DNA of 64,000 nt from Chthonobacter albigriseus. Lineage in GTDB: Bacteria > Pseudomonadota > Alphaproteobacteria > Rhizobiales > Pleomorphomonadaceae. A model generated the notes under the pieces. That model saw only the letters and a list, made by a program, of their open reading frames with translations. It ran no database searches and was not told the DNA's origin. The stretch spans positions 1,529,935-1,593,934 of the forward strand of contig NZ_JACDIT010000001.1 of assembly GCF_013839445.1 (NCBI RefSeq). The letters run 5' to 3'. This document shows positions 1 to 64,000 of this stretch, in pieces. The position numbers were made by a program, and so were the translations under genes. Position 1 is the stretch's first letter. Every line of letters begins with the position of its first letter.

Positions 1-801
1 GCAGATGATCAGCTCAGCCGCGATTTCCGAGCGCGTGCCGAGAGAGCCGACGCCGATGTAGGCGCGCGACAACTCCTCCGACACCACGCACATGCTCTCC
101 TTGCCGAGCCCGAGCCCGCCGAAGTCCTCCGGAATGGTCAGCCCGAACACGCCGAGTTCGGCCAGCTTGCCGATCACCTCCAGCGGGATGTAGTCGTTTT
201 TCAGGTGCCACTCGTGCGCATGCGGAAGCACCTCCTCCTCCGCGAACCGGCGCATCTCCGAGCGGAACGCCTCCAGCGTCTCATCCAGCCCGCTGTCGCC
301 GACGATCTCCGCCGGCGTCTTCGTCTTCATCGATTCCACCAGCGCGGCCCGGAGCGCCGGCCGGGTGCCGGTCTCGATCAGGCTCTCCACCGCCGCCGTG
401 CGGGCCTTGGCGATCGACCGCGCATCGACGCCGAGATCGGCCAGCCGCACGAACTCGCTCTGGTTCATCGGGATGCCGCCGAAGATCTGCGCCAGGTATT
501 CGCCCGCACCGATCTCCACCAGCAGCCGCTCGGTCGCCCCATAGCGTCCTTCGCCCGAAAGCCGCTCCGCGTAGGAGTGCAGCTGGCGCAGGCTCTCCAC
601 GTAGGTGGCGAGCCAGGCGAGGCCGTGCGCCGCATGCTGCTCGCGCTCCAGCGCCTCGCCCGAGATCTTTCCGCCGACGGTCACCTTGCCGGCGACGGCG
701 GAAGTCGCAATCTTCATGAGATCGTCGACGGCGGGAATGGCATCGGCGAGCCGGAGGTGCGCTTCGGCGATGGACGTGCTGATATCGGCGGCAGCGCTCA
801 T
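1..801 (-). CDS. mcd: (2S)-methylsuccinyl-CoA dehydrogenase, 3' end cut by window
   Basis: Acyl-CoA dehydrogenase of the ethylmalonyl-CoA pathway, oxidising methylsuccinyl-CoA to mesaconyl-CoA with FAD. I translated the reverse strand: an open frame of 267 codons starts at the ATG at 801 and runs off the window. Residues 1-150 are a helical extension that ordinary acyl-CoA dehydrogenases lack and Mcd enzymes have. From about residue 165 the usual N-terminal acyl-CoA dehydrogenase domain begins, with LTIPEDFGGLGLG near residue 227 and VVSEELSRAYIGVGSLGTR near 244. The presence of ccr and ecm within 7 kb makes the Mcd assignment much stronger than a generic dehydrogenase call. The flavin and catalytic part lies outside the window. 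Confidence 0.9.
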   Translation of the reverse strand, partial: MSAAADISTSIAEAHLRLADAIPAVDDLMKIATSAVAGKVTVGGKISGEALEREQHAAHGLAWLATYVESLRQLHSYAERLSGEGRYGATERLLVEIGAGEYLAQIFGGIPMNQSEFVRLADLGVDARSIAKARTAAVESLIETGTRPALRAALVESMKTKTPAEIVGDSGLDETLEAFRSEMRRFAEEEVLPHAHEWHLKNDYIPLEVIGKLAELGVFGLTIPEDFGGLGLGKESMCVVSEELSRAYIGVGSLGTRSEIAAELIIC

Positions 802-874
802 GGAACGGAAGTCTCCCTGGAAGGCTTTTCGGCGGTGCAGAAACTCCGTGAAAACCCGCGATGGCTCAATGCAT

Positions 875-896
875 CTTTCGTAAGGGTGACCGAAAG
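875..896. promoter_or_regulatory. Inverted repeat in the mcd / yihY divergent spacer
   Basis: CTTTCG, ten bases, CGAAAG: a perfect 6-bp inverted repeat about 75 bp upstream of the mcd start and 80 bp upstream of the YihY gene. The size and spacing suit a dimeric regulator operator. No regulator is assigned; this is inference from symmetry and position. Confidence 0.35.
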
Positions 897-976
897 AAAC
901 ACTGAAGCGACTAAAGTTGAACGCGAAGCAATCCCGGAGCCGACGCAATGGACCTAAATAGAGCGGAACGCACCAA

Positions 977-1975
977 ATGAAGAGGCTGCGACGGTCCATC
1001 GCAACCCTATGGTACGCGATCGACCAGTTCAATCGCACCGACGGCTGGGCGATTGCCAGCCATGTCGCCTTGACGTCGCTGATGGCGATGTTCCCGTTCC
1101 TGATCTTCCTGACCGCCGTCGCCGCCTTCTTCGACCTGACCGACCTGTCCAACACCGTCGTCGAGCTCATCTTCAACGCCGTTCCGGCCACCATCGCCGG
1201 CCCGATCGCCCGGGAGGTCAAGAGCGTCCTCCTCATTCCGCGCGGCGACCTTCTCACCATCGGCGTCGCGCTGGCCATCTGGTTCGCCTCCAGCGGCGTC
1301 GAGGCGCTGCGCGTCGGCCTCAACCGCGCCTATGGCTGCACGGAGAACCGCTCGACCATCCTCCTGCGCCTGGAAAGCATGCTTTTCGTCGTGGTGGGGA
1401 CGATCGTCCTGCTGACCCTTGCGTTCCTGGTCGTCCTGATGCCGGTCATCTGGTCGACGGCCGCCAACTACGCGCCTCTCCTTCACGAATTCGAACGCTC
1501 CTTCGACGTCGTGCGCTATTCCGTGACCCTCACCATCCTCGGCGGCGCGCTTCTCATCGCCCACCTCTGGCTCCCCTCCGGCCACCGCCAGCTGAAGGAC
1601 GTGCTCCCCGGCGTCGGCCTCACCCTGTCCGCGTGGCTCCTGGGCGCCATCGGCTTTGCCACCTACCTCTCCAATTTCGCCAACTACGCCTCCACCTACG
1701 CCGGTTTGGCTGGCGTCATGACGGCGCTCGTCTTTCTCTACCTGATCGCAGCAATCCTCCTGTTCGGCGCTTCGCTGAACGCCGCTCGGATCGAGATGCG
1801 CGCCAAGCGGGCGATGGCCGAGCAGATGACCGATGCGGCCGACGCCCCGGGGGAAGTGGTCCACGGACTGCCCCCGACAGGCCTCGGCTTCGTCGATCGT
1901 TGGCTGAACGCTCCTGTGCGCCGCCGCCGCCCGCCCGCGGACGGCCTGCCCGTCATCCCCGGCGACAACGGTTGA
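977..1975 (+). CDS. YihY/BrkB family inner-membrane protein
   Basis: Integral membrane protein of the YihY/virulence factor BrkB family (332 aa; the family is usually 280-420 aa). About six hydrophobic segments are visible, starting near residue 30 (ALTSLMAMFPFLIFLTAVAA), with the family-typical region around FASSGVEALRVGLNRAY near residue 109. The C-terminal 50 residues are polar and Arg/Pro-rich and probably cytosolic. The exact biochemical role of the family is not settled; the old name RNase BN is not supported. It is divergent from mcd. No strong Shine-Dalgarno is visible before the ATG. The family call is secure, the function is not. Confidence 0.85.
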   Translation: MKRLRRSIATLWYAIDQFNRTDGWAIASHVALTSLMAMFPFLIFLTAVAAFFDLTDLSNTVVELIFNAVPATIAGPIAREVKSVLLIPRGDLLTIGVALAIWFASSGVEALRVGLNRAYGCTENRSTILLRLESMLFVVVGTIVLLTLAFLVVLMPVIWSTAANYAPLLHEFERSFDVVRYSVTLTILGGALLIAHLWLPSGHRQLKDVLPGVGLTLSAWLLGAIGFATYLSNFANYASTYAGLAGVMTALVFLYLIAAILLFGASLNAARIEMRAKRAMAEQMTDAADAPGEVVHGLPPTGLGFVDRWLNAPVRRRRPPADGLPVIPGDNG

Positions 1976-2064
1976 CAACGCACGGCGGACAGTCGATCCA
2001 CGGCGACCGGGGGAGCCGATCGGCCTCTCGCGCGTTTGGCAAGAGGCAAGATCAGGAGCTCACG

Positions 2065-2430
2065 ATGTTCACACTCGAAATCGACGGCACGCCCGTCGCG
2101 GTCACCGATGCGGATGAGAACGAGGCGCGCGAGCTGTTTGCCAGTGCCGGTTTCAAGCAGGACCTGAAGGAATTCACCAGCGGTGGCAATCCGGTCTGGA
2201 ACGGAACCTCCGCCTTCACCGTCCGACCCGCTAACGAGAACGAGATCGACTACTTCGAAGAGGCGGCGCTCGACGACGACGACTTCGATGACGAGGACCT
2301 CGAGGATGAAGAGGATGGCGAAGAGCCGGTCGAATCGTCAGCCGAGGACGCGGAATTCGGCGAGTTCGAAGACGACGGCAGCTCGATCCTGTTCCTGATC
2401 GAGATCGACCAGCTCTCCGAAGAAGTCTGA
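2065..2430 (+). CDS. Small acidic hypothetical protein
   Basis: 121 aa; the start is chosen at the ATG at 2065 because AGGAG lies about 8 bases upstream and the longer open frame upstream is the shadow of the YihY gene. The N-terminal 60 residues look like a small folded domain (MFTLEIDGTPVAVTDADENE and onward, with a GNPVWNGTSAFTVRPA stretch). Residues 70-110 are mostly Asp and Glu. There is no signal peptide or membrane segment. I do not recognise a named family. The strong acidity suggests a soluble protein that binds cations or basic partners, but that is only inference. Confidence 0.7.
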   Translation: MFTLEIDGTPVAVTDADENEARELFASAGFKQDLKEFTSGGNPVWNGTSAFTVRPANENEIDYFEEAALDDDDFDDEDLEDEEDGEEPVESSAEDAEFGEFEDDGSSILFLIEIDQLSEEV

Positions 2431-2551
2431 TCGCCGGAAACCTGAAGAGCCCGATCGATCCAGGCCGAGATTTATTCCCGCTCGCCGCGGCCGCCGTACC
2501 GTGTCGCTCATCCGTCAGCCCTGACGGACGAGCGACGTCGGATGGAGCGTC

Positions 2552-3343
2552 ATGCAGCAGGGATTCACGCCCCATACGGGCTGGGCGACGACGACGGCCC
2601 GCCTCAACATCCGCACCGGCGCGCCGCTGACCACCGCCCCTGTTGGCCGCACCGTGGAGAGCGGAGCGCGCTTGCGCGTGCTAGGCATCGGCCCGGGCCA
2701 GCGCGTCGGCGGCAACGACACTTGGTATGCCGGTGAAGCGGACTGCTACTTCTGGTCCGGTGCTTGCCGACTGGACGAGTTGGACCCGTCTTCCGCCTCT
2801 GGGACGCCCGGCAAGATGGTCCGCCGCCGTCCGGACGGGAGCATTCTGCCGCTTGGGGATAACGACCTGAAGCGCGTTTTCGGAGATTTCCGGTGGGCAC
2901 CCGGCGCTCGCAGAGGCGCGATCCGGATCCTGGACGGTTGGGCCTCTGCCAACCTCATCAAGCTCCGCACCCCGATTCTGGAACCTGTCGGTTTCCCTGC
3001 CGTCCAAGTCCACGCCAAGGCCGTCGCCTCGTTGATGGCGGCGTTTCAGGACATTGAAGCCGCGGGGCTGGAAAACCTGATCCTCTCCTGTGCCGGAACT
3101 TTCGTGCCCCGCCACAAGGGATGGGATCCGGACCGCGGGCTGAGTTCCCATTCCTGGGGTATCGCCATCGACCTCAACGCCCAATGGAACGGCTACGGCG
3201 TCCAGCCGGCGCCGCTCGGCGCCAAAGGCTCGGTGCGAGACCTCGTGCCGATCTTGGAGCGCCACGGTTTCGCCTGGGGTGGCTATTTCTCGCCGCCCTA
3301 CGAGGACGGCATGCACTTCGAGCTGGCCCGCCTTGATCTCTGA
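2552..3343 (+). CDS. SH3-like domain plus M15-type peptidase (endolysin-like)
   Basis: 263 aa. Residues 13-75 resemble a bacterial SH3 (SH3b) module: LNIRTGAPLTTAPVGRTV, then VLGIGPGQRVGGNDTWYAGE. Residues 105-263 form a D-alanyl-D-alanine carboxypeptidase / L-Ala-D-Glu peptidase M15-type domain. The zinc motif SSHSWGIAIDLN is at 198-209 (ligands H200 and D207), and the third ligand H255 lies in DGMHFEL. The predicted activity is cleavage of peptidoglycan stem peptides or related D-amino-acid peptides. No signal peptide is visible, so export would need a holin-like or other route, as for phage endolysins. No other phage gene is nearby. GGATGGAG precedes the ATG. Confidence 0.82.
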   Translation: MQQGFTPHTGWATTTARLNIRTGAPLTTAPVGRTVESGARLRVLGIGPGQRVGGNDTWYAGEADCYFWSGACRLDELDPSSASGTPGKMVRRRPDGSILPLGDNDLKRVFGDFRWAPGARRGAIRILDGWASANLIKLRTPILEPVGFPAVQVHAKAVASLMAAFQDIEAAGLENLILSCAGTFVPRHKGWDPDRGLSSHSWGIAIDLNAQWNGYGVQPAPLGAKGSVRDLVPILERHGFAWGGYFSPPYEDGMHFELARLDL

Positions 3344-3403
3344 AACCGGACGGATCCGGCCCCGTCCTCGGGGCCGGATGTCACGATCGTCGCGATTGCC
3401 GGT

Positions 3404-4684
3404 TTAGCGCGCGCTCGCTTCCAGCACGTCCTCGAACGACACCAGCCCGGTCTTCGGGGCGCTCACCAGCACGGCCATGTTGCCGGGCGCATGCTCGTTC
3501 CGCCACATCTTCATGTGCGCGGCCGGGATCTGGTCCCAGGCGAACACCTCCGACATGCACGGGTCGACGCGGCGATCGAGCACGAAGCGGTTGGCCTCGC
3601 TGGCCTGCTTCAGGTGAGCGAAGTGAGAGCCCTGGATGCGCTTCTGGTGCATCCAGACGTAGCGGGCGTCGAAGGTGATGTTGAAGCCGGAGGTGCCGGC
3701 GCAGAACACCACCATGCCGCCGCGCTTCACCACGAAGCACGAGACCGGGAAGGTCGCCTCGCCCGGGTGCTCGAACACCATGTCGACGTTGTTGCCCTTG
3801 CCGGTGATGTCCCAGATCGCCTTGCCGAACTTGCGCGCTTCGGAGAACCACTCGTCGTATTCCGGCGAGCCCACCTTCGGCAGCTGGCCCCAGCACTTGA
3901 AGTCCTTGCGGTTGATCACGCCCTTGGCGCCGAGGCTCATCACGTAATCGCGCTTGCTCTCGTCGGAGATGACGCCGATCGCGTTGGCGCCCGCCGCCGC
4001 GCAGATCTGCACCGCGAACACCCCGAGGCCGCCGGAGGCGCCCCAGACAAGCACGTTCTGCCCCGGCTTCAGCGTGTGCGGCGCATGGCCGTAGAGCATC
4101 CGGTACGCGGTGGCGAGCGTCAGCGTATAGGACGCCGCCTCCTCCCACGTCAGGTGCTTGGGACGCGGCAGCAGCTGGCGGCTCTGCACTCGGCAGAACT
4201 GGGCGAAGGACCCGTCGTGGGTCTCGTAGCCCCAGATCCGTTGGGTCGGCGACAGCATCGGATCGCCGCCGTTGCACTCCTCGTCGTCGCCCTCGTCCTG
4301 GTTGCAGTGCACCACGACCTCGTCGCCGACCTTCCAGCGGGTCACCTTGGAGCCGACCGCCCAGACGATGCCCGACGCGTCGGACCCGGCGATGTGGTAG
4401 GGCTGCTTGTGCCCGTCGAATGGCGAGATCGGCTTGCCGAGGGACGCCCAGACGCCGTTGTAGTTGACGCCCGCGGCCATCACGAGCACCAGCACCTCGT
4501 TGCTGTCGATCTCCCAGGTCGGAACGACCTCGAGCTGCATGGCCGTGTCCGGCGGGCCGTGCCTTTCCTTGCGGATGGCCCAGGCCCACATCTTCGCCGG
4601 CACATGCCCGAGCGGCGGGATCTCTCCAACGTCGTAAAGGTCCTTGAGGACCGGCCCGCTTGTCGTCTGCTGAACCGCGCTCAT
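3404..4684 (-). CDS. ccr: Crotonyl-CoA carboxylase/reductase
   Basis: NADPH-dependent reductive carboxylation of crotonyl-CoA to ethylmalonyl-CoA, the committed step of the ethylmalonyl-CoA pathway for acetate/C2 assimilation. It is a medium-chain dehydrogenase/reductase of 426 aa from the ATG at 4684, the normal family length; a longer frame upstream adds 20 unlikely residues. The N-terminal catalytic domain carries AAGVNYNGVWASLGKP (71-86) and the Ccr-specific insert HCNQDEGDDEECNGGDPMLS (126-145). The Rossmann motif VWGASGGLGVFAVQI is at 213-227. FEHPGEATFPVS near 304 and QGSHFAHLKQA near 351 are typical of Ccr rather than simple enoyl reductases. It is divergent from ecm. Confidence 0.97.
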   Translation of the reverse strand: MSAVQQTTSGPVLKDLYDVGEIPPLGHVPAKMWAWAIRKERHGPPDTAMQLEVVPTWEIDSNEVLVLVMAAGVNYNGVWASLGKPISPFDGHKQPYHIAGSDASGIVWAVGSKVTRWKVGDEVVVHCNQDEGDDEECNGGDPMLSPTQRIWGYETHDGSFAQFCRVQSRQLLPRPKHLTWEEAASYTLTLATAYRMLYGHAPHTLKPGQNVLVWGASGGLGVFAVQICAAAGANAIGVISDESKRDYVMSLGAKGVINRKDFKCWGQLPKVGSPEYDEWFSEARKFGKAIWDITGKGNNVDMVFEHPGEATFPVSCFVVKRGGMVVFCAGTSGFNITFDARYVWMHQKRIQGSHFAHLKQASEANRFVLDRRVDPCMSEVFAWDQIPAAHMKMWRNEHAPGNMAVLVSAPKTGLVSFEDVLEASAR

Positions 4685-5183
4685 CGCTTCGGCATCCTTT
4701 CCTCTGGTTCTTCCGGCGGCTTCTTTTTGGCCGCCGTGACCCATCTAATCGATTGACCTGACTCGTTCAGGTCGCCTGATGCTGCAGTGCGGCGATTATT
4801 CGGCGAGGGCTCCCGTCTCACCAATAGGACTTTGTTGGTATTCCACGGGCGGTTGACCCCACCAATTCGTCGCATGCCGCGTCCAAGGTCGATCGTCGTC
4901 AGGTGATGAACGACAATCCCAGCATTCGCCCGTCACTTTTTTCGAAAACAGCCTTCAGGCAAGCTTGCGGTGACGGCCGGAAGCGCGGATTTCCGCGGGC
5001 CGGCAGCCGGTACCTGTCTCATTCGACTTTCGCTGCCGCGACTTTTGGCGTGGTTCCCGCCTCCGGCCGGAAAGGCTTAGGTTCGCTGCAACTGCGTCTC
5101 GCGCCAGCGTCATGGCGGGAGAGGTTCGTGCGCGCGTTCGGGGAGGAGACCGGCGCGCTCCAAACGCGTGGAGATCGCCTGAC
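4685..5183. promoter_or_regulatory. Divergent ccr / ecm control region (no gene)
   Basis: About 500 bp separate the divergent starts of ccr and ecm. The open frames inside are short and lack family features, so I read no gene here. The region is less GC-rich than its flanks, contains TTTTCGAAAA (4939-4948, palindromic) and TTGACC patches, and holds the inverted repeat listed at 4820-4839. It presumably contains both promoters and their shared regulation. Confidence 0.6.
4820..4839. promoter_or_regulatory. Inverted repeat ACCAA-N10-TTGGT upstream of ccr
   Basis: Perfect 5-bp arms separated by ten bases, about 140 bp upstream of the ccr start. A further ACCAAT half-site lies near 4860. The arm spacing (N10) equals that of the different repeat upstream of mcd. 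A TetR-type activator is known to act at a palindrome upstream of ccr in Methylobacterium; whether this is the same kind of site is unknown. Confidence 0.35.
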
Positions 5184-7190
5184 ATGGCCGAGACTTCGGA
5201 CAAGAGCGCCGGGGGCGTGAAGCGGGACCAGCCCTGGATCATCCGCACCTACGCCGGCCATTCCACCGCGGCCGCTTCCAACGCGCTCTACAGGTCCAAT
5301 CTGGCCAAGGGCCAGACCGGCCTGTCGGTCGCCTTCGACCTGCCGACCCAGACCGGCTACGACCCGGACGACGTCCTGGCTCGCGGCGAGGTCGGCAAGG
5401 TCGGCGTTCCGATCGCCCATCTCGGCGACATGCGCCGCCTCTTCAGCGACATCCCGCTGGAGCGGATGAACACCTCCATGACGATCAACGCCACCGCGGC
5501 CTGGCTGCTGGCGCTTTATGTGGCGGTCGCCGACGAGCAGGGTGCCGACCGGACCAAGCTCAACGGCACCACCCAGAACGACATCATCAAGGAATACCTG
5601 TCGCGCGGGACCTATGTTTTCGCTCCCGCGCCGTCGATCCGGCTGACCACCGACATCATCGCCTGGACCTATACGGCGATGCCGAAGTGGAACCCGATGA
5701 ACGTCTGCTCCTACCACCTGCAGGAAGCCGGCGCGACGCCCGTCCAGGAGCTCGCCTTCGCGCTCGCCACCGCCTGCACCATCCTCGACGGGATGAAGGC
5801 CTCCGGCGCAATCCCGCCCGCCGAGTTCCCGCAAGCGGTTGCCCGGATTTCGTTTTTCGTCAACGCCGGGATGCGCTTCATCACCGAGATCGCCAAGATG
5901 CGGGCCTTTACCGAGCTCTGGGACGAGATCCTGGAGAGCCGCTATGGCGTGGAGGACCCCAAGCTCCGCCGCTTCCGCTACGGCGTCCAGGTCAATTCGC
6001 TCGGCCTGACCGAGCCGCAGCCGGAGAACAACGTTTCCCGCATCCTGATCGAGATGCTGGCCGTCGTTCTTTCAAAGAATGCCCGCGCCCGCGCGGTCCA
6101 GCTGCCGGCCTGGAACGAGGCGCTCGGCCTGCCCCGCCCGTGGGACCAGCAGTGGTCGCTGCGCATGCAGCAGATCATGGCCTTCGAAACCGATCTCCTG
6201 GAATACGGCGACATCTTCGACGGCTCGACCGTCATGACGGCCAAGGTCGAGGCGCTGAAAGCCGAAGCAAAACAAGAGCTTGAGCGCATCCACGCGATGG
6301 GCGGCGCGATCGCCGCCGTGGAATCCGGCTACATGAAGCGCGCCCTGGTGGAGAGCAACACCCGCCGCCTGGCTGGCATCGAAAGTGGCGAGCAGATCGT
6401 CGTCGGCGTCAACAAGTTCACCGAAACCGAACCGTCCCCCCTGGCCGCTGGAGCAGACGGCGGAATCCTCACCGTTCCCGAGCATGTGGAGGCGGAAGCG
6501 GTCGAGGCGGTGCAGGCCTGGCGCTCCGCCCGCGACGCCAAGGTCGTAGCTAAAGCATTGGAAGAACTGAAGAAAGCGGCGTCTGAGGGCCGCAACATCA
6601 TGGAGCCCTCGATCGCCGCTGCCAAGGCGGGAGTAACGACCGGAGAATGGGGCCGGACCCTGCGGGAGGTGTTCGGGGAATATCGCGCTCCGACCGGGGT
6701 CGGCGCCGCCGCTTCCGCCTCGGCCGGCGAGATCGAAACCGTCCGCGCGCGCGTCGATGAAGTGTCTAACCTGTTGGGAAGACGGGTGAAATTCCTGGTC
6801 GGCAAGCCCGGACTGGACGGTCATTCCAACGGCGCCGAGCAGATTGCGGTCCGCGCCCGCGACTGCGGTATGGAAGTCGTCTACGAAGGCATCCGCCTCA
6901 CGCCCGCCGAAATCGTCAACGCCGCGCTTGAAGAATCCGTGCACGTAGTCGGCCTGTCCATTCTCTCCGGCAGCCATGTTCCGCTCGTTCGCGAAATCAT
7001 GACCCGGATGCGCGACAATGGATTGGACGATGTTCCTGTGGTCGTAGGCGGAATCATCCCGCCGGACGACGCGGAAACCCTGCGCGCCATGGGCGTCGCA
7101 GCCGTTTATACGCCGAAGGACTTCCAGCTCACCGACATCATGGCCGACATCGTGCGGATCGTCGAAGCCGGCAGCCGCAAGGCCGCCTGA
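5184..7190 (+). CDS. ecm: Ethylmalonyl-CoA mutase (coenzyme B12-dependent)
   Basis: Converts (2R)-ethylmalonyl-CoA to (2S)-methylsuccinyl-CoA, between Ccr and Mcd in the pathway. 668 aa from the ATG at 5184 (GGAGA upstream); a longer frame from 5112 adds an unlikely Arg-rich leader. The N-terminal TIM-barrel mutase domain covers about residues 15-490, with LSVAFDLPTQTGYDPDD near residue 44 and NGTTQNDIIKEYLSRGTY near 128. The C-terminal B12-binding domain carries D-G-H-S-N-G at 545-550, with H547 the expected cobalt ligand, followed by VHVVGLSILSGSH and VVVGGIIPPDD. The length and single-polypeptide form match Ecm; the genomic link to ccr and mcd separates it from methylmalonyl-CoA mutase. 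Confidence 0.95.
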   Translation: MAETSDKSAGGVKRDQPWIIRTYAGHSTAAASNALYRSNLAKGQTGLSVAFDLPTQTGYDPDDVLARGEVGKVGVPIAHLGDMRRLFSDIPLERMNTSMTINATAAWLLALYVAVADEQGADRTKLNGTTQNDIIKEYLSRGTYVFAPAPSIRLTTDIIAWTYTAMPKWNPMNVCSYHLQEAGATPVQELAFALATACTILDGMKASGAIPPAEFPQAVARISFFVNAGMRFITEIAKMRAFTELWDEILESRYGVEDPKLRRFRYGVQVNSLGLTEPQPENNVSRILIEMLAVVLSKNARARAVQLPAWNEALGLPRPWDQQWSLRMQQIMAFETDLLEYGDIFDGSTVMTAKVEALKAEAKQELERIHAMGGAIAAVESGYMKRALVESNTRRLAGIESGEQIVVGVNKFTETEPSPLAAGADGGILTVPEHVEAEAVEAVQAWRSARDAKVVAKALEELKKAASEGRNIMEPSIAAAKAGVTTGEWGRTLREVFGEYRAPTGVGAAASASAGEIETVRARVDEVSNLLGRRVKFLVGKPGLDGHSNGAEQIAVRARDCGMEVVYEGIRLTPAEIVNAALEESVHVVGLSILSGSHVPLVREIMTRMRDNGLDDVPVVVGGIIPPDDAETLRAMGVAAVYTPKDFQLTDIMADIVRIVEAGSRKAA

Positions 7191-7276
7191 CGATTTATCG
7201 GATAGCTTTTCCGGTGCGGTGTAGTCGCCTTTTTCGGGCGTCGCCCCCGCTACGTAGTCGTTTCAAGCGCCCGGAG

Positions 7277-7324
7277 AGGTGGCTCACAGCGCGAGCCAGC
7301 CTCCCCCTCCCCGAACACGGGGAG
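7277..7324. terminator. Hairpins in the ecm / PNPOx-like convergent spacer
   Basis: Two adjacent hairpins: TGGCTC/GAGCCA flanked by AGG and GCCT (7277-7302), and CTCCCCG-AACA-CGGGGAG (7307-7324). Neither is followed by a clear T-run. They lie between two convergent genes and probably stabilise or end both messages. The second matches palindromes near 43467 and 58460. Confidence 0.5.
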
Positions 7325-7334
7325 CACGTCCCTT

Positions 7335-7832
7335 TCAGAAGGTGACGCGACCGACGTCCCCCGCCTTCGGTCGTTCGCCGGTGACCAGCGCCTTGACGTA
7401 GCCATAGGCGTGGATCATGGCGCTGGAGGGCGCATCCCAATAGGCGGCGCCGTCCGCCTCCACCCGGAGCAGGGCGACGTTGGGGTCGTCCTTGCCCTCC
7501 GGAAACCAGGTGCGCATGCTCTCCTGCCAGTACTCGTCGATCTTGGCCCGGTCCTCATAGATCTCGGCCGTGCCGTCGATGGCGACATAGGTCTGGCTGT
7601 CCCAGTCCGAGTAGGCGAGCAGGACGCGCGGGTTCTCCTCGATCTCGTCGGTCTTGTGCGACCGCTTGTCGGTGAAGAACCACAACGCCCCGTCAAACTC
7701 CTGGCTTGTCGCCACCATCGGACGGGCGTGCATCCGGTCCGCACCGGCGTGGGTGACCATCATCGCCACCTTCACTTCCTTGATCATCGACCAGATCTTG
7801 GCCTTGGCTTCCGCGTCGGTCTTGGCGTCCAT
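7335..7832 (-). CDS. Pyridoxamine 5'-phosphate oxidase-like general stress protein
   Basis: 165 aa, split-barrel flavin-binding fold of the general stress protein 26 / PNPOx-like family. Typical stretches are VKVAMMVTHAGADRMHARPM (21-40), GALWFFTDKRSHKTDEIEEN (48-67) and VLLAYSDWDSQTYVAIDGTA. The C-terminal part has DDPNVALLRVEADGAAYWDA. Members bind FMN or F420-like cofactors, and most lack a proven substrate. GGAGGAGCACGTTCC precedes the ATG. It stands alone on this strand. It is unlikely to be the true PdxH, since the PdxH C-terminal substrate motif is absent. Confidence 0.85.
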   Translation of the reverse strand: MDAKTDAEAKAKIWSMIKEVKVAMMVTHAGADRMHARPMVATSQEFDGALWFFTDKRSHKTDEIEENPRVLLAYSDWDSQTYVAIDGTAEIYEDRAKIDEYWQESMRTWFPEGKDDPNVALLRVEADGAAYWDAPSSAMIHAYGYVKALVTGERPKAGDVGRVTF

Positions 7833-8021
7833 GGAACGTGCTCCTCCATCGTTTCGTCGAAGGGAAGACGCCGGGAGAGGGCGGGAGGTTCCTTCACGGA
7901 GCGGCGAGCGGGCCGCGGGAGAGCTTTCTGCCCGAGCGCGACCGGAGCCGACAATCCGCCGCTTTCGACGCCATAATCACCGGGCGAATCGCGACAGACG
8001 CCGCGACGCGGGGGGAACGGC

Positions 8022-11000
8022 ATGCGACGGCTACTGACCGCCTTGGGGCTCCTACTGCTGGCTGCGATCGGGGCCGTCCTGCTACTGCCGTCGCTGATCG
8101 CCTCCGACTGGATCCGCGACCGCATCGTCCGCGAAGTGGAGGCCGCGACCGGGCTCACGGTGTCTCTCGACGGCCCAGTTTCGCTGGCGCTGTTTCCCTC
8201 GCTCGCCCTGGAGGCCCAGGATGTCGGGCTGGCTCTGAAAGACGCGACGGAGTTCGCCCGAGTCCGCGAGATCCGGTTCGGCCTTGCGCTCACCCCGCTC
8301 CTCAATCGTCAGATCGACATCACCGGCCTGGACGTGATCGGCCCGACCGTCGACCTCGCGCTCGACCAGGACGGTCAGCCGAGCTGGACCAGATCCGAAT
8401 CCGGCGAAGAAACCGTTCCGCTCGATGCTGAGCCGGCTGAAGGGGTTGCTGTCGACCCATCGTCGGGCACCGGCGAAGCCGCCGGGTTTTCACTCGCCGT
8501 TCGTCGCCTGACCGTCAGCGAGGGAAGCTTTTCCTGGGCGGACGACCGGACGGGCGCCGAGGAACGGGTCGAAGACATCAGCTTCGAAACCGCGATTTCC
8601 GATCTGTCCGCGCCGGTTCGGATCGAAGGCGGCTTCACAGCCCGCGGCTTGCCCCAGACCCTGACATTGGAGGTCGCTTCCCCGTCGAGTCTGATCGACA
8701 GCCGTCGGGCGAACATCCTGCTCGACCTCACCTCCGCCCTGAGTTTCCTCAGCCTCGAAGGTTCGCTCGACCTCTCGGCGAAGAGTTTCGACGGGATTGC
8801 CGGTATCGCCAGCAAGGACCTGAGGGGCCTTGCCTCCGCGTTTGGCGCAGGCGGCCGCCCGCCCTTTACCGACCTGAAGCTCCAGACGGCCGTGCATGCC
8901 GCGGCCGATCGCCTGGAGGCGACAGGCCTGGACCTCACGCTCGACGGAATGACGGGCAAGGGCGAACTGGCCCTCGCCTTCGCCGGCGCCAAGCCGCGGG
9001 TCGACCTCCGCCTCGCCGTCGATCGCCTCGACCTCGATCGGCTGAACGCCGCGCGCGCGGAGCCGGCGCCGGATGCTCCGGCCGGTGGACCGGCCTCGGG
9101 AGAAGCCGTCGGCGGGAAACGCGCGATCGACCTCTCGCCCCTCTCCCGCTTCGACGGCGGCGTCGAACTGAAGGTGGGCGAGATCACCGGATCGGCGCTC
9201 GCGGACATCGGCCCGCTGACCAATGCGACGCTGATAGCCGTAGTCAAGGACGGAACGCTCGATGCCGCGATCGGCCCGATGACCGTCGTCGGCGGATCGG
9301 CCGACCTGCGGCTCGGCGTGAAGCCCGATAAGGCCGGCGTCCGGGTCGACGGTCGGGTGAAGGCAGGCGGCTTCGACCTGAAGGCGCTGGCCGCCCTCCG
9401 CGGCGCCGCGCTTCCGGTGACCGGCGTCCTGTCCGCCGACGTGGCCTTCGCAGCGGTCGGCGAAACCCCGGACGCCCTGAGGGCGAGCCTGGGCGCGGCC
9501 GGTTCGGTGGCGCTCCGCAAGGGCGTCGTCAGCGGCCTCGGTCTCTCCGACGCCTTCGGCGACCCGGCGGCCGACCGGCTCACGAACCTGGAGGTCGAGG
9601 CGGCCTTCAAGTCGCTGAACTCACCGGTGCGGCTGACCGGATCGGCTGCCTTTCGCAAGGAGCCCTTCACGCTGGACGTCACTGTGGATCCGCGCCGGCT
9701 GATCGCCGGCGGCGATTTCGCCCTTACCGCCAAGGCCGCCTCCAAGCGGCTGGCGCTCTCCTTCGACGGCACGGTCGACCCTGCGCGGGGAATGGTCTCC
9801 GGCGGCTTCGGCCTGGACTCGCCGTCGCTGGGCGCGGCGCTGGCGGTGCTCGGCCGCTCGGCCGGCGACCTGCCGCCCGGCAAGGTCGCGATCTTCGGCA
9901 CCCTGGACGTGGCGCGGGACGCGGTCCGCTTCTCCAACGCCGACTTCACCCTCGCCGAAACGCATCTGGCCGGTGACGTGGCGGTCGCGCTCGCCGGCCG
10001 GCCGAAGATCACCGCGCGCCTGGAGGGCGACGCCGTGGACCTAGGCTCGCTGATCGGCGGCGCCAGCGGAGCCGGCGCACCCGACGCCCCGTCCAGCGGC
10101 GGGAACGCCGGCGGGGGACCGGCCCCGCGGCGTGGCTGGAGCGAGGAACCGCTGGACATTTCCGGCCTGCGCGGCTTCGACGCCGACGTCGCGATCGGCG
10201 CAAACCGCGTGCTCTTCGGCGGTGTCGAGGCGGGACCGGCGCGCCTTACCGTCGTCAACGAGGGAGGCAAGCTGACCGTGGACCTGCCGCGGATGGGCCT
10301 CTACGACGGCGAGGGCGCCGGACGCGTGACCTTGGACGGAGCCGGCGAGGTGCCGGCGTTGGCCGCGAGCTTCCGGCTGGCGGACGTGTCCGCCCTCCCG
10401 CTGCTTTCCGGCGCGGCGGGCTTCACCCGCATCGAAGGCAAGGCAGCGATGGAGATCGACCTGACGGCAGCCGGCGGGTCCGAACGGGCGCTGGCGCAAG
10501 GGCTGAACGGAAAGGCCTCGGTCGCCTTCCGCGACGGCGCGCTCCGCGGCATCGACATCACCAGCCTGCTCCAGTCAGCCGCGCTCAACGTGGTCACCGG
10601 CTTCGGCCAGAACCCGGAGGCCAAGACGGCTTTCCACGCACTGACCGCCACCTTTGCGATCCAGAACGGGCAGGTGACGAACGACGACCTCCGGCTCGAC
10701 GGCCCCTATGTGCGTGCCACCGGCGCCGGCCGCATCGACGTGCCGAACCGGCAGATCGGCTACCGCGTGGTGCCCACGCTGGCCGCCCCGGACGGGACCG
10801 GGGAGGTGAGCTTCGAGGTGCCCGTCATCATCGAGGGAAGCTGGGACGCGCCGCGGATCTACCCTGACATCGCCGGCATCCTGGAGGATCCGAAGGCCGC
10901 CTACGACAAGCTGCGCAAGCTGGGCGGCGCCTTCGGCCGGATCGGGCGGGAAGGCGGCGACCTCGGCGCCGTGCTCGAGGGCCTCGCGCCCGGCCTCGGA

Positions 11001-11579
11001 GCTGCGATCGGCGGCGGCGGGGCTGGCGAAGCCGGCCCTGGCCAGGGTGAAGCCGACCCGCTGAACCAGATCCTGGAGGGTGTCCTGGGTGGCCGCCGGC
11101 CGGCCGGGCAGCCCCCCGGCCTGGACGATCCCGGTATCGAACCGCAGCCGCTTTCGGACCTTCCCGGGCAAGCCCTGCCAGGCGAACCGGTTGCGCCCGG
11201 TCTGCAGGCGCCCGAGCCGGATGCCCAGCCGAGCCTCGGCACGCCGGTCGATCCCGGCATCGGCGGACCGATCGACGAACCAGGCCCGGCGCTCCCGGAT
11301 CCCGCCCCGCTGCCGATGGCGCGCCCCGCGCTGGACGACGCGCCCGTCGCCTTGCCCCCGCCTGACGTGGACCCGGTGGAGGAGCCCCCCGTCGCGGCTG
11401 GCCCCCTGCCCGACGCGCTGGGACCACCGGCAGAGCCTTCCCTCGAACCGCTCCCCGACGAGCCGGGTCCGCTGGCCGATCCGGGCCTCGAACCGCTCCC
11501 TGGCGAGCCCGTCGAACCGCAGGACCCGATGGAGCTCCTGATCCAACAGGGCGTCCAGCAGCTCCTGCCGCAGCAGTAG
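8022..11579 (+). CDS. AsmA family protein with long Pro-rich C-terminal tail
   Basis: 1185 aa. One N-terminal membrane anchor (about residues 3-26, LLTALGLLLLAAIGAVLLLP) is followed by the AsmA N-domain hallmark VEAATGLTVSLDGPVSLALF. Next comes a long repeated beta-groove region, and the AsmA C-terminal domain covers roughly residues 760-960 (GLNGKASVAFRDGALRGIDI). The family bridges the inner and outer membranes and is thought to move phospholipids. The last 150 residues or so are unlike the family core: rich in Pro, Glu, Asp and Leu, with repeated units such as LEPLPDEPGPLADP and LEPLPGEPVEP, ending in a Gln-rich tip. GGGGGGAACGGC precedes the ATG. The gene is monocistronic. Confidence 0.88.
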   Translation: MRRLLTALGLLLLAAIGAVLLLPSLIASDWIRDRIVREVEAATGLTVSLDGPVSLALFPSLALEAQDVGLALKDATEFARVREIRFGLALTPLLNRQIDITGLDVIGPTVDLALDQDGQPSWTRSESGEETVPLDAEPAEGVAVDPSSGTGEAAGFSLAVRRLTVSEGSFSWADDRTGAEERVEDISFETAISDLSAPVRIEGGFTARGLPQTLTLEVASPSSLIDSRRANILLDLTSALSFLSLEGSLDLSAKSFDGIAGIASKDLRGLASAFGAGGRPPFTDLKLQTAVHAAADRLEATGLDLTLDGMTGKGELALAFAGAKPRVDLRLAVDRLDLDRLNAARAEPAPDAPAGGPASGEAVGGKRAIDLSPLSRFDGGVELKVGEITGSALADIGPLTNATLIAVVKDGTLDAAIGPMTVVGGSADLRLGVKPDKAGVRVDGRVKAGGFDLKALAALRGAALPVTGVLSADVAFAAVGETPDALRASLGAAGSVALRKGVVSGLGLSDAFGDPAADRLTNLEVEAAFKSLNSPVRLTGSAAFRKEPFTLDVTVDPRRLIAGGDFALTAKAASKRLALSFDGTVDPARGMVSGGFGLDSPSLGAALAVLGRSAGDLPPGKVAIFGTLDVARDAVRFSNADFTLAETHLAGDVAVALAGRPKITARLEGDAVDLGSLIGGASGAGAPDAPSSGGNAGGGPAPRRGWSEEPLDISGLRGFDADVAIGANRVLFGGVEAGPARLTVVNEGGKLTVDLPRMGLYDGEGAGRVTLDGAGEVPALAASFRLADVSALPLLSGAAGFTRIEGKAAMEIDLTAAGGSERALAQGLNGKASVAFRDGALRGIDITSLLQSAALNVVTGFGQNPEAKTAFHALTATFAIQNGQVTNDDLRLDGPYVRATGAGRIDVPNRQIGYRVVPTLAAPDGTGEVSFEVPVIIEGSWDAPRIYPDIAGILEDPKAAYDKLRKLGGAFGRIGREGGDLGAVLEGLAPGLGAAIGGGGAGEAGPGQGEADPLNQILEGVLGGRRPAGQPPGLDDPGIEPQPLSDLPGQALPGEPVAPGLQAPEPDAQPSLGTPVDPGIGGPIDEPGPALPDPAPLPMARPALDDAPVALPPPDVDPVEEPPVAAGPLPDALGPPAEPSLEPLPDEPGPLADPGLEPLPGEPVEPQDPMELLIQQGVQQLLPQQ

Positions 11580-11620
11580 CCGCGGGCAAAGCCAAGGCCG
11601 ATACGGGCCGAAATCGTGGG

Positions 11621-11640
11621 TGGTCCGCCTGCGCGGACCA
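11621..11640. terminator. Hairpin downstream of the AsmA gene
   Basis: TGGTCCGC-CTGC-GCGGACCA, a perfect 8-bp stem, 42 bases after the AsmA stop and before the convergent hydrolase gene. There is no T-run, so it may be a weak or bidirectional terminator or an mRNA-end stabiliser. Confidence 0.45.
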
Positions 11641-11691
11641 TGACGGCGGGAGGGTGCGTGGGGACATGCGGTCTCCGACGTCGGCGCGCCG

Positions 11692-12462
11692 CTACTCGGC
11701 AGCGATCTGATCGCCGATCAGGCGCGCGACCTCGCGGTGGATTTCCAGGTGGGGCATGTGACCGACGCCGTCGAAGACGTGGGTGGCGATCAGGCCGGGC
11801 AGGCCGTGCGCCTGGCGGGTGGGCAGGATCCGGTCCTGGGTGCCCCAGATCACCTTGACGGGGATGTCGAGGTCGCCGAGTGCGCGGCGGTCGACGGTGC
11901 GCTGCTTGGGGCCGTCGAGGATCGCCTCCGCGATGGCGGCCAGCAGCTCCACCTTGCCGGGCGTTTGCCGGTCCGCGGCGATCTGCGCGGCCATGCGGCG
12001 CGGCGGCGCGTGCTCGAAGCCGAAGAACTGCTCCAGCAGCGGGGCGATCTCCGCCTCCGACCGCGCCACTGCGAATCGGCGGAGGATCCGGTGGTTGATC
12101 TCGGTGCCGAAGCCGCCTGGGGCGACCAGCGTCAGGCTGGCGAGCCGCTGCGGGGTGCGCAAGGCGATCAGGCTGGCGACCGCGCCGCCCATGGAGTGCC
12201 CGACCAGATGGATCCGGGGAAGGCCGAGCCCGTCGAGGCTCTCCGTCACCGCCTTGGCGGCGACCCCAGCGTGACCGGCTTCCGGCCAGTCGAAGGCGCG
12301 GCCGTGGCCCGGCAGGTCGAAGGCGATCGAGCGACGGCGGCGGGCCAGCGCCAGCTGCACGTTGGTCCAGCCGAGCGCATCGCCGGCAAAGCCGTGCAGC
12401 AGCACGATCGGCGGGCGGCCGTCCGCCTCGCCACGGGTGGTGTAGGGAAGGATGTCGGTCAT
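11692..12462 (-). CDS. Alpha/beta-fold hydrolase
   Basis: 256 aa. Oxyanion-loop motif IVLLHGFAGDALGW at residues 19-32 and nucleophile elbow GHSMGGAVAS, with Ser as the likely nucleophile (near residue 99). The acid DIPVKVIWGTQDRILP and the terminal His region FDGVGHMPHLE complete the triad. It resembles single-domain hydrolases related to AcoC, but without the lipoyl domain. The substrate cannot be named. It is followed upstream by the FAD oxidoreductase gene on the same strand (64 bp gap), so the two may be co-transcribed. Confidence 0.82.
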   Translation of the reverse strand: MTDILPYTTRGEADGRPPIVLLHGFAGDALGWTNVQLALARRRRSIAFDLPGHGRAFDWPEAGHAGVAAKAVTESLDGLGLPRIHLVGHSMGGAVASLIALRTPQRLASLTLVAPGGFGTEINHRILRRFAVARSEAEIAPLLEQFFGFEHAPPRRMAAQIAADRQTPGKVELLAAIAEAILDGPKQRTVDRRALGDLDIPVKVIWGTQDRILPTRQAHGLPGLIATHVFDGVGHMPHLEIHREVARLIGDQIAAE

Positions 12463-12526
12463 GTGGAGAAGTCGCCCCTTGCGCCGGCCATGACGGTGCC
12501 GACCGGCCGCCGCATCGGTTGAGGTC

Positions 12527-13510
12527 TCAGCCGGCGGAGGCTGCGGCCTTGGCGACCATCGCCTCGGCGAGACCGTCGCCGGATGTCCAGGCGGCCTCCA
12601 CGCGGGGTGCGATCAGCCAGTCGCCGGCGGCTCCGATCCGCCCGTCCGGGGAGAGCAGGAAAGTCTCGCCGACGGCCTTGTCGACGAGGGCGTAGCGCCA
12701 ACGGTGAACCGCTTCGTAGAGGCGCGCGGGCAGCGGGCCGACGGCGGCCTCCAGCATGGGGACAAGGGCTGCGCGGACACTCTCCGGGTCGTCCTCCAGG
12801 TGCTCGGCCGACCACTGCGGATTGGCCTGGGCGATCCAGGTCTCGCCCTCGCGCCCGGGCTTGGAGGCGCTGCGGGCGACCCACTGCAGCGCGCCCTGGT
12901 CGCGCACCACGTCGAAGCCCGGATCGATCGGCGCGGACAAGGCGGCGATCAGCGTCCAGCAGGGCGCCATCGCGGCGAGCCCGATCCGATCGAATGGCGC
13001 CCCGTAGGCGCCGAGCAGGCCTGCAGCCTGCGGCGCCGGGACCGCCACCACCACCCGGTCGAAGCCGGCCGCCTCGGCGCCGTCGGCGAACGAGAGGGTG
13101 AAGCGGCCCTCGATCTCGTGGATGGCGGTGACCGTGCGCTCCTGCGCCACCGTGAAGCCGTCGACGAGGGCGGTGACGAGGCCGCTCATGCCGGGCATGC
13201 CGACCAGCCACTCCTCCTCGCCGTCCTTGCCGCGCGGCACCCAGGGGGCCGCCGCGCCGATCAGCTTGGCCCGCGCCACCCACGCCTTGAAGGCTGGTTC
13301 GCGGGCGGTGAAGTACTGCGCCCCGTGGTCCGCCGGCCCGCCCTCGGTGCGCCGGGTGGCGAGCCGCCCGCCGAGGCCGCGGCTCTTGTCGAAGACGCTG
13401 ACCTCCGCGCCCGCCTTGGCCAGCTTGCGCGCCGCGGTGAGCCCGGCGATGCCGGCGCCCACCACCGCGACCCGGAGGCCATCGAGCGGATGCAGGTCGG
13501 TGTCGGACAT
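12527..13510 (-). CDS. FAD-dependent oxidoreductase (renalase / amine oxidase-like)
   Basis: 327 aa from the ATG at 13510, chosen for AGGAGCTTCC upstream and because the dinucleotide fold starts at once; a 58-residue upstream extension is unlikely. RVAVVGAGIAGLTAARKLAK (12-31) is the FAD-binding GxGxxG motif, then SVFDKSRGLGGRLATRR with the second Gly-rich/Arg motif typical of renalase-like proteins (COG3380). DHGAQYFTAREPAF follows. The C-terminal part has LLSPDGRIGAAGDWLIAPRVE, the FAD-proximal GD motif, and AWTSGDGLAEAM. These are soluble flavoproteins acting on amines or dihydro-nicotinamide isomers; the substrate here is unknown. Confidence 0.85.
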   Translation of the reverse strand: MSDTDLHPLDGLRVAVVGAGIAGLTAARKLAKAGAEVSVFDKSRGLGGRLATRRTEGGPADHGAQYFTAREPAFKAWVARAKLIGAAAPWVPRGKDGEEEWLVGMPGMSGLVTALVDGFTVAQERTVTAIHEIEGRFTLSFADGAEAAGFDRVVVAVPAPQAAGLLGAYGAPFDRIGLAAMAPCWTLIAALSAPIDPGFDVVRDQGALQWVARSASKPGREGETWIAQANPQWSAEHLEDDPESVRAALVPMLEAAVGPLPARLYEAVHRWRYALVDKAVGETFLLSPDGRIGAAGDWLIAPRVEAAWTSGDGLAEAMVAKAAASAG

Positions 13511-13722
13511 GGAAGCTCCTCGCAAGAACGCTCGACAACGACGGACGGGCTCCGCCGGTTCCGGCGCACTATAGGCGACGGGAGAACCGTTGCGAGTGTT
13601 TTCCGGACCGGATCGGGCGCGGCCCACGGCCCCGCTGCGACATGAAGAATAATTCACTCGGCGCACCCCCGGTGGTTCTGCCATCCTGGTGAAACCAACA
13701 GGGGTGGGAGGGAAGACCGGTC

Positions 13723-14223
13723 ATGAAATGGCTCGTTGTGTCGGGGATGCTCGTTGTTGCCATGTCCGCCCCCGCGGCGGCGGCCGGGGCCAAGTATCGC
13801 GCGGAATCCCAGAGCGCCGATGCGCTCAAGGCCTGGGAGGTCATCGGCGACTTCTGCGCCATCGCGACCTGGCATCCGGATGTCGCCACCTGCGTGATGG
13901 GCGAGCGCGACGGCAAGCCGGCCCGCACCGTCACCCTGAAGGACGGCGGGGTGATCGTCGACAAGCTCGATGCCTACGACCCCTCGACGCTGACCTACGT
14001 GATCAGCACGGTGGAAAGCCCCTGGCCGATCCAGTGGATGATGGCCAAGCTCTCCACCAAGCCAGACGACGAGGGCGGCGCCGGCGTCAAGTGGGTCGGC
14101 ACCTTCGAGCCGAAGGCCGGCACCACGGATGCCGACGCCAAGATCCCGGTCGAGGCCTTCTTTAAGCGCGGCGTCGACGGCATCTTCTCCAAGCTCGGCG
14201 TGGAGCCGAAGGTCGAAGGCTGA
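13723..14223 (+). CDS. Exported SRPBCC (polyketide cyclase-like) protein
   Basis: 166 aa. A clear signal peptide (MKWLVVSGMLVVAMSAPAAA, cleavage near residue 21) precedes an SRPBCC/START-like ligand-binding fold: AWEVIGDFCAIATWHPDVAT, then a Glu/Arg-rich sheet and a C-terminal helix FFKRGVDGIFSKLG. Family members bind hydrophobic ligands; the cytosolic ones include cyclases. Export to the periplasm makes a lipid or aromatic ligand-binding role plausible. GGGAGGGAAG lies upstream. It ends 22 bp from the convergent pyc gene. Confidence 0.82.
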   Translation: MKWLVVSGMLVVAMSAPAAAAGAKYRAESQSADALKAWEVIGDFCAIATWHPDVATCVMGERDGKPARTVTLKDGGVIVDKLDAYDPSTLTYVISTVESPWPIQWMMAKLSTKPDDEGGAGVKWVGTFEPKAGTTDADAKIPVEAFFKRGVDGIFSKLGVEPKVEG

Positions 14224-14245
14224 CCCCCGGCTTCACCGCCTCGGC

Positions 14246-17200
14246 TCACGCAGCATAGACCACCAGGAGGTCCTTGGCGTCGATCTGCGCGCCGGCGCTG
14301 ACGGCCACATCGGCGATCGTGCCGTCGCGCTCGGCGTGGATCGACGTCTCCATCTTCATCGCCTCGATGGAAAGGAGCACGTCGCCGGCCTTGACGGTCT
14401 GGCCCGCCTTCACCGCGAGGGTGGAGACGACGCCCGGCATCGGCGCGGCCACGTGGTTCGGGTTGCCCTCCTCGGCCTTGCGGCGGGTCGTGCGGCCGGA
14501 CGCGGCGCGGCTGCGATCGGGCACCTTGACCATCCGCGGCTGGCCGTTCAGCTCGAAGAAGACGCGCACCATGCCGTCCTCGTCGGCCTCGCCGATCGCC
14601 TGGCAGACGATCATCAGCGCCTTGCCCTTTTCCAGCTCGACCGACAGGTCGTCGCCCTGCGCCATGCCGTAGAAGTAGACCGAGGTCGGCAGCGCCGAGG
14701 TCGGGCCGTAGGTGTCGCGCGCCTTGGCGTAGTCGGAGAACACCTTGGGGTACATCAGGTAGGAGGCGAGATCCTGGTCGCTCGGCGCTTCGCCGAGCTT
14801 GGCGGCGAGTTCGGCCCGCACCGCGTCGAGGTCCGCCGGCGGCAGCAGCGAGCCCGGCCGTACGGTGATCGGGTCCTCGCCCTTCAGGATCTTGCGCTGA
14901 AGGTCGAACGGCCACCCGCCGGGCGGCTGGCCGAGGTCGCCCTTGAACATCTGCACGACGCTTTCCGGGAAGGCGACGTCCTTGGCCGGATCGAGCACGT
15001 CCTCCGGCGTCAGACCCGACGACACCATCACCAGCGCCATGTCGCCCACCACCTTGGACGACGGGGTGACCTTGACGATGTCGCCGAACATGCGGTTCAC
15101 GTCCGCATACATCTGCGCGACCTCGTGCCAGCGCGTCTCCAGCCCCAGTGAGCGGGCCTGCTCCTTGAGGTTGGTGAACTGCCCGCCGGGCATCTCGTGG
15201 AGATAGACCTCCGACGCCGGGCCCTTGAGGTCGCTCTCGAAGGCCGCGTACTTCTGCCGGACGGCTTCCCAGTAGAACGAGATCCGCCGGATCGCTGCCT
15301 GGTCCAGCCCGGTGTCGCGCGCGCCGCCCTCAAGTGCCGCCACGATCGAGCCGAGGCAGGGCTGAGAGGTGTTGCCGGAGAAGGCGTCCATCGCCGCGTC
15401 GATCGCGTCGACGCCTTCCTCCACCGCGGCAAGCACGCTGGCCGCTGCAATGCCGGAGGTGTCGTGCGTGTGGAAGTGAAGCGGGAGGTCCGTCGCGTCC
15501 CGCAGCGCCCGGAACAGCACCCGTGCGGCGTTGGGCTTCAGGAGCCCCGCCATGTCCTTGATGCCGATCACATGCGCACCGGCCCGCTCCAGCTCCTTGG
15601 CGAGCGCGACGTAGTACTTCAAGTCGTACTTCGACCGGGCAGGATCGAGGATGTCGCCCGTATAGCAGATCGCCGCCTCGCAGACCTTGTCCGCGTCGAG
15701 CACCGCGTCCATGGCGACGCGCATGTTCTCCACCCAATTCAGGCAGTCGAACACGCGGAACACGTCCACGCCGTTCGCCGCCGCCTGGGCGACGAAGTAG
15801 CGGACGACGTTGTCGGGATAGTTGGTGTAGCCGACGCCGTTGGAGCCGCGCAAAAGCATCTGCAGCAGGATGTTCGGCGCCTTGTCCCGGATCAGCGCCA
15901 GCCGCTCCCACGGATCCTCGGTGAGGAAGCGCATGGCGACGTCGAAGGTCGCGCCGCCCCAGCACTCCAGCGAGAACAGCCCCGGCAGCGCCCGCGCGTA
16001 GGCCTCGGCGATCTCCGCCACGTCGTAGGTGCGCATCCGGGTGGCGAGCAGCGACTGGTGTCCGTCGCGCATGGTGGTGTCGGTGACCAGCACCCGGCTC
16101 TGCTCGCGCATCCAGGTGGCGAGCGCCTTCGGCCCCCGCGCCTTCAGGAGATCGCGCGTGCCCGGCTGGATCGAGCCCTTGAACGGCGGCACCACCGGAC
16201 GCACGTCGGCCTTCGGCCGCGCCCGCTTGCGCGTCTCCGGATGGCCGTTGACGGTGACGTCGGCGATGTAGGTGAGCAGCTTGGTCGCCCGGTCGCGCCG
16301 CTTCACGGAGGCGAACAGCTCCGGCGTCTCGTCGATGAAGCGCGTGGTGTAGCGGTTCGACTGGAATTTCGGATGGCCGATGATGTTCTCAAGGAACGTC
16401 AAGTTGGTGGCGACGCCGCGGATGCGGAACTCGCGGAGCGCCCGCTGCATCCGGTGGATCGCCTCCTCCGGCGACGGCGCCCAGGCCGTCAGCTTCTCAA
16501 GCAGCGGATCGTAGAAGCGCGTGATCACCGCGCCGGCGTAGGCGGTGCCGCCGTCGAGCCGGATGCCGAAGCCGGTCGCACCGCGGTAGGCGGTGATGCG
16601 GCCGTAGTCCGGGATGAAGTTCTGTTCCGGATCTTCGGTGGTGATGCGGCACTGCAGGGCATGGCCGTTGAGGCTGATGCTTTCCTGCGGCGGGACGCCC
16701 GACGCGGGGGTGCCGATCCTGGCGCCTTCCAGGATGTGGATCTGCGCCTTGACGATGTCGATGCCGGTCACCTCCTCGGTGACGGTATGCTCGACCTGGA
16801 TGCGCGGGTTCACCTCGATGAAGTAGAAGGCGCCCGTGTCGGAATCCATCAGGAACTCGACAGTGCCGGCGCCGTAGTAATGCGTGGCGTGGCCGATCTT
16901 GACGGCATAGTCGGTGAGTTCGGCCCGCTGGGCGTCGTTGAGATAGGGCGCGGGCGCCCGCTCCACCACCTTCTGGTGCCGCCGCTGCACCGAACAGTCC
17001 CGCTCGAACAGGTGCACGATGGTGCCGTGCTGGTCGCCGAGGATCTGCACCTCGACATGCCGGGCTCGCTCGACCAGCTTCTCCAGATAGACCTCGTCCT
17101 TGCCGAAGGCCGCCTTGGCCTCGCGCTTGGCCGTGGTGACCTCCTTCAGCAGCGTCGCCTCGTCACGGATGACGCGCATGCCGCGCCCGCCGCCGCCCCA

Positions 17201-17686
17201 GGATGCCTTCAGCATCACCGGATAGCCGATCCGCTTGGCTTCGGCCTTGATCGTCGCCACGTCGTCCGGCAGCGGGTCGGTCGCCGGCATCACCGGGACA
17301 CCGGCGGAGATCGCCAGGTTGCGGGCGGCCACCTTGTTGCCGAGTTGGCGCATCGTCTCCGGCGAGGGGCCGATGAAGATGATTCCGGCGTCCGCGCAAG
17401 CCTCGGCGAACTCGGGGCTCTCCGACAGAAGGCCGTAGCCCGGATGGATCGCGTCGGCCCCGCTCTCCTTGGCAACCCGGATAACCTCCGGAATGGAGAG
17501 ATACGCCTCGATCGGGCCCAGCCCCCGACCGATCTGGTAGGCCTCGTCGGCCTTGAAACGGTGCAGGGCCAGCTTGTCCTCCTCGGCGAAGACCGCGACG
17601 GTCTTCAGTCCGAGTTCGTTGGCGGCCCGGAAAACGCGAATGGCGATTTCCGACCGGTTTGCGACGAGCAGCTTTGTGATCGGCAC
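14246..17686 (-). CDS. pyc: Pyruvate carboxylase
   Basis: 1146 aa, full length for the single-chain biotin enzyme that forms oxaloacetate from pyruvate, bicarbonate and ATP. Biotin carboxylase domain at residues 1-460, with ATP-loop KASWGGGGRGMRVI near 160 and IEVNPRIQVEHTVTEE near 290. Carboxyltransferase domain about 530-810, starting VTDTTMRDGHQSLLATRMRT, with metal-ligand region HFHTHDTSG. The biotinyl domain ends the chain with EAMKMETS; the biotin Lys is K1111. The start is a GTG at 17686 with AAAGGGGG about 8 bases upstream. It supplies C4 acids and so complements the ethylmalonyl-CoA pathway. Confidence 0.97.
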   Translation of the reverse strand: MPITKLLVANRSEIAIRVFRAANELGLKTVAVFAEEDKLALHRFKADEAYQIGRGLGPIEAYLSIPEVIRVAKESGADAIHPGYGLLSESPEFAEACADAGIIFIGPSPETMRQLGNKVAARNLAISAGVPVMPATDPLPDDVATIKAEAKRIGYPVMLKASWGGGGRGMRVIRDEATLLKEVTTAKREAKAAFGKDEVYLEKLVERARHVEVQILGDQHGTIVHLFERDCSVQRRHQKVVERAPAPYLNDAQRAELTDYAVKIGHATHYYGAGTVEFLMDSDTGAFYFIEVNPRIQVEHTVTEEVTGIDIVKAQIHILEGARIGTPASGVPPQESISLNGHALQCRITTEDPEQNFIPDYGRITAYRGATGFGIRLDGGTAYAGAVITRFYDPLLEKLTAWAPSPEEAIHRMQRALREFRIRGVATNLTFLENIIGHPKFQSNRYTTRFIDETPELFASVKRRDRATKLLTYIADVTVNGHPETRKRARPKADVRPVVPPFKGSIQPGTRDLLKARGPKALATWMREQSRVLVTDTTMRDGHQSLLATRMRTYDVAEIAEAYARALPGLFSLECWGGATFDVAMRFLTEDPWERLALIRDKAPNILLQMLLRGSNGVGYTNYPDNVVRYFVAQAAANGVDVFRVFDCLNWVENMRVAMDAVLDADKVCEAAICYTGDILDPARSKYDLKYYVALAKELERAGAHVIGIKDMAGLLKPNAARVLFRALRDATDLPLHFHTHDTSGIAAASVLAAVEEGVDAIDAAMDAFSGNTSQPCLGSIVAALEGGARDTGLDQAAIRRISFYWEAVRQKYAAFESDLKGPASEVYLHEMPGGQFTNLKEQARSLGLETRWHEVAQMYADVNRMFGDIVKVTPSSKVVGDMALVMVSSGLTPEDVLDPAKDVAFPESVVQMFKGDLGQPPGGWPFDLQRKILKGEDPITVRPGSLLPPADLDAVRAELAAKLGEAPSDQDLASYLMYPKVFSDYAKARDTYGPTSALPTSVYFYGMAQGDDLSVELEKGKALMIVCQAIGEADEDGMVRVFFELNGQPRMVKVPDRSRAASGRTTRRKAEEGNPNHVAAPMPGVVSTLAVKAGQTVKAGDVLLSIEAMKMETSIHAERDGTIADVAVSAGAQIDAKDLLVVYAA

Positions 17687-17725
17687 CCTGATGCCCCCTT
17701 TGGGATGTCGGTCTGGATCGGTTTA

Positions 17726-17741
17726 GATCGTTTACACGATC
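17726..17741. promoter_or_regulatory. Inverted repeat upstream of pyc
   Basis: GATCG-TTTACA-CGATC lies 40 bp upstream of the pyc GTG in an AT-richer patch, with GTTTAGATCG overlapping it. Position suits a promoter operator or a -10 region on the minus strand. Inference only. Confidence 0.3.
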
Positions 17742-17887
17742 GGACGCCTGCACGGAAAGACGGCATGGCGCGGAACGCGACAGATCCGCAGGTCGGCTGG
17801 CGCCGGCAGCGGCCCAAGGCCCCGGAATCCGGCATCGGAATGCAGGAAATGCATGCCTGCATTGCGCCAGGGGCATCCTGAAGAAGC

Positions 17888-18595
17888 TCAATTGATGATG
17901 CCGCGCCGGAAGGCCTCGGCGACCGCCTGGATGCGGTTCGTGGCTTTCAGCTTGCGGGCCGCCGTGTTGAGATACCAGTCGGCCGTGTGCTGCGAAATCG
18001 CAAGGATCTGGGCGATCTCCCAGCTGGTCTTGCCTTCTGCCGCCCATCGTAGGCAATCGGCTTCACGCCCCGACAGCTTGGTCCCGTCAGCCTGCAACCG
18101 CTCCGCTTCGACATCGCTGAGCCGGTTGCGCGCGTGCAGGGCGATCAGTTGGAACAGCCAAAGGTCATGCTCGGAAACCGCCGCGGACGGCCCGGCCAGG
18201 GTGAGAAAGGCGCGCCTTCCGTTGAAGCACTGCACCGGCACGCAGATACCGTCGGCCAGCCCATGCTGCGCCGCTTCGCCGAGCACTTCGCCGGCGCGCG
18301 GACTGGACGGGTCGTCCGCGGTGGCGCTCCAGGTGAACGGACGCCAGCATCGACGGGCCCGCTGCACGATCGGATCGTGCTCGATGTAGCGGCGTTGCCG
18401 GTAGATTTCGACGTAGCTGTGCGGAAACTCGTTGAGCAGGAAAACCACCTTCCGCTCAGCGGCGAAATCGGCGAGCGCGTAGGCGGTGAAGCCGAGATGG
18501 CGCGCGGCATGCCGCAGCGCCCGTTTCACCCCCTCTTTGCAGGAGGCGGCTTCAAGGCGGCGAATGCAGTCCAGGAGTGAAGAGGTCCGAGCCAT
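17888..18595 (-). CDS. LuxR-type regulator with autoinducer-binding-like domain
   Basis: 235 aa. The N-terminal 160 residues match the autoinducer-binding domain: Y in EIYRQRRY, the D-P pair of EHDPIVQRA, W in PFTWSA and G in GLADGICVPV occupy, by spacing, the places of TraR/LuxR Y61, D70, P71, W85 and G113, while W57 is replaced by Y. The C-terminal LuxR HTH covers about 168-228 (LSGREADCLRWAAEGKTSWE and ISQHTADWYLNTAARKLKAT). No luxI-type synthase lies in the window, so it looks like a solo regulator. The promoter is probably in the AT-rich stretch at 18630-18690. The ligand is unknown. Confidence 0.88.
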   Translation of the reverse strand: MARTSSLLDCIRRLEAASCKEGVKRALRHAARHLGFTAYALADFAAERKVVFLLNEFPHSYVEIYRQRRYIEHDPIVQRARRCWRPFTWSATADDPSSPRAGEVLGEAAQHGLADGICVPVQCFNGRRAFLTLAGPSAAVSEHDLWLFQLIALHARNRLSDVEAERLQADGTKLSGREADCLRWAAEGKTSWEIAQILAISQHTADWYLNTAARKLKATNRIQAVAEAFRRGIIN

Positions 18596-18732
18596 CCAGA
18601 CCCACCGCGCGGCCGTCGCGGTTCCCTTTAACCATCAGTATTAAGTACAATTTAAATGACATAATTGACCGAAAGATTGCAAACGGGTTCGCGCCCTAAT
18701 TCCGGTAGTCTGGCGACCGTGGAGGGAGCGGC

Positions 18733-20913
18733 CTATTCGGCCGCCTGATCGGCGCGCCGCATCGGCAGCCGGGCGATCGCCTCGACGAGCCGCGGGGTCG
18801 CGACAAGCGTCGACCGTTCCTTGACGTCCAGGAAGGAGATCGCCTCCTCCACCGTCTCCGCTTCGGAAATCTTGGCGGCGACGAGCGCGGCAACAGGGTC
18901 GACCTTGCCGCGCGGCCGATCCGAAAGGCGATCAACCAAAGCGAGATGCTGCCGCCGCCAAGCCGGGTCGGTGGCGACACGAACCAGATCCGGGGTGCGG
19001 TCGAGCGCCGCCTGCAGCGCCGTGCGGATGGGCGACATGGCGGTCCGGATCGGAGGCGGGTTGGTCTCCTCCGGGGTCCGGAGCAAACCGAGCCGGCGGA
19101 CTGCGCGCCCGACCGACGCGGATCCGGTCAGCGCCGAGATCGGCACGGCGAGGAGCAGCCCGGTGACAGCCGGAGACAGCCAGGCGAGCAGCACCCAGCT
19201 GTCGGCCGTTGCAGCCAGGGCGAGCGCCAGGCCGGAGATCACGTGCCAGCGGTGCCGATGGACGAGATCGCGCAGCGGCAGGCCGCCGTCATCGCGCCGC
19301 TGCGGCTTCCAACCAGCGTCGCGGCGCATCAGGATCTCCATGATCGCGCCGGTCTGGATCAGCATCATGATCGGCGCGATCAGCGCGGACACCACCACTT
19401 CGAACAGGAAGCTGAAGATCAGGCCGACGACGCCGCCGGACGCCTTGCGCGCCTTGGTATCCAGCATGAAGGCGACCAGACCCATGATCTTCGGCCCGAA
19501 CAGCACGACCATGGTGAGCCCGAACAGCGCGAGCGCGCGCTCCGCGTCGATCCGCGGCCAGCTGGGAAACAGCTGGAATTCGTCGCTGAAATACTCGGGC
19601 CGGATGAAGTGCGCCTGCAGCGAAAGCGCCAGACCGGACAGGATCAGCAGCAGCCACAGCGGTGAGGCCGCATAGGACATGATGCCCGTGAGCAGGTGCA
19701 TCCGGCTGACCCAGTGCAGGCCCTTGCCGCCGAGCACTTTGGAATGCTGCAGGTTGCCCTGACACCACCGCCGGTCGCGGATGGCAAGGTCGATCAGCGA
19801 CGGCGGGCTTTCCTCGAAGGAGCCGTTGAGATCGTCCGCGATGATCACCGTCCAGCCGGCACGGCGGATCAGGGCCGCCTCGACGAAATCATGGCTGAGA
19901 ATGTGCCCGCCGAACGGCGGTTTCCCCGGCAGGTCCGGCAGGCCGGCCGCCGACATGAAGGCCTCGGTGCGGATAATCGCGTTGTGGCCCCAGAAGTTGC
20001 CCTCCCGCTGCACCCACCAGGAGAGCCCCGTGCCGACGATCGGTCCGTAGACCCGCCCGGCGAACTGCTGCAGGCGCGCCACCACGGTGGTGCCGTTGAC
20101 CAGCATCGGGATGGTCTGGATCAGCCCGGCGTCCGGATCGGCTTCCATCCGCCGCGCAAGTTCGATGATGGTTTCCGCGTCCATCAGGCTGTCGGCGTCG
20201 AGCACCAGCAGATGGTCGTAGCTCTTGCCCCAGCGGCGGCAGAAATCGGCGACGTTCCCGGCCTTCTTGGCGACGTTGTTGCGCCGGCGCCGGTAAAAGA
20301 TGCGCGCCCGGTCGCCCAGCCGCTGCCGCACCGCCAGGAGCGCCGTCTCCTCGGCCAGGGCGATGTGCGGATCGGTGGTGTCGGCGAGCACGAACCAGTC
20401 GAAGGCGTGGCCCTGCCCGCGCTCTTCCACCGCGACAGCCATCGCTTCGATCGCAGCGAAGATCCGGTCCGGATCCTCGTTGTAGGTCGGCATCAGCATC
20501 GCCGTCCGGCGGGCGAGCGGGGCGGTGGCGACTTCGGCCGGCCGACCCAGGCGCCGGGAGACCAGCGTCACGAAGCCGGCGATCGAGGCGATGAAGGAGA
20601 TCGCGATCCAGGAGAAGGTGACCGTGAACAGCACCAGGACGACGGCCTCGATCGGCGTCAGTTCGCCGATCGCCAGCACGTTGTACATCTCGTAGACCGC
20701 ATAGGCGATCAACGCCAGCGACCCGCCCATCACCGTGAAGCGTCGCAGGCGGCTCGACCGCGATGCCGGATCGACCAGCTTGCGCCGGGCGCGACGGTCG
20801 AACACGTCGAGCCGCTGCGCCGGCATCGCGCCCGGGTTTTCCGGGGGCATGCCGGGGGCGACCGGGACCGGCGTCTCCGCCTGCTCCGCCGGAAAGGCGA
20901 TCAGGCGGTCCAT
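18733..20913 (-). CDS. opgH: Glucans biosynthesis glucosyltransferase H
   Basis: Inner-membrane GT2 glycosyltransferase that polymerises UDP-glucose into the backbone of osmoregulated periplasmic glucans. About 726 aa from the ATG at 20913; a GTG at 20925 is an alternative. Membrane segments near residues 60-115 precede the cytosolic catalytic domain with [36 protein letters not shown] and [12 protein letters not shown]. Several further membrane helices follow at about 400-620. The start overlaps the opgG stop by 13 bases, so the two form an operon in the usual G-H order. Confidence 0.94.
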
Positions 20914-22475
20914 CGGTACACCCACGTCTCGGCAGGGGCGCCGGTCTCGAAGGTGAGGGTGGCGCGCAATTCGATCAGCGTCTCGTTCTGCGGGTCGAGT
21001 TCGAAGGACATCCGCAGGCCGCCGATACTGGGATTGTCATGGATGATCACGTTGCGCACCGCGCCCTTGGAGGCGTTAACGGTGGCCTTGGGCGCGCCGA
21101 TCTTCGAGCGGTCGACGCCCTCCGGGAAGACGTAGTCGATCACGAACAGCCGCACCGGCGTCGGGCCGCCGATCGAGGCGCGGCCGGAACGGGTAGCCGC
21201 CACCGTGCTGGAGCCGAGCGCCATCGCCGGGTCGTTGCCCCAGGCCAGCCGGTAGGCGAAGAAATACTCCGAGCCGGCCGGGATCTTGTCCTTCGGGGCC
21301 CAGTAGACGACGATGTTGTCGTGGATCTCCGAGTTGGTCGGGATCTCCACCAGCGTCACTGCCCCGGCGCCCCAGTCGCCGACGGGCTCGACCCACAGGC
21401 TGGGCCGCCGTTCGTAGCCGGCTTCCAGATCCTCGTAGCTCTTGAAGTCGCGGTCGCGCTGGATCAGGCCGAACCCGCGCGGGCTCTGGTCGACGAAGGC
21501 CGAGATCTGCAGGTCGGTCGGGTTGGCGAGCGGGCGCCACAAGCGCTCGCCGCGCCCCGTCACCATCAGCAGCCCGTCGGAATCGTGCACCTCCGGGCGG
21601 AAGTCGTCGACGTTCTCCCGGTCGTTGGAGGAAAAGAAGAACATCGAGGTGCCCGGCGCCAGGCCCACCTTCTCCAGGTCGACGCGCGGGAAAAGCTGCG
21701 CCTCCACGTCCATCAGCGTCGGCATGCCCGGCCGCACGGTGAAGCGGTAGGCCCCGGTGACGGACGGGCTGTCCAGTAGGGCGTGGATCACGCAGGTCTC
21801 CGACCCGGCGACCGGCGTCTCCACCCAGAACGCCCGGAACAGCGGAAACTCCTCGCCCTCCGGATCGCCGGTCTTGATGGCGAGCCCCCGCGCCGAGAGG
21901 CCGTAGATCTGTCCCTTGCCCAGCGAGCGGAAGTAGCTCGCCCCCTGGAACACGACGACCTCGTCGAAGTAGTCCGGCCGGTTGATCGGCCCGTGCAGGC
22001 GGATGCCGGAGAAGCCGATGTCCTCCGTCGGCACCGGCTGCGGCACCAGCGGCCCCATCGTGAACATCTCGGGGCTGTAGGCCAGGTGTCGCGCCTCGCC
22101 GTTCTCCACAATCGCCACCTCCACCGGGTCCTTGTAGTAGAACCCGCGGTGGAACATCTGCATCTGGAACGGCAGCCCGGTGTTGGCCCACACCGACTTG
22201 TCCGTGTTGAAGCGGATATCGCGGTACTGGTCGTAGGTGAGTTGGTCGAGCACCTCCGGCAGCGACGTGTCGAGCGGCTGGAACGGCTGCTTGGCCAGCC
22301 CCCGCGCGATTTCCGCCACGCTCGAGCGGGTGAACCGCCCGCTGACGGCGAACGAGGACTGGACGGCCGCGGCCGCGATGCCCGGGGCCACCCCGCTCGC
22401 AAGGAGGACGGAAGCAAGGGCGCTGGCTGCGGTCTTCAGCACGTCTCGGCGGCTGGCCTCGATCGATCCGGACAT
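20901..22475 (-). CDS. opgG: Glucan biosynthesis protein OpgG/OpgD, Tat-exported
   Basis: Periplasmic protein required for the synthesis or branching of osmoregulated glucans. 524 aa from the ATG at 22475, chosen because it gives a clean twin-arginine signal ([22 protein letters not shown] at 9-10, Ala-rich cleavage region near 38). An upstream frame to 22634 lacks such features. Family segments include [38 protein letters not shown] and [21 protein letters not shown] Tat signal is typical of the OpgD branch, so the gene could equally be called opgD. It is the first gene of the opgG-opgH pair. Confidence 0.92.
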
Positions 22476-23027
22476 AGGGTCTGCTGCGGCTCCACTCGAC
22501 GACTCGTACGCCACGTCCGGCGGCGGCGAAATCTCCTCGGGCCTGACGCCGCAGAGGACCCTTCGCCGACCGTCGGCCACTCGACAGTTGTGCGACGCGG
22601 GATAAATCCTCCGCCGCGAAAGCCACGCGTCCACCGTTTACCCTGTTGTCCGCGCGATCGTGGCCAAGCGCTGCGGCGACCCGGATTTCCGGCCGATCTG
22701 GCGCAAGAGACTGTGTTCTCCTGGGCTTGGCGATCGGAACGTCCGGCGCAGTCTTGTTCGGTTACGCGAGGAAAGCGGCGTGTTGCGGCGAAACGATGAC
22801 AGTATCCGCTTGAAATCATATCGAAGTCCGCGGCCGAACGAAATAGCCGACCCCGCTTTGGCGACCACTCTTTGCTGCACCGCGGCGGTGCACGCAGACC
22901 CCCGCCGGCGTCCCGGCGGTTCGTCCGGCCGGACGATTTTCCTTGAACACCATCGCTGAACGTGCGAACCGCCGGCCGGTTCCGTGATCGGCCACCGAGG
23001 CGCGGCGTTTTCCCATCGCCGCCGGCG
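22476..23027. other. Gene-free stretch upstream of opgG
   Basis: About 550 bp with no convincing gene. Open frames on both strands are short, Arg-rich and lack family signatures. AT-richer patches at 22795-22830 (GCTTGAAATCATATC) are candidate promoter material for opgGH. I see no RNA gene, repeat or clear terminator for the DeoR-type gene's upstream neighbour. Confidence 0.45.
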
Positions 23028-23813
23028 TCAGTCTTCCGCAGGTTCCGCTTCGGCGGGCAGCGCCTCGATCAGCCGCACCTCGGCTCCCGCGCAGAGCGCG
23101 CGCACCCGTTCGCTCGGGCAGTGGTCGGTGACGAAGCTGTCGACCTGGTCGATGGTGCCGATCCGCACCGGCGCGGTACGGTCGAACTTGGTGCTGTCGG
23201 ACACGAGGATCACCTGCCGGGCGTTGGCCATGATCGCCTGCGCCACTTTCACCTCGCGGAAGTCGTAGTCGAGCAGCGACCCGTCCTCGTCGATCGCCGA
23301 CGTGCCGACGATGGCGAAGTCCACCTTGAACTGGCGGATGAAGTCGGCGGCAGCCTCGCCCACGATACCTCCGTCGGAGCGCCGCACCACGCCGCCGGCG
23401 ATCACCACCTCGATCTGCGGGTAGGGCCGCATGATGTTGGCGACGTTGATGTTGTTGGTGATCACCATCAGCCCGCTGTGCTGCAGGAGCGCCTGCGCGA
23501 CGGCCTCTGTGGTGGTGCCGATGTTGATGAACAGCGACGCGTCGTTCGGGATCAGCGCTGCCGCCGCCCGCCCGATCGCCGCCTTTTCCCGCGAGGCGAT
23601 CTGCCGCCGCGCGTCGTAGCCGACGTTCTCCACGCTGGAGGCGATGATCGCGCCGCCGTGCACACGGGCCAGCAGCCGCTGCTCGCAGAGCTCGTTCAGA
23701 TCCTTGCGGATCGTCTGCGGCGTGACGTCGAAGCGGACCGCAAGGTCCTCCACCGTGACGCGGCCGATCTGTTTGGCGAGATCGAGAATGGAGTGCTGAC
23801 GCGCGAGCAGCAT
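23028..23813 (-). CDS. DeoR/GlpR family transcriptional regulator
   Basis: 261 aa from the ATG at 23813; a 34-residue longer frame is rejected because the DeoR fold starts at MLLARQHSILDLAKQIGRVT. The N-terminal winged HTH is at about 5-58 (VEDLAVRFDVTPQTIRKDLN). The C-terminal DeoR sensor domain follows: ALIPNDASLFINIGTTTEAV, then VVIAGGVVRRSDGGIVGEAA and VDFAIVGTSAIDEDGSLLDYD. Members respond to phosphorylated sugars. It is divergent from the SDR sugar-dehydrogenase gene 212 bp away, which suggests local control of sugar use, though a more distant target such as a glycerol or sugar ABC operon is possible. Confidence 0.9.
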   Translation of the reverse strand: MLLARQHSILDLAKQIGRVTVEDLAVRFDVTPQTIRKDLNELCEQRLLARVHGGAIIASSVENVGYDARRQIASREKAAIGRAAAALIPNDASLFINIGTTTEAVAQALLQHSGLMVITNNINVANIMRPYPQIEVVIAGGVVRRSDGGIVGEAAADFIRQFKVDFAIVGTSAIDEDGSLLDYDFREVKVAQAIMANARQVILVSDSTKFDRTAPVRIGTIDQVDSFVTDHCPSERVRALCAGAEVRLIEALPAEAEPAED

Positions 23814-24025
23814 GAAGAGCGATTCGGGCTGGGGACGTTGGCGAGACCGGAGGTATAGCACCCCGTCCGCCCCGCCGTCACGCCAGCCCCGCCGGCGACC
23901 GTTTCGGACCGGCACGGCCGGTTGATGCCTCGCCTGCTGTTGCCGCTTGCATTCCGCATCGGTCTGAACGATCCAGGGAATGGCGCGCGGGAAGCTGGCC
24001 CGTGCCGGACTGCGGATGACGACCC

Positions 24026-24793
24026 ATGCATATGCCTGCCATCTACCCCGACCTTAAAGAACGTTCGGTATTCGTCACCGGGGGCGGCAGCGGCATCGGC
24101 GCGGCGCTGACGGAGGCTTTCGTCAAGCAGGGCGCGAACGTGGCGTTCGTCGACATTGCCGAGACTGAAAGCCGTGCCCTCGCCGACCGGATGGAAATCG
24201 AGCACGGCCGCCGGCCGCTGTTCGTTCCCTGCGACATCCGCGACGTAGCCGCCCTGCAGGCCGCGGTCGCGGAGGCCGGACGGATCTTCGGCGACATCTC
24301 CGTGCTGCTCAACAACGCCGCCAACGACCAGCGCCACACGGTTGAGAGCGTCACCCCGGACTACTGGGACGACCGCATGGCGATCAACCAGCGGCCGATG
24401 TTCTTCACCGCCCAGGCCGTGCTGCCGATGATGCAGCGCCTGGGCCAGGGCTCGATCGTCAACTTCGGCTCGATCTCCTGGAAGCTCGGCAACGGCGGCA
24501 TGCCGGCCTACACCACGGCCAAGGCGGCAGTGCACGGCCTGACGCGAGGTCTCGCCCGCGACTTCGGCATCCACGGCATCCGGGTCAACACGATCCTGCC
24601 CGGCTGGGTGATGACCGAACGGCAGAAGGCGCTCTGGCTGACGGCTGAAGCGGAGAAGGAGATGCTGGCCGGCCAGTGCCTGAAGATCCACATCCAGCCG
24701 ACCGCCATCGCCGACATGGCGCTCTTCCTCGCTTCCGACGCGTCCGTGGCCTGCACCGCCCAGGAGTTCACCGTCGACGCCGGCTGGAGCTGA
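24026..24793 (+). CDS. Short-chain dehydrogenase, probably sugar (galactose/arabinose) 1-dehydrogenase
   Basis: 255 aa classical SDR. NAD(P) motif TGGGSGIG at 18-25, LLNNAAN at 94-100, and catalytic N121, S149, Y162 and K166 (AYTTAK). It oxidises an alcohol or aldose with NAD(P). The sequence style and the presence of galM, an aldehyde dehydrogenase, gguC and a LysR gene within 11 kb favour an aldose 1-dehydrogenase of the non-phosphorylating galactose/arabinose route; this is inference. It abuts the convergent flavoprotein gene with no spacer: the stops meet at 24793/24794. Confidence 0.82.
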   Translation: MHMPAIYPDLKERSVFVTGGGSGIGAALTEAFVKQGANVAFVDIAETESRALADRMEIEHGRRPLFVPCDIRDVAALQAAVAEAGRIFGDISVLLNNAANDQRHTVESVTPDYWDDRMAINQRPMFFTAQAVLPMMQRLGQGSIVNFGSISWKLGNGGMPAYTTAKAAVHGLTRGLARDFGIHGIRVNTILPGWVMTERQKALWLTAEAEKEMLAGQCLKIHIQPTAIADMALFLASDASVACTAQEFTVDAGWS

Positions 24794-25894
24794 TCAGGCG
24801 CCGGTCGGAAGCCGCACCCGCGTGAGCAGGCCGATGCCCGCCAGCACGCCCGGGACGGCCGCCAGCAGCGCGGAGGGCCGCTGCCACGACGGCCGCACCA
24901 TCAGCTGCGACAGGACCGTCGCAGCGCCGACCTGACGCGACACAGTCGAGGCGAAGCGGCGCTGGTAGCCTGCTGCGGTTCCACCGGAGAGAAGCGTGTC
25001 CACCGCCTGCCGGGCGCTCTCCAGCGCGATCGCAATGCCGTCGCCGGCAAACGACGGGATGACGGCGGCCTGATCACCGAGCCACCACGGCCCCTCCGTA
25101 ACCCGGCGCACGTAGCCGTAGGGGATGCGCGTGACGGCGAGCGCCTTGTCCAGGAGAGGCTCGGCGCCGTCGAGCTGGCGGGCGATCTCCGGCGCCTCCG
25201 CCACGAGGCTGCGCACCAGGTCGTCGAAGCGGCCGCCGTGGTCCGCGAAGCGGCGGCGGGAGACGAGCAGGCAAAGGTTCACCGCATCCTGCCCAACCGG
25301 CTGCAGTCCGGCATAGCCGTCGCGGAAAGGAACGATGGTGACGACCGGATCGCTTGGAGCGACGGCCCGCCGATAGAGCATCTTGAGGCCGACGAGATCG
25401 CCCTGGCGGCCCTCCGGCCGTGCGTGACCACGCAGGTCGTGCTTGCCGGTCGCCGCGAAGAAGGCCGGGACTTGGACGGGGCCGTCGCCGTCGAGCCGGA
25501 CGGTCGTGCCGCCGTCGGGATCGAGATCGAAGCCCTGGACCGACACGCCGCGAAGCACCCGCGCGCCCGCCGCCTCGGCCGCGCCGAGCAGGGCCTCGTC
25601 GAGCACCAGCCGCGACAGGCTGACGGCCGGAAACGGCAATGTCCGGCGGACAACGCCGCCGGACGGGGTCGCATAGGCGACAACCTGGATCGGAACGGCA
25701 CCCAGAGCCGAAAGGTCGAGACCGAGATCGCGCGCCGTCTCCACCGCCTCGCCGCTGACGAACTCGCCGCAGACCTTGTGGTGCGCCTCCCGCCGCTTTT
25801 CCGCCAACGTGACGCGGACCCCCGCCCGGGCGAGGAGGATGGCCGCGGCCGAGCCGGCCGGCCCGCCGCCGGCGATGAAGACGTCCGGGCTCAT
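24794..25894 (-). CDS. FAD-dependent oxidoreductase (geranylgeranyl reductase / hydroxylase type)
   Basis: 366 aa from the ATG at 25894, overlapping the methyltransferase stop by 4 bases (ATGA). FAD-binding motif FIAGGGPAGSAAAILLARAG at 6-25, then LAEKRREAHHKVCGEFVSGE with the conserved Cys-Gly region of the geranylgeranyl reductase-like group, and WWLGDQAAVIPSFAGDGIAI as the second FAD motif near 280. It is the last gene of a malQ-type III PKS-methyltransferase-flavoprotein operon. By position it plays the part of the flavoprotein (SrsC-like) that hydroxylates or oxidises a polyketide product in phenolic-lipid clusters. The substrate is inferred. Confidence 0.85.
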   Translation of the reverse strand: MSPDVFIAGGGPAGSAAAILLARAGVRVTLAEKRREAHHKVCGEFVSGEAVETARDLGLDLSALGAVPIQVVAYATPSGGVVRRTLPFPAVSLSRLVLDEALLGAAEAAGARVLRGVSVQGFDLDPDGGTTVRLDGDGPVQVPAFFAATGKHDLRGHARPEGRQGDLVGLKMLYRRAVAPSDPVVTIVPFRDGYAGLQPVGQDAVNLCLLVSRRRFADHGGRFDDLVRSLVAEAPEIARQLDGAEPLLDKALAVTRIPYGYVRRVTEGPWWLGDQAAVIPSFAGDGIAIALESARQAVDTLLSGGTAAGYQRRFASTVSRQVGAATVLSQLMVRPSWQRPSALLAAVPGVLAGIGLLTRVRLPTGA

Positions 25895-26613
25895 TTCACC
25901 CGTCCGACGCAGAGACGGTAGGGCAGCCACCACGACAGCGAGACGGACCGTGGATCGATGTCGGCGGCAGCGAGAACGCCGAGCCAGTCCGCCTTGCGGA
26001 ACCCGCGGGCGATCGACACCGGCCCGTCGTGGCGCACGAAGCGGTGCCAGCGGCCGACGGACGTGATCAGCTGGAACCCGTGGAACGACACCGGGTCGCG
26101 GTGAAGATCGTTGACGAACCAGCCGAGCCGCGCCGTCTCCTCGCTCCAGGCGATGAATCGAACGAGATCCGCGCCGAAGAGGTGGTGGGTGAAGAGCGCG
26201 CTGATGACGAGGTCCGGCGGATCGGTCGGGACGTGGCTGAAGATGTCTGCCGTGTGGTAGCGGACGGGCCAGTCCGCCGGGGTCGCCTCGCGGGCGGCTC
26301 GCGTCGACCACGGATTGATGTCGACGCCGGAAAGCTCCACCGCGACGCTGCGACGGGAGGCCCAGCCGGCGACGGCCCGGAGCGTGTCGCCGTAGCCGCT
26401 GCCGGCGTCGAGGATCCGCAGCGGCCTGCCGGAGGGCAGCCGCCCGGTCCGGCGGAGACGCTCCAGGAACCCGAGCGTCGGGCGGTAGCCGAGCGACAGC
26501 CGGTTCACCCGGGCAAGGTCCTCCAGGCAGGCGAGGAAGTCCTCGAAGGGGACCGCCTCGGTGTCCATCCATTCCGCTTCGGTGGAGCGGCTGTCGGCTG
26601 AGAAGGCGGCCAT
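25891..26613 (-). CDS. Class I SAM-dependent methyltransferase
   Basis: 240 aa. SAM motif I is RILDAGSGYGDTLRAVAG (66-83), with the acidic strand-2 end in VELSGVDINPW and motif II-like PPDLVISALFTHHLF. It starts 4 bases after the stop of the type III PKS gene and overlaps the flavoprotein gene, so it is translationally linked to both. It probably methylates the polyketide product on oxygen or carbon. The soluble class I fold differs from the membrane isoprenylcysteine-type methyltransferase found in the Streptomyces srsABC phenolic-lipid operon. Confidence 0.87.
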   Translation of the reverse strand: MAAFSADSRSTEAEWMDTEAVPFEDFLACLEDLARVNRLSLGYRPTLGFLERLRRTGRLPSGRPLRILDAGSGYGDTLRAVAGWASRRSVAVELSGVDINPWSTRAAREATPADWPVRYHTADIFSHVPTDPPDLVISALFTHHLFGADLVRFIAWSEETARLGWFVNDLHRDPVSFHGFQLITSVGRWHRFVRHDGPVSIARGFRKADWLGVLAAADIDPRSVSLSWWLPYRLCVGRVK

Positions 26614-26617
26614 GACG

Positions 26618-27691
26618 TCAGGCCTTCAGCGTGAAGGCCAGCGTCTCGGCGGTGAGCCCGGGCCCGAAAGCCATCGCCATGCCCTTGCCCGCGTCGCCGC
26701 GGCGCATCAGCCGGTCGAGCACGAAGAGGATGGTCGCCGACGACATGTTGCCGAAGGCGCGCAGCACCTCGCGAGAGGCCGAGAGGGCCTGCGCCGGCAG
26801 CTGCAGCGCCGCCTCCACCGCGTCGAGCACCGAGCGCCCGCCCGGATGGATGGCGAACAGCGACACCGGCTCGCCGTCCGCGGCCTGAAACAGGGCCTGG
26901 CGGCGGCCTTCCAGCGCACCGCGGAGGGCGCCCGGAACCTTGCCGGAGAGCACCATGTCGAAGCCCTGGTCTCGGATGGTCCAGGTGATCAGCTCGGGAT
27001 CCTCGCTGACAAGAACGGTTTCGAACCGGTCGAGCGCCATGCCGACAGGCTCGGCGCTGACCAGCGCGGCCGCCGCCCCGTCGCCGAACACCAGGAAAGA
27101 CAGGATCTGCTCCAGCGATCCGGTCTCCTGCAGGTGCAGCGTGCAGAGCTCGACCGAGACGACGAGCACCTTGGCCGACGGCTCCGAGCGGACGATGTGG
27201 CGGGCGAGCTTCAGTCCGTTCATGGCGGCGTAGCAGCCCATGAAACCGACGACCGTCCGCTCCACGTCCGGCCGCAGGCCGAGCTTGTCGACCAGCATGA
27301 GGTCGAGGCCCGGCGCCATGAATCCCGTACAGGTGATGACGACGAGGTGGCTGACGGCGGCAACGTCCGCCGCATCCAGTTCAAGTGCGGCTACCGCGTC
27401 GAGCGTCAGCGCGGGGGCGTGGGTCTCGTAGGTCTTCATCCGATCGCCGGTCGAGGGGAAGGCGCCAGGCGTGTAGAAGCCGGCGTCATCGACGGAAGCG
27501 CCCGGACGAGGCCTCGGGTTGGGGGTCAGCGCCGACCAGCGGTGATCGATCTGCCCGCGCTCCACCATGCGCCGGAACAGTGCGCGCTCGCGGTTGGTGG
27601 TGATCAGGCTCTCGGCAAAGGCAACGAAGGTTTCGTGGACGTCGTTGGCCGGAACCGCGGTCCCGATCCGGTTGACATAGGCATCCGTCAT
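26618..27691 (-). CDS. Type III polyketide synthase (chalcone/stilbene synthase family)
   Basis: 357 aa homodimeric ketosynthase that extends an acyl-CoA starter with malonyl units. The full catalytic triad is visible: C153 in VVGFMGCYAAMNG, H282 in FAIHPGGRSVLD and N315 in FGNMSSATILF. GFxxGCYAA is typical of bacterial alkylpyrone/alkylresorcinol-forming enzymes, and the C-terminal GPG loop (AFGPGLTAETL) is intact. The ATG overlaps the malQ stop (ATGA). With the downstream methyltransferase and flavoprotein it forms a small polyketide cluster, likely for a phenolic lipid, pyrone or quinone-like product. The starter length cannot be told from sequence. Confidence 0.93.
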   Translation of the reverse strand: MTDAYVNRIGTAVPANDVHETFVAFAESLITTNRERALFRRMVERGQIDHRWSALTPNPRPRPGASVDDAGFYTPGAFPSTGDRMKTYETHAPALTLDAVAALELDAADVAAVSHLVVITCTGFMAPGLDLMLVDKLGLRPDVERTVVGFMGCYAAMNGLKLARHIVRSEPSAKVLVVSVELCTLHLQETGSLEQILSFLVFGDGAAAALVSAEPVGMALDRFETVLVSEDPELITWTIRDQGFDMVLSGKVPGALRGALEGRRQALFQAADGEPVSLFAIHPGGRSVLDAVEAALQLPAQALSASREVLRAFGNMSSATILFVLDRLMRRGDAGKGMAMAFGPGLTAETLAFTLKA

Positions 27692-29835
27692 GGTCGCTTG
27701 GTCCTCGTGCTGCGGGCGGAAAACAGCCGCCCCGCACGGCTGACGGTACCGTCGGCGATGAACGCCTCCAGCGTCTTCGAGTATTTGCGCCGCCAGTTGG
27801 GATATTCCAGCCGCGTGGCGGGCACGTTCACTTGATCGAGCTCCCCGGTCAGATCGTCGAGCTGCGCGACGGCGATGCCGGACGCGCTGTTGTTGAGGAA
27901 GGCGTGCGCGGCGTCCACAAACGCCTGGTCCGTCGGTTCGCCCTCCCCGGGCAGGAACCCGTTGGCGCGCAAGGCGTCGAGCAGGGCGGCACGGTCGTCG
28001 TCACGGAGAGCGTGCTGGCGCTCCGCCTCGCCCTCCGCCGGATAGAGCCCGAGCTCCTGCTTGCGGCTGACGTCGCGGTCCGCGTACCAGCCGCGCAAGG
28101 TCGCCAAGTCATGGCTGGACGCGACTGCCAGCGAGCGACGCGGGTAGGAATCCGGCGAAGCGAATCCTTTGCCGACTTCGTCCTTCTCGAAATAGAGCAC
28201 GCGATAGGAAAGGATGTTGGCTTCCCGCATGCGCTCGCGGAAGCCGGGCGGCACCGTGCCGAGATCCTCGCCGACCACCAGGCAGCGCTTGCGCCGGCTT
28301 TCCAGCGCCAGGATCCCGATCAGGTCCTCCATGGGATAGCCAAGGTAGGCGCCGGTTCCGTCGCCGCCCTTCGGGATGCAGTAGAGGCGCGAAAGCCCCA
28401 TCACATGGTCGATCCGCAGCCCGCCCGCGTGCCGCATGTTGGCCCTGACGAGCTCGATGAAGCTGCGGTACCCCTCCGCGCGCAGTTTGCCCGGGTCGAA
28501 CGGCGGCAGCCCCCAGGACTGGCCGGCCGGATTGAAGAGGTCCGGCGGCGCGCCAACCTCCACGCCGTCAAGCACCGCGCCGGCGTTCGCCCAGGTCTCC
28601 GCGCCGGAAAGGTCGGCCCCCACGGCAAGGTCCCGGTAGAGGCCGATCTCCATGCCCGCTTCCCGTGCCGCGCGCGCGGCTTCGGCGAGCTGCTCGTCGG
28701 CGAGCCATTGCAGAAACACCTGGAAGCCCACCGCGTCGGCGTGACTGCGGGCGAAGTCGTGCACCGCGTCGCTGTCTGGCCGACGGAAGGCGTCCGGCCA
28801 CTGGTGCCAGTCGCTCGTGCCGAGGCTGTCGGCGAAATGCGCCCGCAGGGCCAGGAACAGGCACGAGGTCTCGAACCGCTTGCCCCGTTTTTCCCGGAAG
28901 GTGCGGAACGCAGCGCGGCGCTCTTCGCTCGCCACCGGCTGGAAGCCGTCGTAGAGCGCGCGAAGCGCCTGCATCTTCAGCCGGGTGACTGCGGTGTAGT
29001 CGACCAGCCGGCTGGCCCGCGCCGCCGACAGCGACTCCTGGAAGGCGTCCGACGAAAGGTAGCCCTGCAGCTCCGGAATACGCCGGGCCTCCGGCACCAG
29101 GTCGACGGCGATCGACAGCACGTTGAGGAGCAGCCGGCTCGCCGGCGAATAGGGGCTCGCCTCCTCCGGGGTGTCCGGAAACAGCGCGTGCAGCGGGTTG
29201 AGGCCGATCACGGCCGCGCCTGCTTCGCCGAAGGCCTCGGCCAGCACGGCGAGGTCGGCGAAGTCGCCGATGCCCCAGTTTCGCGCGGATTGGAGAAGGT
29301 AGAGCTGGACGGACACGCCCCAGAGCTGCCGTCCGTCGAGGAAGCCGTCGGGTAGCCAGCAGCCGCGCGGGGCGACGATCAGGGCCGTCTCCGCGGCCGG
29401 GTCCTCCAGCCGCAGGCGATGATAGCCGAACGGCAGTTCCGCGATCCGGAACTTGCCGCCCTCCGCGGTCGCCCGCCCGTTCTTGACGCTGCCGTCCTCC
29501 AGCGTCACCTGCCAGTCGAACGTCCGTCCCGCCGCGTTGGCGACCGGGACGCTGACGAAGCCGGCCGCCTCCCGCCGGACCACCAGCACCGGCGGCAACA
29601 CCTCGGTGAGAACAGCTTCCCGGAAGGCGGCAAGAGAGATCCGCGCCTCGGCCTCGGTTCCGGCGGAGACCCCCATCGCGGCCAGCAGCCTGACGCGTGT
29701 CTCGTCCGACGTCTCAACCGTGTGCCCGCGCGCGTCCTGGTACGACGCCTCGATGCCATGCAGCGCGGCGAGCTCGGCAAGAGGCGCAGGCTCGGCGGCG
29801 ACGGACCGTGGGGGGCGCGGGATGAGGCTGGTCAC
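27688..29835 (-). CDS. malQ: 4-alpha-glucanotransferase (amylomaltase)
   Basis: 715 aa GH77 enzyme that transfers alpha-1,4-glucan segments, used in maltodextrin and glycogen turnover. The catalytic set is present: nucleophile Asp in GGLRIDHVMGLSRLYCIP, acid/base Glu in CLVVGEDLGTVPPGFRER and Asp in ASSHDLATLRGWYADRD. An N-terminal extension of about 140 residues matches the longer proteobacterial MalQ form. GTG start at 29835 with AGGAA about 10 bases upstream. Its stop overlaps the type III PKS start, an unusual operon link between glucan metabolism and polyketide synthesis. Confidence 0.93.
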   Translation of the reverse strand: MTSLIPRPPRSVAAEPAPLAELAALHGIEASYQDARGHTVETSDETRVRLLAAMGVSAGTEAEARISLAAFREAVLTEVLPPVLVVRREAAGFVSVPVANAAGRTFDWQVTLEDGSVKNGRATAEGGKFRIAELPFGYHRLRLEDPAAETALIVAPRGCWLPDGFLDGRQLWGVSVQLYLLQSARNWGIGDFADLAVLAEAFGEAGAAVIGLNPLHALFPDTPEEASPYSPASRLLLNVLSIAVDLVPEARRIPELQGYLSSDAFQESLSAARASRLVDYTAVTRLKMQALRALYDGFQPVASEERRAAFRTFREKRGKRFETSCLFLALRAHFADSLGTSDWHQWPDAFRRPDSDAVHDFARSHADAVGFQVFLQWLADEQLAEAARAAREAGMEIGLYRDLAVGADLSGAETWANAGAVLDGVEVGAPPDLFNPAGQSWGLPPFDPGKLRAEGYRSFIELVRANMRHAGGLRIDHVMGLSRLYCIPKGGDGTGAYLGYPMEDLIGILALESRRKRCLVVGEDLGTVPPGFRERMREANILSYRVLYFEKDEVGKGFASPDSYPRRSLAVASSHDLATLRGWYADRDVSRKQELGLYPAEGEAERQHALRDDDRAALLDALRANGFLPGEGEPTDQAFVDAAHAFLNNSASGIAVAQLDDLTGELDQVNVPATRLEYPNWRRKYSKTLEAFIADGTVSRAGRLFSARSTRTKRP

Positions 29836-29935
29836 GTCATGGGTTCCTGGCGATTCGCTCCGGCACCCAGTGTGTCGGAGACGGCCTCTGTCGTCTTCCG
29901 ACCTTTGGGTGCGGAGCGTTTCGTCGCTGTGACGG

Positions 29936-30427
29936 TCAGGCTGCTGCCGCCGGATTGACGACGTCTTCGCCGAGCTGCGAGAGGAGATCGTCGGTCGCCT
30001 CCTCCTCGGCGAGCGTCTCCGACAGGAGCTCGACCGCCTCGTCGAGCTCGAGCTGCTGCGCCCAGGCGCGGAGCGAGCCGTAGCGCGAGATCTCGTAGTG
30101 CTCCACGGCCTGTGCCGCGGCGATCAGGCCGGCGTCGCGGGCCGGACCTGCCGGGAAGCTCTCCACGATCTCGTCGGCTTCCTTGGTGAGGCCTTCAAGC
30201 GCGTGGCACTTCTCGCCTTCCGGCTTTTCGCCGAGCACCTTGAACACCGCCTCGAGCCGCTTCACCTGGCCCTGCGTCTCCTTCAGATGCGTGTCGAACG
30301 CCTCCTTGAGCGCCTTGTCGCCAGCGGCCTGCGACATCTTCGGCAGCGCCTTCAGGATGGCGTTCTCCGCGTAATAGACATCCTTGAGCGTGTGGTGGAA
30401 AAGTTCCTTGAGATTGGTCTCAGCCAT
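29936..30427 (-). CDS. DUF892 (YciE/YciF) ferritin-like protein
   Basis: 163 aa from the ATG at 30427 (GGGAGACC upstream); an 11-residue longer frame is less likely. It is an all-helical ferritin-like domain: LKELFHHTLKDVYYAENAIL at the start and AAAQAVEHYEISRYGSLRAW in the third helix, with Glu/His residues placed for a di-metal site. Family members are induced by osmotic and general stress; the catalytic role is unproven. A perfect EcfG-type promoter lies 37-61 bp upstream, so it is probably part of the general stress response regulon. Confidence 0.92.
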   Translation of the reverse strand: MAETNLKELFHHTLKDVYYAENAILKALPKMSQAAGDKALKEAFDTHLKETQGQVKRLEAVFKVLGEKPEGEKCHALEGLTKEADEIVESFPAGPARDAGLIAAAQAVEHYEISRYGSLRAWAQQLELDEAVELLSETLAEEEATDDLLSQLGEDVVNPAAAA

Positions 30428-30463
30428 CAGTCCGGTCTCCCTTGGTGATGTCGTACCCAAACG

Positions 30464-30488
30464 AACGGCGCCGGCTCACCTTCGTTCC
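30464..30488 (-). promoter_or_regulatory. EcfG-type general stress promoter
   Basis: On the minus strand: GGAAC, 16 bases, CGTT, an exact match to the alphaproteobacterial EcfG consensus (GGAAC-N16/17-CGTT). The -10 element ends 36 bp from the DUF892 start codon, giving a leader of roughly 30 nt. Confidence 0.75.
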
Positions 30489-30536
30489 GGGCCGTTCTGC
30501 CATCCGCAGGACCTGGAGAAATTTCGTCGAAACACG

Positions 30537-30561
30537 GGAACAAAGCGTCGTGCCGGCTGTT
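30537..30561 (+). promoter_or_regulatory. EcfG-like promoter for the lone receiver gene
   Basis: GGAAC, 16 bases, TGTT on the plus strand: one mismatch from the EcfG consensus, 42 bp upstream of the GTG start at 30603. Together with the promoter on the other strand it would make the DUF892 and receiver genes a divergent stress pair. Confidence 0.5.
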
Positions 30562-30602
30562 CGGCAGACGGCCGAGGCCTCACTCGGCCGGGAGGCTTCC
30601 CA

Positions 30603-31085
30603 GTGAACATCGAGACCGCGACCGCCGCCCTGCGCGCCCTGCTGCCTGCCGACCTGATCGGGGCGGCCGCCGACAAGGCGGCCCAACCCAAGCCCGCCAT
30701 CGCCCCGCCTTTGACGGTTCTGCTCGTCGATGACGATGGACTGGTGCGCGAACTGACCGCCGCCACCCTGGAAGGCTACGGCTTTCGCGTCGAAGAGGCC
30801 GATTGCGGTCGCGCGGCCCTCGCCCTCGTGGAGGCGGGTGCGGCGATCGACCTGATGCTGGTCGACTTCGAGATGCCCGGCATGAACGGGGTCTCGGTCT
30901 GCCAGGAGGTGCTGCGCCGACGTCCGGATCTTCCGGTGCTCTTCCTTACGGGCTACGCCCATGCGGCGGCGCTCAACAGCATCCCCGCCTACCGCATCAT
31001 CGCCAAGCCCTGGCGCGGCGACGATCTCGTCCGCCGGGTTCGGGCTGCCCTTCCGACGGCGGAACCCGACGCCTTGAGCGCCTGA
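30603..31085 (+). CDS. Stand-alone CheY-like receiver protein
   Basis: 160 aa. The start is the GTG at 30603 (GGGAGG 8 bases upstream); the longer frame reads back through the promoter region. A 36-residue N-terminal extension rich in Ala precedes a receiver domain (38-150). The receiver has an acidic pocket D43-D45 (LLVDDDG), phosphoacceptor D88 (LMLVDFEMPG), T116 (LFLTGYAH) and K135 (IAKPW). There is no output domain. Partners are probably a histidine kinase elsewhere. Its position opposite the DUF892 gene and the EcfG-like promoter suggest a stress-linked role. Confidence 0.85.
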   Translation: MNIETATAALRALLPADLIGAAADKAAQPKPAIAPPLTVLLVDDDGLVRELTAATLEGYGFRVEEADCGRAALALVEAGAAIDLMLVDFEMPGMNGVSVCQEVLRRRPDLPVLFLTGYAHAAALNSIPAYRIIAKPWRGDDLVRRVRAALPTAEPDALSA

Positions 31086-31097
31086 CGGCGTCTCGCG

Positions 31098-32114
31098 TCA
31101 GGCCGGAACGTTGAAGCGATACTCCGTCGTCTGCCGATAGGTCTCGCCGGGCCGCAGCACCGGGCTCGGCCAGCCAGGGTGGTTGGCTGCGTTGGGAAAC
31201 ATCTGCGGTTCCAGGCAGAGCGCGTCGTTGAGCACCGCCGGTCGGCCGAGCAGCGTCGGCGCCGCCGCCGTCTTCAGCATATTGCCGTCATAGAATTGCA
31301 CGCCGGGCTCGGTGGAGCGGATCTCCAGGGTAATGCCGGTCTCCGGCGCGTGGAGCCGCGCGACCGGACGCAGCGTTTCCGAACGCACGTCGCCGACCAC
31401 GAAGTTGTGGTCGTAGGGCACCGTCCGCCCATCACCGATACGCTTCGGGCGGCGGAAATCGAAGGGCGTGCCCTCGACCGGAACGATCCGCCCCGTCGTG
31501 ATCAGCGACCCGTCGACCGGCGTATAGCGGTCCGCGTGGAGCGTCAGCACGTGGTCGAACACGCTGCCGCCGCCGGACAGATTGAAGTAGCTGTGGCCGG
31601 CGAGATTGACGAGCGTCGGCGCGTCGGTCTCGGCCGACAGGTCGAAGGTGATCGTGCCCGGCGCGATCCGGTAGGTGCAGGTGGCGGTCACCGTACCGGG
31701 ATAGCCCTCCTCCCCGTCCGGCGAGACCAGCTGGAGCGTGACCTGATCGTCGGCGAAGGACTTGATCGTCCAGAGGCGCTTGTCGAACCCCGCCGCCCCG
31801 CCATGCAGATGCGCACGACCGCCGTCGTTGCGGTCGAGTTGCACCATGCGACCGTCGAGCGGGAAGCGTCCATTCCCGATGCGGTTGGCGCAGCGGCCGA
31901 CGATGGCGCCGAAGTAGGGCGAATCCGTCAGGTAGGGTGGCAGGCTGTCATAGCCGAGCACCACCCGCTGCCAGCCGGCGGGCGTCTCCACCTCCAGGTC
32001 GCGGATGATCGCGCCGTAGCTGAGGATCGCCGCCCGGATCCCCGGAGCCGCAAGGCGGATCTCCTCGACCGGGCGTCCGTCCGAAAGCGTGCCGAAGGGT
32101 GTGATGGCGGGCAT
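31098..32114 (-). CDS. galM: Aldose 1-epimerase (mutarotase)
   Basis: 338 aa from the ATG at 32114, preceded by GGAGGATTCC. It interconverts the alpha and beta anomers of galactose or other aldoses. Signature features: GRCANRIGNGRFPLDG near residue 74, catalytic His in HLHGGAAGFDKRLW (about 100) and NLAGHSYFNLSG (about 170), and catalytic Glu near the C-terminus in LCLEPQMFPNAANHPG. In this neighbourhood it would feed the aldose dehydrogenase route. Confidence 0.93.
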   Translation of the reverse strand: MPAITPFGTLSDGRPVEEIRLAAPGIRAAILSYGAIIRDLEVETPAGWQRVVLGYDSLPPYLTDSPYFGAIVGRCANRIGNGRFPLDGRMVQLDRNDGGRAHLHGGAAGFDKRLWTIKSFADDQVTLQLVSPDGEEGYPGTVTATCTYRIAPGTITFDLSAETDAPTLVNLAGHSYFNLSGGGSVFDHVLTLHADRYTPVDGSLITTGRIVPVEGTPFDFRRPKRIGDGRTVPYDHNFVVGDVRSETLRPVARLHAPETGITLEIRSTEPGVQFYDGNMLKTAAAPTLLGRPAVLNDALCLEPQMFPNAANHPGWPSPVLRPGETYRQTTEYRFNVPA

Positions 32115-32216
32115 GGAATCCTCCACGGAATCTGCGGCGGCGTGCCTCGTACCCGGAATGCCATGGTCGGAAACTGCGGGCGCGGGCGCCGTCAGGAGTA
32201 GCCGCGACCGCTCGGG

Positions 32217-32477
32217 TCAGTTCCAGCCGTTCTTCTTGGCCATCATCAGGCCAGCCCCGGCAGCCACCCCGTAGATCGTCAGGGTGGCCAAAAGGCCGGC
32301 GACCGAGAACTGGTAGTCCGACGCGTGCTGCGCCACGTGGTTCTCGGTAAGGCCGGCCATGATCAGCGCCGGCAGCACCGCCCAGCCGACGCGGCCGGAA
32401 AGCATGGCGAGCACGAAGCTTACAACCGGGCCGGCATCGATCAACCGCGCCGTGAAAAGAGCAATGAGATCGTCCAT
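32217..32477 (-). CDS. Small membrane protein of unknown function
   Basis: 86 aa with three hydrophobic segments (about 14-28, 30-45 and 58-78), ending in AGLMMAKKNGWN. No family is recognised. The coding potential is supported by hydrophobic periodicity and position in a 600-bp gap between galM and the aldehyde dehydrogenase gene. It lies 102 bp upstream of the galM start on the same strand. Function unknown. Confidence 0.6.
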   Translation of the reverse strand: MDDLIALFTARLIDAGPVVSFVLAMLSGRVGWAVLPALIMAGLTENHVAQHASDYQFSVAGLLATLTIYGVAAGAGLMMAKKNGWN

Positions 32478-32709
32478 GCGCCTCGATACTCAGGTGAGTG
32501 AGGGCGAGAGAACATATCTGCACAGCCTTCTTCAAGGGCCCGTCCCGAAAACACCAGGGGTTTTTCAACCATAAGATGAACGACATCGTCGTTTGATAAA
32601 GGGGGCTACACGCCGGAGGTGCAGTCGCAGTGTACCGGCTACCGGATGCAAAAACGTCGGCGACCCGAGCGACCGGGATCGCCGCCAGCGACCCCGGTCC
32701 CGGATGACA

Positions 32710-34155
32710 TCAGGCCAGCGTGTAGGCGGTCTTCACCTGGGTGAAGAACTCCCGCGCGTAGCTGCCCTGCTCGCGCGGGCCGTAGGACGAACCCTTGCGC
32801 CCGCCGAACGGGACGTGGAAGTCGACGCCGGCGGTCGGCAGGTTGACCATCACCATCCCGGCGTCGGCGTTGCGCTTGAAGTGGGTCGCGTGCTTCAGGC
32901 TGGTGGTGCAGATCCCCGACGAAAGGCCGAACGGCGTGTCGTTGGAAACCGCCAGCGCCTCCTCGTAGTCCTTGACCCGGATCACCGCGGCCACCGGGCC
33001 GAAGATCTCTTCACGCGAGATCCGCATCTCCGGCGTCGCTTCGGTGAAGAGCGCCGGCGACAGGTAGAAGCCCTCGCTCTCGCGGTTCAGCCGCTCGCCG
33101 CCGTAGGCGAGCGTCGCCCCCTCGGCGCGTCCGATCTCGATGTAGCGCATGTCCTGATCGAGCTGGCTCTCGTCGACCACCGGCCCGATGTGGGTGCCGG
33201 CCTTGAGCGCGTCATCCACCGTGAGCTGGGCGAGCCGGCCCTTCACCGCGTCGACGAAGCGGTCGTGGATACCCTCCGTCACGATGATCCGCGACGACGC
33301 GGTGCAGCGCTGGCCGGTGGAGAAGAAGGCGCCGTTGACGGCGGTCTCCACCGCGATCGGCAGGTCGGCGTCGTCGAGCACTACGAGCGGGTTCTTGCCG
33401 CCCATCTCCAGCTGCACCTTCTTCATCACCTCGCCCGAGATTGCCGCCGCGGCGACCTTGCGCCCGGTCGACACCGAGCCGGTGAAGGTGATCGCGGTGA
33501 TGTCGGGATGATCGAGCAGCCGCTGTCCGACGGTGGAGCCTTTGCCCATGACGAGGTTGAACACCCCGGCCGGGACGCCCGCCCGCACGATGATCTCGGC
33601 CAGCGCGTGCGCCGAACCCGGCACCAGTTCCGCCGGCTTGAACACGATGCAGTTGCCGTAGGCGAGCGCCGGGGCGATCTTCCAGGCCGGAATGGCGATC
33701 GGGAAGTTCCACGGCGTGATCATGCCGACGATGCCGAGCGGCTCGCGGGTGACCTCCACACCGACCCCCGGACGCACCGACGGCAGCGTTTCGCCGGCGA
33801 GCCGTACGGTCTCGGCCGCGAAGAATTCGAAGATCTGGCCGGCGCGGGTGACCTCGCCGATGCCCTCGGCCAGCGTCTTGCCCTCTTCGCGGGAGAGCAG
33901 GCGGCCGAGTTCGTCCTTGCGGGCGAAGATCTCCGCCGCGACCTTCTTCAGGATCTCATGACGGGCGTAGGGAACAGTCCGCGACCACGCCGGGAAGGCG
34001 GCCTTGGCGGCAGCCACCGCCGCGTCCACGTCCGCCGCGCCGCCGCGGGCGTACTCGCCCACCACGTCGGTGAGGTTGGACGGATTGACGTTGGGCACAG
34101 CCTCGGTGGGCGCGACCCATTCGCCGGCGATGAAGTTGCGGAACGGTGCGGTCAT
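32710..34155 (-). CDS. NAD(P)-dependent aldehyde dehydrogenase, probably 2-oxoglutarate semialdehyde dehydrogenase
   Basis: 481 aa ALDH from the ATG at 34155; a longer frame merges with the shadow of the upstream gene. MITPWNFPIAIPAWKIAPAL (145-164) holds the catalytic Asn, E250 lies in QLEMGGKNPL, and nucleophile C284 in GQRCTASSR. EIFGPVAAVIRVKDYEEALA is the C-terminal signature. The gene is 17 bp downstream of gguC, so it is co-transcribed with it. That pairing, and the LysR regulator opposite, suggest oxidation of 2-oxoglutarate semialdehyde at the end of a non-phosphorylating pentose/hexose route; this specificity is inferred. Confidence 0.87.
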   Translation of the reverse strand: MTAPFRNFIAGEWVAPTEAVPNVNPSNLTDVVGEYARGGAADVDAAVAAAKAAFPAWSRTVPYARHEILKKVAAEIFARKDELGRLLSREEGKTLAEGIGEVTRAGQIFEFFAAETVRLAGETLPSVRPGVGVEVTREPLGIVGMITPWNFPIAIPAWKIAPALAYGNCIVFKPAELVPGSAHALAEIIVRAGVPAGVFNLVMGKGSTVGQRLLDHPDITAITFTGSVSTGRKVAAAAISGEVMKKVQLEMGGKNPLVVLDDADLPIAVETAVNGAFFSTGQRCTASSRIIVTEGIHDRFVDAVKGRLAQLTVDDALKAGTHIGPVVDESQLDQDMRYIEIGRAEGATLAYGGERLNRESEGFYLSPALFTEATPEMRISREEIFGPVAAVIRVKDYEEALAVSNDTPFGLSSGICTTSLKHATHFKRNADAGMVMVNLPTAGVDFHVPFGGRKGSSYGPREQGSYAREFFTQVKTAYTLA

Positions 34156-34172
34156 GGCGGTCTCAAAACTCC

Positions 34173-35168
34173 TCAAAGCGCGCGCACGGTGGCCTGGCCG
34201 GCGGGAACGACGCCGTACGCATTGCGTAGCGGCAGGCCGAAAGGCGGCGCGGAGATTTCGAACACGTCGCCCGGGGTCGTGGCAACCCCGTCCGAGAAGC
34301 TGAGCGTGGCCGTGCCGAAATAGTGAACGTGCACGTCGCCCGGCCGCCGGAACAGTTGGTACTTGAAATGATGGTGCTCGAGATTGGCGATCGTGTGGCT
34401 CATGTTCTCTTCGCCCGAGACAAAGGGCTTCTGCCAGATCACCGCGTTGTCGCGGAAGATGCGGCTGATGCCGGACACGTGCGCGGGCAGCTCGCCGACC
34501 AGGATCTCCGGCCCGAAGGACGAGGCCCGGAGCTTGGAATGGGCAAGGAAGAGGTAGTTCTGTCGTTCCGTCACGTGGTCGGAGAACTCGTTGCCGAGGG
34601 CATATCCGATCCGCCAGGGCGTGCCGTCCGGCCCGATCACGTAGAGGCCGACGATCTCCGGTTCCTCGCCGCCGTCGAGCGCGAAGGACGGTGACGGCAG
34701 CGCGGCGCCCGGCGCCACCACCGTGGAGCCGTCGCCCTTGTAGAACCATTCCGGCTGCACGCCCGTCTCGCCCGCCGCCGGCTTGCCGCCGTCGAGGCCC
34801 ATCCGGAACATCTTCATGCTGTCGGTCTGCTTGGCCGGATCGGCGACGTCCTTGTGCATCTTGTCCCGCCCCTCCGCGCTGCCGAGGTGGGTGAGGCCGG
34901 TGCCGGTGATGTAGGTGTGCGCCGGATCCGGGTGGGCAAGCGGCGTCAGCAGGCGACCGTCGCGGTAGGCGTCGTCCAGATCGACGGGCGGAGCCCCGGC
35001 GCCGACCCGGGCGAGTACCGCCTCGCGAAGGCCGGTTCCGGCTGCGATGGCGGCCAGCGCGAGGTCGTAGACCGACGCGGTGCCCGGCACGATGACGGCC
35101 TGGCCGTCGTCGAGCACGGCGGCGACGCAGGCGACGCCGTCCGGCGTTCGGACCTGGGAAAGACGCAT
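34173..35168 (-). CDS. gguC: GguC / AraD1-like fumarylacetoacetate hydrolase-fold protein
   Basis: 331 aa from the ATG at 35168 (GAGGA upstream). FAH-superfamily fold with family stretches TYITGTGLTHLGSAEGRDKM, GLDGGKPAAGETGVQPEWFY and the metal-site region EPEIVGLYVIGPDGTPWRIG / GNEFSDHVTERQNYLF. Relatives accompany chvE and gguAB sugar transport genes in Agrobacterium and aldonate pathways in others, where a 2-keto-3-deoxy-sugar-acid dehydratase role is proposed. Operon with the aldehyde dehydrogenase and divergent from a GbpR-like LysR gene. The family call is good; the reaction is inference. Confidence 0.85.
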   Translation of the reverse strand: MRLSQVRTPDGVACVAAVLDDGQAVIVPGTASVYDLALAAIAAGTGLREAVLARVGAGAPPVDLDDAYRDGRLLTPLAHPDPAHTYITGTGLTHLGSAEGRDKMHKDVADPAKQTDSMKMFRMGLDGGKPAAGETGVQPEWFYKGDGSTVVAPGAALPSPSFALDGGEEPEIVGLYVIGPDGTPWRIGYALGNEFSDHVTERQNYLFLAHSKLRASSFGPEILVGELPAHVSGISRIFRDNAVIWQKPFVSGEENMSHTIANLEHHHFKYQLFRRPGDVHVHYFGTATLSFSDGVATTPGDVFEISAPPFGLPLRNAYGVVPAGQATVRAL

Positions 35169-35326
35169 GGGACGATTCCTCAAAGCTCGTTCTGTTGTTG
35201 TTTCCGCTGCCGGCTCCCGGGGGAACGGGTACGGCAGGCTGCATCAAAACCGACCGAACGATAACCGTCTAATGACATTTCGGCTGTTTGTGATATCGAT
35301 TACGACATAACATGACGGGAGGAAGC

Positions 35327-36340
35327 ATGGCCAGGGACGACACCGACCCCCTTGCGGCAGCCGAGGCCGCCGTGCGTTCGGCGACCCGCCCCGCCGCCGC
35401 CCCACGCGTCAATCCGGGCGAGCGGCTGCTGCGGACGGCGCTGAAGCTGCGCCACCTCAACCTGCTCGTGGCGTTGGACGACCACCGCAAGCTCCACCGG
35501 GCGGCCGCGTCCTTGAACCTGTCTCAGCCGGCAGCCTCCAAGATGCTCGGCGAGATCGAGAAGATCGTTGGCGTGCCCCTGTTCGACCGGCTCGCGCGTG
35601 GCGTCGAGCCTACCTGGTACGGCGAGGCTCTGATCCGGCGCACCCGGACCGTGCTGGCCGAACTGGGCCAGGCCGGCGAGGAGATTGCCGCGCTGCGGGC
35701 GGGCGAAGGGGGAACCGTCTCGGTCGGAACGGTGATGGCGCCGGCCGTCGACATCGTGGTGCCGGCGCTGGAGAGCGTCCGCCGCCGGCTCCCCCGCCTG
35801 CAGGTCACCGTCCAGGTGGACACCTCCGACGTCCTCTCCGAGCGACTTCTCGCCTCGCGGCTCGATTTCATCATCGGCCGCATTCCGGCGGGGATGAACC
35901 CCGCCCCTTTCGACTACCGTGAGGTGGGCGAGGAGGAGGCCTGCCTGATGGTGCGCGAAAGCCACCCGCTCGCCGCCCTGCCGCTGGTCCGCCCGGAGGA
36001 CCTGCACGATCGCGACTGGGTGCTGCAGCCGCGCGGCTCATTGCTCCGGCGCAGCGTGGAGGCGATGCTGCGGCGCCACGGCGTTCCCCCGCCGGTGCGC
36101 GTCGTCAACTCCGCCTCCCTGCTGATGACGATGTCAATGGCCGCCAAGACCGACGCGGTCGCGCCGATCGCGCTGAAGGTGGGCGAACTGCTGCTCTCCG
36201 CCGGCCGTTTCAAGCTGCTGCCGCTGACCGAACGGATCACGGTGGAGCCCTACGGCCTGATCAAGGCGCGTGGACGGCCGCTTTCTCCGGCGGCGGAAGT
36301 GCTCTACCGCGCCGTGGAGGACGAACTTTTCCCGGCGTGA
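35327..36340 (+). CDS. LysR family transcriptional regulator (GbpR-like)
   Basis: 337 aa from the ATG at 35327 (GGGAGGAAGC just upstream). A 30-residue polar leader precedes the HTH: LNLLVALDDHRKLHRAAASL and LSQPAASKMLGEIEKIVGVP (about 45-85). The substrate-binding domain follows from about residue 110 (GTVSVGTVMAPAVDIVVPAL). Divergent from gguC with a 158-bp AT-richer spacer (TGTTTGTGATATCGATTACG around 35284-35303) that should carry the operator. In Agrobacterium the LysR protein GbpR controls galactose/arabinose uptake near gguC, so a sugar-responsive role is likely. Confidence 0.9.
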   Translation: MARDDTDPLAAAEAAVRSATRPAAAPRVNPGERLLRTALKLRHLNLLVALDDHRKLHRAAASLNLSQPAASKMLGEIEKIVGVPLFDRLARGVEPTWYGEALIRRTRTVLAELGQAGEEIAALRAGEGGTVSVGTVMAPAVDIVVPALESVRRRLPRLQVTVQVDTSDVLSERLLASRLDFIIGRIPAGMNPAPFDYREVGEEEACLMVRESHPLAALPLVRPEDLHDRDWVLQPRGSLLRRSVEAMLRRHGVPPPVRVVNSASLLMTMSMAAKTDAVAPIALKVGELLLSAGRFKLLPLTERITVEPYGLIKARGRPLSPAAEVLYRAVEDELFPA

Positions 36341-36348
36341 GCCGGCCC

Positions 36349-36702
36349 TCAACCACAGAAGCCGATGCCGCCCTCGGCGGTGCCCGCGGCACCGTCGCCT
36401 TCCAGGAGAATCTCCAGCCGGCGGGCCTCGACGTAGAGCAGCTGCTTGGGCCGGATTTCCAGCGTGCCGGCCGGCGCGCCGGGCCTCTGGAAGCGGATCG
36501 TGACCCGAAGCTCCGGGCTGCTCACGGTGTCGAGCCTGAGCGCCCAGTAGCGGTCCGAGTAGCCGTCGACCAGGATCTGGCCGGCCTCGGCGGCGTCGGC
36601 GGGCTTGGCCACGCTCCACGGCAGCGTCTCGCAGCGCGGCGCGGCCGCGGCGCCTTGGCATGTCGCCAGGAAAAAGCCGATCAACAGGGCTGAACGCGTC
36701 AT
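36349..36702 (-). CDS. Small exported hypothetical protein
   Basis: 117 aa from the ATG at 36702, with a strong GGAGGTGAC ribosome-binding site. Signal peptide MTRSALLIGFFLATCQGAAA (cleavage near 21). The mature part has two Cys (in APRCETLPW and at GIGFCG near the end) that could form a disulfide. It reads like a small beta-rich periplasmic domain. No family is recognised. It ends 8 bp from the convergent LysR gene. Confidence 0.72.
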   Translation of the reverse strand: MTRSALLIGFFLATCQGAAAAPRCETLPWSVAKPADAAEAGQILVDGYSDRYWALRLDTVSSPELRVTIRFQRPGAPAGTLEIRPKQLLYVEARRLEILLEGDGAAGTAEGGIGFCG

Positions 36703-36938
36703 GTCACCTCCAGGGGCGGTCATCGGAACACGCCGCTCGCAGAAGCGTCAATGAGTTGATCAGGTTCGCGTTCCCTCGCGAGCCCCTGCGTCACCGCTCA
36801 TAGCGCGCCGGGATGGGCCGAGGGCCTGGATTGGATTCACCCCATGGCAAAACGACCACGGCCGGTATTACATTCGTCATCCGGAGATTATAGCTAGAAG
36901 ACAGGCCGCCGCGCGCGGCCGGCGAGGGAGGAGTTTCC

Positions 36939-38117
36939 ATGTCGGATGCGATCGTGAAGACGCCGCTGCAGTACCTGGACAGGGCGATGGCGGGCCTGCG
37001 CAATCTCGGCCTCGTGCCGGAGACGATGGAAGAGGCGCCGATCGTCGGCCTGCTGGAGAAGATTACCGACATCCACCCGGAGAAGATCGCGGTCATCACC
37101 CGCACGCTCACCCAGATGAGCGTCTTCAACGAGGTGGTCCGCGAGCAGATCTCCGAGATGGCCATCGGCCAGCGCTACGAGGAGATCACCAAGGCCTTCA
37201 ACTCGATCCGCGACGACGCCAAGGGGATGGTCGACCAGATCGGCGACGGCAAGATCGACGTCTTCGAGCGCGCCACCAACGCCTGGATGAAGATCTCCCG
37301 CGGCGACATCGCCTACCGCTTCGACGGCATCAAGGACACCTACCTCGCCGTCGCCAAGGACACCAAGGCCAACATCGAGCGCGAGCACGTCATCCTGGAG
37401 GCCTACCGCGACTTCCGCGGCGCGCTGAAGCAGGCAGAGGTCGCCGGTCTGGAGATCCTGGAGGCGGCGAACAAGAAGCTCGACGCCGCCAAGGCCGAGC
37501 TCGCCAAGGCCTCCGAGGCCGTCACCGCCTACGCCGGCAACGCCGCCGCCGAGCGGGCTCACCTGGAGCTGCTGCGCGACGAGGTGCTGCGCAAGCTGCA
37601 GACTGAGGAGGGCCGCTACCAGATCGCCAAGGATCTCGCCGATAACCTGACCATCGGCTACAACACCTCCGAGGTCATCATGGCCCGGCTGATGCAGACG
37701 ACCAGCGCCAAGGAGCGCGTCTACCAGCAGGCGGTGTCCTTCTTCTCCACCAACGAGAGCGTCCTCACCGCGCTGAAGGCCTCCTTCACCGGCCTGTTCG
37801 GCCTTCACGAGACCACCCAGACCCTGAACGAGATGAAGGAGGGCGTCTCCAAGTCGATCGAGGTGCTCGCCGAGATCGGCGGCAAGGTCCAGGAGGAGGC
37901 GCTGAAGGCCGGCTACGGCCCCACCATCCGCGCCGACGCGGTCAAGAAGCTGGTCGACAGCGTCGTCAACTTCCAGGAGCGCTCCACCGAGATCATCTCC
38001 GAGATGCGCGAGCTCGCCACCAAGAACTCCGAGGAGATCCGCAACGCGGTGGAGGACGGCAAGCGCCGCATGGCCCGCCTCGCCGCCGAGGGCAACGCCC
38101 TGGTGATCGATGGCTGA
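36939..38117 (+). CDS. Helical soluble protein, first gene of an uncharacterised three-gene cassette
   Basis: 392 aa, almost wholly alpha-helical and without signal peptide or membrane segment. GGAGGAGTTTCC precedes the ATG. Coiled-coil-like stretches are at about 165-205 (LEILEAANKKLDAAKAELAK) and 320-385 (ERSTEIISEMRELATKNSEE). A shorter motif GRYQIAKDLADNLTIGYNTSE sits near 226. The overall length and helical pattern recall TelA (toxic anion resistance) proteins, but I cannot confirm homology by eye. It overlaps the next gene by 8 bases and so is translationally coupled. Function unknown. Confidence 0.8.
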   Translation: MSDAIVKTPLQYLDRAMAGLRNLGLVPETMEEAPIVGLLEKITDIHPEKIAVITRTLTQMSVFNEVVREQISEMAIGQRYEEITKAFNSIRDDAKGMVDQIGDGKIDVFERATNAWMKISRGDIAYRFDGIKDTYLAVAKDTKANIEREHVILEAYRDFRGALKQAEVAGLEILEAANKKLDAAKAELAKASEAVTAYAGNAAAERAHLELLRDEVLRKLQTEEGRYQIAKDLADNLTIGYNTSEVIMARLMQTTSAKERVYQQAVSFFSTNESVLTALKASFTGLFGLHETTQTLNEMKEGVSKSIEVLAEIGGKVQEEALKAGYGPTIRADAVKKLVDSVVNFQERSTEIISEMRELATKNSEEIRNAVEDGKRRMARLAAEGNALVIDG

Positions 38118-39069
38118 CGTCTCCGCCGCCGGCCCGGGCGCAAGCGGCGGGGCTCCCGCGGGCCGGCTCGACGAGCTCATGCTGGCGATGGACGTGGTCG
38201 ACACGCTCCGCCACCAGGAGGGGCTCGTCGCCAAGGAACTGAGCCAGGACGCCCGTGACTCCGAGCTGAAGGAGCGCCTGCGCAAGCTCTACGAAAGCCA
38301 GGGCCTGGAGGTCTCCGACCGGATCCTGGAGGAAGGCATCCGCGCGCTGAAGGAGAGCCGCTTCGCCTACGAGCCGCCCCGGCAGAGCTTCGCGCTGACG
38401 CTGGCGAAGGCGTGGGTGAACCGCGGCAAGGTCGCCCGGGTGGTGCTGGCGCTCGCCGTCCTCGGCGCCGGCGTCTGGGGCTGGCAGTCCTGGCGGACGA
38501 GTTCGGAACAGGCCGCGACCGAGGCGGCGCGCGTCGAGATCACCGAGACGCTGCCCAAGTCGCTCGAGGCGGCAGCCGCGGCCGTGCTCGCCGAAGCCCG
38601 CGACGCCCGCGCCCAGCGGGTCGCCGCCGACCGCATCGCCGACGCCCGGGCGGCGCTCGCCCGCGGTGACGTCGCAGCCACGCGAACGGCCGTCGCCGCG
38701 ATCGACGCCTTGCGCGCCGAGCTGACGCGCACCTACGTGCTCCGCATCGTATCCCGGCCGGGCGAGAGTTCCGCCGTCTGGCGCATCCCGGACGTCAACT
38801 CCAGCGCCCGCAACCACTACCTGCTCGTCGAGGCGGTGACGCCCGGCGGCGAGGTCCTCCAGCTTCCCGTCACCAGCGAGGAGGACGGCAAGACCACCGC
38901 CGTCGCCATGTGGGGCGTCCGCGTCAGCGAGGCGACCTTCAACCGGGTGCGCCGCGACAAGGAGGCGGACGGCATCGTCAACGACAACATCGTCGGGGAG
39001 AAACCGCGCGGCTCCCTCGACGTCGCCTACGCCATGCCCGTTCTCGGCGGCGCCATCACCGCCTGGTAG
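38110..39069 (+). CDS. Single-pass membrane protein (DUF6384-like), second gene of the cassette
   Basis: 319 aa. The N-terminal 100 residues are soluble and helical: DELMLAMDVVDTLRHQEGLV (21-40), then KELSQDARDSELKERLRKLY. One membrane helix is at 108-126 (VARVVLALAVLGAGVWGWQS). A helical linker follows (130-210), then a small beta-rich domain (YVLRIVSRPGESSAVWRIPD near 214, ending in YAMPVLGGAITAW). The arrangement suggests an inner-membrane anchor with the C-domain on the far side. It starts inside the preceding gene and is followed after 11 bp by the coiled-coil gene. The DUF6384 name is from memory of the N-terminal pattern and is tentative. Confidence 0.78.
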   Translation: MADVSAAGPGASGGAPAGRLDELMLAMDVVDTLRHQEGLVAKELSQDARDSELKERLRKLYESQGLEVSDRILEEGIRALKESRFAYEPPRQSFALTLAKAWVNRGKVARVVLALAVLGAGVWGWQSWRTSSEQAATEAARVEITETLPKSLEAAAAAVLAEARDARAQRVAADRIADARAALARGDVAATRTAVAAIDALRAELTRTYVLRIVSRPGESSAVWRIPDVNSSARNHYLLVEAVTPGGEVLQLPVTSEEDGKTTAVAMWGVRVSEATFNRVRRDKEADGIVNDNIVGEKPRGSLDVAYAMPVLGGAITAW

Positions 39070-39080
39070 GACCTTGCCCC

Positions 39081-40484
39081 ATGATCTCGGCCCGTGAAGC
39101 CCTGACCTCGATCGAGCGCGCCATCCAGGGCGTGCGCCGCGACGAGGATCGCATTCTCGCCCTGCTGCGCGAAACCACCGCCGAGGGCGACCGCCTGCGC
39201 AGCGAGCGGGCGGAGGGCTTCCGCGCGCTCGCCCGGATCCGCCTGGATGCCTTGGCCCGCGACGAGGTGGTGGGCGAACTGGACCAGGCGGAGCGGCGGG
39301 CGCTGGAACTGCTGGACCGCCGGCGCGGCGCGGTCGATGCGATCGCCGACAGGCGCAAGGCGCTCTCCGCCCGCCTCGATGCGGCCGAGGAGGATCGCGA
39401 AGCGCGCGCCGCGGCCCGCGACGGAGCCATCGAGGCCATCGAGGCCTTGAGCGCCAAGGTGGAGGCCCGCATCGCCGACGATCCCGCCTGGAAGGCTGCC
39501 GACGAGGCGGTTCGCCGCGCCGAGACCGTCGCCGCCGAATCCGACCGCAAGGCCGCCCAGGCCGAGGCGGACCGGGAGGAGAAGCGCAAGCCCTACGAGG
39601 CCGACAGCCTGTTCATGTATCTCTGGAACCGCGGCTTCGGCACCCCCGCCTATTCGGCCGGTCCGCTCGCACGCTGGCTCGACGGCAAGGTCGCCGCGCT
39701 GATCGGCTACGAACACGCGCGGCCGAACTACTACATGCTCAACGAGATCCCCAAGCGCCTGCGCGAGCACGCCACCCGCGTCGCCGCGGACCTTCCCGGG
39801 GCCGTCGCCGCCCGCGAGGCCGTCGAACGCGCCGCGCTCGAAGCCGCCGGCGCCAAGGCGCTGGAGAAGAAGGCCGAGGAGATCGCCGCCCACCTGGCCG
39901 AGGCCGAGGCGGCGGTGGAGAAGATCAAGGCCGACCTGGCCGGACTCGACGACGAAGCCCGAGGCGCCCTCGACGAAACCGCCAATCCGGAGGTCAAGGG
40001 CGCGCTGGACGGCCTCGCCGCAGCCATCGCCCGCGAGGACCTGCGCAGCCTGTTCCGCGAGGCGCAGGCGACGCCGACGCCCGAGGACGAGGCGATCGTC
40101 CAGAAGCTCCTCGACGTCGAGCGCGCCCTGGTGCGCGTCGACGCCCAGATGGAGGAGCTGCGCAAGACCTCCCTCGACCTCGCCGGCCGCCGGACCGAGC
40201 TGGAGCACTCCGGCGAATCCTTCCGCAAGTCCGGCTACGACGACCCCTTCGGCGGCTTCATCAACGAGGCCGTCATTGGCGGTGTCATCGAGGGGATCAT
40301 CCGCGGCGCCCTGTCGTCCGGCAAGCTGGAGGAGGCTCTCGGCGACGGCTTCCGCCGGCGATCGCCACGCCTCGACCGCGGCGGCTTCGGCGGCGGCCTG
40401 CGGATTCCGTCGATGCCGCGCGGCGGTTCGCAGCCGCCCCGTTCCTCCGGTGGCGGCGGCTTCAGGACTGGCGGTTCATTCTGA
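39081..40484 (+). CDS. Coiled-coil protein with Gly-rich tail, third gene of the cassette
   Basis: 467 aa from the ATG at 39081 (TAGGA upstream). Two long charged coiled-coil regions (about 10-170 and 230-400) flank a conserved-looking island FMYLWNRGFGTPAYSAGPLA near 180. The C-terminus has a hydrophobic patch FGGFINEAVIGGVIEGIIRG near 400, then an Arg/Gly/Ser-rich tail ending SGGGGFRTGGSF. Such Gly-rich GGxFxTGGxF tails recur on membrane-associated stress proteins, but no named family is recognised. It has no signal peptide. The 11-bp spacing places it in an operon with the two preceding genes. Confidence 0.78.
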   Translation: MISAREALTSIERAIQGVRRDEDRILALLRETTAEGDRLRSERAEGFRALARIRLDALARDEVVGELDQAERRALELLDRRRGAVDAIADRRKALSARLDAAEEDREARAAARDGAIEAIEALSAKVEARIADDPAWKAADEAVRRAETVAAESDRKAAQAEADREEKRKPYEADSLFMYLWNRGFGTPAYSAGPLARWLDGKVAALIGYEHARPNYYMLNEIPKRLREHATRVAADLPGAVAAREAVERAALEAAGAKALEKKAEEIAAHLAEAEAAVEKIKADLAGLDDEARGALDETANPEVKGALDGLAAAIAREDLRSLFREAQATPTPEDEAIVQKLLDVERALVRVDAQMEELRKTSLDLAGRRTELEHSGESFRKSGYDDPFGGFINEAVIGGVIEGIIRGALSSGKLEEALGDGFRRRSPRLDRGGFGGGLRIPSMPRGGSQPPRSSGGGGFRTGGSF

Positions 40485-40618
40485 GACGACCGGCTCGGAA
40501 TCGGTTCACCGTGGCCGGATCTCCGGGCCGTTCCGGCCGGATTTGCAGCCCCGCGCTGACCCCGGGTTAACCGCCAAGGCCTTGGATGTGCGGACGAGAT
40601 CCGGACCCGAAGGCCTGC

Positions 40619-41032
40619 ATGTCGATCCACCTGACCGCCGAACGGCTCGCCGCCGCCTGCTTCCTCGCCCTGCTGGCCATCATCGGGCTGTTTGCCGGAC
40701 TCGTCGGCAACCTCGGCGTCGACGAACCCTTCGACAAGCTCGTTCATGCCGGCTTCTTCGCGAGCGCCACGGCAGGTCTGTTCTTCCTGTTCGGCCGCCG
40801 CGCGGCCGCTGCCGCTCTTGCCGCCTTCGCGGCCGGCGTGCTGGGCGAGATGGCGCAAGGTTTCATCGGCAGCCACACGGTTTCAACCGCGGACGTGCTG
40901 GCAAACGCGATCGGCATTCTTCTGGTTGTCGGCCTCGCGCTGCCCACCACCGGGGTGCGCCGCCGCCGGCGCGAACTGATCCGCGCCTTCCGCGCCGACC
41001 CGACCCATCCCGTCTGGCAGTCCCGCCGCTGA
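40619..41032 (+). CDS. VanZ family membrane protein
   Basis: 137 aa from the ATG at 40619. Four membrane segments with the VanZ-type motif DKLVHAGFFASATAGLFFLF (38-57), then GVLGEMAQGFIGSHTVSTAD and VLANAIGILLVVGLAL, giving the conserved Glu-x-x-Gln and Asp-x-x-Ala-Asn residues. The first VanZ protein gives low-level teicoplanin resistance, but most family members have no proven role. The C-terminal 30 residues are basic and cytosolic. Confidence 0.82.
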   Translation: MSIHLTAERLAAACFLALLAIIGLFAGLVGNLGVDEPFDKLVHAGFFASATAGLFFLFGRRAAAAALAAFAAGVLGEMAQGFIGSHTVSTADVLANAIGILLVVGLALPTTGVRRRRRELIRAFRADPTHPVWQSRR

Positions 41033-41043
41033 CCGGATGATGG

Positions 41044-41925
41044 TCAGCCGGGAATCGGGATGAACAGGATGGTCTCCCGCGGCCTCAGATCCTCGGTCCT
41101 GATGCGCTTCAGCGAGTGCGCCTCCAGCGCCAAATAGGCGAAGTTGTCCATAGCCTTGACCAGGGCCCTGCCGTCAAGCAATCGGTGGCGAGCAGGATCC
41201 GTGTGCAGCGTTGCCAGGATCGGCACCCGCCGCTGGCGCTTCAGCAGCACGGATGTCATGCCGTTCAGCACCTCCGCTTCGAAGCCGCCCGAGTCGATCC
41301 GGATCAGCCCGACGCGATCCAGGTCGATGCGCGCCCAGTCGGCGTAATCGTCGAACGCGCCGACGTGGACGTCAGCCGTCTCCTTCGGGCGCGGGTCGCC
41401 GGCAAAGAAGCCGGGCACCAGCGAGGCTCCCGCGATCCGCCCCTCGGCAGGCGCTGTCGGCAGGACCATGGTCATCGGCAGCACCGTTGGAGCCGAGCCG
41501 AGCGCCGCGTTCTGCGCCTTGATGTGGTAGGTCGGATTGGCCGCGACCAGCCGCCGGACGGAGGCGTAGAACTGGGGCACCGGCTCGAAGGCGTGCACCT
41601 GTCCGTTCGGACCGACCAGGGACGCGGCGAGCGCCGACCAGTAGCCGAGCCCCGCGCCTACATCGACAAAGATCCCCCCGTGGTGGAGATGGCGCCGGTA
41701 GATCCGCTCCAGGTCCATGTCGTGGGTGCGATAGTAGAACTTGCGCGACATCGGATGCAGGCCGAGGTCCACATCGAACCGAACCGGACCGAAATGGGTG
41801 GTCGCGATGCCGACCGGCGTGCCCCCGACGGCCGCCTGCGAGCGGCGACGTGCCATGGAGAATGCCTCCAGTGGTCTCTGGAGAGCGGCAGCGATCAACC
41901 TGGACGATAATCCGCGGGGCGGCAT
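41044..41925 (-). CDS. FkbM family methyltransferase
   Basis: 293 aa from the ATG at 41925. The open frame runs further to 42252 but would overlap the oppositely oriented secreted-protein gene. SAM motif GGIFVDVGAGLGYWSALAAS near residue 82, VHAFEPVPQFYASVRRLVAA, and the FkbM signature LIRIDSGGFEAEVLNGMTSV near 227. The family methylates hydroxyls of sugars or polyketides. No glycan gene cluster is adjacent, so the substrate is open. It ends 12 bp from the convergent VanZ gene. Confidence 0.86.
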   Translation of the reverse strand: MPPRGLSSRLIAAALQRPLEAFSMARRRSQAAVGGTPVGIATTHFGPVRFDVDLGLHPMSRKFYYRTHDMDLERIYRRHLHHGGIFVDVGAGLGYWSALAASLVGPNGQVHAFEPVPQFYASVRRLVAANPTYHIKAQNAALGSAPTVLPMTMVLPTAPAEGRIAGASLVPGFFAGDPRPKETADVHVGAFDDYADWARIDLDRVGLIRIDSGGFEAEVLNGMTSVLLKRQRRVPILATLHTDPARHRLLDGRALVKAMDNFAYLALEAHSLKRIRTEDLRPRETILFIPIPG

Positions 41926-42079
41926 GAGATATCGATATACCCTTTCAAGCGCGGCACCATAACCGAAACCCCGCTCCGAAAGCAGCGCCTTTCTGCCTGC
42001 TGCGACCCCTCCTTCGTTCTGGCGCGACGGTTTGCCGGGAACACGCTTCTCCAATCTGGGACCTTCAAGCAGATCGCGC

Positions 42080-42105
42080 GGAACAGAAGGTCGTCCACCG
42101 CTGTT
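42080..42105 (+). promoter_or_regulatory. EcfG-like promoter upstream of the secreted low-complexity protein
   Basis: GGAAC, 17 bases, TGTT: one mismatch from the EcfG consensus, 40 bp upstream of the start codon at 42146. Such a short motif can occur by chance, so this is a candidate only. Confidence 0.35.
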
Positions 42106-42145
42106 GGGTGGGATGTGAGCAAGCTCTCCAGGAGGAAACATCAAG

Positions 42146-42829
42146 ATGACGAAACATGCTCTTCTTTTCGCAAGCGCCGCTCTCCTCACCCTGGGCACAG
42201 CCCCCGCTTTCGCTAACTGCGCCGATGAGATCGCAATGCTGTCCAGCGGCAATCAGGCTACTGGTGCGGTGAGTGGCTCTACCGGCGCCGAAGCCGGGAA
42301 AATCTCCAAGGACGGCACCCATGCGCCGCTGGAAACCCCATCGGGGAGCGCTTCGACCGCAGGAGAGTCGGGCAGCACCGGCCCTGCCGCAGGAACCACC
42401 ACCAATGCCGAAGGCGTGACAACCACGGGTGATGTGGGCGGCCAGACCGCCACGACCTCGTCCGGTTCGGGTGCGACCGGCACCTCGGGTGCAGCCGCCG
42501 GCGCGACCGCCGGAACCGACACGGCCGCCGCCGGCTCGGTCGCCAAGGACGGCGCGACCATGCCGCTCGCCGATGGCCAAGGCGGCGGAAGCGCGGACGT
42601 GGCCACGTCCGAGCAGGACGCCGTGTCCCAGCAGCAGGGTGGCCAGACGGCGGCAGCCTCCGCCGGCCAGGGCACCGCGACGACCGGGAGCGCCGGTGGC
42701 GGCGCGACGTCAGCCGGGTCCTCCGACATGATGGCCGCGCTGGAACGCGCCCGCTCCTTCCAGGCGCAGGGCGACGAGGCCTCCTGCATGCAGGCGATCG
42801 AGGAAGCCAAGCGCCTTCAGGGCGGCTGA
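42146..42829 (+). CDS. Secreted Ala/Gly/Ser/Thr-rich protein
   Basis: 227 aa. AGGAGG lies about 10 bases upstream. Signal peptide 1-24 (ALLFASAALLTLGTAPAFA), with Cys25 just after the cleavage site and the only other Cys at 214, perhaps a disulfide. Residues 40-195 are low complexity (Ala, Gly, Ser, Thr). They hold two copies of a short motif: SKDGTHAPLE (54-63) and AKDGATMPLAD (133-143). The C-terminal 30 residues form a helix (MMAALERARSFQAQGDEASC). No family is recognised; it is probably periplasmic or extracellular. A possible EcfG promoter precedes it. Confidence 0.8.
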   Translation: MTKHALLFASAALLTLGTAPAFANCADEIAMLSSGNQATGAVSGSTGAEAGKISKDGTHAPLETPSGSASTAGESGSTGPAAGTTTNAEGVTTTGDVGGQTATTSSGSGATGTSGAAAGATAGTDTAAAGSVAKDGATMPLADGQGGGSADVATSEQDAVSQQQGGQTAAASAGQGTATTGSAGGGATSAGSSDMMAALERARSFQAQGDEASCMQAIEEAKRLQGG

Positions 42830-42866
42830 TCCTCACCCCGACGCGGCGCGTCGACAACAATACGAG

Positions 42867-42890
42867 CCCCGTCCGGTTCTCCGGGCGGGG
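42867..42890. terminator. Bidirectional hairpin between convergent genes
   Basis: CCCCGTCCGG-TTCT-CCGGGCGGGG: a 10-bp stem with one G-U pair, 38 bp after the secreted-protein stop and 24 bp after the stop of the minus-strand small gene. T-runs are short on both sides, so it is a likely but not strong terminator. Confidence 0.55.
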
Positions 42891-42913
42891 TTCATGCCGA
42901 GCTCAACCGATCC

Positions 42914-43204
42914 TCAGGAATTGGTCGGCTTGCCACCCGCCGATTCGCGTCGCGAAACCGTGGCGAATGCGGAGATGGGATTGGCCCGGATGGCAGAAGG
43001 GGCGCGATCGGCCCGAGAGCCGCGCCGCCGATCCGCGACGAGAACCGCCACCGCGGCGCCCGTGTCCACCCCGAGCATCCGGCCGAGAGACGGCGCCCGC
43101 AAGTGGAAGCCGAACAGGGCGCGCACCACACACCAGAATTGCGTTTGCTCCAGGCGGACCGACAAGGCGTCCGCGCGGGCAATGAAGTCTCCAGCGATAC
43201 TCAT
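42914..43204 (-). CDS. Small hypothetical protein
   Basis: 96 aa from the ATG at 43204, with a good GGGAGG ribosome-binding site 7-8 bases upstream. The first 60 residues are well mixed (MSIAGDFIARADALSVRLEQ, then FWCVVRALFGFHLRAPSLGR) and the last 35 are Arg/Ser/Ala-rich. No signal or membrane segment is convincing. No family is recognised. Other frames in this stretch are less plausible because they lack a ribosome-binding site. Confidence 0.5.
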   Translation of the reverse strand: MSIAGDFIARADALSVRLEQTQFWCVVRALFGFHLRAPSLGRMLGVDTGAAVAVLVADRRRGSRADRAPSAIRANPISAFATVSRRESAGGKPTNS

Positions 43205-43377
43205 TACAAAGCCTCCCCACCGCACCTGAAATCTACTCACATTCCGAAGTGATTCGCGAGTTGGGAACGTCGATGTTGCATCGCAAAAGATCGCCGACGT
43301 TTGGCCTGGTCGAAGATCATCCTGGAACCCCCGTGAAGACCTTAGTCAGCGATCCGTTCTATTACGGAGGCGCAGAC

Positions 43378-43412
43378 AAAAAAGAGCCCCGCCGGACGAC
43401 CGGCAGGGCTCT
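43378..43412 (-). terminator. Intrinsic terminator on the minus strand
   Basis: A 13-bp stem with one mismatch (43383-43395 with 43400-43412, loop ACGA) followed on the minus strand by six T. The form is a classical rho-independent terminator. The nearest minus-strand gene stops 290 bp upstream at 43701, so the message that ends here may be a long 3' tail or a separate small RNA. Confidence 0.75.
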
Positions 43413-43642
43413 CACGTCGAAGGAAATATAGGCACGTCCAGGTAATCAACGGGTCTAACGCGTTTCCCCCGCGGACGGGGAGAACAGGTCGGATTACGAG
43501 ACCTGAACCCGGAGAGTTTCAGTCCGTTCCGGGGCGATTTTGCGTCCGCGGACCTTCGCTCGCCGGTGTGTCTTCCGGGCGACACGCGCAGCGACTGCCT
43601 CTGTGCCGGAGGTTGCGCCGCCCCCCAGGCTGAACGGACGGA

Positions 43643-43666
43643 ACCGCCGGCCCTAGTGCCGGCGGT
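43643..43666. terminator. Hairpin after the Gly/Lys-Ser-Thr-rich protein gene
   Basis: ACCGCCGGC-CCTAGT-GCCGGCGGT, a perfect 9-bp inverted repeat with a 6-base loop, 35 bp beyond the stop of the gene at 43701. No T-run follows, so it may stabilise the 3' end rather than terminate efficiently. Confidence 0.45.
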
Positions 43667-43700
43667 CCAGGATGTCGCGTGGCGTCCGGGTTGACGCCGA

Positions 43701-44909
43701 TCAGGGCGTCACGGGAGCCGGCGGGAGCGGCGGGTCGGTGATCACCCCGTCCACGGGATCGGTAACGGTGCTGTCGAGCGGGTCCGTCACCACGCCGTCG
43801 ACCGGTTCCTCGGCCGGCGGCTCGGCAAGCGCCGCCTGCTCTGCCAGATAGCCATAGTAGCCGCTCTGCTCGATCATCTTGTCCACGGCCGCCTGGACCA
43901 CCCCGTCCTCGGTGACCTCGCCCGGCTTGTTGGCCGCCGCCTTGAGCGCGTCGAGGACGCCGGCTTGCGCCGTCTCCGCAGCCAGCTTGGCGTCGTCGAG
44001 CGCCTTCTGAGCATCGTTGAGCGCGGTGGATGCCGCATCGATGGCGGTGGCCTCCGGGCTGGCGAGCGCCGCGGCGAGCGCATCACGCTTCAGCGTATCC
44101 TCCGGGGTCGGCGCTTCCAGCGCGTCGAGGGCATCGATCTCCGCCTGGATGTCGGTGAGGCTCTTGCCGGCAAGATCCGGATAGGCCGTATCGAAGGCCG
44201 TCCGGCTTGTGGTTACCCCCGTCTGGGCGTCGGTGATGGCCGTCTCCAGTCCGGCGAGATCCCCGGCGATGGCGTCGGCGGCGAACTTGGCCTGCGCATA
44301 GGCGGCGATGCGCCCGATCCGGGAGGTCGGCGCCGCGTTGATGTAGGCGTTGAGATTGGCATGGGCCGCGTTGAGCGCGCCCAGGCGGGCCGCCAGCGCC
44401 TTTTCCTTCCGGCTCTTCTTGGACGTCGTCGTCGTGCCGTCGACCGTCGCCGCGGCGACTTCGGTCTGCCTGGCGCTCTTCGCGCTCTTGGACGACTTCG
44501 CCGACTTGGTCGACTTCGCTGTCTTTGTCGACTTCGTGGACTTGGTCGACTTGGCGGACTTGGTGGTGGATGGGCCGGAAGCCTGGCTGCTCCTGGACGA
44601 CGTGCCGGAGGTCGCGCTGCCCGACGTACCGCCGGAACGGTCCGACTTGCCGCCCTGCGAGGAGGACTGGCCGCCTCCATGGCCACCCCCGCCGCCGTTG
44701 CCGCCTCCACCGCCTCCATTGCCGCCGCCGCCGTTGCCGCCACCGCCGTTGCCGCCTCCACCGCCGCCGTTGCCGCCGCGTTCGGCGAAGGCCTTGCTGG
44801 CGCCGAACAGGTCGACGCCGTCGAGGGCGGGGGCGAGGCTGCCGACGACGAACATCATCGCGCCGGCGAAGACGGTGACTTTCAGACGGGTGGTGTTCTG
44901 GATGCGCAT
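43701..44909 (-). CDS. Exported Gly-rich / Lys-Ser-Thr-repeat protein
   Basis: 402 aa from the ATG at 44909 (GGAGAGCAAG just upstream); a 93-residue longer frame is rejected. A signal-like segment (KVTVFAGAMMFVVGSLAPAL, about 10-29) is followed by a Gly/Asn-rich block (45-80) and a Lys-Ser-Thr-Ala repeat block (110-150, units KSTKST and AKSTKSAKSS). A helical Ala-rich domain follows (170-345), with a Pro/Asp/Val tail with repeats of the type PVDGVVTDP (370-400). The pattern resembles rhizobial secreted or surface proteins of unknown function. The basic repeat block could bind polyanions such as DNA or acidic polysaccharide; that is inference. Confidence 0.8.
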   Translation of the reverse strand: MRIQNTTRLKVTVFAGAMMFVVGSLAPALDGVDLFGASKAFAERGGNGGGGGGNGGGGNGGGGNGGGGGGNGGGGGHGGGQSSSQGGKSDRSGGTSGSATSGTSSRSSQASGPSTTKSAKSTKSTKSTKTAKSTKSAKSSKSAKSARQTEVAAATVDGTTTTSKKSRKEKALAARLGALNAAHANLNAYINAAPTSRIGRIAAYAQAKFAADAIAGDLAGLETAITDAQTGVTTSRTAFDTAYPDLAGKSLTDIQAEIDALDALEAPTPEDTLKRDALAAALASPEATAIDAASTALNDAQKALDDAKLAAETAQAGVLDALKAAANKPGEVTEDGVVQAAVDKMIEQSGYYGYLAEQAALAEPPAEEPVDGVVTDPLDSTVTDPVDGVITDPPLPPAPVTP

Positions 44910-45160
44910 CTTGCTCTCCGTGCGTTTCCGATGACGGACGAACGAAGCGTTGGCGCAGTCTATTCCGGCGGTTCCAGCTGGGTTGACCGCAGGGTTGCGG
45001 AAGCGTTCACGGCCCGCTTCACGCTTGATTTGAATTGCGATCGGGTCTGTGCCGCATACATCTACAAAAAAATATCTGTTGCGACGGCACCAAATCCGTC
45101 GTCGCGCGTTTGCTAACGGACCCACGCGAGTTTGTGGTGTGGACTGGAGGAAAATAAGGA

Positions 45161-45400
45161 ATGGCTGACGACATCCACGCAATCGCACCAGCGGCAGTCT
45201 CGCAGGCGGATCTCGACAAGGCGCTGGCCGAACTGGCTCGCATCGAGGCCGACAGCAAGTTCCGCGGCGAACGCCCCGGTCGCTACCGGTCCGCCCTGGT
45301 CGGCGCGCGCGCGAAGGTGGAACGGATCGCCACCCAGCTGAACGCCCGCGTCCCCGGCTCGGGCCCCGGCTTCCGGTCGCGCCGTACGGCCGACGTCTGA
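45161..45400 (+). CDS. Small hypothetical protein
   Basis: 79 aa with a strong GGAGGAAAATAAGGA leader before the ATG. The central part is helical (ADLDKALAELARIEADSKFR) and the C-terminus basic (VPGSGPGFRSRRTADV). No family is recognised; no signal or membrane segment. It lies divergent to the Gly-rich protein gene, with an AT-rich spacer at 45040-45120 that should hold its promoter. Confidence 0.65.
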   Translation: MADDIHAIAPAAVSQADLDKALAELARIEADSKFRGERPGRYRSALVGARAKVERIATQLNARVPGSGPGFRSRRTADV

Positions 45401-45493
45401 ACGCACCTGTCTCCGGCCGGTTATCCCGGCTAGGATGCCCCCCGATCGACAGAGCCGGCCGGCCGCGGCCACCGGCGTTTCCCGGGGGAGGTC

Positions 45494-46153
45494 ATGACCG
45501 CACGAGAGACCGTCGTCGTCTGCTTCGGCGACAGCAATACGCATGGTTCGGCGCCGGTTCCGCTGTCGCCCGACAGCGTTCATAACCGTTACGGTCCCGC
45601 CGTCCGCTGGCCCGGGGTCATGGCCGCGATCCTGGGTCCCGGCTTCCGTGTGATCGAGGAGGGGCTGCCGGGGCGGACCACGGTCCACGCCGATCCGATC
45701 GAAGGCGCGCACATGAACGGCCGCCTGGCCTTGCCGATGGTGCTCGGCACGCATGCCCCAATCGACATCCTCGTCATCATGCTCGGCACCAACGACCTCA
45801 AGGCTCGCTTCGCCGTCACCGCACAGGACATCGCCGATTCCCTGGAGCGCCTGATCCGCGAGGCGCGGACCTGGACCGAAGGCCGCGGCAAGCCGGTGCC
45901 GAAGATCCTCCTGGTCGCGCCGACGCCGATCATGGACATTCCCGACGGCAACATGTTCTCAGGCGGTGTCGAGAAGTCGGCAGGGTTCTCCGTCGCCATC
46001 CGCGACACGGCCGAACGCGCCGGCGTGGCTTTCCTCGACGCCGGCGACCACGTCCGCACGCGACTGCTCGACGGCGTCCACCTCGATGCGGACCAGCATG
46101 CCGCCCTCGGCCGCGCGATGGCCGACGCCGTGCGCCGCCTCGCCGCCGCCTGA
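45494..46153 (+). CDS. SGNH/GDSL-family hydrolase (arylesterase-like)
   Basis: 219 aa. Block I VVVCFGDSNTHGSAP holds the catalytic Ser, block III is IMLGTNDLKARF, and block V is LLDGVHLDADQH with the catalytic Asp and His. The N-terminal GDSNTHG form and length fit the SGNH esterase group related to arylesterases and acyl-hydrolases. No signal peptide, so cytosolic. GGGGGAGGTC precedes the ATG. The substrate is unknown. Confidence 0.9.
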   Translation: MTARETVVVCFGDSNTHGSAPVPLSPDSVHNRYGPAVRWPGVMAAILGPGFRVIEEGLPGRTTVHADPIEGAHMNGRLALPMVLGTHAPIDILVIMLGTNDLKARFAVTAQDIADSLERLIREARTWTEGRGKPVPKILLVAPTPIMDIPDGNMFSGGVEKSAGFSVAIRDTAERAGVAFLDAGDHVRTRLLDGVHLDADQHAALGRAMADAVRRLAAA

Positions 46154-46159
46154 CCGGGT

Positions 46160-46441
46160 TCAGGAAACCTTTACGCCCTTCCAGAAGGCGATCCGGTCAC
46201 GGATCTCGGCCGCCGCGGGCTTCGGCTCGGCGTAGTACCACGCGGCATCCCGGTTCTCCTGGCCGTCGACGGAGAGGGTGTGGTACTGCGCCGTCCCCTT
46301 CCACGGACACACCGTGGTGGTATCGCTCGGCTTCAGGTACTCCGCCTTCACCGCCGCGCGGGGGAAGTAGTGGTTGCCTTCCACCACGATGGTGTCGTCC
46401 GCCTCGGCGATCACCGAGCCGTTCCAGATCGCCTTGACCAT
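46160..46441 (-). CDS. DUF427 domain protein
   Basis: 93 aa from the ATG at 46441, chosen because the DUF427 fold starts at MVKAIWNGSVIAEADDTIVV. Typical features follow: EGNHYFPRAAV, EYLKPSDTTTVCPWKGTAQY and AAWYYAEPKPAAAEIRDRIA. The Cys-Pro-Trp-Lys-Gly motif is the family hallmark. Family members are small soluble beta-tent proteins with no settled role. Convergent with the SGNH hydrolase gene (6 bp between stops). Confidence 0.9.
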   Translation of the reverse strand: MVKAIWNGSVIAEADDTIVVEGNHYFPRAAVKAEYLKPSDTTTVCPWKGTAQYHTLSVDGQENRDAAWYYAEPKPAAAEIRDRIAFWKGVKVS

Positions 46442-46555
46442 CGTTGATTGCCTTTCGTGCCGCCCTGACGTCGGCGTAGATAGCGGGCGGGAGGACTGCG
46501 GCAAGGCGCCGTCGGTCAGAAGTCCGCGCCTTGGGGGAACCACGCATCGCAGCGA

Positions 46556-46583
46556 TTGACAAGGCCGCGACTGCCCTTATTCT
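46556..46583 (+). promoter_or_regulatory. Sigma-70-type promoter of the amide-uptake operon
   Basis: TTGACA (46556-46561), 16 bases, TATTCT (46578-46583). Transcription would start near 46590, leaving a leader of about 140 nt before the AmiC-like gene, most of it filled by hairpins and an intrinsic terminator. Confidence 0.6.
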
Positions 46584-46654
46584 ACCCATGCATCAGCGAT
46601 GGGCAGCATGGCTCCGCTGGCGACATCGACCGTCAACGGTCACCGGGCAGCACC

Positions 46655-46710
46655 GCCCCATGACGCACCGCCGCCGGCGGTTCACCGCGTCGTGGGGCTT
46701 TTCGTTTTTT
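46655..46710 (+). terminator. Leader terminator directly upstream of the amiC-like gene
   Basis: GCCCCATGACGC (46655-46666) pairs with GCGTCGTGGGGC (46687-46698) as a 12-bp stem with one G-U pair. The loop holds a second GC-rich hairpin, and the stem is followed by TTTTCGTTTTTT. The T-run touches the GGAGGGG ribosome-binding site of the next gene. A strong terminator between promoter and first gene implies conditional read-through; the operon encodes an AmiR/ANTAR antiterminator. A smaller inverted repeat GACCGT-CA-ACGGTC (46628-46641) lies just upstream. Confidence 0.8.
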
Positions 46711-46729
46711 GGAGGGGTGGCGGGCGATC

Positions 46730-47872
46730 ATGCGTCAGGCGTTCAGGGTCGGCATCCTCTACTCGACGGCCGGGCCCTACTGGGCGATGGGCCGCGATTG
46801 CCGCGACGGCGCCGAACTCGCCATCGCGGAGATCAACGACGACGCCTCTCTTCCCGTCAGCATCGAGCCGGTGTTCGGCGATCCCGCCGGCGAGCCGAAG
46901 AGGTACCTGGAGGAAGCCCGCGCCATGCTGCGCGACGCCGGCTGCCGCCAGATCGTCGGCACCATCACCTCGCTCGCCCGCAAGGAAGTGATCCCGCTGG
47001 TGGAGAAGCACGACGGCCTGCTCTGGTACGTCTGCAACTACGAGGGCTTCGAGGCGAACGAGAACGTCATCTACACCGGCGCTTGCCCCAACCAGCACCT
47101 GATCCCACTGTTCGAGCAGCTGCTGCCGGGTCGCGGCCGGCGCGCCTATCTGCTCGGCGCCAACTACGTCTGGGGCTGGGAAATGAACCGGCTCGCCCGC
47201 GAACTGCTCGCCCAGTCCGGCGGCGAGGTGCTCGGCGAGCGCTATCTGCCGCTGGAGGACACCGAGGTCGAGCGCATCGTCGCCGACATCGAGGCCCGGC
47301 GGCCCGACCTGGTGCTCAACAACCTGATCGGCCCGTCCAGCTACGCCTTCCTGAAGGCCTTCGCTGCGCTTGGCGCCCGCGACCCCGCCTTCCGGCCTGA
47401 GAACTGCCCGGTCGTCAGCTGCGACCTGACGGAGTGCGAGCTCGGCGAAATCGGCCCGAGCGCGGTCGGCCAGTATTCCACCGCGTCCTACTTCGACAGC
47501 CTGGACCTGCCGGAGAACCGCACCTTCAAGCAGAAGGTCGCCGGCCGCTTCGGCGCCAGCCGCCGCGTCTCCGCCTTCTTCGAGGGGGCCTATACTGCCG
47601 TCCGCACGCTGGCCGAAGCCGCTGCCGCCGCCGGCACGGACGATCCGGTCGCGGTCCGGTCGATCCTCCACGCCGGCACCTACGCCACCCCGCACGGCGT
47701 GCTCCGCATCGATCCGCGCACCAACCACGCCGCCCTTCCCTTCCACCTTGGCCGGATCAACGCCGACGGCGGTTTTGACGTCGTCGCCTCCCGCCCGGCG
47801 ATCGCGGCGGACCCGTACCTGACCGGCCCGCGCGGATCCATCGACCGACCGGCGCTGAGGGTCGTGTCATGA
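46730..47872 (+). CDS. amiC: AmiC-like cytoplasmic amide sensor / negative regulator
   Basis: 380 aa from the ATG at 46730; GGAGGGG is 13 bases upstream and an in-frame TTG at 46709 is an alternative. It is a periplasmic-binding-protein fold (Peripla_BP_5, AmiC/FmdD type) without any signal peptide: RQAFRVGILYSTAGPYWAMG at the N-terminus, IVGTITSLARKEVIPLVEKH near 82, and VCNYEGFEANENVIYTGACP near 105. In Pseudomonas AmiC is a cytosolic amide sensor that sequesters AmiR. The next gene is an AmiR homologue overlapping by ATGA, which makes the sensor role much more likely than a transport role. Confidence 0.88.
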   Translation: MRQAFRVGILYSTAGPYWAMGRDCRDGAELAIAEINDDASLPVSIEPVFGDPAGEPKRYLEEARAMLRDAGCRQIVGTITSLARKEVIPLVEKHDGLLWYVCNYEGFEANENVIYTGACPNQHLIPLFEQLLPGRGRRAYLLGANYVWGWEMNRLARELLAQSGGEVLGERYLPLEDTEVERIVADIEARRPDLVLNNLIGPSSYAFLKAFAALGARDPAFRPENCPVVSCDLTECELGEIGPSAVGQYSTASYFDSLDLPENRTFKQKVAGRFGASRRVSAFFEGAYTAVRTLAEAAAAAGTDDPVAVRSILHAGTYATPHGVLRIDPRTNHAALPFHLGRINADGGFDVVASRPAIAADPYLTGPRGSIDRPALRVVS

Positions 47873-48453
47873 GCCGCCCGCCCGTCTTCGCCGGATGGCG
47901 CGCCGTGGTCCTGCACCGCCCCGACGAGGGTACCGACCGGCTGGCCCGCCAGCTCTCCCTGCTCGGCCTCACCGCCTGCGTCCAGTGGTCGGCGCTTGAT
48001 CTCGCCGCCACGCCGGCCGACCTCATCCTGGTCGACGCCGACCAGGGCTGGGACGGCCTGTTCCCCTGGGAGGCCGGCCGGACGCCGGTCCCGATCGTGG
48101 CGCTGCTCCAGTCGGAAGCCCCCGGCCGCATTGCCTGGGCGCTGGATCAGGGCGCAACCGCGGTGATCGCCAAGCCGATCGCGGCGTCCGCCGTCTACCC
48201 GGCGCTGGTTCTGGCAGCCGCCGTGCACGCGGAACGCCGCAGCAACGCCGCCCGGATCGGTCAGCTTGAGGAGCGCGTGCGGCTGCGGCCGCTCGTCCAC
48301 GCCGCCGTTCGCACCATCGAGGACGCCCGCGGCCTCGACGAGGCGGAGGCCTACCGCGCGCTGCGCCGGACCGCGATGCGCCGCCGGCTGACGCTGGAAC
48401 AGGTCGCAGCCGAGATCCTGGCCGGCGTCGCGCCCCTGCCGGAGGTCGGCTGA
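47869..48453 (+). CDS. amiR: AmiR-like ANTAR-domain antitermination regulator
   Basis: 194 aa. The pseudo-receiver domain (10-115) has DLILVDADQG (D56) but lacks the N-terminal acidic pair, so it is probably not phosphorylated. A helical linker follows (118-140), then an ANTAR RNA-binding domain (140-187; ARGLDEAEAYRALRRTAMRR, then LTLEQVAAEIL). AmiR binds nascent RNA to prevent termination; AmiC holds it inactive until an amide binds. The likely target is the terminator at 46655-46710 in the leader of this same operon. It overlaps both neighbours (ATGA with amiC, TGATG with the permease). Confidence 0.9.
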   Translation: MSRPPVFAGWRAVVLHRPDEGTDRLARQLSLLGLTACVQWSALDLAATPADLILVDADQGWDGLFPWEAGRTPVPIVALLQSEAPGRIAWALDQGATAVIAKPIAASAVYPALVLAAAVHAERRSNAARIGQLEERVRLRPLVHAAVRTIEDARGLDEAEAYRALRRTAMRRRLTLEQVAAEILAGVAPLPEVG

Positions 48454-49301
48454 TGCGTATCCTCCGCGAGATCCTGCGCCGTCCTTCGGCCGTCTTCGGG
48501 CTGTCGATCGTCCTCCTGGTGGTGATCGCCGCCCTTGGCGCGCCGCTGCTCGCCCCCTTCGCGCCCGACGAGCAGATGTTCGACGGTCTGACCCTGGACG
48601 GCGCACCGATTCCGCCGGACGCCACCTTCTGGCTCGGCACCGACACGCTCGGCCGCGATCTTCTCTCCCGCCTGCTCTACGGCGCCCGCACCTCGCTCAT
48701 CATCGGCCTCGTCGCCAACGGAACGGCCGTCCTGATCGGCCTCACCGTGGGCATGCTGGCCGGCTATCTGCGCGGCCCGGTCGGCAACGCCCTGATGCGC
48801 TTCACCGACCTGATGATGGCCTTTCCGGCGCTGCTGCTCGCCATCGTGCTCGCAGCATTGCTGCGGCCGAGCCTTTGGATCGTCGCGCTGGTCATCGCCA
48901 TGGTGAACTGGGTGCAGGTCGCCCGCATCGTCTACACCGAGACCCGCGGGCTGGTGGAGCGCGACTTCATCCTCGCCGAGCGGTCGCTGGGCGCCGGCCA
49001 CCTGCGCATCGTGGCGCTCCACATCGCACCGCACCTGGTGCCCACCGCCATCGTCTGGGGAACGCTCGGCATTGCCACCACGGTGCTCCTGGAGGCGACG
49101 CTCTCCTTCCTCGGCATCGGCGTGCAGCCGCCCGAACCTTCCTGGGGCAACATCATCTTCGAGAGCCAGAGCTACTTCACCGCCGCCCCCTGGCTGGTGT
49201 TCTTCCCCGGCATCGCCATCCTCCTGACCGCCCTGTCGTTCAACCTCGTCGGCGACGCGCTCCGCGACATCCTCGACCCGACCCAGCGCGGGAGGATGTG
49301 A
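48453..49301 (+). CDS. ABC transporter permease, DppC/OppC type
   Basis: 282 aa. The N-terminal helix (AVFGLSIVLLVVIAALGAPL) and the loop LAPFAPDEQMFDGLTLDGAP are typical of DppC-type permeases, with WLGTDTLGRDLLSRLLYGAR as the signature. The permease core has five further helices and the EAA-like loop VERDFILAERSLGAGHLRIV that docks the ATPase. It starts inside the amiR stop and ends inside the next permease start (TGATG at both joints). The C-type permease comes before the B-type, the reverse of the usual dpp order. Confidence 0.92.
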   Translation: MRILREILRRPSAVFGLSIVLLVVIAALGAPLLAPFAPDEQMFDGLTLDGAPIPPDATFWLGTDTLGRDLLSRLLYGARTSLIIGLVANGTAVLIGLTVGMLAGYLRGPVGNALMRFTDLMMAFPALLLAIVLAALLRPSLWIVALVIAMVNWVQVARIVYTETRGLVERDFILAERSLGAGHLRIVALHIAPHLVPTAIVWGTLGIATTVLLEATLSFLGIGVQPPEPSWGNIIFESQSYFTAAPWLVFFPGIAILLTALSFNLVGDALRDILDPTQRGRM

Positions 49302-50221
49302 TGGCCGAACTGCTGCTTCGCCGCATCGGCGGCGCCATCCTCATCCTGTTCGGCGTCGCCGCCGTCACCTTCGTGCTGCTCTATTGGCTGCCAGCCGATC
49401 CCGCCGTCCAGCTCGCCGGCCGCTCGGCCACGGCGCAGACGGTCGCCAACATCCGCCGCGAACTCGGCCTCGACCAGCCGCTGCCGATCCAGTTCCTCAC
49501 CTACCTCGGCAATCTGATCCAGGGCGATCTCGGCCGCTCCTACACCCAGAAGACCGAGGTGGAAACTCTGATCCTCGCCCGGCTTCCGGCCACGCTGATC
49601 CTGATGGCCTGCGGCATCCTCGTCGAGGTCGTGCTGGGCCTCGTCTTCGGCATCATCGCCGCGCTCAACCGCGGCGGCTTCGTCGACCGGGCCGTGATGA
49701 CCATGTCCTTCGTCGGCGTCTCCGCCCCGCAGTTCGTGGTCGCGCTGTTCTTCCTCTACATCTTCGCCGCCACGCTGGGCTGGTTCCCGATGTCGGGCTT
49801 CGGCACGGTCAATCACGTGATACTCCCGGCGACCACCCTCGGCGTGCTCGGTGCCGGCTGGTACGCGCGCATGGTGCGTTCGGCGATGATCGACGTGCTC
49901 GCCCAGGACTACGTCCGCACCGCCCGCGCCAAGGGCCTCTCGGAGACCCGCGTCATCTTCCGTCACGCCCTGCCGAACGCGCTGCTGCCGATCATCGCCA
50001 TGATCGGCATCGACATCGGCCAGTTCATGAGCGGCGTCGTGGTGGTCGAGGCCGTCTACGGCTGGCCCGGCATCGGCCAGCTCGCCTGGCAAGCCATCCA
50101 GCAGGTCGACATTCCCATCATCATGGGCGTGACGCTGACATCGGCCCTCGCGATCGTCACCGGCAACCTCGTCGCCGATCTCGTGGCGCCCTTGGTCGAT
50201 CCCAGAATCCGGGCCCGCTGA
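49301..50221 (+). CDS. ABC transporter permease, DppB/OppB type
   Basis: 306 aa from the ATG at 49301; longer frames upstream are the shadow of the preceding gene. N-terminal helix GAILILFGVAAVTFVLLYWL, LADP-type loop (LPADPAVQLAGRSATAQTVA), DLGRSYTQKTEVETLILARL and EAA loop QDYVRTARAKGLSETRVIFR. It forms the membrane channel with the DppC-type partner. Followed after 49 bp by the solute-binding protein gene. Confidence 0.93.
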   Translation: MAELLLRRIGGAILILFGVAAVTFVLLYWLPADPAVQLAGRSATAQTVANIRRELGLDQPLPIQFLTYLGNLIQGDLGRSYTQKTEVETLILARLPATLILMACGILVEVVLGLVFGIIAALNRGGFVDRAVMTMSFVGVSAPQFVVALFFLYIFAATLGWFPMSGFGTVNHVILPATTLGVLGAGWYARMVRSAMIDVLAQDYVRTARAKGLSETRVIFRHALPNALLPIIAMIGIDIGQFMSGVVVVEAVYGWPGIGQLAWQAIQQVDIPIIMGVTLTSALAIVTGNLVADLVAPLVDPRIRAR

Positions 50222-50270
50222 GGGCAAGGACGAACCCAACGATAAGTCGTCAAAAAGGGGAACCAGGACA

Positions 50271-51872
50271 ATGACAAGACACTGGATGACACGCACCGCC
50301 CTCGCCGGCTTCCTCGCCCTCGTGCCGCTGGGCGCGCAGGCCGCCGGCGACATCGTCGTCACCTACAAGGACGATATCGCCACGCTCGACCCGGCCATCG
50401 GCTACGACTGGCAGAACTGGTCGATGATCAAGAGCCTCTATTCCCGTCTGATGGACTACAAGCCCGGCACCGCCGAGCCCGTGCCCTCGCTGGCAGAGAG
50501 CTTCGACGTCGCCCCCGACGGCCTGACCTACACCTTCAAGATCCGCAAGGGCGTGAAGTTCTCCAACGGCCGCGAACTGGTGGCCGGGGACGTGAAATAC
50601 TCCATCGAACGCGCGGTCAACCCGAAGACCCAGGGCCCCGGCGCCGGCTTCTTCGGCGCCATCGCCGGCTTCGACGCGCTCTCCGGCGGCACCGCCGAGG
50701 GCCTCTCCGGGATCGAGACGCCGGACGACTACACTGTGGTCTTCAAGCTGTCGCGGCCGGACGCAACCTTCCTGCACGTGATGGCCATCAACTTCGCCTC
50801 GATCGTACCCAAGGAGGCCGTGGAGGCCGCCGGCGCCGACTTCGGCAAGCAGCCGGTCGGCTCGGGCGCCTTCACCCTCAAGGAGTGGGTGATCGGCCAG
50901 CGCCTCGTCTTCGAGAAGAACCCGAACTTCTACGTGCCGGACACGCCGAAGATCGACAGCTTCACCGTCGAGGTCGGCCAGGAGCCCCTGGTGGCGCTCC
51001 TGCGCCTGCAGAAGGGCGAGGTCGACATCGCCGGCGACGGCATTCCGCCGGCCAAGTTCCTGGAGATGAAGGACGGTCCCGATGCGGCCGACATGATCGT
51101 CGACGGCGACCAGCTGCAGACCGGCTACATCACGCTGAACGTCAAGGTGAAGCCGCTCGACGACGTGAAGGTGCGCCAGGCGCTGAACCACGCCATCAAC
51201 AAGGAGCGCATCACCCGCATCGTCAACGGCCGCGCCACGCCGGCCAACCAGCCGCTGCCGCCGCTGATGCCGGGCTACGACAAGAGCTACACCGGCTACG
51301 CCTACGACGTGGAGAAGGCTAAGGCGCTGCTCGCCGAAGCCGGCCTCGCCGACGGCTTCGAAACCGTGCTCTACGCCTCCTCCACTGACCCCAACCCGCG
51401 CATCGCCCAGGCGATCCAGCAGGACCTCGCGGCGATCGGCGTCAAGGCGGAGATCAAGGCGCTCGCCAACGCCAACGTGATCGCCGCCGGCGGCACCGAA
51501 GGCGAGGCCCCGATGATCTGGTCGGGCGGCATGGCCTGGATCGCGGACTTCCCGGATCCCTCCAACTTCTACGGCCCGATCCTCGGCTGCGCCGGCGCCA
51601 CCACCGGCGGCTGGAACTGGTCCTGGTACTGCAACAAGGACATCGACGCCCGCGCCATCGCAGCCGATTCGATGTCCGACCCGGCCAAGGCCGAGGAGCG
51701 CGCCAAGGCCTGGGGCTCGATCTTCACCGACATCATGGCCGACGCGCCGTGGATCCCGGTGTTCAACGAGCGCCGTGTCGTCGCCAAGTCCAAGCGCATG
51801 GGCGGACCGGGCGAGATCTACATCGACCCCACCCGCGTCATCAACTACGACGCCATCTTCGTGAAGGAGTGA
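50271..51872 (+). CDS. ABC transporter solute-binding protein, DppA/OppA type (SBP family 5)
   Basis: 533 aa. A signal peptide (TRTALAGFLALVPLGAQAA, cleavage near 25) precedes a family 5 binding protein: LDPAIGYDWQNWSMIKSLYS, AESFDVAPDGLTYTFKIRKG and VKFSNGRELVAGDVKYSIER. It captures peptides or amide-like solutes in the periplasm for the two permeases. GGGGAACCAGGACA precedes the ATG; an ATG five codons later is possible. In this operon the ligand may be a short amide or formylated compound, given the AmiC sensor and formamidase; inference. Confidence 0.92.
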   Translation: MTRHWMTRTALAGFLALVPLGAQAAGDIVVTYKDDIATLDPAIGYDWQNWSMIKSLYSRLMDYKPGTAEPVPSLAESFDVAPDGLTYTFKIRKGVKFSNGRELVAGDVKYSIERAVNPKTQGPGAGFFGAIAGFDALSGGTAEGLSGIETPDDYTVVFKLSRPDATFLHVMAINFASIVPKEAVEAAGADFGKQPVGSGAFTLKEWVIGQRLVFEKNPNFYVPDTPKIDSFTVEVGQEPLVALLRLQKGEVDIAGDGIPPAKFLEMKDGPDAADMIVDGDQLQTGYITLNVKVKPLDDVKVRQALNHAINKERITRIVNGRATPANQPLPPLMPGYDKSYTGYAYDVEKAKALLAEAGLADGFETVLYASSTDPNPRIAQAIQQDLAAIGVKAEIKALANANVIAAGGTEGEAPMIWSGGMAWIADFPDPSNFYGPILGCAGATTGGWNWSWYCNKDIDARAIAADSMSDPAKAEERAKAWGSIFTDIMADAPWIPVFNERRVVAKSKRMGGPGEIYIDPTRVINYDAIFVKE

Positions 51873-52017
51873 GGCACGGCGCGGGCGGCGGCGTTCGTCG
51901 CCGCCCGCCGCTCATTGCCTGACCACCAGGGCGCGCCTCCCCGCGGGAGGCAGGAGGAGGGCGTCGCAACCCTCCCGCCTTCAAGAACAATCGATAAAGC
52001 ACGAGGGGAGACCGACC

Positions 52018-52962
52018 ATGTGCGTCGCTTGCGACTACACGATCCACCGCGCCAGCCACAACTTTGGCTGGAACCGCGACTTTGCACCGGCGCTCGTGGC
52101 GAAGTCCGGCTCGACCATCCACTTCGAGTGCATAGACTCCTCCGCCGGCCAGCTCGGCGAGGGCTCAACGGTGCAAAGCGTGGTCGATCTCGACTTCGGC
52201 AAGGTCAACCCGGTCACCGGGCCGGTCTACGTGGAAGGCGCCGAGCCGGGGGACGCGCTGAAGGTGACCATCCGCAAGTTCGTGCCCTCCGGTATCGGCT
52301 GGACCGCCAACATCCCCGGCTTCGGCCTCCTCGCAGACCAGTTCACCGACCCCGCCATCCACGTCTGGACATACGATCCGCAGAGCATGGCGCCGTCGCT
52401 CTACGGCCCCGGCGGACGCGTGCCGCTGAAGCCCTTCGCCGGGACGATCGGCGTCGCGCCGGCCGAGCCGGGCCTGCATTCCGTCGTGCCGCCGCGCCGC
52501 GTCGGCGGCAACCTGGATATCCGCGACATCACCGAGGGCGTCACGCTCTATCTCCCGATCGAGGTGGAGGGCGCGCTGTTCTCCATCGGCGACACCCACG
52601 CCGCCCAGGGCGACGGCGAAGTCTGCGGCACCGCCATCGAGAGCCGGATGGACGTCGAGGCGACGCTGGAGGTGGTCAAGGGCATGAAGCTGGAGAGCCC
52701 CCGCTTCACCACGCCAGGCCCGGTCACGCGCCATCTCGACGCCGCCGGCTACGAGGTCACCACCGGCATCGGCCCCGACCTGATGACCGGCGCCCGCGAG
52801 GCGGTGATGCGCATGGTCGACCTGCTCGCCGCCGACCACGGCATGAACCCGGTCGACGCCTACATGCTCTGCTCCGTCTGCGGCGACCTCAGGATCTCCG
52901 AGATCGTCGACATGCCGAACTGGGTGGTGTCGTTCTACTTCCCCCGGATCGTCTTCTCTTGA
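52018..52962 (+). CDS. Acetamidase/formamidase family hydrolase
   Basis: 314 aa FmdA/AmdA-family amidohydrolase that releases ammonia from formamide, acetamide or similar amides. Family landmarks: HFECIDSSAGQLGEGSTVQS near residue 39, GPVYVEGAEPGDALKVTIRK near 69, PPRRVGGNLDIRDITEGVTL near 161 and the metal/catalytic segment SIGDTHAAQGDGEVCGTAIE near 190. GAGGGGAGACC precedes the ATG. It fits as the catabolic enzyme for the substrate sensed by AmiC and imported by the ABC system. Confidence 0.93.
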   Translation: MCVACDYTIHRASHNFGWNRDFAPALVAKSGSTIHFECIDSSAGQLGEGSTVQSVVDLDFGKVNPVTGPVYVEGAEPGDALKVTIRKFVPSGIGWTANIPGFGLLADQFTDPAIHVWTYDPQSMAPSLYGPGGRVPLKPFAGTIGVAPAEPGLHSVVPPRRVGGNLDIRDITEGVTLYLPIEVEGALFSIGDTHAAQGDGEVCGTAIESRMDVEATLEVVKGMKLESPRFTTPGPVTRHLDAAGYEVTTGIGPDLMTGAREAVMRMVDLLAADHGMNPVDAYMLCSVCGDLRISEIVDMPNWVVSFYFPRIVFS

Positions 52963-52976
52963 CCGAAAGGACCGAC

Positions 52977-54662
<1,686 letters not shown>

Positions 54663-54669
54663 AGGGTTC

Positions 54670-55290
54670 CTAGCGCCGCCCCGCGGTGAGAAGGGTCGCC
54701 AGTTCGACCGCGTTGCGCACGCCCATCTTCTCGAAGATGCGGGCGCGGTGGACCTCCACCGTGCGCATGGAGACCTTCAGGTCGTCGGCGATCTGCTTGT
54801 TGAGGCGCCCGTCGAGGAGAAGGTCCAGCACCTCGCGCTCCCGCGAGGTGAGCCCGGAGAGCCGGCTTTCCACGAGGTCGCGTCCCTCGTGAGCGCTCCG
54901 GTCCGCCTCCGCCCGGGCAAGCGCGGCCAGCACCGTGTCGACGAGCGCGTTGTCGTTGAACGGCTTCTCCACGAAGTCGAAGGCACCCTTCTTGAGCGCC
55001 TCCACCGCAATCGGCACGTCCGCGTGCCCAGTGAGGAAGACCACCGGCTCGCTGCGGCCGAGCGCGTGCATCCGCTCCAGCACCTCAAGGCCCGAGATCC
55101 CGTCCATCCGCATGTCGAGCACGACGCAGGCAAGCCCCGACGGTCCGCCGGCCAGGAAGGCTTCGCCGCTCGCCCACTCGCGCGTCCTCAAGCCGCGCGA
55201 ACCGAGGAGGAACGAGAGCGAATCGCGGATCGCCGGGTCGTCGTCGACCACATGCACCAGGGCATTGGGGAGGGGCGTGGCAAGGGTCAT
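54670..55290 (-). CDS. dctR: FixJ/DctR-type response regulator
   Basis: 206 aa. The receiver domain (10-125) has D15-D17 pocket (HVVDDD), phosphoacceptor D59 (VVLDMRMDG), T87 (FLTGHAD) and K109 (VEKPF). LuxR-type HTH at about 140-200 (LTSREREVLDLLLDGRLNKQ, VSMRTVEVHRARIFEKMGV). Its ATG overlaps the stop of the kinase gene by 4 bases. Divergently, 2 kb away, lies a DctPQM TRAP transporter, matching the DctS/DctR arrangement of Rhodobacter, where the pair induces C4-dicarboxylate uptake. Confidence 0.9.
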   Translation of the reverse strand: MTLATPLPNALVHVVDDDPAIRDSLSFLLGSRGLRTREWASGEAFLAGGPSGLACVVLDMRMDGISGLEVLERMHALGRSEPVVFLTGHADVPIAVEALKKGAFDFVEKPFNDNALVDTVLAALARAEADRSAHEGRDLVESRLSGLTSREREVLDLLLDGRLNKQIADDLKVSMRTVEVHRARIFEKMGVRNAVELATLLTAGRR

Positions 55291-57260
55291 GCGGCCTCCG
55301 CGGGAACCGGGACGGGAAGCACCAGGGTGAACACGGTACCGCCGCCCTCGCGCGGGGCGTGGACCAGCCGTCCCTTGTGCAGCTCCATGATCGACCGGCA
55401 GATGTTCAGCCCCATGCCCATGCCCTCCGCCTTGGTGGAGACGAACGCGTCGAACAGCCGCCCGTCCACCTCAGGATCGATGCCCGGTCCGCGGTCGGCG
55501 ACCGCGAGCACCACCTCCTCGCCGCGCCGCGCAGCCGTCACGGTGAGCACCCGCTCAACCCCCGGCATGCCGGCCATCGCCTCGGCGCCGTTGCGGATCA
55601 GGTTGATCAGCGCCTGCTCCATCAGGATGCGGTCGGCGTGGATCGGCGGCAGGTCGTCCTCGATCCGCGTCTCGATCCTGACGCCGGCGTTGCGCGCGTC
55701 GACCGCCGTGAAGGCGACCGTCTCGGCCACCAAGTCGGCCGTCGGCACCGGACCGAAGCGCGGCTCACGCTTGCGGACGAAATCCTGGATGCGCCGGATG
55801 ATCTGGCCGGCGCGCTGGGCCTGCACCGCGAGCTTCTCGAGCGCCGCCTCCACGGCCCTGGCGTCCGGCGCGGGCCCGCGCAGCACGTTGAGCGACCCCG
55901 CCGCGTAGCTGGCGATCGCGGCGAGCGGCTGATTGAGTTCATGCGCGAGCGTGGAGGCCATTTCGCCGAGCGTGATCAGGCGGCCGGTGCGCTGCAGGCT
56001 TTCCGCCTGCCGGCGCGACAGCTCTGCCGCTACCTTGCGGTCGGTCACGTCGATGATCGAGCCCATCCAGCCGCTGAACACTCCGTCGGCATCGATCAGC
56101 GGCGCTTCGTAGAGCAGCGCGTCGAAACTGGAGCCGTCCTTGCGCCGCAGCCGCGTCTCCCAGCTCTTCGGCCGCCGCTCGCCGTGGATCAGCGCGTCGT
56201 GGCGGGCCTGCGTCTCCTCCACCTGGTCCGGTTGCCAATAGGGCATCGGCGGCCCGAGGCCGACCAGCTCCTCGGCGCTCCAGCCGACCATCCGGCAGAA
56301 GGCCTGGTTGACGTAGAGGATCCGCCCGTCGAGATCGCGCGCCCTGAGGCCGACGGTCAGACTGTCCTCCATGGAGCGCCGGAACGCCGTCTCCGCCCGC
56401 AGTTGCTGCTCCGCCCGCCGACGCCGCGCCACGTGGCGCTGCAGTCCGACCAGCGAGGCGACCGCCAGCGCCGCCAGCCCGACGATGGCGCCGACCAGGA
56501 GATTGTTGGAAAAGCCCGACGCCAGCCGGTAGGGCGAGATCGCCAGCCACGTCCCTTTGATCGGCGGATCGAAGGCGATGCGGTGGAAGAGGCTCGGGTC
56601 CACCGGCTCCACGCTGCTCTTCTCGGCGAGCACCCGCCCGGTGCTGTCGAGGAGCCGCACGGCGTATTTCTCGCCGATCCACCAGGGCACGTGCCGGGCG
56701 ATCAGGGCGCTCACCGAGACGGTCGCGACCAGCACGCCGCCGTCCGCAACCGGGCGGGCCATGTCCACGGTGAGCGTGCCGTCGGCGATCGTTTCAAGGT
56801 CCCCGTAGACCGGCCGGGCCGATCCCTGCCCGAGCGCGCGCGCCCGCTCCACCACCGCCGGCAACGGACCATCCGCCCGCCCGGCCGGGACCGAGGCGAC
56901 GGCCGTCCCGTCCGGGCCGTACCACCGCACCGCGATCACCTCGGGGTTGCTCACCACATGAATGCGCAGGCGGTCGACCAGCGCCTCGCGGTCGGCGTCG
57001 GGTCGGCCCGCGTCGAGCGCCAGCCGGGTGATGATGTCCTCGTCGGTGGTCAGCTGGAAGCGGAGCGTCTGCTCCACCCAAAGCGCGTCGGAGATCAGCG
57101 TGGTGCGGACGAGGTCCTTCTCGTCGCGGTCGAGGATCCAGAGGAGCAGCCCGAGCAGCGTCACGAGCAGCACGATGGCGATCACCGGCATGGCGGCGAG
57201 CACCACGTCGCCACGCCGGAAGGCCGGCATGGCCTGCCACGATCTGGCGCGTTCCTCCAA
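55287..57260 (-). CDS. dctS: DctS-type sensor histidine kinase
   Basis: 657 aa from a TTG at 57260 with GGGAGG 9 bases upstream; an ATG ten codons later has no good ribosome-binding site. One membrane helix at about 20-43, a periplasmic sensor domain (45-245) and a second helix at about 250-272 precede a PAS domain (290-415; DGRILYVNQAFCRMVGWSAE). The transmitter has an H-box TLAHELNQPLAAIASYAAGS near 443, then N-box (IRNGAEAM) and G-boxes (DRGPGID, GMGMGLNICRSIMELH). It senses a periplasmic ligand, probably dicarboxylate, and phosphorylates the overlapping response regulator. Confidence 0.91.
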   Translation of the reverse strand: MEERARSWQAMPAFRRGDVVLAAMPVIAIVLLVTLLGLLLWILDRDEKDLVRTTLISDALWVEQTLRFQLTTDEDIITRLALDAGRPDADREALVDRLRIHVVSNPEVIAVRWYGPDGTAVASVPAGRADGPLPAVVERARALGQGSARPVYGDLETIADGTLTVDMARPVADGGVLVATVSVSALIARHVPWWIGEKYAVRLLDSTGRVLAEKSSVEPVDPSLFHRIAFDPPIKGTWLAISPYRLASGFSNNLLVGAIVGLAALAVASLVGLQRHVARRRRAEQQLRAETAFRRSMEDSLTVGLRARDLDGRILYVNQAFCRMVGWSAEELVGLGPPMPYWQPDQVEETQARHDALIHGERRPKSWETRLRRKDGSSFDALLYEAPLIDADGVFSGWMGSIIDVTDRKVAAELSRRQAESLQRTGRLITLGEMASTLAHELNQPLAAIASYAAGSLNVLRGPAPDARAVEAALEKLAVQAQRAGQIIRRIQDFVRKREPRFGPVPTADLVAETVAFTAVDARNAGVRIETRIEDDLPPIHADRILMEQALINLIRNGAEAMAGMPGVERVLTVTAARRGEEVVLAVADRGPGIDPEVDGRLFDAFVSTKAEGMGMGLNICRSIMELHKGRLVHAPREGGGTVFTLVLPVPVPAEAA

Positions 57261-57307
57261 CGCTCCCGCCCTCCCTGGCGGCCAGCGACGGCCGCCGGCC
57301 CGCTTCG

Positions 57308-57326
57308 GATATCCACAATAGATATC
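57308..57326. promoter_or_regulatory. Candidate DctR operator between dctS and dctP
   Basis: GATATC, seven bases, GATATC: two perfect palindromes that also form an inverted repeat, 80 bp upstream of dctP and 48 bp upstream of dctS. It is the only clear symmetric element in the 145-bp divergent spacer. Assignment to DctR is inference. Confidence 0.45.
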
Positions 57327-57405
57327 GGCGAACGCCTTTCACTAAAGCTTAGCACAGGACCGCGGAAGGGAAGAGCCGCGGCCGGACCAACGGGAGGAAC
57401 CCTCG

Positions 57406-58419
57406 ATGAAGACCCGCCGCACCGCCCTTCGGGCCATGGGAGCGCTGACGCTCGCCCTGACCCTCTCTGTTTCCGCCGGCGCCGCGCTGGCCCAGGAGAT
57501 CGTCATCAAGTTCAGCCACGTGGTGGCGCCGGACACCCCCAAGGGCAAGGGCGCGGAGAAGTTCAGGGAACTCGCCGAGCAGTACACCGGCGGCAAGGTG
57601 AAAGTGGAGGTCTACCCGAACTCGCAGCTCTACAAGGACAAGGAGGAGCTGGAGGCCCTGCAGCTCGGCGCCGTGCAGATGCTGGCGCCCTCGCTGGCCA
57701 AGTTCGGCCCGCTCGGCGTCAAGGAATTCGAGGTCTTCGACCTGCCCTACATGTTCCCGAGCTACGAGGCCCTGCACAAGGTGACCACCGGCCCGATCGG
57801 CAAGGAGATGCTGGGCCTCCTGGAGGCCAAGGGCATAACGGGCCTGGCCTTCTGGGACAACGGCTTCAAGATCATGAGCGCCAACTCGCCGGTGACGACG
57901 CCGGACGACTTCCTCGGCCTTAAGATGCGCATCCAGTCGTCCAAGGTGCTGGAGGCTGAGATGTCGGCGCTCGGCGCCGTGCCGCAGGTGATGGCCTTCT
58001 CCGAGGTCTACCAGGCGCTGCAGACGGGCGTCGTCGACGGCACAGAGAACCCGCCGTCCAACATGTTCACCCAGAAGATGCACGAGGTGCAGTCGCACGC
58101 GACGATCTCCAACCACGGCTATCTCGGCTACGCGGTGATCGTGAACAAGAAGTTCTGGGACGAACTGCCCGAGGACGTCCGCGCCGGCCTCGACAAGGCC
58201 ATGGCGGAAGCCACCGAATACGCCAACGGCATCGCCAAGGAGGAGAACGACAAGGCTCTCCAAGCGATGAAGGACGCCGGCAAGACCGAGTTCCACGAGC
58301 TGACCGACGAGGAGCGCAAGGCCTGGGTCGATGCCCTCCTGCCGGTGCACGAGGAAATGGCCGACCGCATCGGGGCCGACCTGATTGCCAGGATCCAGGC
58401 CGAGACCGGCGTGAAGTAA
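57406..58419 (+). CDS. dctP: TRAP transporter solute-binding protein DctP
   Basis: 337 aa. Signal peptide (ALTLALTLSVSAGAALA, cleavage near 30) and mature domain EIVIKFSHVVAPDTPKGKGA. The DctP signature region MRIQSSKVLEAEMSALGAVP carries the conserved Arg that binds the ligand carboxylate (the R of KMRIQSS). FSEVYQALQTGVVDGTENPP follows. It delivers dicarboxylates to DctQM. GGGAGGAACC precedes the ATG. It is separated from dctQ by 183 bp that contain two stem-loops, which usually allow more binding protein than membrane subunits to be made. Confidence 0.95.
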   Translation: MKTRRTALRAMGALTLALTLSVSAGAALAQEIVIKFSHVVAPDTPKGKGAEKFRELAEQYTGGKVKVEVYPNSQLYKDKEELEALQLGAVQMLAPSLAKFGPLGVKEFEVFDLPYMFPSYEALHKVTTGPIGKEMLGLLEAKGITGLAFWDNGFKIMSANSPVTTPDDFLGLKMRIQSSKVLEAEMSALGAVPQVMAFSEVYQALQTGVVDGTENPPSNMFTQKMHEVQSHATISNHGYLGYAVIVNKKFWDELPEDVRAGLDKAMAEATEYANGIAKEENDKALQAMKDAGKTEFHELTDEERKAWVDALLPVHEEMADRIGADLIARIQAETGVK

Positions 58420-58459
58420 GCCGCGCCGGCGGGCGTCCTACCCGGACGCCCGACCCTGT

Positions 58460-58534
58460 CCTCTCCCCGCCGGACGGGGAGAGGATCCGCCGTAACCGAT
58501 CGAAGACACCCGCTCCCTGCCCGTCCGGCAGGGG
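58460..58534. repeat. Pair of stem-loops in the dctP-dctQ spacer
   Basis: CCTCTCCCCG-CCGGA-CGGGGAGAGG (58460-58484, perfect 10-bp stem) and CCCTGCC-CGTCC-GGCAGGG (58515-58533). The second is close to the reverse complement of the first (both carry GCCGGACGGG on one strand). Similar CCCCG...CGGGG palindromes occur at 7307 and 43467. Likely a dispersed palindromic element that stabilises the dctP message. Confidence 0.6.
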
Positions 58535-58602
58535 ACGATCGCCGCGCGCCTCCCGCCGGGGCGGCGGCACCCATCGCCCATCCACCCCACGGGAACGCTC
58601 CC

Positions 58603-59250
58603 ATGCTCCGCGCCCTCGACCGCCTGGAAGAGATCCTGATCGCCACGCTGATCGCCGTCGCGACGCTGATCATCTTCGTCGCCGTCGCCCACCGCTACAC
58701 GCTCGGCATCTTCGCCGACGTCGTCAGCCTGGCCCGCTCCAACGACATCCCGTGGCTGATGGCGGCGAGCCGGTCGGCCTACTTCGGCCTGCGGTCCGTC
58801 AATCTTGTGTGGGCCCAGGAGCTCTGCATCATCCTGTTCGTCTGGATGGCCAAGTTCGGTGCCGCCTATGGCGTGCGCACCGGCATTCACGTCGGCATCG
58901 ACGTCCTCATCAACAAGATGTCGCCGACACGGCGGAAGGCTTTCATCCTCTTCGGCCTCATGGCCGGTGCGCTGTTTACCGGCATCATTGGCACCCTGGG
59001 CGCCAACTTCGTCTGGCACATGGCCCACACCGACGCCATCTCGCCGGACCTGGAGCTGCCGATGTGGGTGGTTTACCTCGCCATCCCGCTCGGCTCCTAC
59101 CTGATGTGCTTCCGCTTCCTCCAGGTCGCGGCGACCTACGCCCGCACCGGCGAACTGCCCCACCACGACCACGGCCACGTGGACGGCGTCGACGAGGACG
59201 CCGCCGCTTCCGCCATCGCCATGAGCCCCCTCACGCCGAAGGACGCCTGA
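58603..59250 (+). CDS. dctQ: TRAP transporter small membrane subunit DctQ
   Basis: 215 aa, four membrane helices (about 12-32, 67-85, 107-127 and 150-170). QELCIILFVWMAKFGAAYGV with the conserved WMAKFGAAYGVR element and HVGIDVLINKMSPTRRKAFI are typical of DctQ. The first loop is longer than usual (LARSNDIPWLMAASRSAYFG). A His-rich stretch ELPHHDHGHVDG lies near the C-terminus and could bind metal. Followed after 2 bp by dctM. Confidence 0.92.
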   Translation: MLRALDRLEEILIATLIAVATLIIFVAVAHRYTLGIFADVVSLARSNDIPWLMAASRSAYFGLRSVNLVWAQELCIILFVWMAKFGAAYGVRTGIHVGIDVLINKMSPTRRKAFILFGLMAGALFTGIIGTLGANFVWHMAHTDAISPDLELPMWVVYLAIPLGSYLMCFRFLQVAATYARTGELPHHDHGHVDGVDEDAAASAIAMSPLTPKDA

Positions 59251-59252
59251 CC

Positions 59253-60578
59253 ATGAACGCGACCCTCATCTTCGGCGGCCTGGTCGGCCTGATGCTGACG
59301 GGCATGCCGATCTCCATCGCCCTCGGCCTCACCGTGCTGGTGTTCCTGTTCACGATGACGGCGGTGCCGATCGACACGGTGGCCCTGAAGCTCTTCACCG
59401 GCATCGAGAAGTTCGAGATCATGGCGATCCCGTTCTTCATCCTGGCCGGCAACTTCCTGACCCACGGCGGCGTCGCCCGCCGGATGATCAACTTCGCCAC
59501 CTCCATGGTCGGCCACTGGCACGGCGGCCTCGGCCTTGCCGGCGTGATCGCCTGCGCGCTGTTCGCCGCGGTGTCCGGATCGTCCCCCGCCACCGTGGTG
59601 GCGATCGGCTCGATCATCCTGCCGGCGATGGTCAAGCAGGGCTTCCCCAAGCGCTTCGGCGCCGGCGTGATCACCACCTCCGGTGCGCTGGGCATCCTGA
59701 TCCCGCCGTCGATCGTCATGGTGATGTATGCGGTCGCCACCTCCGGCATGCAGGTGACCGGCCCGGACGGCGAGATCGTCTCCTCAGCCTCGGTCGGCCA
59801 GCTCTTCATGGCCGGCGTCATCCCGGGCCTGATGCTGGCGACCCTGCTCGGCGTCACGACGTGGTACCGCGCCTGGAAGAACGGCTACCCGCGCCTGGAG
59901 AAGGCGAGCTGGATCCAGCGCTGGCAGGCCTTCCGCAAGGCGGCCTGGGGCCTTCTGCTGATCGTCATCGTCATCGGCGGCATCTACACCGGCGTGTTCA
60001 CGCCGACCGAGGCGGCGGCGATGAGCGCGGTCTACGCCTTCGTCATCGCGGTCTGGGTCTACCGCGACATGTCGCTGTCCGACGTGCCGAAGGTGCTGCT
60101 CTCCTCCGCCAACATGTCGGCGATGCTGCTCTACATCATCACCAACGCCGTGTTGTTCTCCTTCCTGATGACGCACGAAAACATCCCGCAGGCGCTCGGC
60201 GAGTGGATGGTCAACACCGGCCTTTCCTGGTGGATGTTCCTGATCGCGGTCAACATCATCCTGCTCGCCGCCGGCAACTTCATGGAGCCGTCGTCGATCG
60301 TGCTGATCATGGCGCCGATCCTCTTCCCCGTCGCGGTGAAGCTCGGCATCGACCCCATCCACTTCGGCATCATGATCGTGGTCAATATGGAGGTCGGCAT
60401 GTGCCATCCCCCGGTCGGCCTCAACCTCTACGTCGCCTCCGGCATCACCAAGATGGGCATCACCGAGCTGACCATCGCCGTCATGCCCTGGCTGATGACC
60501 ATGCTGGGCTTCCTGGTGCTGGTGACCTACGTGCCGGAGATCTCGCTCTTCCTGCCGCGCCTGCTCGGCATGATGTGA
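59253..60578 (+). CDS. dctM: TRAP transporter large membrane subunit DctM
   Basis: 441 aa from the ATG at 59253, the usual DctM length, with about 12 membrane helices. It forms the Na+-coupled transport channel. Signatures: FEIMAIPFFILAGNFLTHGG near 51, AVSGSSPATVVAIGSIILPA near 103, and GALGILIPPSIVMVMYAVAT near 145. The second half repeats the pattern in GNFMEPSSIVLIMAPILFPV and VGMCHPPVGLNLYVASGITK. Operon with dctP and dctQ; presumed control by the divergent DctSR pair. Confidence 0.96.
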   Translation: MNATLIFGGLVGLMLTGMPISIALGLTVLVFLFTMTAVPIDTVALKLFTGIEKFEIMAIPFFILAGNFLTHGGVARRMINFATSMVGHWHGGLGLAGVIACALFAAVSGSSPATVVAIGSIILPAMVKQGFPKRFGAGVITTSGALGILIPPSIVMVMYAVATSGMQVTGPDGEIVSSASVGQLFMAGVIPGLMLATLLGVTTWYRAWKNGYPRLEKASWIQRWQAFRKAAWGLLLIVIVIGGIYTGVFTPTEAAAMSAVYAFVIAVWVYRDMSLSDVPKVLLSSANMSAMLLYIITNAVLFSFLMTHENIPQALGEWMVNTGLSWWMFLIAVNIILLAAGNFMEPSSIVLIMAPILFPVAVKLGIDPIHFGIMIVVNMEVGMCHPPVGLNLYVASGITKMGITELTIAVMPWLMTMLGFLVLVTYVPEISLFLPRLLGMM

Positions 60579-60613
60579 GGCTGCTCGAAAACGGGCGGGG
60601 GCGGGCTCCGGCG

Positions 60614-60871
60614 TCAGGCCGGCGAACCGCCCTCTTCCTCCTCGAAGGTGACCGCCACGTCGCCGTTTGCGGAAAGCCGGACCTTCTCGCCCTCGACATC
60701 GGCGACGAGCGACAGCGGGATGAAGTGGTGATGTCCCCGGTGCCGGCCCTGGCCGCTGTCATCCTTGGTCAGCTTGATGCGGCCGTCCTCGACCCGGTCG
60801 ACCGTCCCCACGTGGACCCCGTCGGCTCCGATGACTTCCATGTGCTCGCGAATGTTCGATGCGTCGGCCAT
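60614..60871 (-). CDS. DUF2171 domain protein
   Basis: 85 aa from the ATG at 60871 (AGGAGACGCC upstream). The PRC-barrel-like fold of DUF2171 is visible: NIREHMEVIGADGVHVGTVD (6-25) and HHHFIPLSLVADVEGEKVRL, with a His cluster GRHRGHHH and an acidic tail (FEEEEGG). Small cytosolic protein; the function of the family is unknown. Convergent with dctM (35 bp). Confidence 0.88.
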   Translation of the reverse strand: MADASNIREHMEVIGADGVHVGTVDRVEDGRIKLTKDDSGQGRHRGHHHFIPLSLVADVEGEKVRLSANGDVAVTFEEEEGGSPA

Positions 60872-60939
60872 GCGGCGTCTCCTTGCCCGTTGGATGATGC
60901 CACCCAAGCTTCAGCCTGACCGGATTGTTCCCGGCACGA

Positions 60940-62250
60940 TCATTCGGCCGGCCGGACGGCCGTCGCTTCCGCGGGCTCCAGCCGGGCGCGCCGCCGCGCG
61001 AGCTCCAGGAACGCGGAAAGCCCAAGGCAGCCGACCGCCGCGAAGGTCATCAGCGCCGCCGTCGGCCCCGCCACTTCCATCTGCCAGGCGAAGGCGAACG
61101 GCGCCACGGCCGCCATGAACTGGCGCGCGAAAGCCATGATGCCGAGCCGCGTGCCGTAGGATGCGCTGCCGAACAGCGCCAGCGGCAGCGTGCCCTGAAC
61201 GATGCTCTTCAGCCCCGAACCGAAACCGAGCAGCACCGCGAAGGCCACCGCGCCGGCGGTCGACGGCGCGCTCGCCGCCAGGATCAGGATCGCCAGCGGC
61301 AGCATGGCCATGCCGAAGATGGTGACGGTGAGCGGGTGCCGCCGCGCGCCGAGGATCATGTTGACGAAGCGCACCAGCACCTGCGCCGGCCCGAACAGGG
61401 TGGAGACCACGAGCGCCGTCGATCCGAGCCCGATGGTGGTGAGCGCCGGCACCATCTGCGCCAGCATGGCCGAGAGCAGGAATCCCGACAGCGCGAAGCC
61501 GACGGTGACCAGCACGAACAGCTGCCGGGCGACCGCCGGGGAGAGCGGCGCAACCGCCACCGGCGCGTCCCGACCCGGCGGCACCGCATCGCCGGGCGAG
61601 CCTTGGGGCTCCGAAGGTCGACCGAAGGCGATCACCGCATGGAGCGGCAGGCAGACGAGGAGGTTCAAGGCCGCGAAGATCAGGAACACCTCACGCCAGC
61701 CGGACACCGTGTGCAGCCAGCTCGACAGCGGCCAGAACAGCGTCGAGGCGAAGCCGGCGATCAGTGTCAGGTGGGTGATCCGCGTCCTTGCCTGCGGTCC
61801 GGCGCTCTGCACGATGGCCGCGAAGGCGACGTCGTAGAGCACCAGGGTCGAGGTGGTCTGGATCGCAATCAGCGCGGCGCAGAAGGCGATCGGCCCGGGT
61901 GCTGCCGCGGCCGCCGCCAGCCCGACCGCGGTCGCGGCGGAGCCGACCGTCATCACCCGCGCGGCGCCGTGCCTGTCGACCATCCTGCCGACGGCCGGCG
62001 CCGCGAATCCGCCGACGAGCAGCGCGAGCGAGAAGGCGCCGAACAGGGACGACACCGGCCACGAGAACGACGCCGCGATGTCCCCGGCCAGGATGGCGAA
62101 GCTGTAGTAGACCGTGCCGTAGCCGATGATCTGGGTGATCCCGAGGAGCACGACCAGCAGCCCGGGCGTGAGGTCGACCGACAGACGCGCTAGCCTCACC
62201 GGCACACCCCCGGCACCCCTGTTCCGACGCATCCGCTGGCCATGTCCCAT
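60940..62250 (-). CDS. MFS transporter
   Basis: About 436 aa, 12 membrane helices with a central cytosolic loop (about 195-240 in this numbering). The motif-A-like loop VGRMVDRHGAARVMTVGSAA lies between helices 2 and 3. The start is uncertain: ATG at 62250 directly follows GGAGG, and ATGs at 62232 and 62298 are also in frame. The family often moves organic acids or drugs. Substrate unknown. It stands alone between the DUF2171 and YbhN-type genes. Confidence 0.85.
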   Translation of the reverse strand: MGHGQRMRRNRGAGGVPVRLARLSVDLTPGLLVVLLGITQIIGYGTVYYSFAILAGDIAASFSWPVSSLFGAFSLALLVGGFAAPAVGRMVDRHGAARVMTVGSAATAVGLAAAAAAPGPIAFCAALIAIQTTSTLVLYDVAFAAIVQSAGPQARTRITHLTLIAGFASTLFWPLSSWLHTVSGWREVFLIFAALNLLVCLPLHAVIAFGRPSEPQGSPGDAVPPGRDAPVAVAPLSPAVARQLFVLVTVGFALSGFLLSAMLAQMVPALTTIGLGSTALVVSTLFGPAQVLVRFVNMILGARRHPLTVTIFGMAMLPLAILILAASAPSTAGAVAFAVLLGFGSGLKSIVQGTLPLALFGSASYGTRLGIMAFARQFMAAVAPFAFAWQMEVAGPTAALMTFAAVGCLGLSAFLELARRRARLEPAEATAVRPAE

Positions 62251-62413
62251 CCTCCGCCGCCCGCGTCCAGCAAGCGTTCGCGACGGTCCGAACGTCAAGC
62301 GCCGCTGCGACGCATCGCCGATCTCTAAAGACTAACCCCAACGGAGGTGACAGCAACATGACGGCAAGGTCGACGTTCTATAAAAGGGATGGGTTCGCCG
62401 GCAGGAGAGGCTA

Positions 62414-63358
62414 GTGAAGGTCGCAGACTACGTTTGGCCCGTGATCGGCGTTTCCGCGGCGGTGTTTTCCGGCTGGCTGCTCTTCCGGGAGATCCGGACG
62501 CTGTCGGTGGAGGACCTCCTCGACAGTTTCCGCGCGATCGACGGCCTGCACTGGCTGCTGTCGGGCCTTTCGGCGCTGGTCGCCTACCTCGCGCTCGCCG
62601 CCTACGACGGCCTCGCCTTGCGCCACCTCGGCCGCGTCCTGCCCTGGCCGTACGTGGCGGTGACATCCTTCACCACCTACGCACTCTCGCACAACATCGG
62701 CGCCTCGGTCTTCTCCGGGGCCATGGTCCGCTACCGCGCCTACACCGCCCGCGGGCTCACCGGACCGGAGGTCGGCATCCTCGTCGCCTTCTGCTCGATC
62801 ACCTTCTTCATCGGCATCGCCGTCCTGACGGCGGCTGTGCTGCTCCTCGCGCCCGACATCGTCGCCCGCATCAGCCCGGAGGCCGACGCCTCCGTCGCGA
62901 TCCCGGCCGCGCTGCTCATCCTGGCGCTGCTCGGCGCCTACGTGCTGGCGAGCCTGCTCCATCTGCGCCCGCTCCACCTCGGCCCGGTCCGGATCGTCTA
63001 CCCCCGCCCGCCGATCGTCGCGCTGCAGTTCCTGGTCGCCCCGATCGAGGTCATCGCCGCCGCCGCGATCATCTACTTCGCCCTGCCGGCCGAAGCGAAC
63101 CCAGGGTTCATCGTCGTGCTCGGCATTTTCGTCGCGTCCTTCTCCGCAGCGCTGCTGTCGCATGCGCCCGGTGGACTCGGGATCCTGGAGCTGTTCTTCG
63201 TGCTCGGCCTGTCGGAGATCCCCGAGGCGGACGTGCTCGCCGCACTGCTGATCTTCCGCGCCTTCTACCTCTTGATCCCCTTCGCGATCTCGATCGGCGT
63301 CGTGCTGATCTTTGAACGCAATCAGCTGAAGGCCGTCCAGGCCGGACGGAGCGGCTGA
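62414..63358 (+). CDS. YbhN / lysylphosphatidylglycerol synthase-type membrane domain protein
   Basis: 314 aa from the GTG at 62414 (GGAGAGGC upstream). About eight membrane segments without the catalytic C-terminal lysyltransferase domain of MprF. Family stretches include AAYDGLALRHLGRVLPWPYV, TTYALSHNIGASVFSGAMVR and FSAALLSHAPGGLGILELFF near 240. These match the UPF0104/YbhN group, thought to be flippase-like. The lipid substrate is unknown. Confidence 0.86.
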   Translation: MKVADYVWPVIGVSAAVFSGWLLFREIRTLSVEDLLDSFRAIDGLHWLLSGLSALVAYLALAAYDGLALRHLGRVLPWPYVAVTSFTTYALSHNIGASVFSGAMVRYRAYTARGLTGPEVGILVAFCSITFFIGIAVLTAAVLLLAPDIVARISPEADASVAIPAALLILALLGAYVLASLLHLRPLHLGPVRIVYPRPPIVALQFLVAPIEVIAAAAIIYFALPAEANPGFIVVLGIFVASFSAALLSHAPGGLGILELFFVLGLSEIPEADVLAALLIFRAFYLLIPFAISIGVVLIFERNQLKAVQAGRSG

Positions 63359-63390
63359 AGCGTCAGCCGACTTGATCCGCGATGCCGGCC

Positions 63391-64000
63391 TCAGCCGACG
63401 GGCGGCGCGTAGTCGGACGGATCCACCATGCCCGGGCGCCCGTCGAGGAAGAGCGAGGCCCGCTTGGGCGGCGTCTCGGCGATCACCTTGCCCCGCCGCA
63501 CCACCGCGAGCCGCGTCGCCCGCATCCGGATCGCCTCGATCGGGTCGCGCGCCTGCAGGAGCACGAAGTCGGCGTGGCAGCCGGCGGCAAGGCCGTAGCC
63601 CTCCAGCCCCATCACCCGCGCCGGGTTGGTGGTCACCGCCTCGAAACAGAAGGTCATCGCCTCCCGGCTCGTCATCAGGCCGACGTGGAGCCCCATGTGC
63701 GCGACGTCGAGCATGTCCGCCCCGCCGAGCGAGTACCAGGGGTCCATGCAGCAATCCTGGCCGAAGGCGACGTTGACCCCGGCGGCCCTCAGCTCCGGCA
63801 CCCGCGTCATGCCGCGGCGCTTGGGATAGGTGTCGTGCCGCCCCTGCAGCGTGATGTTGATCAACGGGTTCGGGATGGCGTGGAGACCCGCCTCCGCCAT
63901 CAGCGGGATCAGCTTGGAGACGTAGTAGTTGTCCATCGAGTGCATCGACGTCAGGTGCGAGCCGGCGACGCGGCCCTGCAGCCCCAGCCGCTGCGTTTCG
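63391..64000 (-). CDS. codA: Cytosine deaminase-type amidohydrolase, 5' part outside window
   Basis: The C-terminal 202 codons of a metal-dependent amidohydrolase; the frame continues past the window edge. The segment SMDNYYVSKLIPLMAEAGLH, then NPLINITLQGRHDTYPKRRG and the metal Asp region FGQDCCMDPWYSLGGADMLD, matches the E. coli CodA pattern closely. Relatives act on cytosine, isoguanine or creatinine-like rings. The position corresponding to CodA's FGHDD reads FGQDC, so the specificity may differ. The N-terminal HxH metal motif lies outside the window. Confidence 0.86.
   Translation of the reverse strand, partial: ETQRLGLQGRVAGSHLTSMHSMDNYYVSKLIPLMAEAGLHAIPNPLINITLQGRHDTYPKRRGMTRVPELRAAGVNVAFGQDCCMDPWYSLGGADMLDVAHMGLHVGLMTSREAMTFCFEAVTTNPARVMGLEGYGLAAGCHADFVLLQARDPIEAIRMRATRLAVVRRGKVIAETPPKRASLFLDGRPGMVDPSDYAPPVG

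What the first reader, a model, noticed from the sequence alone, without database searches (positions are those of the whole stretch)
36939..40484. Three-gene translationally coupled cassette of unknown function
A helical soluble protein (392 aa), a single-pass membrane protein (319 aa) and a coiled-coil protein with a GGGGFRTGGSF tail (467 aa) are packed with an 8-bp overlap and an 11-bp gap. None has catalytic motifs. The design (cytosolic helical partner, membrane anchor with an outward domain, coiled-coil protein with a sticky tail) looks like a scaffold or membrane-stress complex. The first protein faintly recalls TelA. A GGAAC-N16-CGTC element (36725-36749) may place it under general stress control.
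Basis: partly seen in the sequence, partly recalled or inferred. Interest (0 to 1): 0.68.

Follow-up and report, generated by a model that had tools for sequence, protein, structure and literature searches.

The report
Uncharacterised three-gene membrane-linked module
Three neighbouring bacterial genes of unknown function turn out to travel together as one unit in bacteria, on large plasmids and in a giant phage, which points to a shared membrane-bound machine for which no study was found.

Summary
The three genes are as described: A 36939-38117, B 38110-39069, C 39081-40484. B is DUF6384 (PF19911, E 8.8e-123, function unknown); A and C match no family over its cut-off. In 41 of 41 loci fetched with B, A lies upstream; C follows in 40. 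Conversely, 46 of 47 other A-bearing genomes of the order have B next to A. A and B sit on the same 11 of 72,556 plasmid records, and the trio is in jumbo phage phiR1-37 (g190-g192; C there by position, length and tail only). C ends in a conserved peptide (chromosomes mostly F-x-T-G-G-x-F; most Pseudomonas plasmids and the phage F-x-S/T-S-D-x-F). My reading: B anchors a complex in the inner membrane, A is a TelA-like or pore-toxin-like helical bundle inside the cell, C a coiled-coil linker whose tail docks within the complex. Unity is shown; mechanism is inferred. General-stress control is not supported (promoter element upstream in 0 of 37 relatives). Kinship of A to TelA is weak and only structural.

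The parts
36939..38117 (+). Gene A, 392 aa, all-helical protein without strong hydrophobic segment, no named family; best conserved of the three
   Evidence: ORF; no family over cut-off; 56-83% identity to 33 relatives; model pLDDT 69.9, pTM 0.60; hydropathy
38110..38117 (+). 8-bp overlap of A and B; exactly the same overlap in 14 of 42 related loci (starts of relatives chosen as the nearest Met)
38110..39069 (+). Gene B, DUF6384 (PF19911), single-pass membrane protein
   Evidence: Pfam E 8.8e-123; model pLDDT 84.5, pTM 0.56
38425..38481 (+). B transmembrane segment (aa 106-124)
   Evidence: hydropathy 1.51, Arg/Lys on the N-terminal side
38728..39066 (+). B C-terminal beta domain (aa 207-319), predicted periplasmic, ending in Trp
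   Evidence: model; the PDB rows listed hardly test this part; Trp within the last 4 residues in 37 of 39
39081..40484 (+). Gene C, 467 aa, coiled-coil-like protein with a conserved central region around K-x-PY-x-D-x-LF-x-YLW
   Evidence: no family over cut-off
40257..40313 (+). C glycine-rich hydrophobic segment (aa 393-411)
   Evidence: hydropathy 1.29 here, up to 1.89 in the chromosomal relatives printed; weaker in most plasmid and phage versions
40449..40481 (+). C tail GGGGFRTGGSF, conserved C-terminal motif
   Evidence: 36 of 37 untruncated C proteins fit a loose pattern, 32 of 37 a strict one; 13 of 13 genome matches of one form lie at a cassette
36725..36749 (+). GGAAC-N16-CGTC string; not conserved, probably chance

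Best explanation
A, B and C encode one three-part complex at the inner membrane. B crosses the membrane once: its N-terminal helical domain is cytosolic and its three-helix bundle plus beta domain are periplasmic and could sense or bind something there. A is a soluble helical bundle that binds B's cytosolic domain and/or the membrane surface. C is an elongated coiled-coil protein that gathers copies of the complex through its Gly/Ser linker and its terminal F-x-[TS]-[GS]-[GD]-x-F peptide, which docks on A or B. Together they would form a sub-membrane scaffold that protects or partitions the envelope, used by cells and carried by large mobile elements. SHOWN: one co-inherited unit; the tail and, for one form of it in 16 genomes, its restriction to the cassette. 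PREDICTED: B's topology and domains, A's helical bundle. INFERRED: physical complex, docking of the tail, scaffold role, benefit.
For: Adjacency: A in 41 of 41 and C in 40 of 41 loci fetched with B; 46 of 47 other A-bearing genomes have B next to A; A and B on the same 11 plasmid records; trio in phage phiR1-37. Among the 25 largest gene clusters printed for the flanks of 40 loci, none but A, B and C is shared by more than 12, and those with 7-12 are almost confined to Pleomorphomonas and similar contigs. Distances of A, B and C correlate at r 0.925 (A-B), 0.891 (A-C) and 0.930 (B-C) over 39 trios, permutation maximum 0.50. The tail changes sequence but stays terminal; internal copies in 11 of 37 C proteins, 0.73 expected from shuffles; in 16 genomes the DNA pattern for GF[KRHQNS]TGG-x-F-stop occurs 13 times, all at a cassette by position, its reversed control 0 times. 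B topology. A's model resembles helical membrane-acting proteins; weak sub-cut-off hits of A to apolipophorin (E 0.022) and phasin (E 0.0087) models point the same way. The three phage genes are not flagged as virion proteins in a record that flags others.
Against: No experiment, and no paper found. A's model has modest confidence (pLDDT 69.9; 283-331, part of its best conserved sequence, below 50). C was not modelled. Correlated distances are also expected from shared genome history. Phage Dfl-JY45 has B and a C-like gene without an adjacent A, and genome G508 has a diverged A-like protein without B, so the trio is not strictly obligate. In phiR1-37 the C counterpart is not detected by the C profile. 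Five of the 16 genomes lack that tail form. No phenotype or stress link was found. C could be membrane-inserted through its glycine-rich segment rather than a soluble linker.
Confidence: 0.4

Rival explanations
1. It is a distant form of the TelA (toxic anion / Ter) system: A is a diverged TelA that forms sub-membrane structures and answers a Ter-type signal, giving resistance to toxic anions, colicins or phages.
For: Best hit of A's model among predicted viral proteins is a TelA (E 2.8e-3), and another tellurite resistance protein ranks 9 (E 0.010); similar length, collinear global profile alignment (Prob 9.6%); on pMPPla107 and pBASL58 the cassette lies shortly downstream, on the same strand, of StiP-PELOTA and PTH2 genes, StiP being called tellurite-like stress resistance in Pfam; a jumbo phage review describes TelA as forming sub-membrane structures and as present in jumbo phages (PMC7824862, passages).
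Against: TelA HMM has no match in A or in this genome. Local profile-profile Prob 4.3%, less than A against C (6.0%). TMq 0.25 and 0.30. StiP is in only 3 of the 12 plasmid/phage records and 0 of the 3 genomes searched. No XpaC match for B or C.
Confidence: 0.22
2. It is an envelope-acting defence or conflict module: A is a pore-toxin-like (ClyA/XaxA-type) bundle held in check by B and C and released on phage or plasmid attack.
For: The 14 best VIA-align rows for A are alpha-pore-forming toxins of this kind (grouping recalled; XaxA Z 14.2, rmsd 5.1, 280 aligned; ClyA Z 12.3, rmsd 4.5, 239 aligned); patchy distribution and carriage on mobile elements.
Against: Foldseek has no hit at E 0.001 or better (best 0.023); for helical models Z near 14 can be only a common arrangement (note). 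A has no strongly hydrophobic segment (best 19-mer 0.85). No PADLOC match under E 0.005. No recurring neighbour across genera among the clusters printed.
Confidence: 0.1
3. The cassette is a specialised organiser of surface or polar structures (for example attachment or appendage assembly) with no stress or conflict role.
For: Frequent in the window's own order (48 of 199 genomes by A) and rare in wider draws (2 of 289 in the class by DUF6384; 2 of 398 in the phylum by A; all counts include the window's own genome), as for lineage-specific cell-surface traits.
Against: Presence in a lytic jumbo phage and in seven Pseudomonas plasmids is hard to fit.
Confidence: 0.15

Closest known systems
TelA / toxic anion resistance family (PF05816), with XpaC
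   Same: Soluble helical protein of similar length; top predicted-structure hit among viral proteins; also found in phages
   Different: No HMM match, profile comparison not significant; the TelA loci scanned carry no protein with the C tail
Alpha-pore-forming toxins of the ClyA / XaxA / AhlB / HBL kind
   Same: Predicted long-helix bundle aligned over residues 29-369 of A (XaxA row); several of those systems are tripartite (titles)
   Different: No significant Foldseek E-value, 5-9% identity in the 14 best rows, no strongly hydrophobic segment in A; B's model shows no such match, C was not modelled
PspA / IM30 (PF04012) envelope stress system
   Same: Cytosolic helical protein that acts at the inner membrane with membrane partners (recalled)
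   Different: No HMM match of A; occurrence neither associated nor exclusive (11 of 48 with A, 29 of 151 without; Fisher p 0.68)
DUF6384 (PF19911)
   Same: B is a full-length member (E 8.8e-123)
   Different: Family of unknown function; no paper found

Membership tests
DUF6384 (PF19911) | Match over the curated cut-off, full length | tested here: met
   B 409.8 bits against cut-off 25, profile 4-308 of 308
TelA (PF05816) | HMM match over cut-off | tested here: not met
   A has no TelA match at E 1 or better; genome G000 has none
TelA (PF05816) | Profile-profile similarity over controls | tested here: inconclusive
   Prob 4.3% local, 9.6% global; reversed TelA 0.2%; A against C 6.0% local
TelA (PF05816) | Same fold | tested here: inconclusive
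   Top BFVD hit E 2.8e-3, TMq 0.25
TelA (PF05816) | XpaC partner gene (recalled as usual partner) | tested here: not met
   B and C give no XpaC match at E 1 or better in Pfam
PspA/IM30 (PF04012) | HMM match | tested here: not met
   No match for A, none in G000
ClyA/XaxA-type alpha-PFT | Fold | tested here: inconclusive
   VIA-align Z 14.2-11.6 for the 14 best rows, all of this kind, but Foldseek best E 0.023
ClyA/XaxA-type alpha-PFT | Hydrophobic membrane-inserting head | tested here: inconclusive
   Best 19-mer of A 0.85; model unreliable at 283-331
ClyA/XaxA-type alpha-PFT | Pore formation | not testable with these tools
   needs an assay
Known anti-phage defence systems (PADLOC) | Match to a defence HMM | tested here: not met
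   Only weak hits for A (ZorA E 0.0051, PtuA E 0.0098); none for B, C at E 0.1

The most novel reading that the evidence does not exclude
A previously undescribed kind of trans-envelope machine: a cytosolic protein with the bundle of pore-forming toxins or TelA, put to use as a reversible membrane effector, held by a DUF6384 anchor with a periplasmic sensor domain and clustered by a coiled-coil protein with a multivalent, self-specific peptide tail; megaplasmids and jumbo phage phiR1-37 carry it to control the host inner membrane.
Probability: 0.13. Interest if true: 0.85.

Novelty: categorically new. Interest (0 to 1): 0.62.

Why it matters
Two of the three proteins belong to no named family, although A is recognisable from bacterial chromosomes to a jumbo phage (40% identity). 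A module kept together on chromosomes, large plasmids and a giant phage, with a C-terminal peptide that seems private to it, makes direct tests possible: does the tail bind A or B, where does the complex sit, and what does it protect the cell or the phage from? 'Categorically new' here means that the only tested membership that was met is the family of unknown function DUF6384; it does not mean that the function is known to be new.

Tried and rejected
Sigma-70-like promoters: 0 found in 36300-40800.

Functional replacement of PspA or TelA: in the order draw of 199 genomes (the same handles as far as the lists show) PspA is in 11 of 48 genomes with A and 29 of 151 without (p 0.68), TelA in 1 of 48 and 7 of 151 (p 0.68). 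An apparent exclusion in a first draw of 31 (PspA in 1 of 10 with A, 7 of 21 without; counted) disappeared in the larger set.

Tail as a general sorting signal: not supported in the 16 genomes tested with one form of it; 13 of 13 matches, in 11 of 16 genomes, lie at a cassette. The 22 TelA-search loci carry no ORF of 80 aa or more with such a tail.

Sequence searches of solved structures with A, B and C profiles: chance-like or coiled-coil hits. PHROGs: weak hits only (B spanin-like E 0.0049, A E 0.091). Pfam scan of 15 A and 14 C relatives: nothing consistent (ApoLp-III in 4 of 15 A members, best E 0.0072). B's model: no Foldseek PDB hit at 0.001 or better; VIA-align rows cover mainly 139-209, so the beta domain is barely tested. 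More viral copies: six viral-contig scans, which need an exact peptide pattern, gave only phiR1-37. DUF6384 in the class of G290: 0 of 48, a search in which nothing rang anywhere, so it does not show absence.

Papers (held library only, supplements not seen): DUF6384 0, PF19911 and three accessions 0, Dfl-JY45 0; phiR1-37 transcriptome and receptor papers searched in the main text for g190-g192: 0 (listing). Other searches (listings only) brought nothing on the trio; the Ter paper of 2012 is not held.

Own errors found: in alignment A4 the row from the M. extorquens megaplasmid (L112) was in a wrong frame; corrected, on which the conclusions rest. In one search at least two TelA rows (L046, L052) were wrong-frame ORFs; repeated.
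Full report
Observation. The three ORFs, the 8-bp overlap and the 11-bp gap are real; for C the ATG at 39081 is preferred over the longer mechanical ORF because relatives begin there. A short divergent ORF lies upstream (36349-36723, minus strand) and a weak VanZ-like ORF downstream (PF04892 E 0.0028, below its cut-off).

What the proteins are. B is DUF6384 (PF19911, 409.8 bits). A and C have no match over a cut-off in Pfam or NCBIfam and nothing significant in PHROGs. B's model (pLDDT 84.5, pTM 0.56) has a long N-terminal helix, one transmembrane helix, a three-helix bundle (about 140-206) and a C-terminal beta domain ending in a Trp, which is within the last 4 residues in 37 of 39 trios. The charge pattern puts the N-terminus inside. 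A's model is all helical (pLDDT 69.9, pTM 0.60) with a long hairpin (124-291), most of it confident, and an unreliable stretch at 283-331, which overlaps part of its best conserved sequence. C was not modelled; it has weak similarity to coiled coils, a conserved central region around K-x-PY-x-D-x-LF-x-YLW, a glycine-rich hydrophobic segment and the tail.

One unit. A genome-contig scan with B gave 41 loci: A is upstream in 41 (in some of them cut by the contig start) and C downstream in 40, the remaining contig ending inside B. In the reverse direction A was found in 48 of 199 genomes of the window's order; of the 47 other than the window's own, 46 have DUF6384, each within about 0.3 kb of A on the same strand by the coordinates of the two calls. 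The exception, G508, has a shortened, 33% identical A-like protein and no B or C detected in 11.5 kb around it. With starts of relatives chosen as the nearest Met, A-B spacing is between -52 and +50 bp in 39 of 42 loci (14 with exactly -8) and B-C spacing between -4 and +35 in 36 of 42. No other gene accompanies the trio across genera: of the 25 largest clusters printed for the flanks of 40 loci, those beyond A, B and C have 12 loci or fewer; the ones with 7-12 are almost confined to Pleomorphomonas and similar contigs, and the next, a dehydrogenase-like family, has 5. In wider draws it is rare: 2 of 289 genomes of the class (by DUF6384) and 2 of 398 of the phylum (by A), the window's own genome counted in both and the second phylum match being of the same order. 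The named loci include some Gammaproteobacteria and Lysobacterales.

Mobile elements. A and B are on the same 11 of 72,556 plasmid records: seven Pseudomonas, and Microvirga, Bradyrhizobium, Methylorubrum extorquens AM1 and Rhizobium leguminosarum. C follows in the 10 that I opened; the Microvirga record was not opened. Of 50,697 phage records only Yersinia phage phiR1-37 (two entries) has A. Its g190, g191 and g192 correspond to A (profile E 1e-121), B (3e-30) and, by position, length and tail only, C (profile not significant). None of the three is flagged as structural in a record that flags virion proteins. Dolichospermum phage Dfl-JY45 has B and a C-like protein ending VTGGGF, but no A beside them. 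Over 39 complete trios (those complete in the rows given to the aligners plus ten plasmid and phage loci; L117, close to L110, left out) the distances of the three proteins are strongly correlated; shared genome history alone would also give correlation, so this shows common inheritance, not contact.

The tail. Of 37 untruncated C proteins 36 end in [FWIY]-x-[TSN]-x-x-x-[FIL] and 32 in the strict form [FW]-x-[TS]-[GST]-[GD]-x-[FIL]; two of the 39 were dropped because their loci end inside C. The linker before it is Gly-rich in most chromosomal forms and Ser-rich in several plasmid and phage forms, while the motif stays terminal. Eleven of 37 have an extra internal copy against 0.73 in shuffles. 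In 16 cassette-bearing genomes the DNA pattern for GF[KRHQNS]TGG-x-F-stop gives 13 matches in 11 genomes, all at a cassette by position, and its reversed control none; the other 5 genomes and other forms of the tail are not tested by it. So this peptide looks specific to the system, which speaks for a partner within it.

Fold of A. Foldseek against the PDB has no hit at 0.001 or better; best is XaxA at 0.023. VIA-align ranks alpha-pore-forming toxins in the first 14 rows (XaxA Z 14.2, rmsd 5.1, 280 aligned; ClyA Z 12.3, rmsd 4.5, 239 aligned), then a designed protein at 11.3 and BAR proteins from 10.5 among further toxins. The tool's note says that Z near 14 can be a common arrangement for helical models. 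Among predicted viral proteins the best hit is a TelA (E 2.8e-3, TMq 0.25), again none at 0.001 or better. TelA and A are not significantly related by sequence profiles. I read this as a helical bundle of the membrane-acting kind, family undecided.

Links to known systems. On two Pseudomonas megaplasmids (pMPPla107, pBASL58) the trio lies shortly downstream of StiP-PELOTA and PTH2 genes on the same strand; Pfam describes StiP as tellurite-like stress resistance. StiP is in 3 of the 12 plasmid and phage records tested and in none of the three genomes tested, so the link is limited to some Pseudomonas megaplasmids. A review of jumbo phages (PMC7824862, passages only) describes TelA as forming sub-membrane structures against phages and xenobiotics and lists TelA in jumbo phages; this trio would fit such a role without being TelA. 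PspA and TelA show no association with A in the order survey.

Regulation. The proposed stress promoter is not conserved. The G+C content of the cassette (0.65 to 0.74 in 1-kb windows) is near that of its surroundings (0.65 to 0.71), so it gives no sign of recent import.

Conclusion. A conserved three-gene inner-membrane module for which I found no description. Unity: about 0.95 confidence.

Noticed in passing
L111 8588-11797 and L116 8495-11028 (pMPPla107, pBASL58): StiP-PELOTA and PTH2 genes, with a metallophosphoesterase on pMPPla107, shortly upstream of the trio; dCTP deaminase downstream (also on the FeN3W plasmid).
   Followed up: partly
L107 5085-6086, minus strand: Diverged A-like protein (profile E 1.3e-42) without B or C nearby in genome G508.
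   Followed up: partly
L122 7978-10709 (Dolichospermum phage Dfl-JY45): B plus C-like pair without an adjacent A in a 209-kb phage; the DELMLAMDVVDTLRH motif of B's N-terminal domain is missing.
   Followed up: partly
G466 and G091 (loci L003, L004): Two copies of the cassette in one genome.
   Followed up: no
G532 against G556: Two species of one genus, one with and one without A: gain or loss at the genus level.
   Followed up: no
L040, L042, L043 and most plasmid/phage B proteins: B is longer (417-501 aa) through extra sequence behind the membrane segment.
   Followed up: no
window 43701-45188, minus strand: ORF with a long glycine/asparagine-rich and Ser/Lys/Thr-repeat region behind a possible signal peptide.
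   Followed up: no
L110 20782-21828 (plasmid of P. aeruginosa PA83): Type IV CRISPR gene csf2 about 5 kb from the trio.
   Followed up: no
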